From positions 11,363,855-11,427,854 of the forward strand of contig OZ038455.1 in the NCBI GenBank assembly GCA_964036195.1: a DNA stretch of 64,000 nucleotides, written 5' to 3'. Positions within the stretch are counted from its first letter, which is position 1. Each line of letters opens with the position of its first letter. Below are positions 1 to 64,000 of the stretch, piece after piece. The position numbers and the translations under genes were made by a program. Under the pieces are notes generated by a model. The model worked only from the letters and a program-made list of their open reading frames with translations. It did no database searches and was not told the origin of the DNA. This DNA is from Sphaerolaimus hirsutus. Its lineage: Eukaryota > Nematoda > Chromadorea > Monhysterida > Sphaerolaimidae.

Positions 1-269
1 GCATTAATATCTGCGTCGATTTGTAAAAAATCATAAATACTCGACTGACCCTCCAATATACAACACATAGGTAACACTTAATATACTTAACACTTGCGAA
101 CTTATGATGCTAAAACAATGTTCGTGTTTGGCACACAGCCAACATGTCGTAACATTTAAAGCGGTGAGAAGTGTGGCGCGCGAGGACTGAAAAGTGAAGT
201 CGCCTTCACCATTCCAAACACAAACCTGGAAATCGAGAATCTGTGCGCAGTCGCCGTCGGGCACATTAC

Positions 270-381
270 CCTCGAACCAGTCGGGTTTTAATAGTCGGGC
301 AACCCGACCCGCCTGCTTTTTGCACTGCGACTCATCATCAAGCGGGATCTCCCAATCGAATGTCCGCAATTCGGTAGACAT
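270..381 (-). CDS. possible first coding exon of a divergent minus-strand gene (kinase-like N-terminus?)
   Basis: On the minus strand an ATG at 381 opens 37 codons ending ...RLLKPDWFE, followed by a donor-like G|GTAATG (phase 1) at 270/269. The pattern of an acidic/proline stretch followed by a 'LLKPDW' block about 30 residues from the start loosely resembles the N-terminus of ethanolamine/choline kinases, where a 'lRP.W' block precedes the first kinase motif. That likeness is from memory and weak. The downstream exons would lie left of the window. If real, the gene is head-to-head with MCT-A, with about 1.1 kb between start codons. It could also be a chance reading frame. Confidence 0.3.
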
Positions 382-1507
382 AGCGAGAAAATCTTAAACG
401 GCCATCTGTAATCCTATTGACCGAAAAATGTGATAATCTGTACGTTTCCAACCTTTTGGCAAACTGCCAATTGACAAATACTTTTTTTAAATTTTCAAAA
501 TTACAGTGCGCGCAGATATTTTGCTTTGCATGCGCCGGTCCACGTAAGCTCCGCCCACTTTGGTCTAAATGCCCGCGAGCGCTAACCCCAAAGATCGGTC
601 AGGCTGGCCTTTTTTTGTGTGTGAGCTCTATAATGAGAGTTAAATTTCTTCATTTTCTACCATTTTACAGAAAACGCACATAATTTTAGCCCTCTGTGCG
701 TAACCACTACCCACAATTCCCATTTTCATGCGCGTGATGTGCCTCAAAAAGTTCGTAAAAATCGCAATTTTGTATAGGGAAAACGGCGCGCCGTTTTAAA
801 ATCTAGGCGAGTACGAGTGCGCGGAATAACACTGGCACTAGTTGTTTACGCAGACAAAAAATAAATAAAAAACAGAAACTTCTGCGCGCACTGTAATAAG
901 CAAGTTGTAATCGATTCGTGACGATTGTTTTGCGTCAGTTGCAGGTGACAAAAAGGCGCGTTTGTATAAATTGAACATTTCATTTATGGAATAAGGCTCT
1001 GAAATTCAATTGTGTCAGATTTTCACCGCACACCTTTCAATTTTTGGATACATAAGATATTAAGATTATCGTCATACAATCTTAGCGTCACTTTATGATG
1101 CAATCGACTACCGTAATACTATATGCAAGAAAATTGCCGACACTCGTTCGGCAACTTGACAGCCTGCCAAACGTTTCGAAATCGCTATAAATATTAATAA
1201 GATAGGCCCAAAATACTTGAAAATCGCACATTAAGTACATAACCTGTATATAGACAGAAATACCGATCATGTAGATGAAAATTGGTAAAATGGCGTAAAA
1301 TGTTACCAATTTTGCACAAAAATTTAGGAAAATTTTTTACATGTACATTACGCAACCAATAACATGGACGTGGGCCAACTTATCAGAAATGACGCGATCC
1401 GAAAATTGACTCCAGAACGAATGTGGCATACACCAAGGTTTCCGTCCCCAATTCACTCTCACCTTTCATTCCCATTTTTACGTTGTTTTTGTTTATTGCA
1501 GCGCGCG
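382..1507. other. upstream region of MCT-A, no gene recognised
   Basis: AT-rich sequence between the putative minus-strand exon and the first coding exon of MCT-A. A pyrimidine-rich tract ending in gcag at 1498-1501 looks like a splice acceptor, so MCT-A probably has an untranslated exon and promoter somewhere in this interval or further left. No TATA box or other element could be assigned with confidence. Confidence 0.4.
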
Positions 1508-1733
1508 ATGGCCGGAGACCCGGCCGTGGCTTCAAACAGTACAAATCCACAAAAATTCGCCAATAGTCCACAAAATGGCGATTTCTCGCCGAAAAGGGAT
1601 TTTCGTCTGGATGTGTCGATCGAAAAAGAGCCGCTATTGCATTCGGGCAGACACGAATTTGCCGGTGCGGACGGCAGCGGTCGATCTGTTGATGGACTTA
1701 GTTCACCCAGTTCTCCGAATAGACCCCGTTATG
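1508..1733 (+). CDS. MCT-A exon 1 (N-terminal tail)
   Basis: Encodes residues 1-76. ATG 1508 follows an acceptor (tttattgcag) by six bases, which is why it is preferred to the in-frame upstream ATG at 1364. Hydrophilic, rich in S/N/P, with an EKEPLL dileucine-type sorting signal. Donor ATG|GTTTGT, phase 1. Confidence 0.75.
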
Positions 1734-4700
1734 GTTTGTTGAGGTTTCCTGTGGCTTGGTGGGGGTTTCTGGTGTATGGTTTTTATAAACTGTAGGAATG
1801 ATTTTGTAAAAAAGTGAGTGAATTTTTGAGGTACTTCACATTGGGTGATTTAAATGGATTTAATTTGAGATGTCTGATTTTTTAGACATATTCATCAAAC
1901 CGAGTAAATCTAAGCATTCAAGAAAACCATGTAATTTTCAACATGAAACCATGACCAACCATGAATAACAGTTGAGTAAGCATTTAAGGGGAGATAGACG
2001 GCTGGTATCTAATTACGCAGTGGCGGAATGCCACAAGTGTATGTGACATACGTATCTGCGGTGTAAAATGTGCGGCACATGGCAGATACATTTGTTTCTT
2101 AATCAATACATGCATGAAATGAAGGTCGTATCGGTAAAGAGAGTGATTGTGCACTTCTTTTCCGATATAGACGACGCCATGGGGGCCTGACTATGAAGGT
2201 GACACTTCGAATTTTTTTACATATGAAGGGTGTGCTTCTAAATGTACCGATCTACAAAAAATCGATTTTGACATAATCGCAATTGAAAGTTTGGAGTATG
2301 CAATACCCATACATGGGTATTGATTATGGGAATTTTGGGTATGGGTATTTCGGCCATATTGTTGAGTATCCACATGCATGGGTATAATCATTGTTTATAC
2401 ACATAACACTAGCTTTATAACATTAAGTGAATCGTATTTTTTGTAGTACAGTACCTTTTTAAGGAACAAATTGGTAATAGCATGTAGATCGGTACCTTTT
2501 AAAGCACAAAATCAGATACCGTATTGGCTTGTTTTGAACCCCGGGCACTGTATTTTTTCACAACGTCTTTACAGTGGCACTCAATTCAAGCATGGCACTC
2601 AATTCGAGCATGGTACTGTATTATTTCATAAGACATTTACAAGATACTGCAATTCCATAACAGATACATATTGCTCAATATTGGGCCGATCACACGCTCA
2701 CGTTTCATACTTCACTAATCCAGCGCAAAACCTCAACATATGGTCCCGCCCTTTGTGGGGTTTGCTTTTGCCGCCACCGATGTGAACCACTCCCAACGAC
2801 TAAGCATTTAACAACAGAAGCGGCTCGTGCCATGTGCATGCAGTCATGTTTTATGCAGACATGATGCGCTACCGCGTCACGTTTCTTTCTATTTGGGGGG
2901 GCACTCAATTCAAGCGAGGGTGTAGCGGCCGTAATGAAAACCCGGCCGTAATGAAAGCCTGGCCGTAATGTATTCCCACCCGGCCGTAATGAAAGCCTGG
3001 CCGTAATGTAGGGGATGCTACATTACGGCCAGGCTTTCATTACGGCCGGGTGGGAATACATTACGGCCAGGCTTTCATTACGGCCGGGTTTTCATTACGG
3101 CGAGGCCCCCGTCATTCAAGCATGGTACTCTATTGTTTCATAACGCGGTTACCCTGGCACTGTATTCGAGCATGGCACTCAATTCAAGCATGGCACTCAA
3201 AACAAGCCAATACGGTAGATGTAGATCGGTACTTTTACCCATAGTAAAAAAACATAAATTAAGTTTTTGCTGCTGGATGATGCCGAGCTGACATCGGTAC
3301 TTTTAGAAGCACAAAAAAATAAAGTGCACATCGGTACATTTAGAAGTAAAATTTTGAAAAATGTGTGTAGATCGGTACTTTTAAAAAGACAAAAGCTGAA
3401 AAAGCTTGTAGATCGGTACTTTTAAAATTTCAAAAACTGTATTTTGCGATTTTTTTGCTGTTTTCGACCCCCCATATCTCAAAATTGAATTTCGCACCCC
3501 CCACATATTATATATATTTTTGCAGCGTATTTTTATGGGGACCCCAAAAATGGTCCTAACTCAAATTTGAAAAATTTGTAGATCGGTACTTTTAGAAGCA
3601 CACCCTTCATATGAAAGTGTCCCAAAATAGTGACGCTGCTGTCATAGCAGCAACGTCAAATTAGGCCTACACCCATGTTTTTCAAACTTAAGTTCAGTTA
3701 ACAGTTAACAGGCTGTTACTGTTCTTTAGCGCAGTTGTAGTGCTCTCAGCCCTCGCGCGAGAGGTTTTGGGTTCAAATCCCAGGGCCACCCTCACGTCAG
3801 CGCTGACAAGCCAACATCAGCGCTGGCACTGCGCCACTGCGTATACAGATACCGGCCGTCAATCTCCCGCATTTAAGAATAAAGTTCAAAATAAGTAAAA
3901 TGATAAATGAAAAGTCAAAAGTAAAATAAGTAGTGATGAGTAATTTGCCACTTTCGGAACTTGCCCCTGGTCGATTTGTGTTTTTTTTTTTTTGGGGGGG
4001 GGGGGGGAAAGAGGTGTAACCCCAACATTTTCTGAACCCGCAATTAAACAGTGGAAAAAACCCCATTCCCATGCGCAGTGGTTGCGGATAACTTCGAACG
4101 CCTTACTCAACCAGTGGCCACACCGAACGGCCCGTTTACGTGGGCCACGGATGGTCACCAGCCGCACAGAATTCAAGCCGGTTCCATGATCAGTGTGAAC
4201 TCACAGAGCCACGACATATTGCAAGAGCTGCTGATGAGCAATGCTCGTTGGTTATGGTTTTGGTTTCTTTTCTCCTTTGGGATGTTGGCACTAGGGATGG
4301 CACGTGTTTTTTAAACCGTTTTTTAAATAAAAAAAAAAGCAGCCAAAACTTTTAGTACTAAGCACTAATTTTTTTAGAATAAGCAAATCATTTGTAAAAA
4401 TGTTGACAAGTGCCATCAAAAAGGATGAATTTTTATCATGAGACAATTGAAGTTGTTAATAAAGAGCTGATGCAGAAATGTGTGTAAACATCAAATGGTA
4501 CCTTATCGTCGCAACGACGTTCAATACTTTTCGATGTTGATGCTCCCATTTTTATTTTTATCTCACTAAAGAAATTTGAACCCGAGTCGGGTCGGACAGA
4601 TATTCTCTCAACTCTGCACCAACTTACAGCGCTGATCTTTTCCATGTTCAGCGGCGCACTACAATTCGAACTTTCTGAAATATGGACGTGAATTGACACT

Positions 4701-7700
4701 TCTCTTTGAAGCATTGAAGCATTCTCTTTCTCACTCAAAACCCCACCCCCAACCCCAGCGCGCACCGAAGCCGAAGTCACCCCAAACGACCTTCTGCCAA
4801 CACCCCCGGACGGGGGCGTGGGCTGGCTCATGGTGTTCGCCGTGTTCATGTCCAACGTGCTGCTCGACTGCGTCGGCTACGCTTTCGGCATTCTGCTGCC
4901 CGCCATTCAGCAGGAGTTCGGCTGTGGAAAGGGGGCGGCCGCGCTGGCTGGCGCTGTTTGCATGGGCATTTGCTTTATTGAGGGTGAGGGGTGGGGGGTT
5001 CCAGTGGTTTTTTGTTATGTAGGCGGTAGGGATGGCACGTGTTTTTTTAACCGTTTTAAAAAATAAAAAACGTTTTTTTTAAAAACAAGCAAACAGGGTC
5101 GTTAAAAAAACGGTTTTGTGCCATCCCTAGTAGGCGGGTGGGTCGATGAATATGATGGATTTATGCATATTTGCTTTGATCAGAAAGAAACATCGCTAGA
5201 TGAAAACTACTAAAAAAGCACATAGCCAACCAGGGGTCTCCTGGGGGGGGGGCTGCCCCCTAAAAAATCGCTATTATTATCTACCCTAAGAAATTATCTA
5301 CTTGTAACCTGTTATTAGCAAATATCCCCTTTCTGCACTCTATGCACTGAAAAAGCTTATATTTTTCACTCGTGCCTAGGGTTCAAACGATATGACATTT
5401 CGATATCGATATTCGATATTCGATATTGAAAAATGGTCGATATTCGATATTTCGATATTTTCAATATTCGATATTGCGATATGCTTTTGGTATAGCAAGG
5501 CATATTTCAAGTGGCATATTGTATTTTCATGTGGTTGCACACATGTTTAATCATCTCTTTACTGAAATTTGAATGGTAAACACCTTCCCGGACAAGTTCA
5601 CCACCCATTTTTTTATTTCACTTCGAATGCAATATCTCCGTCCATGGGGGTGTTATAAAGCTGAAACTTTGTATATATAAAGTTGTAAGACCCCTCTACT
5701 CCCCAACAACGGGGGAGGTGCGGCGACTCACTACAGGGTGGGTCGCCGCACCTCCCTCATTGTTGGGGAGTAGAGGGGTCTTACAACTTTATATATACAA
5801 AGTTTCAGCTTTATAACACCGCCATGGACAGAGATATTGCATTCGAAGTGAAATAAAAAAATGGGTGGTGAACTTGTTTGGGAAGGTGTTTACAAGTGAT
5901 TTTAACAAGCTTTACATCACTCAATGGTGGAAAATAGAAGAAAAACATGATGAATCAAAGTGTATCAGACAAATAACAATTGGTAGATATTACAGTTCAT
6001 CCTAACCTACTTGCTTAAGGGCATGTTGCAAAAAAAGGTATATCAGCGTTTTCTGGCTTCAAATTTAGCACTCCAACAACAACAACATTATAAATACTGT
6101 ACTTTTACTCATCAAATACAATACTATAAGCACATCATATCAACCATAAACATCTCAAAATGAAAATGAAAAGTAAATTTGGGGACACAATACAGGTTCG
6201 ATATATCGAAAAAATGGTCGATATTCGATATTTTTTCAAAATTTTCGATATCGATATTCGATATTCGATATTTTTTCAAAATTTTCGATATCGATATTCG
6301 ATATTAAAAAAATGGTCGATATCCGATATTCGATATTCGATATGATATATCGTTTGAACCCTACTCGTGCCCACTCGCCCACAATCTACTCCCATCGCAG
6401 GCCCCTTCATCGGCGGTCTGGTGAACAAGTACGGCGTGCGGCCGGTGTCCATGGCCGGGGCACTTTTCGTTGTGTTCGGCCTGGCTCTGAGCAGCGTCGC
6501 GCCCAGTCTCATCGTGCTTTATATCGGGTTTAGTATTATTGCTGGTTGGTGAATTTTGGATAAGTTTTGAGATTGGGTGATGGGCCTAGGATTTCTCAAT
6601 CCGGGGGGTAGTCTAGATTTAGCAAATCTCTGAGGGTTGGCTAGGTAGCAAATCGTTTGTCCTAAGAGAGATAGTTGAACTTCTTTTTGGGTGGGTGGAT
6701 CAGTCTATAGCCGTTTTCAATGTGTGGAAGGACGAAATTCAAGATGAAAATTAGTTCAAAATAGGTTTATAAGCACATAGTACCAAAAATAGCTGAAAAT
6801 AAGCAAAATAGCACATGAATTACGATTTTGAGCGAAAATTGGGATAAAATCTCTCACAAGTCGCTCCAGGTAGCTAGGTGATTGAAGGGGGGGGGTGGTT
6901 CAGGGGATAGACGTAGGGTTCGAACGAAATGACTTTTCGATATCGATATTTGATATTCGATATTTTTTTCTGAAACTCGATATTCGATATCGATACGATA
7001 TGGAACCTCGATATCGATATTCGATATTGAAAAAGGGTCGATCTTCGATATTTCGATATTTTCGATATTTTTTCAAAATTTTCGATATCGATATTCGATA
7101 TTCGATATTTTTTCAAAATTTTCGATATCGATATTCGATATGAAAAAATGGTCGATATCCGATATTCGATACGATATATCGTTTGAACCCTAGATAGACG
7201 CCAAAGTTTTTGCATCCGGGATAGATAAATAGCCGAGCGGCCTCCGGGATAGATCCCCTCCGCCCCACCCCCCCCTCTTTCCTACCCCAGTTCTCAGCTT
7301 TTTCTCTATTCCAAATAGTTTTTTTTTGTGTCGGCTACCTTCGTAGAGCTTTCTTCACTCTACCCGCAGGCATGGGTTTCGGCATGGTCTACCTACCACA
7401 ATTAGTGCACATCGGCTACTATTTCGAGAGCAAACGCGCAGTTGCTACTGGAATCGCGTCGGCCGGCGGCGGGGTGGGCACAATTGCTTCGGCGCCCGTG
7501 ACTGTCACGTTGCTCAGACGTGCGTTTGGTGGCTTTGATGATTTGATTAGGTCGAGAAGATCCTTGTTTTGGGTGGTGTGATTGAGTGTGAAGATTTGAG
7601 TGCATTTGTAATTTAATTTCCTGTTTTCGATTGAATTTGGTTTTGATTGGGAGATTTTTTTTAGTTTTTTTTGGAAGCACATTGTGTTTGGCAGCGCATA

Positions 7701-10700
7701 ATTTAATAGAGATTGGATTTATGGGGTTTTATGGTAAAAACACGCCGGTGGGTTTTTTACGCGCACACTAGTTTAATGACAGAAATAAATTCGGATTGGG
7801 TGCTCATAAATCAACTTTGAAAGTGTTTGAGTTTACCGGAATGAGTTATTTCAAATCTTCATCACCTGTACTTGACAGACACCTATTTCCTCCGGTAAAC
7901 TCAAATACGTTCAAAGCCGATTTCTGACTTTACCAAAATCCGAGTATCAAAGTATCAAACTAAGTATCAAAGTAAACTACCAGTTATTTACACCCTCTCT
8001 CATTCACCCCACATTTCACCCCCCCCCCCCTAGATCTGGGCCTTCGAAACACGCTGCGCTCTTTGTCGCTGCTCACAGTGCCGGTGTTGTTGCTCAGCGC
8101 GCTGCTGTGGCCCCTCAAACCGAAGGGGGGTGCTGAGGCGCGCAAATTGCTGAGCATTGAGTTGGACGATAAGAATCATAAGTTGAAGGTGGGTTGGTTG
8201 TGGGGGGGGGGGGTTAAAGAACGGGGTTGATTCTAGTTTTGTCGAACATATTTGGGAGGTTTGGAAAAACCCGTCTTATAAAGAAATGTTTTTGAAAATT
8301 GCTCGTTAAAAAGTCTTTTTTCAATACTAACTCCAACAATTTTTAATCGTTTCAAGTCAGGGACGTATCCAGGATTTTTGAGCGGGGGGGCTGCTTGTTT
8401 ACGGAGGCCGGCGAGGGGGGGGGGCTCAGCCCCCCCCCCCCTAAAATTTTGCCCACACAGTAACGGAATGGCGCCATGGCGCTGGCGCCATTCATAGGCG
8501 CCACGCCATGGCGTCATTGGCGCTGGCGCCAGTGTCAGAAACCATCGTATTTGTATCTAAATACACGTACATATAGAGCGGCGAGACCCCTTTTGGGATG
8601 AATTTCAAGGATTTGTGCCTATGGGGACCCTACCAACTGATAATTACACGTTTCAGGAGGTGAATGCGCGCTTGCGCGCAAAATTTTTGCACATACGATG
8701 GAAAATGTATAGAGAAAGTTGCATTTCCGACGATTTTTTGGTCTCACCCCGAGAGGGGGCCCCCCCCCCCGCTCCCCCCTGGATACAGCCCTGTTTCAAG
8801 TGGTGAAAACATCTGAAATGCTAAGCGACGAAAGATTTTCTCTGCCGCGATCAAACACTGGTGATCGTAATTTCTCCAAATACGCAGGCGCTGCTGAGTC
8901 GAATTAGCGTCGATGATGATCAAAACATATCACTGCACGCCGAATCGCCTGTGGGAACCGATTCCAGGTTTTTTTGTTTTGTTCTTTGTTTTAAAAAATG
9001 AGGTTAGAAACTATTTGCTCCATCCCTGGTAAAGAATGGTATTTTTGTAAAAATGAATTTTTTTTCGTATCGGGAGTTTTTGCAAGTGTCGCTTCACGTT
9101 TAACCAAGGAAAAAACTCGGTAATGGAATTTACTGATTGGTACCACTGGCGTTGGCACCAGGTGTCGCTTTTTAAGGGAAAATACCTGGATACAAAATGG
9201 AACGTTTTATACTCGAGAAACGAAATCATTTGTAAACACCTTCCCGGTCACGTCCGGCACCCTATTTTTGATCTTACTTGTGACACCCCATCTCCAGTTC
9301 TAGGGCGCGCCAGAAGCTGAAACTTGGGGTGGGTATTGGTGCAACCCCCCAAATTCATCGCAGAAGTAGAGGGGGTTGCGCCAATATCTCCCCCAAGTTT
9401 CAGCCTCTGGGGCGCCCTAGAACTGGGGATAGGGTGTGAGAAGTAAAATAAAAAAATAGGTGCCGGACGTGACCGTGGACACGGGAAGGTGTTTATATGA
9501 AGAAAGATTGAAATGATATTAAACAGTATCTTGTGTCGTTATTTTGATTGTCGTGCATTTAAGCAGCTTGTTCAACGGCTCATTTTTTTCTGAGATGATT
9601 GAATTTTGTGCGGGAGGGTGCCGGCTATATAATGGATTAGCTCAAACAAAAGCTAGACTTTTCTCGCTTTGCGAGAATTCCTCTCCGTTATGTTTACCTA
9701 GCTTTGCGGTCAATCTGGGAATATAAACAACGGGAATTTTTTTACAATTCTGTCTGCGTCCGTCGGCAAATAAGACTCATTTTGCGCACCTAATGCTATC
9801 GTGTGATCGCTCCAAACCAGCTGTGACATTTGACAAAATGCATAAATACATGTACCGATGTATTTACACTGTGCGTTTTGCAAGAAGGGGGCTGATAGGT
9901 ATTTAGTGGGCCTAGGGTTGGAAAAAAAACGTTTTTTTAACTCGATGTTTTAAAAAAACAACGTTTTTTTAATAAAAAAAACGTGTTTTTTTTAAAAGCT
10001 CCCAGATATGACCTAGTGTCAACATATATAGGTATATCAGACACTGGCAATACTCTGTGATGTTAAATATGACCATATAATGGCTGTGGAGCCATGGGAT
10101 AGCATTATAAGTGGTGATTTGTGTCAAAAATATCCATTTTTTGTCGACATATCGTTCGTATACCGCCTTATAGTCGAATGTTTGTGACTTCAGGTAAAGT
10201 TTGGCACGGAATGGTGATCAAACAAAGTTATAAAAGGAGGTTGTTACTTTGGGAGTGAAGTTACACACTGTGGAGGTACATGGAAGCACATTACCTCAAT
10301 ATTATATATTACAGCAACATATGTCGGCTTATTCACCCATGGTAGCACATAGAAATGGATGTTTTGATACTAAAAATGCAACAAAACCAATGAAAACAAC
10401 CACCAATGTCAATTTGTGTGTGAAATTGCGCGCTTGCGCGCAAAAATTTTGCAAAATACCTAGTGCTTAGTACTAAAAATTTCGGCCGATATTTTTTTAT
10501 AAAAAAAAACATTTCGGACGTCATGTTTTTTAAAAAAAACAACGTTTTTAAAAAAAAAAACGTTTAAAAAAAAACATCGGCCAACCCTAAGTGGGCCCGC
10601 GTCAAAAGTGATCGGTAACGAATTTTATTCGCATTGCACGCATTATCGAGTGTCGATATTCATTATAAATATCCAATTTTATACGCTACACTTTGTAATA

Positions 10701-13700
10701 ACTGCCAATCAGGGCTAACGGCGTAAAATTTCACTGAATCACTGAATTTCACTGCCTGAGTCAGGTTGTTGAAAAAATTTAGTAGAATAGTTCAGTAGAA
10801 ACGTGCCATTTGACTCAATTCCCCCCCCCCATTCCCAGGCTGCCGCCAGTGCCAAATTCGCCCACTGCGCGCAGTGGCGCCGCTGAAGTCGCCAGCAACG
10901 CTGATGGAAATAAAAACACGTTTGTTACACGTTTTCGTGTTGTTTTTGCTTTTGTATACTTATTGGATGCATGTGCCTCTGTGCATGTTTACCCGCTGTG
11001 CATGTCAGGGGTATTTTGAATTTTGACCCTCCAGGGGGTTGGATAGATTGCTCCTCTGGAGTGATAGATAGCCGGATAAAATTTTTTGGGGGGGTTCGCG
11101 TGGGTTCAATATGTAGGCTTTTTCAAGATGTAGAAAAATGGTAGAAAAATCGCTAAAAGTAGGTGAAAAAGTACTAAAAATGGGTGTACACTAGGGTTCA
11201 AACGGGATCCCGATCCCGAGAAATTTCGGGATTTCGTGGTCCTGATCCCGATCCCGAAACCTCAATCCCGATCCCGATCCCGAAATTTGAAAAAGCCAAT
11301 CCTGATCCCGAGACTTTGAAAACGCCAATCCCGATCTTGAAAAAATGCCCCAATCCCGATCCCGATCCCGAGAAAATTCACAGACACAAAAGGTGACAGA
11401 AATGGCACTTTTAATGGACCATTATGTATGCAGTATTCAAAAATTTTGCGCGCAAGCGCACATTTGCCAACCACCCTCTATATCTCTGTTGCGTGGGCAT
11501 GGACACCACTACAAATGTACTTAATACAGTGCCCATTACCATAGTTTAAGGTTAATACACATGCATATATGGTAGACAGTGGTGTGAATGCCAATGCCAG
11601 GCCCCAATTGCGCAGTGCCTAAATGAATCTATAGCATTGTTTTGAATGCCAATTTAATCCAATGTTTCTGGCATCCATTGTTTTTGGTGTTTTAAATCAT
11701 TTTGTGAAATGTCAGGAACAGGGTTGGCAAAATCTCAGAAAAGAATAAAAATAAAATGGAAAATTGAAGAATAAAAAAAAATAAAATAAAATGGAAAATT
11801 TCAAAATAAAAATAAAAATTGTATAAAAATTCAAATTTTTGTAAAATTGTATACAAATTCATATTTTTGTAAAAATTATATAAAAATTCATATTTTTTGT
11901 AAAAAATTTTTCTGTTGTTTATAGTTCAACCTGTTCATTCGCGGAGCTGGGGCAGTCCCAAGCCATGTAAAGTGTCAAAATGTCATATGAAATGGAATGG
12001 AAAGTGTTAATTTTCATGAAAATGTTAAGTAAAGTGTCAATTGTCATGACAAATATAATTTTAAGTGGAAACTGTGAAGCAAATTGTATCCAAATCTTAT
12101 CTTTTGTATCCAAATCTTGTTGTTTTTGTGACCAAATATTATGTGAACATTTGGATACAAAAACATAACACATAAACTAGCTAACAATACCTACTGCATG
12201 CAACTTTTGCAAAGTAATGGAAAAATTTGTCACATGTTTTTCATGTTTAGGTCTAATTATCACATTTTTCTGACCTTGCATGGAAGATTCTGATTTTTTG
12301 TAAAATTTCTGTAAAATTTTTGTAAATTTTTTGTAAAATAGTCCATTTTATTATTTTATTATTATTTTGGAATAAAAAAAAATAAAAAAAAATGAAACAA
12401 GAATAAAATTAAAATAAAATACATTTTTATACAATTTTTATACAATTTGTATACAAATGATTTTTATAAAACCAACCGTGGTCAGGAACCCCTCCCCCCC
12501 CCTGAAAACCAAATTTTTAAGCCTAAATCCCGATCCCGAAAAGTCAATCCCGTTTGAACCCTAGTGTACACTACAAAAAATAGCTGAAAATAGATAATAA
12601 AACACATGAACTAGTGATTTTGAAGGTGAAAATCTGTAAATATGTTTGTAAATTAGCGATTTTGTGGGATTAGGGAAAATTAGGGTCTACAGGCACACCG
12701 GGTTCACATGCACAGAAGGCCTCAGTCGTCTGTATTTACATTGTACGGGGCGGAGCAAAAAATAATACAAATCCCAGTTCCTAAGTGGGCGCGTGTGCTC
12801 TTGGGTCTGGCATTGGGATGGTAACCGGAATATGCCTATTGTACTATGGTTATATAGAGTTGGGCGATAGAGAAAAATGTCTGAAATTTAGCTGAAAAAT
12901 TGTCCGTGTGCGAAGCATTGCAGAACCTTCTCGCATGAGCCTACATTCCCATCTACGTGTTGTGCTAGTCCAATCATTAATTTCCTTCTGTCGTTAAGCT
13001 GATTAAAAACTGTTGACATCTTAAGTACCGCAATCGTTTCTTGTTACTGTGTTAATGGGGTCGAAAAAAATAGTAGTTTATACTACAAATAGTTTTTTTG
13101 CGGGATCGGTACTGTAAATTCACGATATTTTCACCGACTATTTTGAGACGAGATCATGATCAGAAATGCATGTATTTTGATACTCGTTTGTATATGACTG
13201 AGTCATATGCCGTGCCATTTAAAAACTGTTTCAGCTGTTCCCAGTGCAAGCTAACCGGTTCAAACCGGTTACATAACGGTTTATATACTTTCCTCGGTCA
13301 TATCATGTGCTCCGGCTGCACTTGTGGAAGTCGCCATCCAATTACCGTATTTATTGTAATAGAACGGCACCTCCAATAGAGCGGCGTGCGTTGGCACTTA
13401 TTTGCACTTACGAAAAATAGTGCGGTGGCTCCATAAAGCGGCAGGTAAAAAGTTGACGAAAAAATAGAACGGTGCTTTTCTATTAGCAGAGATACGGTAG
13501 CAAACTAGCGTTCAGTTCACCAGCTTTATGTCTAGTTTTTTATTGCTTGATGGGACGATGTCTGGCATTGCGTAATTATTTTTCAGTGAGTATTAAATGA
13601 ATTATTGGGACGGGCATAATATTGAAATGCGGGAAAATTCGCAATGTTACAAATACATGCATTGGGCGACAACAATGAACTTAAATGTTACGTACCTATT

Positions 13701-16700
13701 CTTTAGTAGTACATCCTGCATTACTAAGGCTCAAATTATTTGGACAAAACTTGAAACGTGGGCGTAGAAACGGGCCGGCGGTGGGCGACAACACGTCGCC
13801 GCGCTTCCCGCTGCCGTCGCAGCAGCCCGCGCCCGAGGTGCGCTTCGGCGCCGTGCCCGCCCTGAGCGTGTCTAGACAGGTCTCCCAGCTGACCGAGGGA
13901 GACTCGGACAGACAGGTTGGTTCTGGCGCGCAAATCTAATTTCAAAGTCATTGGAATTAAAGTTTTATTTAAATCTTCCGTAACATGAGATAAAAATCAA
14001 GGACAGTTAAGAAATTGATGTATAAAAGTATCTTAATTTTTGGTAAATACCGATTTTTTATCAATCTTTGATACTCGGCATACGCTCTGAACATGGGCCT
14101 TTGCAAGGATGGCCCAAACCAGGGGTCTCCAAGATTTTGGCCCTCGCGGGGGCTGGATAGATAGCAAATCGCTCCTCCGGAGGGATAGATAGCTGAAAAA
14201 TTTTTCTGGGGGGGGGCTGGCGGGGGCACAATATATATGTTTTTTCAAGGTTAAGAAAGCAGAAAGGGGAAAAAATCGCTAATAATCAGTTAAAAGTAGC
14301 CAAAAGTAGGTTTTAAATGGCTAAAAATAGGTATATAACCATGCATATAGCCGGAAAGCACGATTTTGAAGGTGAAAAACTATTAAAAGGTGCGAAAATT
14401 AGTGATTTTGAGCGAAAATTGGGGTAAAATTTCTCAAAAACCACTCCAGATAGATAGATAGCTGAGCGATTTGGGGGGGGGGGGTCTTTGGGGGTAGTAG
14501 CCAAAATTTTTGCCTCGGGATAGATAGATAGCTGAGCGGCCTCCTGAATAGATAGATAGCTGGCCGATAGATATATAGCTGGCCGATCAACCTTCAAATC
14601 AACCTTAACAAACAATCAAACCCCCCAAACCCCCCTCAGATCCCCTCCCGCACGCGCGCCGGTTCCCGTCTGAGCGGCGCCGACGTGGAGAAGTTCGCCC
14701 GGCTGCGGCACGCGCTCGGCGCCCTGGACGACGAGTCGCAGATCGGCGACGGGGCGGAACACTCGGCCGACGCCAGCGCCGCAGCTAGTAGGAGGTTACT
14801 TTCCCCTGAACAGCCCACCCCCCCCCCCCCCGCAAATTGCCTAGCTATCTAGCTATCCGGAGCGCTTTTGAGCAATTTTACCCTAATTTTCGCCCAAAGT
14901 CGCTAATTTTCACATTTGTTATAGATTTTCACCTTTAAAATCACTAGGTCATGTGATTTTATGCATATTTTCAGCTTATTTGCATATTTGCATATTTTCA
15001 GCTTGCCGGGTATAGTTAAATGCGCGCCGGTTCTGGATGCGTCATGGGTTTACACGCGTAATGGCACATGGCTGGTTGCGCTGCCACCGCGCAACCATTT
15101 CGGCTTGGCGCGACCCCCTTTGACGCCGTCAAATGGCGCCATTCCATCGCTTGCCAGATGGCCGCACAATGCAACCATTTAGCTATTTACGTGGACACTG
15201 TCGCATATTTGCATTTTCACCCAGTCTCCGTTATTTTTCTTGCTAACAGCATCTTTTTCAAAATCATACGAATAAATGTCATCCTCGCAGATCGTCATTC
15301 AAACGTGGCATATCACGGACGCGGCCGTCGTGGAACACGTCCAGGTGCGACACGTTGGCGCTGCGCACACTGGTACACCACCGAAATTTGGGAAACTAAT
15401 AGATCTGTTTTGAACGCATTTGAGTTTACCAGAATATGGTGTCTGTGTCAACTACTGTTGAAAGCGATCATAAATCCGCCATTCTGGTGAATTCAAATGT
15501 GTCCAAGACATATTTACGAGTTGCCCAAAATTTAACGGTGTACTACTATGCCCGACCATTACACCCGCATTCATCAACCAACTAAAACGCGTGTGCGCCG
15601 CGCAGACAAAATCTCCCACCACGTCCACCGCCCCATCCATACGGGCGCGCCGCGAGCCGCATGTCCGCGCTGGACTACGGCCGGAGCATGAGCCGACTTC
15701 ACGCTGCCAACAACGGCCTGGTGCCAGTCCCGGACCCTGTAAAATGACCCGTAAAATGTCAAATGTCACGCAAAGCGTCAAAAGTCACGTAAAATGCCCG
15801 GTAAAATGGCAGACGTGTACGTTTCCCATTTTACCGGCCATTTTACGTGACTTTTGACACTTTGCGTGACATTTGACACTTTACAGAGCACTTTACAGGC
15901 TCCGGGACTGCCCCCAGGAGGCGGCCACGTCGATCGTGTCGATGGCGTCCGTCAAGCCGGAGGACTTCTCGCGACCGTTGTACAGGAAGGACGTGTTGTA
16001 CGCGGGGAGTGTGGTGGGCCTGGATGAGTGCAAGAGGGTTGGTAACGATTTGCAGGCGTATAGACAGATCCAGGTGGCTGTGCCTGTGGTGCAGGGTGAG
16101 TTGGGTGGGTTGGGCGAGCGGTTTTGAGGGTGGTTGTGTCCGGATTGCGGTTTGATCCTGCCCCTTTTCACGAATGATTTGAACGAAAACTATACCAAAA
16201 GGGTTGATTTCACTTGCATATCATTCCGGTGTCACTTTGCCGTTTTTTGGTGAATTAGCAAATCAATCGGGCAAGGAGTTGATAAGTCCACACCTGCCAA
16301 GATATTTGTGGATAGAAAAATAGGAAGAAAGTCGATAGGACCAATCAGGGATAGGAAATGGGGGTGGGGCAGGCCTGATACGCACACGTGCCCGATACGC
16401 ACATATGCCCGTTTTTTTCACTTTACTCATATCTGAAAATCACTTGAAAAAGTGTCAAGTGAAAAAAACGGGCATATGTGCGTATCGGGCACGTGTGCGT
16501 ATCAGTGCACGCCCATGGGGGTAACCCCCCCCCCCAAAAAAAAAAACCCCGCCCAGCGATATATGCATCTATACCGGAGGGCGCTCAGGTATCGATCCCC
16601 CGTGATTAGGGTTGGGACGATATGACTTTTCGATATCGACATTCGATATTCGATATTTTTTCTGAAACTCGATATTCGATATCGATACGATATGGACCCT

Positions 16701-19700
16701 CGATATCGATATTCGATATTCGATATTAAAAAATGCTCGATATTCGATATCGATATTTCGATATTTTCGATATTTTGCTTTTGGTATAGCAGGGCATATC
16801 TCATTTGGCATATTGCATTTCCATTTGATCACAAACCCAACTGATCATCTCTACTGAAAAGTAGATGATACAAATTTAAATGGCACACAATGATCAAAAT
16901 GAGAAAATGATTTAAAAATGTGACAGATGTGGTAAGGAAAAGGTGCCAGCTCCATTTATAGGTGCCATGTCATGGTACCATTGATGTTTTCATGGTGTAA
17001 GTAGCTATTAAACATACATATACTCTTATGTGAACATCTGAGAGAGCCTTTGCACAAGATTTGATGCTGCCGCAAGTGCTGAAACAAAAATACCTGTCAT
17101 GTGAGAACAAGGTGCGCGCTTGCGCGCAAAATTTGTCAAAATTGCTTATCAAATCGCCTTCTAATAGGGGTTACGTACCCTATCCCCCCATGGACATCTT
17201 CCCCCCTGGGTTGATATAGCCCTTGAGGACTACATCAGCCCGAGGACTACTTCGACCCGACTTTTATAACGTGGGGGGAAGTAGTCCTCCATACAAAATA
17301 GTATTAAATAGTACATTGACCCCCGCCCACTCTAATTACTCTATTGGGGCGTCTGTTTGGCCATGGGAATGTGTGCTATGTGATTTTTTATTTTATCTAA
17401 TGTGATGCAAGAACAACACTTGCATCAGTTTAAAAGTATTTATTGACGCGTGGCGCACCACAGTTATGCACGCGTCTGTTAGGCCCATTGGCATCGATTA
17501 TTGATTGTGTGAGTGCATGAAGAAAAATGCATGCAACTTCAAAACTCAATTTCTCGGCCATTTCTCAGCCGATTTTTACCACTGAACACTTAAAATGATC
17601 AGAATCACATGGAGATTTCATTTTTAATGGTGTTGCATGTGTAGCAGTATGGTAATCATAACAGACAAAATGCCAATGGACCACAGACAAAACATTAATT
17701 CAACACAGACAAAAAATCAATGCAACACAGACAAAACATCAATGCAACACAGACAAAACACCAAGGGATCACAGACAAAATGCTTTGGCATTTTGTCGTG
17801 TTGCATTGGTGTTTTGTCTGTGTTGCATTGATGTTTTGTCCGTGTTGCATTGATGTTTTGTCTGTGTTGCATTGATGTTTTGTCTGTCATGATTACCATA
17901 ATGCAACACATGCAACACTGTTAAAAATGAAATCTCAATGTGATTCTGATCAGTTTAAGTGTTCAGTGGTGAAAATCGGCTGAGAAATGGCCGAGAAATT
18001 GAGTTTTGAAGTTGCATGCATTTTTCTTCATGCACTCACAAATTCGATAATCAATGCCAATGGGCCTAACCAACGCGTGCATAATTGTGGAGCGCCACGC
18101 GTCAATAAATAATTTTCAATGCATCTGTTGTCTTATGTTACATAGCAGTCAAGACAAATGGGTCAAAAGGAGGGTGGCCCACATTGAAAGTGCAAACTCA
18201 AATTGCATTTTCATCGAAATGCATTTCATACATTCATTTATTTATGTAGACATATTTTAACTTAGAATGAGATTCTTTAAATTGTGTTTTGCATTTCTAA
18301 TTCTATGTATAGATGTGGTTATACAGCTCTTTACATACACGATAAAATTGAATTTGCACTCAAGAATTTTTTTTCTCGCTTCACTGACTACACACTATAC
18401 AATAAAAACTACCATATCCCATCCAAATAAAACCACTTTTTAACTCTCATTACAATTACATTGCTCTCACAATTTAACACATTCTCTCACATTGCTATTT
18501 GAGCCACACTGTAATGTGATGGGCACTATAGTTTTCAGCATGCAGAGGTCACCTAAATATTGACCTTCTGCTGTGACCTTCGCGGGCAACAGGTCAATAT
18601 GTACGCAAGGCCGCATGCAGCGGGTCAATGAAATGCATAATGGGTTGATATAGTCCTCATAACTCAAGGACTGTCGGGCGATATAGTCCTCGAGGACTAT
18701 ATCATCCCCCGGGGGAAGATGTCCATGGGGGGATAAATACCTGTAATCTTCTAATAGTGCCATTCCTGGCTTATTTGAAGTCAGGCCCAGGGAGTATAGA
18801 ATATCGAAAATATTGAAAAAATGGTCGATATTCGATATCGATATTCGATATTTTTTCAAAATTTTCGATATCGATATTCGATATTCGATATGAAAAAATA
18901 GTCGATATCCGATATTCGATATTCGATACGATATATCGTCCCAACCCTACCCGTGATCGTAGCAGTATCATTCTTGTAAATGATCTTTGATTGTAAATCT
19001 TTGCCAATTTCTTTTTTTTTTACATTATAATTTTTTGCCATTTCCAGACCCGTGGGCGGCGCCGCCGGAGGTGAAAATCGTTAAAAGACACCGCTTCGAT
19101 CTGAGCGCGTTTCTCAGCGTTCTTAACGAGATGGCCGATTTTTCGATGGTCAAGAAGCCGACAGTTTTGTGCCTGTGCATTGCGAATGTGTTCGGTCGGT
19201 GTTTGAATTTTAGAGTGTAGGGAAGAGGAGCGGTTTTACGGTAGACTTTTACGAGTTCTTTAACCGTTTTGTATTAAGGAAAGGCGTTTTTGCCTTTTCA
19301 AAACAACCTTTTTGGTTTATTGGCCATTTGTCCATTTTTCAAAAAAAAGTACAGCGTTGAAAAACATCCGTTTTGTCGCTAATTTTTTTGCAAAACGTTT
19401 TTGCATTGAAAAACGTTTTCCCATCTCTAGTAGGACATGTAGCGTATCTCTACCTTGAATTTCGATTGCGCAGGGATGCTGGCTTACTACGTGCCATTTG
19501 TTTTTCTTCCGGCCAGGGCGGAGGCCTTGGGCATCACCCCCGAAGACGCTGGCTTACTGCTGTCGTTGATAGGTGAGTCATTTCATTTTGGAATTTTTTT
19601 GGTTTTTCTTATGACGAGGTTCTTTTCGGGTTGCAGTTAGATTTATACACTAGCGGCCAGAATAGTTGAGACTCTCCACCGTTGTCTCATAAGAGAAATT

Positions 19701-22700
19701 TGTTCAGGTAAGGTCCGACTGTGTTTGCATGCACGCCACTCCTCAACCGCTGAGCGAAAATAGTTGATATTGAAATATAATGTAATTTTATGTCGGGGCT
19801 AACGTGAAAATCGATGGCATCTTTCTATGGCTCCCCTTACCTAAGATATGGTGGGTCTGAAAAAAAGTAAATTTTACCAAAAAAATTTGGGTGTCGCCCA
19901 GAACTAACAAAATTTGCATGTATAAATAACTTGCTCATTTGTCGACCGATTTTTGTCAATCGACTTTTAAAATGATCACAAATGATTGGAGAGTTCATTT
20001 TTGAGGTCGAATCAGCGATGTAGAATTGTGCATACCGTATTACCTCGAATTATCTCCCCCTTGAATTAACCCCCCCCCCTCGAAATACCCCCCCTAAAAT
20101 TCGGCTGAGGAAATAATAAATCCCCCCATTTTTGAGGTCAAATCGGTGATGTAGAATTGTGCATAAATATATCGATTTGGGCCTGCGGTTATTGATACGG
20201 ATGAAAGGCAGAAGTTTGAAGTGCTATAACTTTTGATTGGTAAGATATATCGATCTGAATTTTTCGGTATTGTGTTTCTCTCAATCAATAGTATAAGAGA
20301 GCATGTTCAGAAACAAAAATTATTTTTTTGTGTTAAAAAAATGGGTAAATCGGCATATGATATTTATACGATAATATGACGTCATAAATGGAATCTGCAG
20401 GTTGTCCCGATCATTGTAAGAGTTGAATGATCCAAATCGGCCCAGAAATGGCCAAGTTATTAAGCTTCAAAGTCAATCACCCAGCTTGGCCAGATTTTTT
20501 TATATTTATTGACCACCTTTTTATAGACCCCCCCCCTTATCTAGTCACTGGGGTGTCACAAATTTTTTAGTCATAGTCCCGACCTGAAAACCCAACATAC
20601 TCAAACAGCATCAAAATTGGGCCAGGGACAAGCGATTGAGAAGCAACAAAAGGGTGGTGGACCCCCAGTCTCCCATTTCTCTAGGGTGAAAAGTCTCAAC
20701 TATTCTGGCCGCTAGTGTATTTTGTCGAGTATCGTGGATTTGTCATATACTGTATCTTTGACCTAATTTTGGAATGGTTTTTGAAATCGTAACAAACAAG
20801 TCTGTCTAAATGTATGTCTATTTCCAGGCTGATCCAATATATATCAATCGTAAATACTTTCCAACCGTTAAAAAACGGCTGGGACCCTAGCGCTTTTTTA
20901 AATAATGGCGTTTAAAAAAAACGGTGATAAAAACGTTGGTCATCCCTACTCAAACCCCAAAAACCAACCCCCCCCCTCACCACCCAGGCGTGTCGAACAC
21001 GATCGGGCGGGTGGCCTTCGGCTGGCTGGCCGACCGGCGGTGCTGCACCGCGCTCGGCCTCAGCAACGGCGCCATGGGGCTGGCGGGCGTCATGTCCTGC
21101 GCCCTGATGCTCGTCACCCAGTACTGGGGCATGGCCGTCTATGCGGTTGGGTTCGGATTGGCTGCGGGTTGGTTTGGGGGGGGGGGGGAGGGAAATGGGT
21201 CCCTACCGGGAGGGGGTGGTGCTGATCATGTTAGGGGTAGGGTTGGTAAAAATCGAGTTTTTAACGACCCCGATTTTTAAAAAAATGATCCGATTAATAA
21301 AAAATCGCTTGCCAACCCTAGTCGTGGGTCTACGATGGGGGTCCATTAATCGACTAGATATCGTTCTATCTATCTATCCCGGAGGTTGCCCAGCTATTTA
21401 CAATTCTATCCTGAGGCGAAAATTTTGTCTACCATCCTCTAGTGATGGCCAGCGCTTTTTTAACCGCTTTTTTAAAAAAGCTCAGGAGTCCCAGCACGTT
21501 TTTTAAAATACCCCCGCGTCCCAATCAATCACGGAACCCCCCATCCGGTATAACTAAAAGTTAGGGGTATTCTAGATTTTGACCCTATGGGTGTTGGATA
21601 GAGATAGCTGAGCGGCCTCCCAGATAGATAGCTGGAACAAAATGGGGGGGGGGTTGCGTGGGTTCGATATATCGGCTTTTTCAAGGTGTATAAGGGTGAA
21701 AAATCGCTAAAAGTAGGTTAAAAATGGGTATATAGTACTAAAATATGCAGTTAGACACATGAACTAATGATTTTGGAGGTGAAAATCTATAAAGAGCTAT
21801 GAAAAATAGCTAGTTTGAGCGAAAATAATCCTATAGTTTCTCAAAAATCGCTCCAGATAGGTAGATAGCTGGCCGGTTACGGGGGGGGGGGGGTTAGGGG
21901 ATAGTAGCCCCCTACGGTACCCCGCACCCGTTATAACAAACAGTTCATTCATAATCTCTCCGCATTGCCCCATCTCAGCCGCATTCATCGCGCTCACGTC
22001 CATCGTGCTGGTGGAGCTGGTGGGGCTGGAGGCGCTCACGAGCAGCTACGGCATCATCTGCTTGTTTAGGGGCGTCGCCTGCCTTGTTGGACTGCCGCTC
22101 GCTGGTGGGTGGGGGGTGATATTTTTGTGTTGTTAGGGGGTTTGAGAAGTTCGGGTGGTTGGATGATTTTTTAGATCAGTTTTTCACATTGATGATGACG
22201 CACCACGCACTGAAATTTTGTGTTATGCGTTCGAACGTTTTTTGTATGCGGAAGCGGAAATCATCTTCACAATTTCTAATTTTTTGATAAAAACACTGGC
22301 CCACTAAAAGTGTCGAGTTTGGAGTAAAAGTTCCTTCAAGCAATTTTTGCGCGTCGGCCTAACTATTTCCTTGTACACTTTCGGTTTGGTAGATTCGTTT
22401 TTCCACGTTTGTAGTTCCGCGTCCAAAAAAAACAACGTTCGAGGCAGAATTCCGTATACAACTCGGTTGCCATTTTGCAGGGCATTTTCCATGACTTTTG
22501 ACACTTTGCATGACACTTGACATTTTACACGGTCTGGCACTGGCACCTAGATAGCAACACTACCCACACCCTTCCCCAGGCGTAATCTACGACGCGATGG
22601 GCAGCTACGACATGTGCTTCGTCTACGCCGGCGTCCTGTTCACCGTGTCCGCCCTGCTCGGCCTGCTCACCTGGCTGATCCAGTTCCGCGCCGCCCGCCT

Positions 22701-22914
22701 GCCCGCCTCCGAGCCGCTCCACGGCGCCGACGAAAATGGCGCCGCGGCGGAGTCGGGCAATTTGCTGGGCGCCGCGGCGACGGCGGCGCAGAAGTTCGAC
22801 ATTTTGCCGCCCGTACAGGAGGAGGAGACTGTTGAGCAGCAGACCGGGGTTAATAATAGCCAGGCTACTAGCAGACAGGCGAGCGGCTTGCCGGGCAACC
22901 AGACCAGTGCGTGA
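1508..22914 (+). CDS. MCT-A: monocarboxylate-transporter-like MFS protein, 16 coding exons
   Basis: Predicted 847-aa SLC16/MCT-like membrane transporter. Coding exons: 1508-1733, 4759-4983, 6401-6544, 7370-7519, 8034-8188, 8888-8967, 10839-10919, 13768-13915, 14640-14794, 15606-15720, 15918-16095, 19048-19194, 19474-19572, 20988-21167, 21979-22104, 22580-22914. Phases agree at every junction and the total, 2544 nt, is divisible by three with a single terminal TGA. Residues 1-76 are a hydrophilic N-tail with an acidic dileucine-type EKEPLL (39-44). Exons 2-5 make helices 1-6, starting with PPDGGVGW; the family motif usually has W/Y/F where this has V. Residues about 275-570 are a long serine- and charge-rich loop, and exons 12-16 make helices 7-12 plus a polar C-tail. 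The small loop exons 6-7 are the least certain. Substrate unknown. It is the most diverged of the three tandem paralogues. Confidence 0.85.
2517..3217. mobile_element. MITE with TACCGTATTGGCTTGTTTTG ends (TA-flanked)
   Basis: The terminal inverted repeats TACCGTATTGGCTTGTTTTG and its complement bound the element, with TA at each outer edge. The inside carries short tandem 'catggcactcaattcaagc' units in inverted orientation and a nested 175-bp hairpin. Confidence 0.65.
2927..3101. repeat. near-perfect 175-bp palindrome built of GGCCGTAATG units
   Basis: The left arm repeats ggccgtaatga with short spacers (aaaccc, aagcct, tattcccacc). The right arm is its reverse complement almost base for base, centred at about 3014. 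It could extrude as a long hairpin. Confidence 0.85.
3723..3790 (+). pseudogene. tRNA-like sequence / SINE head
   Basis: An A-box-like tagcgcagttgtagtgc and a B-box-like GGTTCAAATCC lie at tRNA spacing. An anticodon-type arm (ctctc...gagag) and a TGGG/CCCA T-stem can be drawn, but the 5' acceptor strand does not pair with gggccac at the 3' side. Best read as a decayed tRNA or tRNA-derived SINE. Confidence 0.5.
4759..4983 (+). CDS. MCT-A exon 2 (helix 1 and start of helix 2)
   Basis: Residues 76-151. Acceptor aaccccag, donor GAGG|GTGAGG, phase 1 in and out. Contains TPPDGGVGW, the conserved start of helix 1 in MCT proteins, then hydrophobic FAVFMSNVLLDCVGYAFG and the helix 2 entry AGAVCMGICF. 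Confidence 0.9.
5037..5129. mobile_element. 93-bp hAT-type MITE, TSD GTAGGCGG
   Basis: Ends TAGGGATGGCAC and its complement are flanked by exact 8-bp duplications GTAGGCGG (5029-5036 and 5130-5137). The body is A/T-rich aaccgtttt repeats. It lies about 50 nt after the exon 2 donor of MCT-A. A related one-ended fragment starts at 4284. Confidence 0.85.
5377..6363. mobile_element. hAT-type MITE, ATCGATATTCGATAT family, TSD CTCGTGCC
   Basis: TIR TAGGGTTCAAACGATAT with exact 8-bp target duplications CTCGTGCC at 5369-5376 and 6364-6371. Subterminal arms are arrays of (t)cgatatcgatattcgatat; the unique core is shared with 26377-27131. Carries a nested foldback element (5579-5890). Ends 37 nt before the exon 3 acceptor of MCT-A. 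Confidence 0.9.
5579..5890. mobile_element. 312-bp foldback MITE nested in the hAT MITE, TA target
   Basis: Ends AACACCTTCCC and complement, TA on each side, arms about 150 bp meeting near 5733. The sister hAT MITE at 26377-27131 has the unoccupied site ggTAcaagtg at about 26672-26680, which fixes the boundaries and the TA duplication. Confidence 0.9.
6401..6544 (+). CDS. MCT-A exon 3 (helices 2-3)
   Basis: Residues 151-199, phase 1 in and out. GPFIGGLVNKYGVRPVSMAG is the typical MFS helix 2-3 turn (G.l..rfG.R.v...G). The acceptor lies only about 30 nt downstream of a transposon insertion. Confidence 0.92.
6914..7192. mobile_element. internally deleted ATCGATATTCGATAT-family hAT MITE, TSD GATAGACG
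   Basis: TIR TAGGGTTCGAACGA... and ...CGTTTGAACCCTA, exact duplications GATAGACG at 6906-6913 and 7193-7200. Only the palindromic arrays remain; the family core is missing. Lies in MCT-A intron 3. Confidence 0.9.
7370..7519 (+). CDS. MCT-A exon 4 (helices 4-5)
   Basis: Residues 199-249. GMGFGMVYLPQLVHIGYYF then SKRAVATGIASAGGGVG matches the MCT helix 4-5 signature (YF..rR.lA.Gia.aG...G). Donor AGAC|GTGCGT, phase 1, was chosen because it joins in frame to exon 5. Confidence 0.9.
8034..8188 (+). CDS. MCT-A exon 5 (helix 6 and start of loop)
   Basis: Residues 249-300. The acceptor has an almost pure poly-C tract (ccccctag). Encodes LGLRNTLRSLSLLTVPVLLL then SALLWPLKPK, the end of the N-terminal half, followed by a charged loop. 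Donor AAG|GTGGGT, phase 0. Confidence 0.85.
8358..8793. mobile_element. hAT-type MITE, GGACGTATCCAGG family, TSD TTTCAAGT
   Basis: Ends CAGGGACGTATCCAGG and CTGGATACAGCCCTG with duplications TTTCAAGT (8350-8357, 8794-8801). G- and C-homopolymers and a gcgccatggcgc array lie inside, plus the gcgcgcttgcgcgcaaaattttt module at about 8664. MCT-A intron 5, 95 nt from exon 6. Confidence 0.88.
8888..8967 (+). CDS. MCT-A exon 6 (central loop)
   Basis: Residues 301-327, short loop exon starting ALLSRISVDDDQ. The LSRIS string also occurs in exon 8 of MCT-B and MCT-C, which supports it. Acceptor tacgcag, donor TCCAG|GTTTTT, phase 0 in and 2 out. Confidence 0.6.
9235..9493. mobile_element. foldback MITE, second copy of the AACACCTTCCC family
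   Basis: Same termini and TA flanks (9233-9234, 9494-9495) as the 5579-5890 element, but with a different arm sequence mirrored around about 9362. MCT-A intron 6. Confidence 0.8.
9913..10589. mobile_element. hAT-type MITE, AAAACGTTTT family, TSD AGTGGGCC
   Basis: Ends TAGGGTTGG / CCAACCCTA with exact duplications AGTGGGCC (9905-9912, 10590-10597). Subterminal arms are aaaaaacgttttttt arrays; the core contains the gcgcgcttgcgcgcaaaaatttt module at about 10427. MCT-A intron 6. Confidence 0.9.
10839..10919 (+). CDS. MCT-A exon 7 (central loop)
   Basis: Residues 327-354, polar LPPVPNSPTARSGAAEV stretch. Acceptor cattcccag. The donor AC|GTTTGT is weak and chosen mainly for phase (2), so the 3' boundary is uncertain. 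Confidence 0.55.
11192..12563. mobile_element. hAT-type MITE, CCCGATCCCG family, TSD GTGTACAC
   Basis: TIR TAGGGTTCAAACGGGAT with exact duplications GTGTACAC (11184-11191, 12564-12571). The left arm is a long cccgatcccgat array, the right arm a short one; gcgcgcaagcgcac module at about 11450. Contains a second hAT MITE (11719-12480). MCT-A intron 7. Confidence 0.9.
11719..12480. mobile_element. AT-rich hAT-type MITE nested in the previous one, TSD GTCAGGAA
   Basis: Left end CAGGGTTGGCAAAATC, right end AACCAACCGTG (one base off), duplications GTCAGGAA at 11711-11718 and 12481-12488. Arms are ataaaataaaatggaaaa and atacaatttttat arrays. Inside at about 11947 is a ctggggcagtccc segment related to the intron-forming MITE. 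Confidence 0.85.
13343..13499. mobile_element. short TACCGTATTT-type MITE
   Basis: Begins TACCGTATTTATTG and ends GATACGGTA with TA at both edges. The inside mirrors atagaacggcacct against ggtgcttttctatt. MCT-A intron 7. Confidence 0.6.
13768..13915 (+). CDS. MCT-A exon 8 (central loop)
   Basis: Residues 354-403. GC-rich loop exon in AT-rich surroundings: NGPAVGDNTSPRFPLPSQQ and SVSRQVSQLTEGDSDRQ. Acceptor gggcgtag, donor GACAG|GTTGGT, phase 2 in and 0 out. Confidence 0.75.
14107..14600. repeat. gatagatagctg repeat family
   Basis: Starts ccaggggtctccaagatttt and is rich in gatagatagctg units, with g-homopolymers and a taaaagtaggttaaaa-type core. Related pieces occur at about 5236-5290, 6590-6905, 7200-7262, 11015-11180, 14819-15003 (inverted), 21552-21905, 22994-23280 and 45340-45560, so it is a dispersed repeat family, probably another MITE. 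Confidence 0.6.
14640..14794 (+). CDS. MCT-A exon 9 (central loop)
   Basis: Residues 404-455. Very GC-rich; encodes SRTRAGSRLSGADVEKFARL and an acidic stretch. Acceptor accccCCTCAG-like, donor AGGAG|GTTACT, phase 2 out. Flanked on both sides by copies of the gatagatagctg repeat family in opposite orientations. Confidence 0.75.
15606..15720 (+). CDS. MCT-A exon 10 (central loop)
   Basis: Residues 455-493, ending MSALDYGRSMSRLHAANNGL. The donor CTG|GTGCCA lies inside the terminal repeat of a hairpin MITE. An alternative in-frame donor CCT|GTAAAA at 15738/15739, also within the MITE, would add six codons. Reading on unspliced meets a TGA at 15745. Confidence 0.75.
15718..15917 (+). mobile_element. 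hairpin MITE coextensive with MCT-A intron 10 (introner-like)
   Basis: Left terminus CTGGTGCCAGTCCCGGACCC and the complement of the right terminus, CTGGGGGCAGTCCCGGAGCC, agree at 23 of the first 26 positions. The arms continue as a near-perfect inverted repeat of gtcaaatgtcacgcaaag units to a centre near 15820. The donor GT (15721) and acceptor AG (15916-15917) both come from the terminal repeats, so the whole intron is the element. No clean target duplication was found. Other family copies lie at 24486-24645 and, as pieces, at about 22478-22550, 34818-35253, 11947 and 40330-40350. Confidence 0.8.
15918..16095 (+). CDS. MCT-A exon 11 (central loop)
   Basis: Residues 494-553. EAATSIVSMASVKPEDFSRP then LYRKDVLYAGSV aligns with [13 protein letters not shown] of MCT-B/C exon 7, a motif conserved in insect-type MCT loops. 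Starts directly at the 3' end of the MITE. Donor CAGG|GTGAGT, phase 1. Confidence 0.88.
16375..16505. repeat. 131-bp palindromic MITE
   Basis: ctgatacgcacacgtgcccg... is mirrored by ...cgggcacgtgtgcgtatcag, leaving a small loop near 16440. MCT-A intron 11. Confidence 0.75.
16607..18949. mobile_element. 2.3-kb hAT-type element, ATCGATATTCGATAT family, TSD CCCGTGAT
   Basis: TIR TAGGGTTGGGACGATAT with exact 8-bp duplications CCCGTGAT (16599-16606, 18950-18957). Left and right arms match 5377-6363 and 26377-27131. The core has the gcgcgcttgcgcgcaaaattt module at about 17112 and a nested palindromic element (about 17157-18757). No transposase frame. MCT-A intron 11. Confidence 0.9.
17157..18757. 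repeat. large nested palindrome with 22-bp internal tandem repeats
   Basis: Outer arms mirror cttctaatagg, ccccccatggacatcttccc and a tatagtcctcgaggactat motif. Inner arms (about 17438-18110) are roughly 330 bp each, centred near 17778. The centre consists of about 22-bp acacagacaaaacatcaatg units in inverted order. The arms are only moderately diverged. Confidence 0.75.
19048..19194 (+). CDS. MCT-A exon 12 (loop end and helix 7)
   Basis: Residues 553-602. KRHRFDLSAFLSVLNEMADF then SMVKKPTVLCLCIANVFG, corresponding to LLKSPTFLIIALSGFLTM in MCT-B exon 9. Phase 1 in and out. Confidence 0.9.
19474..19572 (+). CDS. MCT-A exon 13 (helices 7-8)
   Basis: Residues 602-635. MLAYYVPFVFLPARAEALGI then TPEDAGLLLSLIG matches the MCT helix 7-8 block (ffvPfvfl...a...Gv...dAafLlsiiG). 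The arginine after the VPFVFL helix sits near the position of the charged helix-8 residues known in mammalian MCT1. Donor ATAG|GTGAGT. Confidence 0.92.
19648..20717. mobile_element. non-autonomous Tc1/mariner-like element, TA flanked
   Basis: Terminal repeats CACTAGCGGCCAGAATAGTT... and complement (about 30 bp), TA at 19646-19647 and 20718-20719. The 1.07-kb inside has no transposase frame and contains a TACCGTATTACCTCGAATTA fragment at about 20036. MCT-A intron 13. Confidence 0.8.
20988..21167 (+). CDS. MCT-A exon 14 (helices 8-10)
   Basis: Residues 635-695. GVSNTIGRVAFGWLADRR is the classic MCT helix 8-9 loop (GRv..GwlsD), followed by two hydrophobic helices. Phase 1 in and out. Confidence 0.93.
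21238..21320. mobile_element. 83-bp hAT-type MITE
   Basis: Ends TAGGGTTGG / CCAACCCTA; flanks gttagggg and gtcgtggg match imperfectly. The inside is aaaatcg repeats. Lies 71 nt after the exon 14 donor of MCT-A. Confidence 0.6.
21979..22104 (+). CDS. MCT-A exon 15 (helices 10-11)
   Basis: Residues 695-737. LVELVGLEALTSSYGIICLF then RGVACLVGLPLAG is the MFS 'G...r...lvGpPlaG' pattern at helix 11. Phase 1 in and out. Confidence 0.92.
22478..22550. mobile_element. right-end fragment of the introner-like MITE family
   Basis: ggcattttccatgacttttg... to ...tctggcactggcacctag matches the arm and terminal repeat of the element in intron 10. It ends 29 nt before the exon 16 acceptor. Confidence 0.6.
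22580..22914 (+). CDS. MCT-A exon 16 (helix 12, C-tail, stop)
   Basis: Residues 737-847 plus TGA at 22912-22914. GVIYDAMGSYDMCFVYAGVL is the final MFS helix pair; then a polar tail of about 80 residues rich in A/E/Q. The stop overlaps a consensus donor (GC|GTGAGT), so a further spliced 3' exon cannot be excluded. Confidence 0.88.
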
Positions 22915-24485
22915 GTGCGTGTTAGGGTTAACGGGTGCTCGGTGGGGGCCCTGTGCCGCTTGGCATGTGACCCGTTTGTCATGTAGACAGCGGATCAGGG
23001 GTTCCCAAGGTTTTGACCCTCGCGGTGGCATCATAAATAACAAATCTCTCCTCCGGAGGGATAGATAGCTGAAAATTATTCTGGGGGCTCGCTGGAGCAA
23101 AATGTATATGATTTATGGCAAAATTGACAAAATGGAGCAAAATTTAGTGATTTTGGGTGAAGGTTGGGAAAAAATCGCTCAAAGTTTGGTCCACTGAGAT
23201 AGTCGACAGTTGAGAGGAGGGGCAGGGCTCAGGGGATAGTAGCCTTGGGATAGATAGCAAGCTGAGCTGCCCCCCATGGGACCCCCGCAATGGGTCTACA
23301 TGCCAAGCGGATTAGATGCCAAGCGAGCCTACGCCCTCGGTGGGTAGTCTCATGTTATGCATAGGGATCGGGTTTGGAGGGGTTCGAGCGGGATTGGGTT
23401 TCTGTGGTCGGGACCTGGATCGGGACCGGAATATTTCTATTTTCATTGTGCGGCACTTCATCCGAAATGTGATCACAACCCCGTTTGAACCCCGAAAGTG
23501 TCGGCATTTTTATGCTGAGGATTCGAAAGGCATAATTGATAGGTTTAGCAGGTACTGTTTAAACAGCCTTAGCGGGGATTTTCTTAATTTTTATTGAGTG
23601 AGGCGTGCCGAATGTCTGTTGTCCCATAGTTTCATCTGTTAGCTGCTTCCGCCTCGCATTGGTAAAAAAATTGTCCGTGTGTATAAATGTGCAATCTTTG
23701 AACAAACGCCGCTGCTGTGCCCCATTTGGACATTCGCCAACATGGTGAACTCATATTAAAATATTTAGAAAATCAACTGAACAAAGGTCCATGACGCCAG
23801 GGTCTCCAAAGGAGGGGTTGGGGGTACCCCAAAACGCTCCAGCACCATATCTATTCGGAGGTGAAAATTGTAGCGACCCCCCCCCCCCACCAACAAAAAC
23901 CACCCAGCTATCTAAAACGTAGACGGGCATGATTTGCACAGTTGATTTTACGCATTCAGATGCATAATTCTTGATGTGTCGACTATTTAGCTTTATTTAA
24001 TGACCCGGTGTTCTAAACTAGTTTTTTTTTGAAGTTTTGGTGTCTTGTATTCTACTTCTATTCCAAAAATTTGAAAATTAAACGCGCACGACAGAATGCA
24101 AGGTGCCGTGCATTTAATTTGTCTATAATTCGGCTTGGTACGTTTGGTGAGTGTAACAATTTAGACTGGTAAAGTATACGGCGAATTGCGAGCTTTACTG
24201 CGTTTCTTTCGCGTTGAGGGTCCAGTGGGTACCGGCATTTTCTTTTGCCCATTTTCAGGGTGATTGTCTGGGTATTTTGTTTTTGGTGCGCTACAGAAAT
24301 TGGTGCACATTGGTGCTCGGGATATTTAATTCTGTCGATTGGTAAGTCTTTTCTGGAGCGCATCAAGTAAGAAATTATTCAACGTACATTCATAGAGTAC
24401 ATAAATATATGTATGTCAACGTTTGGGTTGCAATGGACCGAACTTGGTCATGACGTCGGGGCGTCGCTTTTCGACCGACCCTAAA

Positions 24486-24645
24486 CTGGTACCGGTCCCA
24501 GACCCTGTAAAATGTCAAATCTCATGCAAACTGTCAAAGTCATGGAAAATGCCCTGCAAATCGACAAACGTACGTTTGCCATTTTACATTACTTTGACAC
24601 TTCGCATGACATTTTACATTTTACCGGGTCTGGGACTGCCCCCTG
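24486..24645. mobile_element. intact intergenic copy of the introner-like MITE
   Basis: Left CTGGTACCGGTCCCAGACCC, right complement CAGGGGGCAGTCCCAGACCC, with inverted arms of gtcaaagtcatggaaaatg units. Same architecture as 15718-15917 but outside any recognised gene; its right end is ccctg rather than cccag. Confidence 0.75.
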
Positions 24646-25347
24646 ATTTATGGTTTTTTTGTGCAGTGCTCTGTCCCATTAGATTTACGCTTATTTGACT
24701 TATTTGTCATTGTAAAAAGTGTTTGCAACCGATCCCGTTTATTTTGCCTTGTTTTACATGATAGATTCAGATTAGAGTGCGCTTGTTTTTTTAGGATTAC
24801 ACTTAGGCGTCAATCTCATTTTTAATTTTCAAAAATAACAGTATTATCAACGTAAAAATGTGTAATCCCGAAAGGGCCTTAATCTATTCTATGCGATTAT
24901 GTATTGATGGAAATTCAATTTATTTTTATTTTCCTAACTTTAATTTTGTAAAGACGATTGTTGGTGCACGAGCAGGGAAATTTTTGTTTTCCAATGTGGC
25001 ACGTTCCATTTCCAACGTCTGGAAGACTCACGAGAGTTTTCCCCTTTTTTAAATTGAGATTTTGAAATCGAATTTACTTCCTCATGTCCGGTTCGAAACG
25101 TTCACATATTTAAAAAAGAAAGAAAATTAAAGTACTGAACATTGACAACAACGCAATCCGCAATGATTTTGTTCTAACATTTGTGCCTATTTGTCATTTT
25201 CGATTACAGAAATGTTTTTATATGGTAAAGTTGATGGAACGCGCCACTGAAAGTGATTTGATTTTCACCCCGCCCAGAGTTGATCAACAAAAAGTACCAT
25301 TTTCAGTAGTTTGCGGATGCTGTTTGAGTATTTGGCATTTACAGATG

Positions 25348-25800
25348 TACCGTATTTCTTCGGAAAAAAACCCTCGAAACCCCCCCTCTCCAAATACCCC
25401 CCCCCCCCTCAAAATGAACACAATGAATTAATAAACCCTCCCCTCGAAATACCCCCCCGCCAATTGAGTGTAAACAGAACGTACATGATAGAAAATGCAG
25501 TTTGTGATCCGAATAATTGAAGAAAACACGTTAAAAACAATGACTGTGTTACGTCAGAACAGGGTTTGTACCATCTACATACTCATAAGTGAATAGACTC
25601 TTATATTTACTTTACGGTAATGGTTGCATTTTTCTTTGTCTGTTTATGTTACAAACAAGAAATTAGCACTGGGAGTTCAAGAAGAATCTGGTGAAATAAT
25701 ACCCCCCCCCCCCGAAATACCCGTCCCTCGTTTAGCCCCCCCCCTAACATTTCCATTATGAAAAAATAAACCCCCGGGGGTATTTCGAGGAAATACGGTA
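25348..25800. mobile_element. TACCGTATTTCCTCGAAATA-type MITE
   Basis: TIR taccgtatttcttcggaaa / tttcgaggaaatacggta with TA edges. Interior rich in ccccccctcgaaatac units. Same family at 57018-57466 and, shortened, at 44425-44551 and 44785-44887. Confidence 0.8.
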
Positions 25801-25998
25801 AACATAAGTATTGGCTTTATTCTAAATCTTATCGTTTACTACCAAGATTGTTTTCGTTTTAAGAAGCTTTTTTTCCTAGTCTATTGTCGCTTGCTCTTAA
25901 GGGGAATATGATCTTACAGAAGCATTTCAAGCATTCTAGAAATTTTTGAAGCATAATTATTCAAACGTTTTATAAAACGTAACATCTATTTCGTGAAT

Positions 25999-27161
25999 GG
26001 CGCTGCACACACTAGTTGACATCAGAGTGTCAACTGGTTGTGACTACACTCGCACGAAATTAGGTAAAATCTGTTTTCGTAAATTCGTTTTTGAACACGT
26101 CATCGATGTCAACAGTAGTTGACAGACTCCTCATTCTGGCAAATTCAAATGTTTTTTAAAACAGATTTATGAGTTTTCCAAGTTTTTGGTGGTGACTAGT
26201 GTGCGTAGTGCCATTGATGTCAATTCAAATTTTATGTAGTTCACGTAAATACGGCAGAACGATATTCAATAGCACTTTGACAATATTTATCGTTATATTT
26301 ACGTTTCGGCATGTGCATTCGTTCTACAACACGTGAACTAAAATATGAATTGGCGTCAACTAGTTGACATTCGAATTAGGGTTCAAACGATATGACTTTT
26401 CGATATCGATATTCGATATTCGATATTTTCTCAAAATTTTCGATATCGATATTTTTTTCTGAAACTCGATATTCGATATCGATACGATATGGAACCTCGA
26501 TATCGATATTCGATATTCGATATTGAAAAATGGTCGATATTCGATATTTCGATATTTTCGATATTCGATATTGCAATATGCTTTTGGTGTAGCAAGGCAT
26601 ATTTCAAGTGGCATATTGTACTTTCATGTGGTTGCACACATGTTTAATCATCTCTTTACTGAAATGTGAATGGTACAAGTGATTTTAACAAGCTTTACAT
26701 CACTCAATGGTAGAAAATAAAAGAAAAACATGATGAATCAAAGTGTATCGGACAAATAACAATCGGTAGATATTACAGTTCATCCTTATAACCTAATTTC
26801 TTAAGGGCATGTTGCAGAAAAAAGTTTCTGGCTTCAAATTTAGCACTCCAACAACAATGACATTATAAATACTGTACTTTTACTCATCAAATACAATACT
26901 ATAAGCACATCAGATCAACCATAAACATCTCAAAATGAAAATGAAAAGTAAATTTGGGGACACAATACAGGTTCGATATATCGAAAAAATGGTCGATATT
27001 CGATATCGATACTCGATATTCGATATTCGATATTTTTTCAAAATTTTCGATATCGATATTCGATATTCGATATTAAAAAATGGTCGATATCCGATATTCG
27101 ATATTCGATACGATATATCGTTTGAACCCTAATTCGAATGTCAACTGGTGTGTGTAGCGCC
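25999..27161. mobile_element. GGCGCT(G/A)CACACAC...-ended element carrying a hAT MITE
   Basis: Left GGCGCTGCACACACTAGTTG and right complement GGCGCTACACACACCAGTTG form terminal repeats followed by gttgaca motifs. Its middle is interrupted by the hAT MITE 26377-27131 inserted in the palindrome ttgacattcgaatgtcaa. Related short element at 42895-43103. Confidence 0.65.
26377..27131. mobile_element. hAT-type MITE, ATCGATATTCGATAT family, TSD ATTCGAAT
   Basis: TIR TAGGGTTCAAACGATAT, exact duplications ATTCGAAT (26369-26376, 27132-27139). Core closely matches that of 5377-6363 but lacks the foldback insertion, giving an empty-site control. Confidence 0.92.
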
Positions 27162-27663
27162 ATTGGTGGCATTAACATGTGTTTCAAACCATTTTTATTA
27201 AGGCACGTGCAATTTTCATTACCTAGAACCGCATTTCTAATTTATTCGATATTTTCTTGTATGAAATGCCGTGTATTTAACGGTTCTGTTTGGCAGGCGA
27301 TTTTTAAAACATTTTTTTTAACGTCTACGGTCTGTAACAATTTATCAGCGTGTTTCCTCATACTTTCCAATGTCTGTTTCTTACCACTTTGTTAGAAATA
27401 ATAAACGAGTGCAGCGAACTCGATTATCGGCTTAATTAATATCGATGCGAATTGACTGCTTCGTAGCTAACGCTTTTAATTACCGTTTGTCTGTGCATAG
27501 TTTTGCCTGTCACATGTAAATATTTATGAGTTGCGTGTACTTTCAGATGTACGGATTCCGAGAGAAGTGACTTTCAGCGACGCATGATACAGGTACGGTT
27601 CGGTTAGATAGGCTGGGTGTAATTATTTGAGTTTGTCATTTTTGCGTGGTTGTCTAGTGACTA

Positions 27664-28107
27664 GCAGGATTCTCTCCGACCTTCGGTCGGGTTTTGTGGT
27701 TCTCTACAATTAATACCATTGGAGAAAATATGATACTTTAGTTAAGTTTGCCCACATGCTAGACATGTGTTTTGAAATGCGGTATGTAATCTACCAACAA
27801 TAACAAGACCAATACCAAAGATGCAATGTTTTGGAATGGATTTTTGTAAACTTCTGTAAAATGGTTGGGCATGAAACTCGGTAGTAAAATGTAGACAGTT
27901 TGCGATTTGGTATGATGGTGTGCAGTGTGCAATCTGTGTGGTATAGGTTTTGTGATATGATAGTGTGGTTTTTGCAAGGTGTCAAACTTTGTTGTAATCT
28001 TCAATTGGTTACATTTGTGCTTTGCTGTTCTTTTTGTGTTTGTAAATCCTTGTGGTATAAATTGTAGAGAACCACAAAACCCAACTGAAGGTTGGAGAGA
28101 ATCCTGC
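27664..28107. mobile_element. 444-bp MITE with TA target duplication
   Basis: Ends GCAGGATTCTCTCCGACCTT and complement GCAGGATTCTCTCCAACCTT, about 45 bp of inverted repeat, TA at 27662-27663 and 28108-28109. Its right part is copied into the following tandem duplications. Confidence 0.75.
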
Positions 28108-28975
28108 TATAGGTACCCACTACTCAGAGGCTTGCAAAAACTGACACCCCAATGGGGACCCCCCTCCAAATGGCACCCCCTGGGGAACCTCCCAAAAGTG
28201 GCACCCCCTGGGAACCGCCCAAAAATGGGACCCCCTAGGGCCCCACAAATATGGCACCCCCTGAGGACCACCAGAAAATGGCACCCCTTAGGGCCCCCCA
28301 AAAATGGCACCCCCTTGGGACCCCATAAAAATAGCACCCCCTGGGGACCCCCCAAACATGGCACCCCCTAGGAACCCCCACAAAAATGGCACCCCCTGGG
28401 GACCCACCCAAAGTTGGCTCCCCCTGGGGACTCTCCAAAAATGGCACCCCCCTGGGGACCCTGTGCATTCTGTGTGGTATAGGTTTTGTGATATGATAGT
28501 GTGGTTTTTGCAAGGTGTCAAACTTTGTTGTAATCTTCAATTGGTTACATTTGTGCTTTGCTGTTCTTTTTGTGTTTGTAAATCCTTGTGGTATAAATTG
28601 TAGAGAACCACAAAACCCAACTGAAGGTTGGAGAGAATCCTGCTATAGGTACCCACTACTCAGAGGCTTGCAAAAACTGACACCCCAATGGGGACCCCCC
28701 TCCAAATGGCACCCCCTGGGGAACCTCCCAAAAGTGGCACCCCCTGGGAACCGCCCAAAAATGGGACCCCCTAGGGCCCCACAAATATGGCACCCCCTGA
28801 GGACCAGCAAAAAATGGCACCCCTTAGGGACCCCCCAAAAATGGCACCCCTTAGGGACCCCCCAAAAATAGCACCCCTGGGGACCCCCCAAACATGGCAC
28901 CCCCTAGGAACCCCCACAAAAATGGCACCCCCTGGGGACCCACCCAAAGTTGGCTCCCCCTGGTGACTCTACAAA
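27925..28975 (+). repeat. 536-bp tandem duplication (two units)
   Basis: The segment starting gtgtggtataggttttgtga recurs 536 bp later (27979 and 28515 begin identical stretches), each followed by the right MITE end and a run of the 27-bp minisatellite. A third, 5'-truncated unit starts at about 28973. Confidence 0.85.
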
Positions 28976-29585
28976 ACCCAACTGAAGGTTGGAGAGAATC
29001 CTGCTTTAGGTACCCACTTCTCAGAGGCTTGCAAAAACTGACACCCCAATGGGGACCCCCCTCCAAATGGCACCCCCTGGGGAACCCCCCAAAAGTGGCA
29101 CCCCCTGGGAACCGCCCAAAAATGGGACCCCCTAGGGCCCCACAAATATGGCACCCCCTGAGGACCACCAGAAAATGGCACCCCTTAGGGACCCCCTAAA
29201 AATGGCACCCCCTTGGGACCCCCCAAAAATAGCACCCCCTGGGGACCCCCCAAACATGGCACCCCCTAGGAACCCCCACAAAAATGGCACCCCCTGGGGA
29301 CCCACCCAAAGTTGGCTCCCCCTGGGGACTCTCCAAAAATGGCACCCCGCTGGGGACCCCCCCCCCCTCAAAATGGCACCCCATATGGACCCCCCCCCCC
29401 CCCACAAAAAAAAATATAGCACCCCCCTGAGGACCACCAAAAAATGGCACCCCTGGGGACCACCCAAAAAATGGCATCCCATGTGGACCCCCTTGAAATG
29501 GCACCCCCATATGTACCTCCAGAAAATGGCACCCCCTGGAGACCCCCCAAAAATGGCATCCCATGGGGACCCCCTCTAAATCCTG
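28141..29585 (+). repeat. 27-28-bp minisatellite (atggcaccccctggggaccc units)
   Basis: Dozens of imperfect units of atggcaccccctggggaccc plus cccaaaa, interrupted where the 536-bp duplication begins again. Because the unit is near a multiple of three it gives long spurious reading frames of G/P/W-rich 9-residue repeats on both strands. Confidence 0.9.
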
Positions 29586-29689
29586 TAAACACAGCCCCTA
29601 GTTTGGAAACTCCTGTAAACTCAGCCCCTAATTTGGAAAATGGTATGAATATTTCAAAAAATCACTATCATCAATCCACAAATGCATCA

Positions 29690-32340
29690 ATTCACAATTT
29701 TCAATTTTTTAGCCCCAGGGGTTAGACTTAAAAAGTTATGGTAATGTAGAGTAGAAATGGAGTGCACATCTCAAATCAGTGCAATAAAAAACCCACAAAT
29801 GCATCATTTCACAAATTGAAAGTTTTTGTGCCCAGGGGTTCATTATCAGGGTTTTAGTAATGTGGTGTCAAAATGGAGTGCATATATGAAATTGCTACAA
29901 TCAGAAACCCACAAACACATCATTTTATGATTTGAAAATTTTTGGCCCTGGGGGTTCATTTTCAGGGTTATGGTAATGTAGTGTCAAAATGAAGTGCATA
30001 TTTCAAATCAAGGCAATCAAAAAGCCACAAATGCATCATTTCACAATTTCTAATTTATTAGCCCCATGGGTTCAATTAAAGGCTTACAGTAATGTAGAGT
30101 TGAAATTGAGTCATTTCAAATCAGTGCAATTAGAAACCTGCAAAATGCATCATTTCACAATAAGAAATTTTTGGGTCTAGGGGTTCAATTTCAGGGTTTT
30201 AGTAATGTAGTGTCAAAATGGAGTGCATATTTGAAATCGCTACAATCAGAAACCCACAAATGCATCATTTTATGATTTGAAAGTTTTTGGCTTAGGGGGT
30301 TCATTTTTATGGTTATGGTAATGTAGTGTAAAAAATGAAGTGCATATTTCAAATGAGTGAAATCAGAAACCTGAAAATTTATGATTTCACAAATTGAAAG
30401 TTTTTGGCTCCAGAGGTTCATTTTCAGGGTTATGGTTATGTAGTTTTCAGGGTTTTGTAGTGTCAAAATGGATTGCATATTTCAAATGAGTGCAATTAGA
30501 AACCCACATCAAATCATTTCACAATTTCTAATTTTTTAAGCCCTGGGCATATTTGAAATTGCTACACTCAGAAACCCACAAATCCATCATTTTATGGTTT
30601 GAAAGTTTTTGGCCCAGGGGGTTCATTTTTAGGGTTATGGTAATGTAGTGTCAAAATGAAGTGCATATTTCAAATGAGTGCTTTCAGAAACCCGAAAATG
30701 CATCATTTCTCAAATTGAAAGTATTTGGCCCCATGGGTTCATTTTTAGGGTTATGGTAATGTAGTGTCAAAATGGAGTGCATATATCAAATTGGTGCAAT
30801 CAGAGACCCAAATTTGAAATCAGTGCAATCAGAAACCCAAAAATGAATGATTTCACAAATTGAAAGTTTTTGGCTCCAGAGCTTCATTTTCAGGGTTATG
30901 GTTATGTAGTTTTCAGGGTTATGTAGTGTCAAAACAGAGTGCATATTTCAAATCAGTGCAATTAGAAACCCACATTGAATCATTTCACAATTTCTAATTT
31001 TTTAAGCCCTGGGCATATTTGAAATCGCTACACTCAGAAACCCACAAATCCATCATTTTATGGTTTGAAAGTTTTTGGCCCAGGGGGTTCATTTTAGGGT
31101 TATGGTAATGTAGTGTCAAAATGAAGTGCATATTTCAAATGAGTGCTATCAGAAACCCAAAAATGCATCATTTCTCAAATTGAAAGTATTTGGCCCCATG
31201 GGTTCATTTTTAGGGTTATGGTAATGTAGTGTCAAAATGGAGTGCATATATCAAATTGGTGCAATCAGAGACCCAAATTTGAAATCAGTGCAATCAGAAA
31301 CCCAAAAATGAATGATTTCACAAATTGAAAGTTTTTGGCTCCAGAGGTTCATTTTCAGGGTTATGGTTATGTAGTTTTCAGGGTTATGTAGTGTCAAAAC
31401 AGAGTGCATATTTCAAATCAGTGCAATTAGAAACCCACATTGAATCATTTCACAATTTCTAATTTTTTAAGCCCAGGGCATATTTGAAATCGCTACACTC
31501 AGAAACCCACAAATCCATCATTTTATGGTTTGAAAGTTTTTGGCCCAGGGGGTTCATTTTAGGGTTATGGTTATGTAGTGTCAAAATGAAGTGCATATTT
31601 CAAATGAGTGCAATCAGAAACCCGAAAATGCATCATTTCTCAAATTGAAAGTATTTAACCCCATGGGTCCATTTTGAGGGTTATGGTAATGTAGTGTCAA
31701 AATGGAGTGCATGTATCAAATCAGTGCAATCAGAAACCCAAATTTGAAATCAGTGCAATCAGAAACCCAAAAATGCATCATTTCACAAATTGAAAGTTTT
31801 TGGCCCCAGTGGTTCATTTTCAGGGTTATGGTAATGTAGTGTCAAAATGAAGTGCATATTTCAAATGAGTGCAATCAGAAACCCAAAAATGCATCATTTC
31901 TCAAATTGAAAGTATTTGGCCCCATGGGTTCATTAACGGGTTATGGTAATGTTGTGTCAATGGAGTGCATATATCAAATCAGTGCAATCAGAAACCTAAA
32001 TTTGAAATCAGTGCAATCAGAAACCCAAAATTGCATCATTTCACAAATTGAAAGTTTTTGGCCCCAGTGGTTCATTTTCAGGGTTATGGTAATGTAGTGT
32101 CAAAATGGAGTGCATTATATATCAAATCAGTGCAATTAGAAACCCACAATGCATCATTTCACAATTTGAAAGTTTTGGCCCCATTTTGGGTTCAATTTCA
32201 GGGTTATTGTAATGTACTGTCAGAATGGAGTGCATATTTCAAATCATTGTAATCAGTAACCCACAAATGCATTATATCACAATTTATATTTTTTAGCCCC
32301 GGGGGCCTCACTTAAGGATTATGGTAATGTTATTGTTAAC
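29690..32340 (+). repeat. satellite array, about 116-bp monomer, about 465-bp higher-order unit
   Basis: Recurring motif ggttatggtaatgtagtgtc... gtgcatatttcaaatcagtg ... aatcagaaacccacaaatgc at roughly 116-bp spacing (for example 29741, 29855, 29971, 30088, 30201, 30316). A variant with doubled 'tagttttcagggttatgtag' recurs near 30430, 30894 and 31361, showing a four-monomer higher-order unit. Flanked at both ends by aactcagcccctaatttgg units. Confidence 0.9.
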
Positions 32341-33045
32341 TCCCATAAACTCAGCCCCTAATTTGGCAAACACCCATCAACTCAACTCCCATAAACTCGG
32401 CCTCTAATTTGTGAATTTGTGTCAACAGCCCCTTATTTTTAAACTTCTGTCAACTCAACCCTAATTTATAAACACCCATCAACTCAACCCTGAATTGTAA
32501 ACTCAGCCCCTAAAAACTCAAGTCAACCCCCTATACATGTGCAATTGCATTCTTGGGAAGCAACTTTGCCATCTACTAACCCTGTTTGTCAAGATTGTGG
32601 ATCGTGTTTGTAAAGGGCATTTGTACTAATAAATAGTGACTGCACTGTGTGCAAAAACACACACGAATTGGGCACAATGAGGCCTGTGATTGTGCGTCCT
32701 ATCTTTTACATTAGGCATACCTAGCACGCAATTCTTTCACAATTGTATATGTTTTGATGGTGGTATTCCTCGCTAGTCTGGCTGCGTGCCAACGCCTGGC
32801 CCATCTCTGGTGAGTTTTTGAGTGTTCACACCTCAGCGGTGACGCGTTGGCTACGGGAGGATCCAATGAAGCATGCAAGCGCATGAAACACTTTGTATCA
32901 TTACACGCCCATGAAACTACGCACGCGCGCTGTGTTATAGCAAATCATTATTCAACATTGTATTTTGTTTTAGATTTTCAACAGTGATGAGGTTTGAAGT
33001 GTACTCACATCATCGATACCTGATTAACAAATTAACCATATTTCC

Positions 33046-33170
33046 TACTGTATTTGCTTGAAAAGTTCCCCTGTGAATTATCATTTCGTCCTTTTTGAGG
33101 GGGGAACTCCTCGAGGTGATGAATTATTGATGAGGGGAATTGCTACAGGAATTGCCAAGCAAATACGGTA
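33046..33170. mobile_element. TACCGTATTTGCTTG-type MITE
   Basis: Begins tactgtatttgcttgaaaag, ends ccaagcaaatacggta, TA edges. Same family as 58290-58585. Confidence 0.7.
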
Positions 33171-34461
33171 CTTTGTTAGCATAATAAACACCCCGGGAGT
33201 AATTTTTCCGATATAATTTTGTTTTCATGTTTAACTATCAAAGGCATCAAACGAAATTTGGCACGCATGTAAATAGGTGATATACAGCGCTGAAAACGGT
33301 TGATTATACTTACAAAATAAATAAGTAAATGCGACGCGCGCACATACATTGCTATGACACCGCGCGCGTGCGTGTTTCATGGGCGCATGGGCGTGTGTAA
33401 TGATACAAAGTGTTTCATGCGCTTGCATGTTTCGTGTAGCACTCTCGTTGGCTACATGCCAATATAGTGATTGATACTTGGGTGTCGAAAGTACCAAACT
33501 TTTCCGTATATGAACAGTACTCCTTTTTCGTTTTCCAACATGGGTACAGAAAGCAAAGTAAGAATTTTATACTTTTAGTCGCGAGTGAATGCACTTTTGA
33601 AACAAGGCGAGTATTTTTGATAAACTGCCTTAATTACATCAAATTTTCACTCAAAGTCGCAAATTTGTAAATTCACTAGTTCATGTGCTTTTTGCCCCAT
33701 TTCAGCACGCGAGAGGGGGTGTTATTGAATAGGAGTTATTTATTCTTTCCTCACCTAGCCAATAGAGGGGTCTTATTCAAGGATATACTGTATTTTATAC
33801 GCATGGTCGTGGGCGTTCGGTTGACTTTATTCGATTGTGGCGTTTGCGTGAGAAAAAAATCTCTAGTGGTGTTTGATTGGCCATATCTGAAATTCGAAGT
33901 GACGTGTTTCACTTGAGTTATTCCGGTCCACTTCGCAAGTTGGAATGGCGCGCGTGCTATTTTGTTGCTACGCGTCAATATAAATAGGTATTAAATATTT
34001 CACGTATTTGGAAATGTTAGGCGCCGGAAATAATCGGGCGTTTACGGAGCATATTGGCTGCGAATGTGCTTCTATTTCTGGTTCTTTTTGATAGTGACAT
34101 ATGATTAGCGATAAGTGTAGTTTTGTCTGCCAAGAATGACAAAATGATAAAATACGTTAAAACATGCATTTACTTTCATTTACATCTGTTTATTAATCAT
34201 TTTACTTGTCACTCTACTTGTCACGTTCAACCGTTCTTGCCACTTGTCAGACTGTCCCTTGATCACTGCACCAAAAAAGCATTACGTGCCATTTCAATGT
34301 TATTCCGCAGTCTCAATCGGTTGCCAGATTGAATCAGCTGATAAAATAGTTCCGCTAGTGTTGAAGCTGAAACCGGCCTAGCCAAATCTAGATCTGCATA
34401 GAATGCAAAAATAGAAGTACGTATATCTATCGTATTTACTTAAATAATCATCGCTTGTGAA

Positions 34462-35500
34462 CAGGGTTGGTTTTATAAAAATTCATTTTAGTAAAATTGT
34501 ATAAAAATTGTATAAAAATTTTATTTTAATTTTATTCTTGTTTCATTTTATTTATTTTATTTTATTCCCAAAAGTCATTAATAAAATAAAATGACACCAT
34601 TTTACAAAAATTTTACAAAAATTGTACAAAAATTTTACATTAAATCAGAATCATGCATGCAAGGCCAGAAAAATGTTATGATCAGACCTATACTTGAAAA
34701 ATCTGTGACAAAGTTGTCCCTTACTTTTCAAAATTTGCATGCAGTAGGTGTTGTTAGCTGGCTGCAAGTGTCAAGTTACAATTATTGATAAGAATGGTTT
34801 GCATTTTCAGTAGAAGGACTACTGAGCTGGGCACATTTGTGAAATGTCATGCAAAGTGTCAATTGTCATGACAAATGTAAACTAAAGTGTCAATTGTCAT
34901 GACATATGTAAAGTAAAGTGTCAATTGTCATGCAAAATGTCAAGTGTCATGTCAAATTTCAAGCGAAGTGGCCATTGTCATGACAAATGTCATGCAAAGT
35001 GTAAATTGTGTATCCAAATCTTATGTTTTTGTATCCAATGTTCACATAAGATTTGGATTCAACAACAGAATTATTTGGATACAAAACATAAGATTTAGAA
35101 ATAAAACATAAGATTTGGATACAATTTGCTTGACAATTGATACTTTGATTTTAATATGTCTTGACAATTTACACTTTACTTTACATTTGTCATGACAATT
35201 GACACTTTGCATGACATTTGACACTTTACAAAGCTTGGGACTGCCCCCAGATCGATGAATAAACAGGTAGAAACTCAAGCAATGAGTTAAAATTTCACAA
35301 AAAAATATGAATTTTTATACAATTTTACAAAAATACGAATTTTTATACAATTTTACAAAAATTATACAAAAATTGGAATTTTTATACAATTTTTATGTTT
35401 ATTCTTAAATTTTCCATTTTATTTTATTTTATTTTATTCTTAAATTTTCTATTTTATTTTTATTTTATTTTTATTTTTTTCTGAGATTTTGCCAACCCTG
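34462..35500. mobile_element. AT-rich hAT-type MITE, TSD CTTGTGAA
   Basis: Ends CAGGGTTGG / CCAACCCTG with exact duplications CTTGTGAA (34454-34461, 35501-35508). Same family as 11719-12480, and like it carries a ...gggactgcccccag (35253) segment with tgtcaattgtcatgacaaat arrays related to the introner-like MITE. Confidence 0.9.
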
Positions 35501-36364
35501 CTTGTGAATACCCCCCCCCCTGAATAGCTCCCCCTGTTAGAAGAGTGAGGAAGAGGTTATCCCCCCCTCAAATACCCCCTTTAGACATAAGATAAATTTG
35601 TTATGTATAATGTGAACAAAGAAAACATGTTATGTTTTTACAAGAGCACATTTCATGAACTCTATTTATAAAAACACGCTTGAAAAATTTGACTAACCCC
35701 CCACCCTCGAATAGCCCCCCCCCCTTCTGAAAAGTCTAACAAAAAAAATCCCCAGGGGATCATTCGAGAAAATACGATAGTCAGTCGCATGCGAGTCGCT
35801 GGGTTACATGGGTTCGGCGCAGCGCATCGCTGCCCACCGCCGTGTATCCCTTCGCTGTATAGCTTTATCTATTTATGTATCGTTGCGTATCTGGATACGC
35901 AATTTCAATGTATTGAATAAACTTTTATAAATTAAACTTGCAACTGAACTTGTAAACATGTAATGCAATTGAATTGTGTATTTTTCAACATTTTTCCTGA
36001 ATTTGTGGAAAAGTGTTATGAATTTTCTTTGAACGGAACCAGAATTTCAGTCGAGTTGCAAGTTCCGGTTCCATTGATATTTTTTGAAGGTTTTGGTGAC
36101 TGTTACACTTCCTACTCTCCAGATCATAGTCCAATTAGTGTGGGCGCGTATCCAAATTTGATACACATGCGCAACGGGTTGATGCGCAGTGGCATTTTTC
36201 CACATGCCCGCCTGCTTGATTCTGCGTGTATAGGTATTACAGTTAACCCGCTTCTGACCGAAGCTTGCTTTTATTGAATCGTTTGACTGTCCAGTGTTGC
36301 TACCCGATTCGAGCCGGGTACCCGACAATTTTTGAACCCGAAACTGACGGACCAGGGCTCGAAT

Positions 36365-36809
36365 CAAGGACGTATCCAGGGGGGGCGGGGGGGCTGCAGC
36401 CCCCCCCCCCCTTCCCGGGGTGAAACCTAAAAAGTCCCGGAAAATGCGACTTTTCCCATATAATTTTTGATGTTTCTTAAAAATTTTGCGCGCAAGCGCG
36501 CAATTTCTTCCCCATGCATTGTATTTTCAGCGGATTGGTCCCTTTAAACCAATATCCTTAGAAATGAACACATTTTTACCACTTTTCGCTGTATATGTAT
36601 GCATAATTACATACATATAAAGCGGTTCCCGGCGCTGGCGCCAACGCCAATGGCGCCATGGCGTGGCGCCTTTGTATGGCGCTAGCGCCAAAACGCTTTT
36701 TCGAACCTATATAGGGAAAAATTTTAGGGGGGGGGGCTGAGCCCCCCCCCCGTTCGCCGACCCTCGTAAACAAGCAGCCCCCCGCTCAAAAATCCTGGAT
36801 ACGTCCCTG
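36365..36809. mobile_element. hAT-type MITE, GGACGTATCCAGG family, TSD GCTCGAAT
   Basis: CAAGGACGTATCCAGG ... CCTGGATACGTCCCTG, exact duplications GCTCGAAT (36357-36364, 36810-36817). Contains gcgcgcaagcgcgc module at about 36489 and gcgccatggcg array. Confidence 0.9.
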
Positions 36810-38242
36810 GCTCGAATACAACTCGACTCATTCTAAAAAATAACTGACTCGAGATTCCGGTTTTTGCCTGATTCGACTCGAATATGTTGAAGTGAATAGT
36901 ATTCAAGTATATATGTGTATATGTGAATAGTATTCTAGTCTGATGCGTGGATGAATCATGTCCAGAAATCTATGTTCTCCATACTAATTTTTACCTACTT
37001 TACAAAACTTGTGCACTGGTGCCAGTTCCCCAACTGGAGAAGTGTGAAAACATTCGAGAAGTAAAGTGAGAAGTGAACTTGTCTTGTCACTTGCCATCTG
37101 TTTAAAAAAAAATTTACTTCTCTTTTCACTTATAAATCCTCTTATCATTTCATGTCTTCACAACTTTTTTAATCCGTTACCTGATTGAACAGTTTTCAAC
37201 CGGATACCCGTACCAGTACATTTGGAAACTCCTAACCCTAACGTTGTCGGAATGTATTCATTTGATTGAGTTCTTTTAGTCAGAGGTTTATCTGAACGTG
37301 TGTCTTGTAATTAACGATGGCAAACCCTCTGGGAAAAGTTTTTATTTTTTAGTGTTTTTTTCTAAAGTTACTTTGAATTTTCGAATTTGGTTTTCGAAAT
37401 TTTGAAATACTTTTCGATTTTTTTAATACATTTTCTGAAGGTTCGAATTTTTTCTACAAAAATATATATTCCATTTTCGATTTTCTCTGGTTTATTTTGA
37501 ATACATCTTATGGTTTTCCAACTGTTACCACAGACAGACTTGCACATTTTGTTATGCCGCTATGAACAGATCAATGTGAAACTGACTTTTCCAACGTATG
37601 AAATCTGCATTTTCAACTAAAATACAAACCAATACCAAACCAAAATATTGGACACATCCTCGAATTTTTCTACAAAAAAATCGCATTTTTGAGAGTTTTT
37701 CAGGAGTGAAATAAAAATTAGAAAACTATAAAAAATAAAAAAATTTGAAAACTTTTTCCATCGTTACTTGCAAATGTGACTGGGCCACCCCGTAGAGATG
37801 CAGTCATGAATGTCAGCTGGGGATACACACTAACATAAATATTTCTGTGTTCCGTCCAGGTCCTGGCTACCTACTTCAATTGATGGGGATTTGCTTTCTT
37901 GGTTTATCTCGATTTACAAAAAAATTGTGAGGCATGAATACTTTTTTGCATAGATCTGTTTGATAAAAATTATGAAAGCACATTAATTGATGACATGTGT
38001 GAAATAACATCAAACCGGGATTCGAAAACTATGCATTTCAAAAAGTTCAAAAAAATTCCGTGAACTTAATTGTAAAAAAACACTTGAAAAAAAGTGGAGG
38101 ACTTTTCAGAAAGTTTGCCATCGTTGCGCGTGCTTTATGTAATTGAATATCGCATCGCTCGCTGTTCATAAATTTTAATGTGTCTGAAAACACTATAGTG
38201 TCTTTCTTGTTCTCAGCGCGCAAAATTTAGCACAGCGCAGAC

Positions 38243-38639
38243 TACCGTATTACCTCGAAATACCCCCATGGAGGTTTACTATTTCGCCAGCAAAATTTGA
38301 GGGGGGGTTAATTCGAGGGGGGGGGGGTCTTATTATTTCGTCAGAAATTTTCATAAGGATCGTAGTAAATAGTAGGCATTTGCATGCCCAAAACAGGTAT
38401 TAAATGTGTCCAAACAAGATATATTTGGACATAAAAACGTAGATTAGCTACACAAACATGTCCATGTGTAGCTGCAATACAAATAAACAGTAATATACAT
38501 CATGTACATTGCATACATGACGTATTTATTATGTACATGACGTACATCATTCCGAAGGGGGGGGGGTTATTATTTCCCCAGCCGATTTTGAGGGGGGGGT
38601 TAATTCGAGGGGGGGGGGATAATTCGAGGTAATACGGTA
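38243..38639. mobile_element. TACCGTATTACCTCGAAATA-type MITE
   Basis: TIR taccgtattacctcgaaata / aattcgaggtaatacggta with TA edges; c/g homopolymer-rich arms. Same family as 48235-48663 and 58923-59366. Confidence 0.8.
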
Positions 38640-38938
38640 TTTAGGCCATTTAGATTGTCTATAGTAAACATGTTTATTGGTGCAAAAGCAATCTGGTTTG
38701 TTTACGGCACGTGGCGCCATTTTGCGAGGATTCGCGGGGTGATTAGCGAAAATTCACCGTCATTGTTGCTAGTGGTGATTATTTTTAGGTCACTTTACTA
38801 ACTGCACAACGGGGGTAGGAAAGGGGAGGGGGTTGGGGCCCAGCTCCAGCTACAGCTCCCAAACGCTCCAGCTATATCCTCTGACCCCCCTCCCAATCGG
38901 TCTGCTGTTTATCTATGTATCTATCTGGTAGGGTTCAA

Positions 38939-39379
38939 ACGGGATCCCGATCCCGATCCCGGATCCCGTGAAATTCCGGGATTTAGCAGTCCCGATCCCG
39001 ATCCCGAAACTTTTCAAATCCCGATCCCGATCCCGAGAAACTCCAGAGTCCGGGATCCCGATCCCGGAAAATGAGTGGAAATTATCAAAAGTGAAAAAAC
39101 GATGTTTTTGCATGCAAAAATGTGAACGCAAACCCCCAGCGTTCATTTTATGCCACTTTTATGGCATCCAACAGTGTTTTTAGACCTTTATGAACAACTG
39201 TGGATGCCAAAACATTGGCCAAAATCTCTACCCCAAGACCCCAATCCCGATCCCGAAAAAATGCCAATACCGATCCCGATCCCGTGACCCCAATCCCGGC
39301 CAATCCCGATCCCGATCCCGAAATCTCAAAAAACCAATCCCGATCCCGATCCCGAAAGGTCAATCCCGTTTGAACCCTA
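38939..39379. mobile_element. hAT-type MITE, CCCGATCCCG family, TSD CTATCTGG
   Basis: TAGGGTTCAAACGGGAT ... CCCGTTTGAACCCTA, exact duplications CTATCTGG (38931-38938, 39380-39387). Core with gaacgcaaacccccagcgtt is shared, inverted, with the next element. Confidence 0.9.
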
Positions 39380-39522
39380 CTATCTGGAGCGATTTCACTT
39401 TGATTTTTGCTTACAATCGCCAATTTTCGTACCTTTTGGACTAGATTTTCACCTTCAAAATCACTAATTCATGTTACTGTTGCCTATTTTCAGCAATTTT
39501 TTAACTATCTATCCAACCTTCT

Positions 39523-40055
39523 GAGGGTTTGACTTTTCGGGATCAGGATCGGGATTCACTGTTTGAGATTTTGGGATCGGGATTGGGGTTTCGGGATCGG
39601 GATCGGGATTGGCAGGGATTGGGGTCACGGGATCGGGATTGGCATTTTTTCGGGATCGGGATTGGGGTCACGGGATCGGGATTGGCATTTTTTCGGGATC
39701 AGGATTGGGGTCTAGGGATAGAGATTTTCGTCACTGTTCTGGCATTCACAGTTGTTCATAAAGATCTCAAAACACTGTTGGATGCCAGAAAAGTGATATA
39801 AAATGTACGCTGGGGGTTTGCGTTCACATTTTTGCACGCAAAAATGTCATTTTTTCGCTTTTTATAATTTTCACTATTATTTCCGGGAACGGGATCCCGG
39901 ACTTGGGAGATTCTTGGGATCAGGATCGGGATTTGAAAGTTCTCAGGATCGGGATCGGGATTGGTATTTTTGGATTTTTGGATCGGGATCGGGACTGCTA
40001 AATCCCGGAATTTCACGGGATACGGGATCGGGATCGGGATCCCGTTTGAACCCTA
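39523..40055. mobile_element. inverted sister copy of the CCCGATCCCG hAT MITE, left end degraded
   Basis: The right end CCCGTTTGAACCCTA is intact; the left end gagggtttgacttttcggg is altered, and no target duplication is visible. The core is the reverse complement of the core at 38939-39379, 140 bp away. Confidence 0.75.
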
Positions 40056-40695
40056 GATCAAAATCGGTAATACCGGTGATGCATAATGTCACAATCTATC
40101 ATTGTATTGATTCCCGCAACAGCTTAAGTGAGGCTTCATATTATTTTAGCCAGACTGGACGCTACATCAAGAATGTTACCGTAATTTGATGAATAAAATT
40201 ACGTGAAAATTAAAATGGCAAGTAAACTGGCAAAAGCGAAGTAAAAATAAAAAAATTAAAAGTAATTTTTTTTGCCATTTTACTTCTCAATTCACTTCGC
40301 TGTTGCCATTTCACTTCTCACTTTTCCATTTGCGGAACTGGCCCCAGACCAGCCGATGGTGGAATCGATGTAATCTCATGAGAAAAATGATTTTTTTTGG
40401 TAATTTTTATTCAGATGGGATCTGGTAGATTTAATCGTAAAGTGTTCTGTCAGTGGCCAGTAAAGTGTGCCTCTGGACAACCGCGCTGGCAAATAAATAC
40501 TTCAGCTTGTTTATTCTACTCTTGATGTGCAAATTTGGAAGAAAAGAACAACGTCACAGTTCTGTTTCTGTTGCGCACGTACAAAAAGTTTGACGTTTTG
40601 AGTGATAGGCCCTGTCGGCGACTGCGATGTTCCCAGACATGTGTTAGTGTAGCCTCTTGCTAGGCTGCACTATGTTCAAATGCTTGGTATGTAGG

Positions 40696-41108
40696 TACCG
40701 TATATCCTTGAATAAGACCCCCCCCCCTTGAATAATACCCCCCTTGAATAACACCCCCCTGTTGGCCAGGTGAGGAAAAAATAACGCCCCCCCTTGAATA
40801 ACTCCCCCCTCTTGAATAAGTCCCCCCTCTGGGAAAAACGACAATGTGTATTTGAATGATTCAGACGCCGATGAACACGAATTTTAGGATGGATACGTTG
40901 TTTTTGTTCTTGTTGAACTGATCATTTTCTGCATTAGATGTGTTGACGGAATGCATACAAACAATGAATAAAGTGAAAGTTTTCCTGGAAGTTCTGAGGA
41001 AAAAATAACTCCCCCCCTTGAATAGTACCCCCCCTTGAATAACTCCCCCCTCCAAAACCTCTGACAAAATAATAACGCCCCTGGGGTCTTATTCAAGGAT
41101 ATACGGTA
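40696..41108. mobile_element. TACCGTATATCCTTGAATAA-type MITE
   Basis: Taccgtatatccttgaataa / ttattcaaggatatacggta with TA edges; inner cccccccttgaataac units. Same family at 52041-52446 and fragment at about 33708-33794. Confidence 0.8.
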
Positions 41109-41169
41109 GATATTTATGTTCATTTATGTTATCTGTGTTTGTGGGTCATTGGCTGGAACAACAAACTAC

Positions 41170-41545
41170 AGCAGTTGTCATCCTTTTGAGCTTTCATGAA
41201 GCTTGCCATCCTTCTGGGCTTCATGAAGGTTGTCACAGTTTTGGGCATTCATGAAGCTTGTCACCATTTTGAGCATTCATTAAGCTTGTCACCACTTTGG
41301 GAATTCATGAAGCTTGTCACCATTTTGGGCATTCATGAAGCTTGTCACCATTTTGGGCATTCATGAAGCTTGTCACCATTTTGGGCATTCATGAAGCTTG
41401 TCACCACTTTGGGCATTCATGAAGCTTGTCACCATTTTGGGCATTCATGAAGCTTGTCACCACTTTGGGCATTCATGAATGTTGTCTTTTTTTCTGAGCT
41501 GTAATGAATGTTGTCATCCTTCTGTGCATTCATGAAGGTTGTCTG
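41170..41545 (+). repeat. 28-bp minisatellite
   Basis: About a dozen units of cattcatgaagcttgtcacc plus attttggg; near-perfect in the centre (about 41270-41475) and decaying outward. Confidence 0.9.
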
Positions 41546-42894
41546 TGTTGGGGTCTTTTTGATATGTGCTACATTCATGTGCCATAGGTACTTATTTATC
41601 TTATCAAGTTTATCCATAAAGACAGTAAATAATACCTATTTGCATAAAGCATTTGTTACCGCCGGGATGTAGGTTAAGTTGACGAGATTTCCTCGCGCTG
41701 TGCTTGTCTCTTGTGTCAGTCAAATCGGATTACCGAAAGGGTGTCAACGCGTTTGATTTTGTGCAAACTTCACGTTGTCAACTGTAAATAGTCAACAGAT
41801 AAGACAGACAGCTATTGTAATGATTTTTACCTTTACGCATGTCGCGGAAACTAACTTAATGAGAGTTGTATTTATGCGTTCTCGTGTGATTTTTTAAAGG
41901 GTGCGGGTAGTCGTTTATCTAAATAATTGGAAAATTATTAAAAAAATATTAAACACTGTTCGGAAATTTTAGAATGTCGACTTCTCCCTGAACAACTTTA
42001 TCATTCATTTCAGTTGACGATTCAAATTATGTTGCACGTCTTTTGCTTTTCGACGGTTGCTTTCTCACATTTTACTTTGATAAGAATATTTAACAGAAAC
42101 TTAACAAAAATGCTGATAACATATCGTAAAGAAGGTGCCGCAAAGGCTGTTTGTTCCTTTTGTGTGATCCCATGTTATAAAAAAGTGTTGCAAAATAGAT
42201 TACAGCTGACGTCTGGCTGGCGCTGAGCTTTGGTATTTAAGATTCACTTTTAGGTCTTTTATGCATTGTCGCTTCTATTTATCATGCATGCGGTGTCATG
42301 TAAATTAGAAGCTTAACTTATTCCATGTATGCTTTGTACCTCATCCCATTTGACAGGTGTCATTTGCGTACTTGTATTTATATATCCATTAGTGTCTTCT
42401 GTCTAGATTCAGCTGTTCTTTTTTAATTAATCACTGTGCATTAGGGTGTCGACTTCTCGTTTTTCGTTTGTGAAATTTCATACTTACTTCACACAAAAAA
42501 TGCAAATACCTGATCAATCGGTACTGCAAATTGTTGTTTTTATTTAAAAAAATCGGTTTGATCCTGTGTGGGTTTTTCATAAAAATCAAATTGAAAGAAT
42601 AAAATGTTGAAAAACGTCAGTGACAACCGAAAATAATACACGTCTTCTGTAGCCAAACGTGATGTAAATACTGATAATGATGAAAAATTATTTAATTTTT
42701 GGTTTGCTTTTTGATGAAATATTGTATTATTTTAGATGTCCGTACAAAGTGTGAATTCGGTGAAATTCATCTCAACTTAGCACTTGTCTTATCAATAGTC
42801 TGCTTGCGGAATTAACATGGCCATCATGGGCCGGATTTTCCCTTATCACTGTTAGAAGACACCTTTCATCGTCATTTTACGATTGCGTTTGTTT

Positions 42895-43103
42895 GGCGGC
42901 CAGCTCACTTAGTTGACATACGTGTGTCAACTGATCTGTGTCAACTCAGACATCGGCTTCACGTGTCGCCTAGGGATCCCCGATTGCGCATGCGGCAATG
43001 TTAAAAAAAGATTGTGGCAAGTGCCTTGGAAGATCGCTCTGAAGCTGAAATCTGAGTTGACACATCAGTTGACACACGTGTGTCAACTAGTGTGTGGGCC
43101 GCC
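42895..43103. mobile_element. 209-bp MITE with GGCGGCC ends
   Basis: GGCGGCCAGCTCACTTAGTT mirrored by AACTAGTGTGTGGGCCGCC; repeated acacgtgtgtcaact motifs. About 290 bp upstream of the MCT-B start codon. Confidence 0.65.
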
Positions 43104-43396
43104 TTTACGTGCACCTTATCACTTTCTCTAGCTCTTATTTAGACATTCCCATCCTTGCTCATCAATGTTTTGTAATGACGCAGCTTGTTATTGTCCTCAA
43201 ACAATGCCGAATACCACCCGCAGTTGCCAGCAAAAATGCGATTATTTCACCGCGGAACCTTATTAATTGACAAGCGCCGTGTCACATTCATAATAACTAC
43301 ATTCAACTAAATATTTATACTTCTGGACACCACTATTCAAATTACATAGAATATCCCACTAATTTGAGGGTTTTTTTACTCGAGCGAGTAACGAAA

Positions 43397-43528
43397 ATGT
43401 CTGAAAAAGATTTGGACGCGGGCCAAAATTTCAAAATCAAGATCCAAGAGAATGACGTGACGTTGCCGTCGGTGAGCAAGCAGCCCGACCTGCAGCCGGA
43501 TGACGACGAGATTGAGGATGAACTTCAG
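43397..43528 (+). CDS. MCT-B exon 1 (acidic N-tail)
   Basis: Residues 1-44, [20 protein letters not shown] ... [10 protein letters not shown]. The end is set by comparison with MCT-C, whose exon ends at the same glutamine codon before a GT; here the next bases are GCTTGT. Confidence 0.8.
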
Positions 43529-46500
43529 GCTTGTGTTTTGTATGTAAATTGACTCAGTTGTAAATTGTACGTAATTCCGCTTCATGAAAAGGGTACTATT
43601 TTTTGGGTAATGGTGGCATGTGCCACTCCAAACACTTTCACTATTTTGGAGTTGATAAGTACACCCACTTCGTTAAAATGGTGCCATTTTGGAGTTGATA
43701 GTGCCACTGGATGAGAATGGTGCTATTTTGGAGTTATAGCACCACTCTATAAGAGACTCATAGTCATAGTGAGACTCAAAAAATGGGCACAATTTCCTGT
43801 GCTTTTCTCTCAAAAGTTTGGACAACATTACAAAAAGTCGACAAACCCATATCGTTTGAAGCAAAAAGTTGACAAGTCAAAAGTTGTTTGCAGCAAGAAG
43901 TTAAAAAGTACAATTTTATTTACTCGACTTTGCTGCAGTATTTTCGCGAGGTTGATTGCTGTAGAACGTTTGCCAGAATTTGAGCTGTCCAATTCTAATT
44001 GATGATAAATTGGGAAAATTGAGTTAAGCCCAAAAATGGCAACGTGTCTTGATCCTGCACATTTTTGACTCAACCGCAGCAGTATGAACTTCGCTTTTTT
44101 TCCAGTGCGCGGGGCTGGTGCCGCCGCCGGACGGGGGGTACGGGTGGGTGGTGGTGGCGGCCTCGTTTGTGGCGAACGCGATCGTGGACGGGATGATCTT
44201 CACCGCCGGCCAGGGCTTCGCGCCCGCCTGGGAGCGCTACTTCGGCGGCGGCAGCGGACCCACCGCATGGACCGTGTCGCTGCTCAGTGGATTCTATTTG
44301 CTAGGCGGTTTGTGTGGGTTGTCCTTCCGGTCATCGAGTACTGCACCGTTTAGCATCGAATAATTTTCCAATATCCATTTAGGAATGCCTAACTTTTGAT
44401 TTATCCAACGACTTACCCCCCTTATACCGTATTTTCTCTAAATACCTCCGGGGGTTTATTTTTTCAGGTGAGATTTTTGAGGGGGGGTTAAACGAGGGGG
44501 TATAAATTCATAGTGGCCATTTTGAGGGGGGTATTTTGAGGAAATACGATATATTTATGGAAAATGCGTACGTATTGAGCAGACGCCAACGCCAACGCCA
44601 ATGGCGCCATGGTGCGGTTCCTAGAACAGGCGCCAACGCCATGACTCCGCTCTGCCAATTATGCGGCCAAATTTTAGGGGGAACGACGCCCCCCTCCCCA
44701 TAAATCGATAGTTAAAAGTCGGAAAGTTAAAAATTGATGGTGCTAGAAAATGAAAAAATGTATAGAAAAACATTTTTGCTGACATACCATATTCCTTCGA
44801 AATAGCCCCAGGGGGTTTATTTTTTCGCACTGCAAATTTTGAGAGAGGGTATTTCGAGGGGGCGGAGTATTTCGAAGAAATACGGTAAATCGCCCGCCAC
44901 ACGCAGGTCCGATCGTGTCGGCGCTGGCGAACTACTACGGGTGCCGGGCGGTGGCGCTGGCGGGGGGCTTGCTGGCGTCGCTGGGCTTCCTGCTGAGTCT
45001 GGCCGCGCCCAGCCTGCCCATCCTCTACCTCACCTTCGGCGTGATGGGCGGCCTCGGCTTCGGCATGGTCTTCTTGCCGTCCATCGTCATCGTGAGCTAT
45101 TACTTCCAGAAGAGGCGCGCCCTGGCCACAGGCATTGCTGTTTGCGGATCGGGCATAGGTTTGTTTCCTGTATGGCCCTGAACGGTGTCAGTTTATCGAA
45201 TCTCTGCCGGTGGCGAATAATCATAAGGCGTCAATAGCTCCTTGTTCCAAATTTTATTAGCGAGTAAGTTATGCCCTACATGTGCCTACACTGAGTTATG
45301 CTTTTAATTAAGTTGTTCAGTAGGCGGTTACCCCCCTGCGGGCGTCTACCCCCCCCCCCAAAAAAAACCCTCCAGCTATTCACGCCCTATCTAGCCCAGC
45401 GGCCGCTCAGTCATCGTTGACCGTTTTTTCCTTCTACTCCTTGAAAAGCCTATATATTGAACCCCCGCAAACCCCCCCCCAACGCCCCAACCACCCCCAA
45501 CAATGTTTTCAGCTATCCCTTTGAAGGATCGGTTTACTATCTATACCAACCCTCGCGGGGGTCTAAATTTACGATGTGCCTCAACATGCAAACTCTCAGC
45601 GCATCTAACTCTCAGCGCAACTAAAATTGTTGCCAGCAGTCCATCTATGCGCGGCGGCACGATGGCATGACAGTGCAGCCAGCCGCACAATCAAAGATTT
45701 TCGCCGCACCGCGCCGTGTGCTAGTGGATTTATGCTTCCGCAGCGTCATGCCGTCACAAGGCACACAGTACAATGGCACAAATGAAAGTGGGACAATTTG
45801 ATGTCCCGATGATGGGCACAGAATTTAATTTAATTAAAGGTTTAATTTGTGCCACAATTTTGCCAATTCCCGACCCGGAACTGGGTCCACTGTTTAGCCC
45901 TGAAACCAATTTCATTTGATTTCAATTTCATTTCAAACAAATGAAACTCATTATGTGCCTCTCGTCTGCAGTTTCAGAATGTATGGGTTCATTTGTGTAA
46001 AAAAATGTGTGATCGTGCCGCCGCGCCCAGGACGATTAGATGCACTGGGACTGGGATGTGGCACAGCAAGGTCTTTGATTATGCCCCCTCACCGCTCCTA
46101 CATTGGGTGCATAGATGCAAGCGCCGGGGGGCTAATTAGATGCGCTGGGAGCTTAGATGCACTGCGAGTTTCCGCCGTCCAAATTCACTAAACCGCTGGT
46201 ACAATTTATCATCTTCTACTATCAGGCATGTTCGCCTTCGCACCACTGCTGGACTGGCTGATGCAGGAGTTCACCTGGCAGCAGACTCTGCTCATCATGA
46301 CCGGCATCACGCTGAACACGCTCGTGTGCGCCGCGCTCTACCGGCCGCTCACCCCCTCACAGCAGCAGTTCGAACAAGTATGTTTGCATTATACACTCCA
46401 CAGCCATACAGCCAACTGAACACCCCAAATCACTTTAGCTGTCTATCTTGTGCTAGTTTTGATTGCTTATGCACTGATTTTGGTTCAAAAGTTTGAGCCG

Positions 46501-49500
46501 TGGCACAGTGACCACAGTGACCAGCACGTTCAAGTCAAGCTAACAGAAGTACATGATCAATTTTTTAGTGATTCCATGTGAAATTCTGTGCCTCACTAGC
46601 CATATCCTGTGCCAGTTTGAGCACATACCTGTTGATGACCGAGAGATATTTGCGCAAAGCTATGGATTATTGGAATCACAAATTGGTCATAACTGTGAAT
46701 GTGAAATTTGGTTCAATTTACAGAACTGCTGGGGCTATTCAGCACCTGGTGCGAATTACATCATATTTACTTACCACTGCCATATCTTTGTTGTAGGTAG
46801 AGCAACTGGCTGTTAAATACCAGGATGTGCTGTCCACTGAAGATTTGCTTAAACCAGGCGATGACACGACAGTTTTTGGCAGCCAGGCAAGGACACCGAT
46901 GGATTATTTACTGCCACAAGGCCACGAGTCACAATTATCTGATGCTCAGGTAATAATCTTTTATTTCCCAACTTCAATATAATTTAGAACTCTACAGCCG
47001 CATTGCTCCAGTCAGGTGGTCTCAAGGACGTATCTAGGGGTGGGGGGGCGGGGGGGGGCTGCAGCCCCCCCCCCTTCCCGGGGTGTGACCTAAAAAGTCC
47101 TGGAAAATGCAACTTTTCATGTATATTTTTCTATGTTTCTCAAAAATTTTGTGCGCAAGCGCGCAATGTATTCCCCATGCATTGTATTTTCAGCGGATCG
47201 GTCCCTGTAAACAAAGATCCTCGGAAATGAGCGTATTTTTGCGACTTCCGCTGTATATGTATGCATATTTACATACATATAAAGCGGTTCCTGGCGCTGG
47301 CGCCAACGCCAATAACGCCATGGTGTGGCGCCTTTGTATGGCGCTAGCGCCAAAACGCTTTTCCGTCCCTATATAGGGAAAAATTTAGGGGGGGGGGGCT
47401 GAGCCGCCCCCCCCCGTTCGCCGGGCTCCGTAAACAAGCAGCCCCCCCCCGCTCAAAAATCCTGTATACGTCCCTGGGTGGTCTCATCTGCTGGGGACAT
47501 CAAACACCCCCAGACGTCTTCGCTCCTAACACATGTTTATGTGCAGTGGACCGCCAACACATCTGGACATCTGTAGCGCCAAGCCGGCACTGTGAACCAT
47601 GGACAGTGGCGCCGACTTGGCGCCACGGATGTCCAGGGGTGTTTGATGCCCAAGGGTTATTCGCCGTCAAGTGCACATTGAATCAGTCTACGTACACATA
47701 ATTTTTCACATCGCGTCAGGAGTCGCATCGATCGCCGCACGTGACGGCGGGCGTGAAAATCGAGCGATTCGTGTCGAACACATCGTCTGGCGGGCGCAAC
47801 GTGACCGAGGGCAACGTCCCGCCCGTCGATCGCAGCGCGGGCGTGCGGCATCGGCGGAGCAGGGCCGATTCTACGCCGTTCAAGTCCGCTTTGGAGCTCA
47901 GGGCGAAACAGAGAGCCACGCTGGCTAATGTGCACATGGCCCCGCCTGGTGCTGATGACAAACGTGCGTTTGGGAAGATCCAATGAGTAATTGGTTCTGA
48001 ACGTGATATCGTTGTCACATGTGCATCGCACCCTCAGGGCCGCTGTCGCAAGAGCAGCTGTACCGGCTGGCGTCGCGGGAGTGCGTCGCGTCGCTGAACC
48101 GGCCCCTGTCCCGCATGGACATCTTCTACGCCGGCAGCACCGCCGCCCTCGCGCAAAGGTACCAAAGGGGGTGGTTTGGAACGGGAAATGGTAACTGAAT
48201 CGCACAAATCAAGTATGACTCAACCAAATCAATGTACCGTATTACCTCGAATTAACCCCCCCCCTTGAATTAACCCCCCCCCCCCCTCGAAATCCCCCCC
48301 TAAGTTTTGGCGGAGGAAGTAATAACCCCCCCCCTCGAAATTCCTCCCCTAAAATTGAATGTGAAGAGAACGTACACGACAAATACAACAGTTTGTGATA
48401 TGTACAATGCAGAACACACGTTAAAACCGATAATTGAGTGACGTAAGGGAGGGGTTTATGTGTATATACAGTCATATATGACTATAAACACATTTACATC
48501 TATGTAATAGTTTGATTTTTATGTGTCTGAGTATGGAGAATTTCCAAAAATTTCTGGCGAAATAATAGACCCCCCTCGAAAACCCCCCGCCCTCGAATTA
48601 CCCCCCTCAAATTTTGCTCGCGAAATAATAAACCCCCTGGGGGTATTTCGAGGTAATACGGTATACAGATTTGTCCGACTCACTGTGACTGGGGGGTGTC
48701 ATGCACCATAAAGTGCCTAACTATGTATACTAGAACGAAAAACATTTGGCACATCTCCAACTAAATTATAGGCACCTGGATCTTGCATAAAACAACATTA
48801 CAATAAAGGCGCTTTTAAAATGATTTTTCACCGCACAGACAGAAGCCGAGAGGAAGCAGGCTGGACATCGACGCCAGCAATGCGCTTAGAGGAAGCCAAA
48901 GAATGAGTCTGGCGCTGAGTAGAATTAGCGGACTGCAGCAGGGTCAGTCGCGTGGGTGTAATCTAGGGTTCGAACCGTATAGACTTTTGGATTCAAATTC
49001 ATTTGGAGGCATTGAAATGACAGTTTTTTTCCACCGTTTACATATCGGGGAGTTTTTCAGGAGTAACACTCGATATGCAGTCGAACGATAGACGCATTTT
49101 TTATAAATTCGTTTCTCCAGGTGACGACGCATCGGAGGTGGAGTCTGAGTGGGGCGGCGCGGTGGCCGTGGGCTGGCGCGAGAACATCACTTTGGCACTA
49201 AGCCAAATGCTCGACGTGTCCCTCCTGAAAAGCCCCACCTTTCTCATCATCGCACTCAGCGGCTTCCTGACCATGTGTGGCTTTTTCGTGCCATTCATTT
49301 TCCTCAAAAGAGTGGCCGTCTCTGCCGGCGTGCCCGACGATCAGGCTGCCTTTTTGATATCCATTTTGGGAGTTGTCAACATATTTTCTAGGATATTTTG
49401 CGGGTACGTTGTGGGTTGAATTTCTTCGCTTGTAGTATTAAAAATTGTATGAGGCGCGAATTTGTTTCATGCATCGTTTGACTATTGACGTCTTGTGAAT

Positions 49501-51728
49501 TCAGTTTGTGCTGGTCATGCTTTGTGCACATGACCATGTGCCGGTACTCATTTACACCCGCCACTCATCTAGTATGTCCTGCTACTCATCTATACCCCCA
49601 CTCATCCAGTGCGTCCCACTACTCATCTTTAACCCCACTGGTCTAGTGTGCATGCTACTCATCTATACTCCTAAATTGGAAGGGATATAGATGAATAGTG
49701 GTCGGGTGACTACAATCTTATATGAAGAGATTAGTAGCAAACACAATGGCATAGGATGGTACTATGTATGTCTAAATTTTTACCACTCATATGTTGCTGC
49801 CAATTTTTGTGTGCCAGTTGATGCCTTTGTTTTTGCTGCCTGCACTGAGTAATGTCTGCTGATGTCTCCCATCTAAACCCATTGCCACTAACCCCCATGT
49901 TGAACTGCCTCAAACACATGTAACTGTCCATATTTACACACACATATCACACCAAGTTTAGGGGGGGGGGGCAGATCAGTAGTGGGTAGCACTAGATGAA
50001 TGGTGGTCTAGATGAGTAGCGGTTTTAGATGAGTAGCGATCCTTACCTGTGCAAATGAGTCATGGCTAGCACAAGATGAATGGGTCTAGATGAGTTGCGG
50101 GTTTAGATGAGTAGTGAGCCCTACCTGTTCGAATGAGTAGTGGGTAGCACTAGATGTTTGGCGTTCTAAATGAGTAACGAGACCTACCTGTGCGAATGAG
50201 TAGTAGATAGCACAAGGTGAATTGCGGTCTAGATGAGTAGCGGGTTTAGATGACTAACGAGCCCTACATGTGCGAATGAGTAGCTGTGTCTGCAGGTGGC
50301 TGTCTGACCACCCGAAGCTGGACGCGCTGGTGATCCACAACACGGCGGTGACGATCGCCGGCGCGGCCACCATGCTGGTGCCCTGGCTCACCTCCTACTG
50401 GATGTTCGTCGTCTACTGCGTCGTGTTCGGTTTCGGTGTCGGTGCGTTTCCTGGCGGTGCTTTTGTCGTCGGAGTGAAGCGTTTTATCTTACCCTGATAA
50501 TGTCAGTTATAGTGATGGAAAAAGCGCTAGGACTTTGGCGCTTTTTTGCTTTGGCGCTAGCGCCAGGCGTTTTGTTCCCGACGCCACGCAAATATAACGC
50601 CAAGCGCCATGGTGCTTTTCTGAACCCCAGCGCCAATGGCGTCAAAGCAATATAGCGCCAATCGCCATGGCGCTTTTTGCTTTGGCGCTAGCGCCATGGC
50701 GCTTTTCCATCACCAGTCAGTTATTTACAATGCAAAAATTAATAAAAACCATCCGCAATCGCAGCATGTTTCGCATCGCTGCGCTCGATTATCTGCGTCG
50801 AGGTGCTCGGCTTGGAGCGTTTGACAAGTTCCTTCGGTCTGGCCTTGTTGTTCATGGGCGTTGCCGCGTTGCTGGGCGCGCCCGCCGCTGGCACACTCGC
50901 GGATTTCACTGGCAACTATAAGCTTGCATTTTTGATCATGGGTGGACTTATTGCAGGTACTTTTTTATTGTTTCCCCACGACCTTCCTCAAAAATAATCA
51001 ATGGAAAAAGAACTCCTATGGAATTTTTTATGCTAAATGTACTAATATGAACAATAATTAAATATATTTTGAATAATATTTATAATACGTATTGAATTAT
51101 TATATTATTGTATGCATACGCTCTGGCGTTATGTTTTCACCGTCCAGTCTTCAGGGTGGCGCTAGTTTTTAATCACAGTGTCTTTCTAATCTGAGGACCG
51201 TTATGCAGTGGCAAACGTCAGCCATATTATTCCATTGCAGTTTCTGGACTGATCGGGTTCCCTCTGCGCGCGGTCGCCCGTTGCGAGGGGAACTTGGCGC
51301 AGAGTGCGGCCGACGACCAGCTCGATGCCGAGGATGCCGCCGCGGCACACAATGGTGGCGTAGAGACCGGCGGCGCTGCGCAAAAGCTCCAGCCGGGCAA
51401 CAGTCATCTACAGGTCGATCGAGAGGTACGCACATTTTGTACAGCGCAGGTGAACAACTCACTGCGTCAACTGCATCGACGAGCAAAAAAATAGTGGAAA
51501 AAAAAACTGAAAAAAAAAAATTTATTCGAATTTCATTTTTAATAAAGCCGCATTTTAAAGTTTAAACACACTTTTTGCAGTGGGTTTACCACCGTTACTA
51601 GTGACTTTTCATTCAGTAACCATTAGCAACGAAATTATTTCTTTCAGATAGCCCGCGTGTCGGCAGCGGCCGCGAAGGACAACAAAATGCTCGACACTTT
51701 CTACGTGGAGCCGGCGAAAAGTGAATGA
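43397..51728 (+). CDS. MCT-B: monocarboxylate-transporter-like MFS protein, 13 coding exons
   Basis: Predicted 748-aa SLC16/MCT-like transporter. Exons: 43397-43528, 44106-44307, 44907-45158, 46226-46377, 46797-46949, 47720-47963, 48038-48158, 48839-48942, 49121-49403, 50296-50441, 50765-50956, 51241-51425, 51648-51728. Every junction is phase-consistent and 2247 nt ends in TGA. Acidic N-tail (1-46), then [15 protein letters not shown] (helix 1), helices 2-6 to about residue 235, a basic/serine loop to about 480, and helices 7-12 in exons 9-12 with FFVPFIFL and FSRIFCGWLSD. The cytoplasmic tail ends EPAKSE. Exon 1 ends CAG|GCTTGT, implying a GC-AG intron, or TAT|GTAAAT five codons later. A TATA-like atatttatac lies 78 nt upstream of the ATG. 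Substrate unknown. Confidence 0.9.
44106..44307 (+). CDS. MCT-B exon 2 (helices 1-2)
   Basis: Residues 45-112. [20 protein letters not shown] then a helix, an extracellular [11 protein letters not shown] turn and helix 2 start. Almost all differences from MCT-C exon 2 are synonymous. Donor GGCG|GTTTGT. Confidence 0.95.
44425..44551. mobile_element. short TACCGTATTTCCTCGAAATA-type MITE in MCT-B intron 2
   Basis: taccgtattttctctaaata ... gaggaaatacgata; mirrored gggggtttattttttc cores; one mismatch at the right end. Confidence 0.7.
44785..44887. mobile_element. 103-bp MITE abutting the exon 3 acceptor of MCT-B
   Basis: taccatattccttcgaaata ... tttcgaagaaatacggta, TA edges. Only 19 nt separate its end from the first coding base of exon 3. 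Confidence 0.75.
44907..45158 (+). CDS. MCT-B exon 3 (helices 2-5)
   Basis: Residues 112-196. [20 protein letters not shown] and [19 protein letters not shown] are MCT signature segments. Acceptor 20 nt downstream of a MITE end. Confidence 0.95.
46226..46377 (+). CDS. MCT-B exon 4 (helices 5-6)
   Basis: Residues 196-246. [20 protein letters not shown] then [20 protein letters not shown], the closing helix of the N-terminal half. Donor CAA|GTATGT, phase 0. Confidence 0.95.
46797..46949 (+). CDS. MCT-B exon 5 (central loop)
   Basis: Residues 247-297, [20 protein letters not shown] and PMDYLLPQGHESQLSDAQ. 153 nt, phase 0 both sides, so skipping would keep frame. Confidence 0.9.
47023..47476. 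mobile_element. hAT-type MITE, GGACGTATCCAGG family, TSD GGTGGTCT
   Basis: CAAGGACGTATCTAGG ... CTGTATACGTCCCTG, exact duplications GGTGGTCT (47015-47022, 47477-47484). Near-copy of 36365-36809, including gcgcaagcgcgc module. MCT-B intron 5. Confidence 0.92.
47491..47652. repeat. 162-bp inverted-repeat element
   Basis: tggggacatcaaacacccc mirrored by ggggtgtttgatgccca. Lies immediately right of the previous MITE, in MCT-B intron 5. Confidence 0.65.
47720..47963 (+). CDS. MCT-B exon 6 (central loop)
   Basis: Residues 298-379, basic/serine loop with [20 protein letters not shown]. Followed by the shortest intron in the window (74 nt). Confidence 0.9.
48038..48158 (+). CDS. MCT-B exon 7 (central loop)
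   Basis: Residues 379-419, [20 protein letters not shown] then [16 protein letters not shown]. Differs from MCT-C exon 7 by only about two bases. Confidence 0.93.
48235..48663. mobile_element. TACCGTATTACCTCGAATTA-type MITE in MCT-B intron 7
   Basis: taccgtattacctcgaatta / atttcgaggtaatacggta, TA edges, homopolymeric C arms. Confidence 0.8.
48839..48942 (+). CDS. MCT-B exon 8 (central loop)
   Basis: Residues 419-454, basic: KPRGSRLDIDASNALRGSQR then [13 protein letters not shown]. Phase 2 in and 1 out. Confidence 0.88.
49121..49403 (+). CDS. MCT-B exon 9 (helices 7-8)
   Basis: Residues 454-548. VSLLKSPTFLIIALSGFLTM, CGFFVPFIFLKR, DDQAAFLISILGVVNIFSRI. Combines what are exons 12, 13 and part of 14 in MCT-A. 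Donor TGCGG|GTACGT. Confidence 0.95.
49510..50290. repeat. actcatct / gatgagta tandem-repeat element in MCT-B intron 9
   Basis: The left part is actcatctatacccc-type units. The right part is their complement (tagatgagtagcgggttt) in a longer array interrupted by gtgcgaatgagtagtgggta. A related copy lies at 60085-60500 in MCT-C intron 3. Confidence 0.75.
50296..50441 (+). CDS. MCT-B exon 10 (helices 9-10)
   Basis: Residues 548-597, GWLSDHPKLDALVIHNTAVT then two hydrophobic stretches ending FGFGVG. The exon boundary splits the conserved GWLSD motif. Confidence 0.95.
50510..50715. mobile_element. hAT-type MITE, GCGCCATGGCGC family, TSD GTCAGTTA
   Basis: TAGTGATGGAAAAAGCGC ... GCGCTTTTCCATCACCA, exact duplications GTCAGTTA (50502-50509, 50716-50723). 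Body is gcgccaatggcgctttt units. MCT-B intron 10. Confidence 0.9.
50765..50956 (+). CDS. MCT-B exon 11 (helices 10-12)
   Basis: Residues 597-661, CFASLRSIICVEVLGLERLT, FMGVAALLGAPAAGTLADFT, YKLAFLIMGGLIAG. Acceptor cgcaatcgcag is 49 nt after a hAT MITE. Confidence 0.93.
51241..51425 (+). CDS. MCT-B exon 12 (end of helix 12, C-tail)
   Basis: Residues 661-722. VSGLIGFPLRAVARC then a polar alanine- and acid-rich tail. Donor GAG|GTACGC, phase 0. Confidence 0.9.
51648..51728 (+). CDS. MCT-B exon 13 (C-terminus, stop)
   Basis: Residues 723-748, IARVSAAAAKDNKMLDTFYV then EPAKSE and TGA. Acceptor atttctttcag. Confidence 0.88.
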   Translation: MARVSAAAAKDNKMLDTFYVEPAKSE

Positions 51729-52040
51729 CGTTTATTATTGAAATTATAGTCACGTGTGCAGATGTTCTCATTTTTACCCCACTGGCTTCGTATTGAATTG
51801 CTTGAGAGATGGATATTCGGAATTTTAAAAATTCGTCGCCTAATGAACACTTCGATTTTTCTCTTCCTGAACTATCTTTCAATTGTTGCGAAACCCGTCG
51901 ACATATCGGCGAAACCCGTCGACGTAACTTGAAGCATTCAAGCCAGCGTTTCAATGAGTCTAGCGCTGTGCGAGTGCCCAAGTCTCGGACCATATCATAG
52001 TTACATCCTATTTTCGTGGGAAAATTGTCAAATACGTTAG

Positions 52041-52446
52041 TACCGTGTATCCTTGAATAAGACCACTCCCTTGAATAACACCCCCTTGAATAACTCCCCC
52101 CCCCCTGTTGGGCAGGTGAGGAAAAAGTACCCCCCCCCCCCCTGAATAACTCCCATTCCTTGAATAACTCCCCCCTCTGATTATTTTATATGTTTATCCA
52201 CAATGTGTATTTGAATGATTTGGATGCTGATGAACATGAATTTCATAATGGATACCTTGTTTTTGTTTGTTGTTGAACTGTTAAATACATGAATTACTTG
52301 AGTTGATGGAATGCATTCATACAATGAATAAAGTGCAAGTTCTGAGGAAAAACTCCACTCCTTGAATAACACCCCCTTGAAAAACTCCCCCTCTGCAAAT
52401 CCTCTGACGAAATAATAAGTCAAATCTTATTCGAGGATATACGGTA
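52041..52446. mobile_element. TACCGTGTATCCTTGAATAA-type MITE
   Basis: taccgtgtatccttgaataa / ttattcgaggatatacggta, TA edges. Core closely resembles 40696-41108. Confidence 0.8.
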
Positions 52447-53340
52447 TTTCTTTTTTATTTGTCACCGTTTAATGAGCCCATATTTTTGGGGGGTTTTCGA
52501 TGATGCGGCGCCCTTCGGTCCCCGAGATGGTGCAGATCCTGAAAACATTTTGAAGGTCTGCGATAACTATTGGTTCAAATTCATGCGGAACATCTTCCAA
52601 AGCTCAAGGAACCTCTCAAAAGTTGAAATTATTGATGTGTAACAGATCGTGTAAAGCCCATTTGAAAATTGAAAACTGATCTGGTATTTATACTGATTCA
52701 GATCCACATGCTTTACATGTAGGTTAAAATACCATATTTTCATGAGTCAATTCACCTGATAAATTATGTGCCAAATTAACCAATAGTTGTGAAAGCAACA
52801 AAATATGACAAGAGAAACTAGAAAGTGGATTCTGCAATTGATTGGGCCATACTAGATTTCATCGCAAAATATTCCCCTTTCGCTTAACAAACTTGCTGTG
52901 TAACAACAGCCGGAAAACACTTTTAGTTAGCCACGGGGCCGTAGCTGAAGTTTGGGGGAAGGGGTCGTCCGCCCCCCGAGCGCGTACTTATAACCCGAGA
53001 ACTGTTAATAACCAGTTTCAGATATGATCGAAAACAACTTCATATGGCCATTTTTGAGAGTTTTGTGATGTGTCAATGGCATTGAAATAGAATGATATAA
53101 ATGATATTTATTGCTGTTTTAAATATTTAGACCATGCAATATAATAACTGTGATTTATCACCTTGTCTGATAAAACATAAACAGCTAACAGTATATGAAC
53201 CAACAAAAACGTGACAAAACTATTGTTTTCCAATGTTGTAACAGTAGGTGGATTAAACATTTTTATGCGTTATTTTACATTTTCCCTGATATTTCAAAAA
53301 ATACCGTATTAAATACTTCCAATTGTAAGCATACCTCTTA

Positions 53341-53984
53341 TTGAGGCGTCTAATTCTAAAAGTCGACAAGTCCACAAAATGTGATTTTGAGTAAATCGCA
53401 ATTTAAGTTTCCGATCCAATTCCAGGCCCGTGGTTCATGTCCAATTTGGCTCTCTCATGGTTTTTATAAAGTTCCATATGTTGACAATAAAGTGTCAAAT
53501 TTTCAGCCCCTAATCTCAACGTATATGTGAAAAATGGGGTGTCCATAAAATTCCATTCGGTCAGAGCAAAACTGTTTCCGGGAGGGAAATGGACTTGTCG
53601 CCCTCTTGCACGCGAGAACATTTTTGTTCCCGGGGAAGCCGAGGCTGCCTTATGGGAAAATTATGGACTTGTCGCCCTTTAGAAATCGGTTTCCATAGTG
53701 GACTTGTCACATTTCTTGCGTTTTTTTTCCATAAAAAAGGAAGCGGAGGATGGACTTGTCGCCTTTTAGCCCAAAACTAGTGGACTTGTCGACTTCTTGC
53801 CCAAACTTTTTGCATTTTTCCCCAAAAATGTCAAATTTGGCACTTTGCCATATGTGCATGTGAGGTCAAAAAATTTATGGAAAATGATGAAAAATGTGCA
53901 GAAGTAGCCCCAGATGACGTTTCCGGGCCTAACTCGAAATTTTCATATATTGGACTTGTCGACTTTTAGAATTGGACGCCTCAA
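53341..53984. mobile_element. MITE with about 35-bp TTGAGGCGTC ends
   Basis: ttgaggcgtctaattctaaa + agtcgacaagtcca mirrored at the right end. The inside repeats tggacttgtcg motifs. Confidence 0.8.
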
Positions 53985-55509
53985 TTGAAGTCCCAGTTTT
54001 CGGCGTTCTTGAATGTGATAAAAAATAGAAACCATACCTCAAATAGAAGGTATACCTCCAATAAAAGGTACAGCTAGATGCATGTCAGAATTGATGCACA
54101 CGTAAAAACACTGGCTTACCAAGGCCGCAATGCTAAAAATGATGCCTGAGGGCACACAGACAACTCTGGGTCAACTTGTATCGAGCCTGGTTCACCATTT
54201 TGTTACATTCCAGTTTGATTAAATGAATTGCGTTGTTGTTCACTGGTGATTAAATGTTTCCAAAATTTGGTGAAACGAATAGAAGGTAAAATGCCCTCTA
54301 ATTGAATGAAGGTATAGGGAAAGTGTGGAAATCAATTGAAGGTACCTATACCTGCAATTGGAGGTGTCTTACGCTTTAGTATTAATTTACTCAAAATTAG
54401 GAAAATGTATTTACCATTAAGTTCTCGCTTTGTTTAACTACCGGTATGCTAAAAACTCTGCTGAAAATATTTGTGCCATATCATATGTCATCCATGGTAA
54501 TTGGTAAGATTCAAAAAATAACCAATAGTTAACAATTGCACCCAAATCGCCTCCATTGCGTCTGTAACAACTGTGAATACATTTCACATCAGGGTTTATG
54601 TGATATTTATATCACACCGCAGTGTAAATAGTAAAGAGCGGAACTCCATATACCTAGAAATGTGGGTTAATGGTAGGATTACTTTTCTGCCCTGCCCATG
54701 TGTTGTTCTTGGTTTACCTGCAAAATCGGATTACCAAATTGGTTTCAATGCCTTTGGTTTTCTACAGACTACACTATGTGAACTGAGACAATGAAATTCT
54801 GAAACTATCCACGCTAACAGAACAATCAGTCGATCACATTATTAAATTATTTTGCGATTTTCTAATGGAATTTCGTATGCGCACGAGTAGATTTCTGGAA
54901 TTTCAAAAATTGACCGGTTTCCGTGAAATTTAACATTATCCACACCCTTTCTTTACCACCAGACAAGCCCCACCTCGTAAGCCGTGTTTCCCACCCGAAA
55001 TACCGTATCATGTAAGGTGCCCGGTCATCCAACAAATTTCAGACAAACAATGTCAATGTTTTATCAGGGCAGTTGCCACTATGCATGTTGTCAGTACGCA
55101 TTTTTTGTCTCCAAAAACAAAAAGAATTCAGTTTACAGTTGACGAAGGAAAGCATCTCGAATGGCTTTTAAGTGTTGTTTCCTCGCACTTAATTTACATG
55201 TTTACTCAAATGCTAACATAAAATTTACGATGATAAACAGATTTAACGATCCATACATAAAATATCTTTTGTATTTAGGTATATGGGCAGGGTATGAGAT
55301 TTTACTCCATAAACTACATTTCAATTTTGCAATCACCTCTTTGTGCACAACATCATCGAATTTATTAGCTAATTTGAGAACGTATCTCCACTATTTTATA
55401 TCCCATAAAAAATGGCTGAAGCCAATAAAAAGTGGACGCTGCAGCCAAACGTTTGTGCATGCGTTTGAATGCACAAAAGTAATATATCATATACCATGAC
55501 ATTTTAAGG

Positions 55510-55798
55510 TTGAGCTATCAAAAGTATTATATCAAGGGTGATGTGTACAAATACTAATAATATAGGCTAAAAAAAAAGCAAACTGCATCACAAGTAAACA
55601 ATTTCATGAAACTTTTACATGACAGCATGAGCTGTGTCAAAGTGCTGCAGACTGAAAACATACAAAAAAAACTCACGCTGCCATGCAAAAGTTAGGTGAA
55701 ATTGTTTCTTTGCGATGCAGTTTGCTGTATTGATGGCCTATATTATGTATTAGCATTTGTAGACATTACCTGTGATTTTGCTACTTTTGATAGCTCAG
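55510..55798. mobile_element. palindromic MITE (ttgagctatcaaaagta ends)
   Basis: ttgagctatcaaaagta mirrored by tacttttgatagctca. Inner arms gcaaactgcatc / gatgcagtttgc; arms about 100 bp. Confidence 0.75.
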
Positions 55799-55836
55799 CC
55801 TGGAAATGGCATGGTACGCTGTATCTATGATATATC

Positions 55837-56099
55837 TAGTGATTTAAAAGCGCCATGCCCATTAAAATCGCCATGGCGCTTTTGCCGTTTGGCGCTATTA
55901 TACCATACATTCAATTTTTAAGAACAAAACGCCTAAAGCTGGCGCTTGGCGCTAGCGCCAAAGCAAAAAGCGCCATGGCGCTTCTGGCGCTTGGCTCCAT
56001 TCTGCTCTGGCGTCATTGGCGCTTGGCGCTGGTGGTCAGAAAAGCGCCATGGTGCTTTTGGCGCTTGGCGCCAAAGTCATGGCGCTTTTTACATCACTA
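55837..56099. mobile_element. GCGCCATGGCGC-family hAT MITE, TSD GATATATC
   Basis: TAGTGATTTAAAAGCGCC ... GGCGCTTTTTACATCACTA, exact duplications GATATATC (55829-55836, 56100-56107). Confidence 0.9.
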
Positions 56100-56229
56100 G
56101 ATATATCACTTTTGTGCATTCAACAGCACAGATATGTTTGGCTGCAGCGTCCACTTTTTAATGGCATCAGTCATTTTTTGACCAGACAGAACCCACTTGA
56201 CATAACCCACTTGTCATTGATCACTTGAC

Positions 56230-56490
56230 TAGTGATGTGAAGGTTGACTAGTGATCTGACAGGACTTTGGCGCCAAGCAGAGCCACCCCTTCCGACCCCT
56301 AGCGCAAAGCGCCAATGGCGCCAGGGCAAAATGGCGCCAAGCGCCATGGCGCTTTTTGCTTTGGCGCGAGCGCCAGGCGTTTTGTTCCTGGCGTCATGGC
56401 GCTTTTCATTGGCATGGCGTTAAGCGCCGATGGCGCCACAGCAATATACCGCCAGGCACCAGCGCAATGGCGCTTTTACATCACTACCTA
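56230..56490. mobile_element. GCGCCATGGCGC-family hAT MITE with CCTA-extended right end, TSD CACTTGAC
   Basis: Left TAGTGATGTGAAGG, right ...ACATCACTACCTA; exact duplications CACTTGAC (56222-56229, 56491-56498) only if CCTA is counted as part of the element. Confidence 0.8.
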
Positions 56491-56865
56491 CACTTGACAT
56501 TGATCACTTGACTTGACTTGAAATTACATTGATCACTTACTTAACCGAATTTTGGTGCGTCTGACCATATTATAGGTGGGTCACTTGCTTGCACCCGCCT
56601 TCTGCAGCGAGGGCTGGCGCTGGCGCGGCCACCCGATTTCAACGCTTCACCACCACACATCCATTTTTTTCTGTTTTTAAACTAGGTAGGTAGGTATTTT
56701 TCGTTTTTTACTTTCTTCTAAGTATCCTGCTCGCGCATTATCGACTCAGAAACATAAGTAATTTTTGGCATATACTTTGCGGTCAGCCGAGTATACCAAA
56801 AATTTGAATCGATCAGAAATCAATAAACGTTTATGTTTCTATTTTGAAGCAACGTATAACATAAA

Positions 56866-57003
56866 ATGTCTAAAAATGATTTGGACGCGGGCCAGAATGG
56901 CAAGTGCAAAATCAAGATTCAGGAGAATGACGTGACGTTGCCGTCGGTCAGCAAGCAGGTCGAACAGCCGCCCGACGACGACGAGATCGAGGATGAATTT
57001 CAG
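56866..57003 (+). CDS. MCT-C exon 1
   Basis: Residues 1-46, [20 protein letters not shown] ... [10 protein letters not shown]. Donor CAG|GTTACA is a normal GT, unlike MCT-B. A MITE starts 15 nt into the intron. Confidence 0.92.
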
Positions 57004-60000
57004 GTTACATTTGTGTATACCGTATTTCCTCGAAATACCCCCCCTCGAAATACCCCCCCCCTCGAAATACCCCCCTCAAAATGGACACTATGAACTTATA
57101 AACCCCCCCCCTCGAAATACCCCCCCCCCATTTAGTGTATAGAGAACGTAAATGACAAAGGCTGCGGTTTGTCATCTGGGTAATGCAAAACACACGTTAA
57201 AAACGATGACTCTGTTGTGTGAGAACAGTGATTATACGTCTACACACTTATACAAGTCTTTAGAGTCTTATAAATGGCGATTTTTGTTGCATTTTCGACG
57301 TCTGCGTACGTTTCAGACGACAATCTAGTACTTGGTTTTCAAAAAATTTCTGGCGAAATAATAAACCCCCCCCCCTCGAAATACCCCCCCCCCTCGTTTA
57401 ACCCCCCCTCAAAATTCTCACTATGAAACAATAAACCCCCCGGGGGTATTTCGAGGAAATACGGTAATTGCAAAATTCTACTTGTTGACTGCTGTCAGTG
57501 AGCTGTTGGCATTTGTCAACTGGCTGTTGGCGTTTGTCTGCGAGATGCAGCGATTTCTAAAAGCACCAGCGTGGCTGTCAGCAAGCTATCAGCTAATTGG
57601 CTGCTGGGTGCACCACATGATGCATTTCCTTTTCTGTCAGCGAGCTGCAGTTACTGTCAGCAGTTGCATTGTCAGTAGTGATGGAAAAAGCGCCAGGGCA
57701 TCATCCCAACCACTGCAGACGTGCCACATGGCGCTTTTTCCTTTGCCATTAGCGCCAGCGCCTGGCATTTGGTTCCCGGCGCCACGCAAAAATAGCGCCA
57801 AACGCCAAAAGCGCCGTTGTGCTTTTCATGGGTGCGGCGCAAAGTGCCAATGGTGCCACAGCAAAATAGCGCCATGGCGCTTTTCCATCACTACCTAATT
57901 GTCAGGAAGCTGTCAGCTAACTACATTTTGTTGTCAGTGACCTGCCACATTTTTTGATGGTTCGCAAGCGAACTGTCAGTGTTTTGTGGGTCCCTGTTAG
58001 TGATCGAAAAGGCACTGTGAAAAATGGCACCGCACTGCACCGGCACCAGCGCTATTCTGAAAAAGGCACCGACACCGGCACCGGCAGCGGCGGGGCACCC
58101 TCGAAAAAGGGCACCGCATCGCACCAGCACGGGTGTTGGTGGCCTTCGGTGTCCAGCAGCGGGGCACCGGTGTCCCGGTGCCTTTCCATCACTAGACTCT
58201 GTGTTGTGGTAAAGTCTGTGTGCAGCGCCATTGTAACATGCAAATTCGCACCACGTCTTTTGTTTCTTTGCGAAGATTGTATGCCTAACTACCGTATTTG
58301 CTTGAAAAACTCCCCTGGGAAATAAATATTCATTCAGACCTTTTGAGGGGGAATTATTCAAGGGGAGGTATTATTCTCTCATGAAAATTTTCAGCATGTT
58401 TCGATCAAATCATACCACAAAATATGCTTTATTAACACAATAACATGTCATTTTCAAAAATTTATGATATGCCTTTTTTTGGGGGGGGGGGGGGGTGAGT
58501 ATTTGTCAAGGGGAGGGATAATTTTTTCCTCAGTCATCTTACAGTGGGAATTATTCAAGGGGGGATGTTCCAAGCAAATACGGTATGTAGTGTGAGTTTT
58601 CCAGTGCGCGGGGCTGGTGCCGCCGCCGGACGGGGGGTACGGGTGGGTGGTGGTGGCGGCCTCGTTCGTGGCGAACGCCATCGTGGACGGCATGATCTTC
58701 ACCGCCGGCCAGGGCTTCGCGCCCGCCTGGGAGCGCTACTTCGGCGGCGGCAGCGGACCCACCGCCTGGACCGTGTCCCTGCTCAGTGCCTTTGATTTGT
58801 TAGGCGGTTTGTTTCGGTTGCAATTGGATTTTTGTGGACTCCTCGAACTGAATGTCCATTGGTTTACATGAGCACCTGGTTTACATGAGTATTGCGCATT
58901 TCCGATTTACTCTACTGAAATGTACCGTATTACCTCGAAATATCCCCATTGGGGTTAATTATTTCGCCAGCAAAATTTGAGGGGGGGGGGGTTAATTCGA
59001 GGGGGGTATATTCGAGGGGGGGTTTATTCGAGGGGGGGGGGTTATTATTTCGTCAGAAATTTTCATGAAATTCATAGTAAAGAATACGCTTTTTCATGTA
59101 CAAAAACGGTATTAAACGTGTGAAAATAGGTTATATTGGGGCTGTAGATGTACATCTGTACACATATTTATGAGTGTATAAGTGTAGCTGCAATGCAAAT
59201 TAGTAGTAATAAATACATCATCTACATTGCATACATGTTGTACATCATTCTGGAGGGGGGGATTTCGAGGGGGGGGGGCTTATTATCTCCCCAGCCCATT
59301 TTGAGGGGGGGTTAATTCGAGGGGGGGGGTAATTCAAGGGAGGGGATAATTCGAGGTAATACGGTACATAACAATAAGAGAGTATGGGGTGTGGAAATGC
59401 ATGTACAAGGCATATGGTACATTGTACACCAATTGGTCTACAGGAGCACCAGGCATACATGAACACTGGGTTTACATGAGCACCGGGTTAACATGAGCAC
59501 CGGCACAGGGTCCTACACTCGTTCAATAAAATCGCAATAATAACACAATAATGACAATACTGGCAAAGAGGATGGAAATGGCCAGAGAAATTTTTGACAG
59601 TGCATTAACCTGGTGTTGCCTGATGATGCCACCTCATAGTTAGGTAAAATATCACTGTATTGCAATACTGCGACACCAACACTATTTGAAGGGTCACGCA
59701 GGTCCGATCGTGTCAGCGCTGGCGAACTACTACGGGTGCCGGGCGGTGGCGCTGGCGGGGGGCTTGCTGGCGTCGCTGGGCTTCCTGCTGAGTCTGGCCG
59801 CGCCCAGCCTGCCCATCCTCTACCTCACCTTCGGCGTCATGGGCGGCCTCGGCTTCGGCATGCTGTATTTGCCGAATATCATTATCGTGAGCTACTACTT
59901 TCAGAAGAGGCGCGCCCTGGCCACAGGCATTGCCGTTTGCGGATCTGGAGTTGGTTGGTCCGCAGCTTATTGGGTTTGGTAATTGGTTTATGGTGTGGTG

Positions 60001-63000
60001 AGAAGAGATGAAGCTTTTGATGCCACCGAATGGCGCATTTTTATGTGGAAGCATTGTAACTAATAAAATCAAGCCTGCGCCGGCACTCATCTAAACCCAG
60101 TACTCATCTAGACCCTGTACTCATCCAGATCTACCCGCTACCAATCTATACCCCTCCCTGCAGCCGCATATTTCGTGCATGTGCACTGCTGATGGAGGCT
60201 GGGTGGCACTTAAATACACAGTTACATAATTTCAATTCACTGTAACTGCACATGCCATCATTGGCATGTAGTGTATGTGTGTGCTTGCATTGTAATTATG
60301 AAATTGCATAAAGTGCCACCGAGCCATAATCAGCAAGCATCCTTTATGTGTGTGCACCGCTTGGCAGTGTGCAGTCGCACAGTGCACATTGCACAATGTC
60401 TGCGGCTGCAAGGGGAGTGGATGAAGATGGGTAATGGGTAGATCTAGATTGAGTGCCGGCTCTAGATGACTACCGGGTTAGATGAGTAGCGAGCCTACAT
60501 AAAAAAAGCTATTTCTTTGTGATCAATAAATTTGTAAATCTGGATTTGTGTGTGATGGGCCCTTTATAAATCAAATATTATCCATTGTCCACCACAGGTA
60601 TGTTTGCATTGGCACCACTACTCGACTGGCTGATGCAGGAGTTCTCGTGGCAGCAGACTCTGCTCATCATGACCGGCATCACGTTGAACACGCTCTACCG
60701 GCCGCTCACCCCCTCACAGCAGCAGTTTGAAGAAGTCTGTTAACATAATACCAGGTTTACCAGTTTAGAAACAGAAAACAGAAAGTTGGGCCAGAAAATG
60801 AAAATGAGCTGGAAAACAGAAAACTTACTGAAAAACGAAAAATGAGGCCGAAAAAAACATCAAATTTGCCCGAAAAAGGAAAATGAGCTGGAAAAATGTT
60901 AGCAGCTAGAAATCAGAAACAGAAATGTAAAAAATTATACCTTCAGAAAACAGAAAACGGAAATTTGACACCCTAGTTCTGACATCATTGGGAATCATCA
61001 CAATGCGCACCGTTAACCCAAAAAATATTTACTAATCACCCTCGCATCTCTGTCGTAGGTGGAGCAACTGGCTGTGAAATACCAGGATGTGCTGTCTGCT
61101 GAAGATGCGGTTAAACCAGATGACGACACTGCTGTTTTTGGCAAGCAGCCAACGAAACCCATGGATTATCTTCTGCCAGAAGGACATGAGTCAAAATTAA
61201 CCGACATAAAGGTATATTCAGGGGTTCATACAGGGAGGGGTTCATGTTCATTCAGGGGTTCATACAGGTATAGGTATTCATAAATATTCAATGCATGCGT
61301 TCAAAATTACTTATGCCTTTATCAATAATGCGCGAGCAGAATACTTAAGCACGCACATTAATGAGAAAAACGAAAAATATCAAGCAATAGAAAATTGGAG
61401 TCGTACAAGTGACGAATGATTTTTCCTTTCTTGGAACATTTTTATTTTATTAAACATGACGTCATGGTGGCACGTTTCCTTCAGAAAAATGGGTCCGTGG
61501 AGTACAGTGACACTCCATAGCTCTAATCTATGGAATTTAGTCGGAATTTTTGCGGCCACAGCGAATCACGGAAAGGCACAGCTTTCTGGAACAATCCATT
61601 TTTTTATGCGATTGCACGACCTTCCAGTTATGCGTAAATAGGTATATAAACCCGCCCCTTCATTCAACAGGAATCTCAGCCACTATCTGAAGACGCTACA
61701 ACGGGCGAGAAGAAAGTCGAGCGCTTCATTTCGAAAACATCCAGCGGCCGCAGTGCGGGCGGGCGGTATCGAAGGAACAGGGCCGATTCTACCCCGTTCA
61801 AGTCCGCCTTGGAGCTGAGGGCGAAACAGAGAGCCACGCTGGCCAATATACATCAAGGGGGGACTGGCAGAAGTGACGCTGGTGCGTTGCGGGAAATCAT
61901 TATTTTTCAATGACCCCGTTTTTTTATAAAAAAACAGCCTTTAAAAAAAACGATTTCAAAAGTTTTAAAAATATGGTTATGTGTAGTGATGGAAAAGCGC
62001 CATGGCGGATTTGTCGCTTGGCACTACTTTGCTGTGGCGCCATTGGCGCTTGGCGCCGCACATATGAGAAGCACCGTGGCGGTTTTGGCGCTTGGCACTA
62101 TTTTTGCGTGGTGCAAGGAACAAAATGCCTGGCGCTAGCGCTCGGCTCTGGGGTCTAGAAAAGCACCATGGCGTTTGGCCACTACCACCCTTGGCACCAA
62201 TGTCCTGGCACTATTTCCATCACTAGTTATGGGTCAACATTAGTGATGGGAAAGCGCCAGAAAAAAAGGGCGCCAGGCGCCAATGACGCCATGGCGCCAT
62301 TCGGAAACTGCGCACCAAGCGCCAAGGGCGCCACAGAAAAATGGCGCCATGGAAAGGGGGCGCCAAGCGCCAAGGGCGGCATGGCGCCATTTGAAAATTA
62401 GTTCGCCAGGCGCCAAGGCGCCAGAATAAATAAGTGTGTATAAAACCCTGTGTGTGCTAAAAATGGTTCTCCAACACTGTATTGCACTCACTGAATTCAC
62501 TTCTTTATCAATGTTCTCTAGGATGTAATCAACAAAAACGAAACTAGCAACAAAATTTTTGCATAGAATCATACTCACACGTTAATTTCAATTCAAACGC
62601 AATGAAAATTGTCATTTGACAAAACAATGCATTCACCTCAAATAGATTTTTCCACTGGATGTTTTTGAAGTGGACGAAAACGGAATTAAAACGATTTGAA
62701 TCCGTTGATTTACAATTTGGTATGTTAGAATAATTCTCAGCTTCTGATCCAGCAGAAGTGTCTGGAAAACCATTTGACGAAATATTTCAATCCACTGGCC
62801 ACATGTGTATTTTTCCAGTGAATTTTGATTATCCACGGACGCGCTTTTTTATTTTTTATCATTTTCGCAGCGCTCACCTTGAAACCCAGCTGGCGCCATT
62901 TTGGCCCCCTTCTAAAGCAGGGCGCAAGGCGCTAAGGGCGCCACGGAAAAAGGGCGCCAAGCGCCAATGGCGCCATGGCGCGATTCCCTTTTGACGCCCT

Positions 63001-63909
63001 TAAATGGCGCCATTCCATCACTAGTCTCCATATACAGTTAAATAAATATGTCAGACAAGTGGCAATATGTAGAAGTACCTACGTGGGGGCGCATTGGCAG
63101 GATATTATGTACCACACTTTTATTACACAATAGCATGAACAAATGGAAGCTTTTAGAGTAGACATGCCTCAAAACATCAAAACCACGTGGCACCCTCAGG
63201 CCCGCTGTCGCAAGAGCAGCTGTACCGGCTGGCGTCGCGGGAGTGCGTCGCGTCGCTGAACCGGCCCCTGTCCCGCATGGACATCTTCTACGCCGGCAGC
63301 ACCGCCGCCCTCGCGCAGAGGTCGACGATTGTTTTCGGAATTATATATGTAGGGTTACAGAAAAAACCCGGTGTCACTTTAGTTTTTTTTGTGAAAAAAC
63401 TTAAAAAAAACTGGTTTTAAATTCAATTTTGAAATACTTGCAAACGCAGAAAGTGAAGAAGCGACAAAAAATGAAACTGTGAAATATGAAAGGCAACGGT
63501 TTGCTTTGAGAGAAGTTAAACAATAATACCATGGTAGAAAACGCTCACATACAGTTTTACGTGCTTTTATATTTTGACGAAATAAAAATTTCGCCCCTTG
63601 AATAATTCCCCCTCGAATAATCCCCCCACAAAAAAGCCTGATAAAAAAGTATTTACATAATAAGGGTGCATTCTCCCCCAGCATAAGGTTTTGCAAGTCC
63701 GAAAAATCTCGCGAAAACGTACGGCACACAAAGAAAATGTGCGCATCCGCTTTTAGACATTACCATGTGAAAAACTCGATAAAGAATTGTCAAACACAGG
63801 TACAAGCCGATGGCGAGCGTGTGGGAAATCGACGAATCCAATGCAAAAAGAGGAAGCAAAAGAATGAGCTTGGCGCTGAGTAGGATTAGCAGTTTCGGCT
63901 TGCCGCAAG
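56866..63909 (+). CDS. MCT-C: monocarboxylate-transporter-like protein, 3' part beyond window
   Basis: Young paralogue of MCT-B. Visible exons: 56866-57003, 58605-58806, 59702-59953, 60598-60734, 61059-61211, 61671-61881, 63200-63320, 63800-63909, giving the first 442 residues: acidic N-tail, helices 1-6 and most of the central loop. The helix 7-12 exons must lie to the right. Exon lengths and phases match MCT-B except exon 1 (+6 nt), exon 4 (-15 nt, removing VCAAL from helix 6), exon 6 (-33 nt) and exon 8 (+6 nt). Exons 2, 3 and 7 are almost identical in DNA to MCT-B while introns are unrelated. No stop or frameshift is visible, so the gene looks intact so far. Confidence 0.9.
57018..57466. 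mobile_element. TACCGTATTTCCTCGAAATA-type MITE in MCT-C intron 1
   Basis: taccgtatttcctcgaaata / tatttcgaggaaatacggta, TA edges; ccccccctcgaaatac units. Confidence 0.85.
57676..57897. mobile_element. GCGCCATGGCGC-family hAT MITE with CCTA-extended right end, TSD ATTGTCAG
   Basis: TAGTGATGGAAAAAGCGCC ... TTCCATCACTACCTA, exact duplications ATTGTCAG (57668-57675, 57898-57905). MCT-C intron 1. Confidence 0.88.
57998..58194. mobile_element. diverged TAGTGATGG-ended MITE with GGCACCG repeats
   Basis: TAGTGATCGAAAAGGCAC ... GTGCCTTTCCATCACTA; flanks gtccctgt / gactctgt match 6 of 8. Body is ggcaccg units instead of gcgcca. Confidence 0.75.
58290..58585. mobile_element. TACCGTATTTGCTTG-type MITE in MCT-C intron 1
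   Basis: taccgtatttgcttgaaaaa / ccaagcaaatacggta, TA edges; ends 19 nt before exon 2 begins. Confidence 0.8.
58605..58806 (+). CDS. MCT-C exon 2 (helices 1-2)
   Basis: Residues 47-114. Same protein as MCT-B exon 2 except the end SAFDLLG versus SGFYLLG. Acceptor gtgagttttccag, 19 nt after a MITE. Confidence 0.95.
58923..59366. mobile_element. TACCGTATTACCTCGAAATA-type MITE in MCT-C intron 2
   Basis: taccgtattacctcgaaata / aattcgaggtaatacggta, TA edges; g-homopolymer arms and a core like 38243-38639. Confidence 0.85.
59702..59953 (+). CDS. MCT-C exon 3 (helices 2-5)
   Basis: Residues 114-198. Nearly identical DNA to MCT-B for the first about 170 nt, then a clustered run of changes ([10 protein letters not shown] versus MVFLPSIVIV). 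Confidence 0.95.
60085..60500. repeat. actcatct / gatgagta element in MCT-C intron 3
   Basis: Left actcatctaaacccagtact units, right complement gatgactaccgggttagatg. Core with mirrored gtgccacc / ggtggcac segments. Related to 49510-50290. Confidence 0.65.
60598..60734 (+). CDS. MCT-C exon 4 (helices 5-6, 15-nt deletion)
   Basis: Residues 198-243. Lacks five codons (VCAAL) relative to MCT-B, shortening helix 6 just before [10 protein letters not shown]. Frame is kept. Confidence 0.93.
61059..61211 (+). CDS. MCT-C exon 5 (central loop)
   Basis: Residues 244-294, [20 protein letters not shown] ... LTDIK; 153 nt as in MCT-B, but with many amino-acid changes. Confidence 0.92.
61671..61881 (+). 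CDS. MCT-C exon 6 (central loop)
   Basis: Residues 295-365. The 5' half diverges from MCT-B and is 33 nt shorter; the 3' half ([20 protein letters not shown]) is conserved. Confidence 0.92.
61984..62225. mobile_element. GCGCCATGGCGC-family hAT MITE
   Basis: TAGTGATGGAAAAGCGCC ... TTTCCATCACTA; flanks gttatgtg / gttatggg match 7 of 8. MCT-C intron 6. Confidence 0.82.
62241..63023. mobile_element. larger GCGCC-family hAT MITE in MCT-C intron 6
   Basis: TAGTGATGGGAAAGCGCC ... GGCGCCATTCCATCACTA; flanks gtcaacat / gtctccat match 6 of 8. The AT-rich core of about 450 bp (62430-62880) has no recognisable frame. Confidence 0.7.
63200..63320 (+). CDS. MCT-C exon 7 (central loop)
   Basis: Residues 365-405, practically identical in DNA to MCT-B exon 7; flanking introns differ immediately outside the splice sites. 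Confidence 0.95.
63800..63909 (+). CDS. MCT-C exon 8 (central loop)
   Basis: Residues 405-442, [20 protein letters not shown] then [16 protein letters not shown]. Acceptor caaacacag, donor CAAG|GTCGGT, phase 1. Last exon in the window. Confidence 0.9.
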
Positions 63910-64000
63910 GTCGGTTGCCAGGGAGGTCATTGCATTGCACACACTTGGGAGAAAAGGTCTTAGTGGTTGGCCATTAGTTAGGGTTCAGCAGCTTGGGACA

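Follow-up and report, generated by a model that had tools for sequence, protein, structure and literature searches.

The MCT-A gene lies in a stretch of 64,000 nucleotides (hereafter the window) and raises the question of whether a hairpin-forming mobile element can constitute exactly one intron of a gene and whether the same element has created introns elsewhere in the genome.

The Predicted Intron of MCT-A

The nearest relatives of MCT-A are nematode and arthropod MCTs (36-41% identity). In a tree of 36 rows the gene is sister to those of nematodes (support 88/97), on a long branch and with deviating composition. The window contains two further MCT-like genes, MCT-B and MCT-C, whose first-exon motifs (at 44127 and 58626) have the same surrounding residues. 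The features of the intron and of its flanks are:

15606..15720, + strand: MCT-A exon upstream of the predicted intron, from its reading frame and its alignment with nematode and arthropod MCT loops; the start is approximate (acceptor CGCAG at 15601-15605)
15718..15720, + strand: left target-site triplet CTG, the last codon (Leu) of this exon, from the ends compared over copies
15721..15914, + strand: palindromic non-autonomous element of 194 b (family consensus 192 b), from the inverted repeat, the genome copies and the consensus
15721..15722, + strand: predicted 5' splice site, a GT that belongs to the element, whose terminal GTGC lies outside the hairpin; from the GT of exonic copies and the fold
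15915..15917, + strand: right target triplet CAG, the predicted 3' splice site, from the comparison of ends and the frame restored on removal
15721..15917, + strand: predicted intron, phase 0, 197 nt, with an in-frame TGA if kept, and frame and homology regained if removed
15918..16095, + strand: downstream MCT-A exon, EAATSIVSMASVKPEDFSRPLYRKD...VVQ, from its frame and the MCT loop alignment

In detail, the inverted repeat 15717-15816/15819-15918 is composed of 100-nt arms, 88% complementary, with a spacer of 2 nt. The element starts at 15721 as GTGCCAGTCC and ends with CCCC at 15914; CAG follows at 15915-15917, and the downstream exon resumes at 15918 with GAGGCG. The first-pass annotation had claimed that a hairpin element is exactly one intron of MCT-A, and this is confirmed by sequence: excision of 15721-15917 joins exons which align with the nematode loops. 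The join of 15720 to 15918 gives the loop SRLHAANNGL followed by EAATSIVSMASVKPEDFSRPLYRKD, which aligns through the junction with nematode MCT loops (Setaria: SRLSQSSQMKGAQSLVSVASSVNPKEFNKPLNRRD). The alignment has gaps of one residue, the first of them two residues ahead of the junction and another farther along. The related claim that the exon frames fit only when the element is removed also holds: the exon frame, if read into the element, reaches a stop (TGA, 15745-15747), the intron length of 197 b is not divisible by 3, and the MCT homology is regained on removal. The intron of the window folds at -128 kcal/mol, as compared with -45 on average (sd 4) in 100 shuffled sequences of equal base composition, and its predicted structure resembles that of the family consensus with small bulges.

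The element had also been credited with supplying both splice sites. This stands for the donor GT, which is the element's own, and is refined for the acceptor, which seems to be the right copy of a duplicated target triplet.

A Family of Palindromic Elements

The genome searched was that of the window itself (348.5 Mb, 762 contigs). A search with the whole element gave 4123 first-look candidates, 40 of which were scored, the window's own among them, and showed near-full-length matches. The scored copies other than that of the window have about 84-93% identity, and 80 matches came from the 40 scored candidates, the palindrome matching on both strands. The 27-base terminus, with up to three mismatches, has 5322 + 5271 = 10,593 genomic matches, compared with none for its reversed control in the same genome at the same threshold, which excludes a chance origin of the window match. 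With two ends per element, these matches suggest a copy number of around 5000. Exact ends amount to 1845 of acceptor type and 1345 of donor type genome-wide. In 19 of the first 20 mapped copies the acceptor-type end has a donor-type partner at a distance of 123-229 b, the exception being L066, in which the nearest donor-type end is 580 b off.

The ends of the family are GTGCCAGTCCC / GGGACTGCCCC. A majority consensus built from 39 full-length copies has a length of 192 b. Its positions 5-188 are self-complementary with no mismatch and form a 184-base palindrome, and only the initial GTGC and the final CCCC depart from the symmetry. The RNA fold predicted for the consensus leaves these four bases at either end and the CAG unpaired and makes all the rest a single stem with a 4-base loop. 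The near-full-length hairpin which had been noticed in the window copy is upheld both by its own arms and by the consensus, in which no more than the four outermost bases on either side fall outside the perfect palindrome. The arms include motifs that resemble a donor (GTAAAA) and an acceptor (TTTTACAG). All 32 copies listed as exonic have GT at the donor end, and members of the family are up to 98% identical to the consensus. Terminal inverted repeats and a target duplication of the type of DNA transposons (MITEs) are both present.

Three relatives of the element are found in the rest of the window:

22464..22547, - strand: partial relative just before the last MCT-A exon, from blastn and the printed sequence, its outer end read by eye
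24489..24642, + strand: second family member, shortened, with CTG on both sides and flanks without coding signal, from blastn and the end search
34838..35252, no strand assigned: degenerate longer relative with inverted repeats, ending in ...GGGACTGCCCCCAG, from blastn, the printed sequence and the inverted repeats

Other palindromes and repeats occur as well. There is a perfect palindrome at 2928-3101 (84-nt arms, 100% complementary), one within an MCT-A intron at 5576-5893 (156-nt arms, 96% complementary) and a short one at 16375-16505 (52-nt arms, 98% complementary). An inverted repeat with 322-nt arms, 91% complementary, occupies 17429-18119, in the MCT-A intron 3' of the exon that follows the element. 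AT-rich arrays of CGATATTCGATAT-type repeats at 16620-16760 and 18790-18945 flank a block within an MCT-A intron.

Elsewhere in the genome, the copy at L027 (97% identical to the consensus) seems to lie antisense at the exon end of a gene on the opposite strand; a Pfam scan of the opposite-strand ORF gave no match. L102 and L103 are near-identical loci for Srx-like GPCRs which carry the element at the same codon in differing lengths. The shared codon in two near-identical loci suggests a duplication after the insertion.

Reading Frames around the Copies

Three sets of copies were compiled. Set A, the identity set, consists of the 39 copies most similar to that of the window, besides the window copy itself; set B of 30 loci with an exact terminus of type CCTGGNGCC; and set C, the positional set, of the first 60 of the 1845 acceptor ends in contig order. 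The frame test was applied to 72 elements (that of the window, the first 20 of A, set B, the first 20 of C and the neighbors in these loci), with removal extending up to an AG within 6 bases of the element end or, otherwise, over one triplet.

Coding-like DNA is found on both sides in 33 of the 72 scored copies. After removal, the best frame continues from left to right in 28 of these 33 (one third expected, p = 1.5e-9) and is lost in the remaining five. The frame is kept in 24 of 26 copies with an AG within 6 bases of the element end and in 4 of 7 lacking such an AG.

In set C, 21 of the 60 copies have coding-like flanks that share one frame once joined, whichever the strand, a count which retains L083, L087, L090 and L091, where the donor end is missing or at the edge and left ends are unreliable. 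The respective controls, 9 of the window's 122 CCWGG sites (p = 7.5e-6 against 21/60) and 2.3% of 4000 random window positions, come from the window alone, which is gene-bearing, and the genome background may be lower. By score, 39 of the 60 positional copies have no coding-like flanks; the score misses some exons verified by homology (e.g., L069, L073, L102, L107, and L109). By coding score alone, which is a poor indicator of strand in the GC-rich coding DNA of this genome, the coding-flanked copies of the positional set divide into 14 sense and 7 antisense, a weak bias (p = 0.19), and those of the identity set into 19 sense and 6 antisense, a clearer one (p = 0.015). If the share of 21/60 holds, hundreds to perhaps two thousand coding introns may have originated from this family.

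Homology at the Junctions

Protein homology continues from one exon into the other in 18 copies, MCT-A included, all 18 in gene orientation, and removal of the element together with one target copy restores the frame in every one of them. L103 is left out of this number as a near-duplicate of L102. The first-pass annotation had asked how many copies throughout the genome coincide with introns; by sequence, these 18, drawn from the window and the three sets, lie at predicted intron boundaries.

Pfam matches above the curated cut-offs cross the junction in 15 of 39 sense ORFs and in none of the 21 antisense ORFs scanned (Fisher p = 5e-4), the ORFs of both kinds having been chosen non-randomly, by length and coding score. 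The domains are Oscp1 (twice within L069), STAG (L073), immunoglobulin I-set (L010), rhodopsin-type GPCR (7tm_1, L017), GH63 glucosidase (L025), Slowpoke (Slowpoke_C, L028), 3-PAP (L021), UDPGT (L022), Xan_ur_permease (L107), RRM (L134), E1_dh (L106), Srx-type GPCR (L102), Med8 (L126), and secretin-type GPCR (7tm_2, L082). Comparison with PDB adds AMPK gamma (L084) and a vesicular glutamate transporter (L109) to the junction-spanning cases, and its alignments are free of gaps at the junction for AMPK gamma, BK, cohesin SA-1, BCKDHA, VGLUT3, and one RRM protein.

In the other sense ORFs, matches stop short of the junction in L062 (LRR) and L094 (cadherin), and 22 of the 39 have no Pfam match at E 0.01. 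Among the antisense ORFs, matches below the cut-off cross the junction in L081 (CcmB) and L089 (PHD_3), and others lie beside it in L101 (UBM, above the cut-off) and L090 (zinc finger, below).

On the basis of their left and right triplets, the 18 verified copies are divided into 10 CTG/CTG, 6 CTG/CAG (including MCT-A), and 2 CAG/CAG. The single OSCP1-like locus, L069, has two members of the family in coding stretches (1500-1677 and 2323-2512), one CTG/CTG and one CAG/CAG.

The Target-Site Duplication

The same triplet stands on either side of the element in 35 of the 54 positional copies that were usable and in 25 of the 39 copies of the identity set. These counts leave out set B, which was selected on a terminus beginning with CCTGG, and drop copies without GT or with coverage below 0.7, so that 54 of the 60 set C copies remain. 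Among the first 100 listed of 1100 matches there are 94 distinct donor flanks, with a left triplet of CAG in 42, CTG in 36, CGG in 6, TAG in 4, CCG in 4, and others in 2; a C precedes the triplet in 52 of the 94. CAT triplets also occur at the flanks of the element, and a G stands after the triplet in 71 of 97 fetched copies.

A CTG...CAG terminus as part of the element itself was considered and rejected: the occurrence of CTG/CTG, CAG/CAG, and CAT/CAT pairs shows that the flanking triplets derive from the target. In MCT-A the outer CTG and CAG represent the two copies of such a 3-base duplication of the target, which differ here in the middle base.

Duplications of three bases with CWG are a trait of PIF/Harbinger elements, and the 3-base CWG-type duplication of the present family conforms to it. 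This duplication is what points to a mobilising transposase of the PIF/Harbinger type.

The two mixed combinations are unequally distributed, with 16 copies of left CTG and right CAG and only 2 of left CAG and right CTG (p = 0.001; 39 copies of set A and 54 usable copies of set C). Selection in exons for a right-hand AG accounts for this direction. The A at the right end may have come by later mutation or during the insertion, for instance if a base of the donor site was kept. Mean identity to the consensus is 0.946 for CTG/CAG, 0.936 for CTG/CTG, and 0.941 for CAG/CAG copies. A view of the CTG/CAG copies as old CTG/CTG copies repaired by mutation finds no support in these similar values, and the equal ages of the triplet classes disfavor slow repair of the acceptor.

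Insertions That Probably Become Introns

The proposal of an introner-like MITE in the first-pass annotation is supported by the 18 copies with homology across the junction, all in gene orientation and with the frame restored, and by the frame match in 28 of 33 coding-flanked copies. On sequence, the family has the attributes of an introner: many copies in the genome, predicted intron boundaries in many unrelated genes, and gene orientation. The element is very probably an introner, that is, a non-autonomous palindromic cut-and-paste DNA transposon which makes its own insertions spliceosomal introns in an ecdysozoan animal.

The sequences show that the element has frequently inserted into coding exons, on the strand of the gene wherever homology reveals it, and that it duplicates a target triplet which is mostly CAG or CTG and often has C before and G after it (C-CWG-G). 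What follows might run thus. Once transcribed into pre-mRNA, the palindrome would form a single hairpin from which only GTGC and CCCC-CWG protrude unpaired; the hairpin would bring both splice sites together, and its stem would hide the donor-like GTAAAA and the acceptor-like TTTTACAG inside the arms. The donor GT would be provided by the element and the acceptor by the duplicated target, so that a right CAG would result in a GT-AG intron and a right CTG, seemingly, in a GT-TG intron.

Two other origins of the observed pattern were weighed. Precise somatic excision could restore the genes by removing the element from DNA and not from RNA, and the restoration of the frame whatever the target triplet is what precise excision predicts. 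Excision should be indifferent to strand, however, and all 18 verified copies are in gene orientation; the bias of the right triplet to AG (16 CTG/CAG against 2 CAG/CTG, p = 0.001) also speaks against it. On account of the orientation bias, removal at the DNA level was set aside as a highly improbable explanation. Least credible of all is an ordinary MITE placed within an old intron of MCT-A, or replacing it, whose ends coincide with the splice sites by chance. The genome is indeed rich in palindromes (37 inverted pairs in the window with arms of at least 45 nt within 1500 b, many of them overlapping), and many members of the family lie in DNA without coding signal, but ends and splice sites coincide in the same way at 17 further verified positions, where both signals sit on the boundary of element and target. 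An introner remains the preferred reading of the MCT-A intron.

The CTG/CTG Class

GT-AG ends are present in the window copy and in the other copies with a right CAG, whereas the right triplet is CTG in 10 of the 18 verified copies, which carry CTG on either side of the element and lack an AG where the exons meet. The genes concerned include AMPK gamma (L084), the BK channel (L028), BCKDHA (L106), a VGLUT-like gene (L109), and MED8 (L126). In these 10 cases the exons abut exactly only with an intron of the form GT...CTG. The sequence TTTACAG, which ends in AG, is located 18-20 nt upstream of the TG in the 12 CTG/CTG copies examined, and the use of this AG would shift the frame in most of the 10 verified ones. 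The internal GTAAAA and TTTACAG were also considered as the true splice sites and rejected, as no combination of them keeps the frame in 9 of the 12 copies examined; the exceptions are L028, L084, and L109, in which such a combination exists.

Whether GT-TG introns form a working class is about evenly balanced. A fuller proposal falls just short of an even chance: that hundreds of constitutive GT-TG introns were seeded by one family, CWG acting as the 3' splice site in the form of either CAG or CTG by means of a hairpin of about 90 base pairs which exposes only the ends of the intron. The upstream TTTACAG would perhaps serve the early recognition of AG and the exposed WG the second step. A single change of T to A would give a CTG copy a canonical AG, and would explain the CTG...CAG form in MCT-A.

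The contrary reading, that exonic CTG/CTG copies are not spliced at TG and represent broken genes, segregating alleles, or introns ending at another AG, has a considerable probability, which nevertheless stays on the doubtful side. TG 3' splice sites are exceptional; those of human, in the excerpted text of PMC2374985, occur solely as an alternative to an AG no more than 28 nt away. Among the AGs listed, a downstream AG that keeps the frame is available in 8 of the 10 verified copies at a cost of 1 to 27 codons, at distances of 3 nt (L022), 18 (L069 and L084), 30 (L126), 33 (L107), 36 (L134), 60 (L102), and 81 (L028), and the in-frame combinations of internal sites in L028, L084, and L109 offer a further way out. 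On the other hand, L106 and L109 have no in-frame AG among those listed downstream, and in L028, L084, and L134, which are aligned with PDB entries, the downstream AGs would delete aligned residues. The host genes of the verified CTG/CTG copies are usually conserved in animals, with open reading frames on both sides of the element, and the 10 copies whose homology spans the junction all run in the direction of the gene (p = 0.002 under random orientation), which would be odd for dead insertions. Nor are the CTG/CTG copies any younger (mean identity 0.936 against 0.941 and 0.946), and transient alleles are therefore unlikely to explain all of them.

Comparison with Known Systems

Introners of DNA-transposon origin were reportedly described by Huff in 2016 from Micromonas and Aureococcus. 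In the excerpted text of a survey of 3,325 genomes, introners are present in 175; just two of the groups of animals and land plants have them, both of these being animals, with copepods named (PMC9860276). Splice sites supplied by target-site duplications are described there for introners. The present family is similar to the introners of DNA-transposon origin as that excerpt portrays them (PMC9860276): non-autonomous elements with terminal inverted repeats and short target duplications, which become introns, carry one splice site and obtain the other from the duplication, leaving the length of the mRNA mostly unchanged. It differs from the introners of this excerpt (PMC9860276) in its ecdysozoan host, whose MCT-A stands beside those of nematodes, in a palindrome that is perfect apart from the splice-site bases, and in that 10 of the 18 verified copies would end in TG. 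Among the titles listed on introners and nematodes, most subscription journals being outside the search, none announces a nematode introner.

The introner elements of Amoebophrya, parasitic dinoflagellates, are comparable in their hairpin-forming inverted repeats, which join the exon borders, and in their non-canonical splice sites, and their direct repeats of 3-5 nt can be likened to the duplication described here (PMC7789003, in the portion available). In the same portion, their splice sites are highly diverse and their inverted repeats 8-20 nt long; in contrast, the present introns have donor GT and acceptors AG or TG only, nearly the whole intron is one stem, and the host is an animal (PMC7789003).

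Another animal with mass non-GT/AG introns is the larvacean Fritillaria borealis, and introner transposons with weak splice sites are mentioned in the passages available from that paper as a possible source of divergent splice sites (PMC13326754). Following the same passages, Fritillaria departs from the canonical form at both ends and has a duplicated U2AF, whereas the present family retains GT and has TG in place of AG in one class (PMC13326754). The human TG 3' splice sites of PMC2374985 likewise have TG at the end of a U2-type intron, and the AG 18-20 nt upstream in the present copies falls inside the 28-nt limit. The human cases, as far as the excerpt goes, concern 36 genes and are always alternative to AG, whereas here TG would be the main site (PMC2374985).

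The family agrees with PIF/Harbinger, whose CWG duplications are mentioned above, in a 3-base duplication that is mostly CAG or CTG and often flanked by C and G, and departs from the CWG pattern in that CGG, CCG, TAG, and CAT triplets also occur. A further likeness is the presence in gained introns, PIF/Harbinger being among the elements in recently gained fungal introns in the excerpt of PMC8476143. In conclusion, as judged from its sequence, the family appears to work like known introners and to differ from them in its host, its perfect palindrome, and its choice of AG or TG.

How new introns arise has long been asked, and reports of introners in animals are few. With thousands of copies of a single family in this genome, birth, orientation, choice of splice site, and later repair of the acceptor can be measured. 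If the CTG class is spliced at TG, this would contradict the finding in human, as given in the excerpt of PMC2374985, that TG is unable to serve as a constitutive 3' splice site, and it would link an RNA hairpin to the choice of the splice site.
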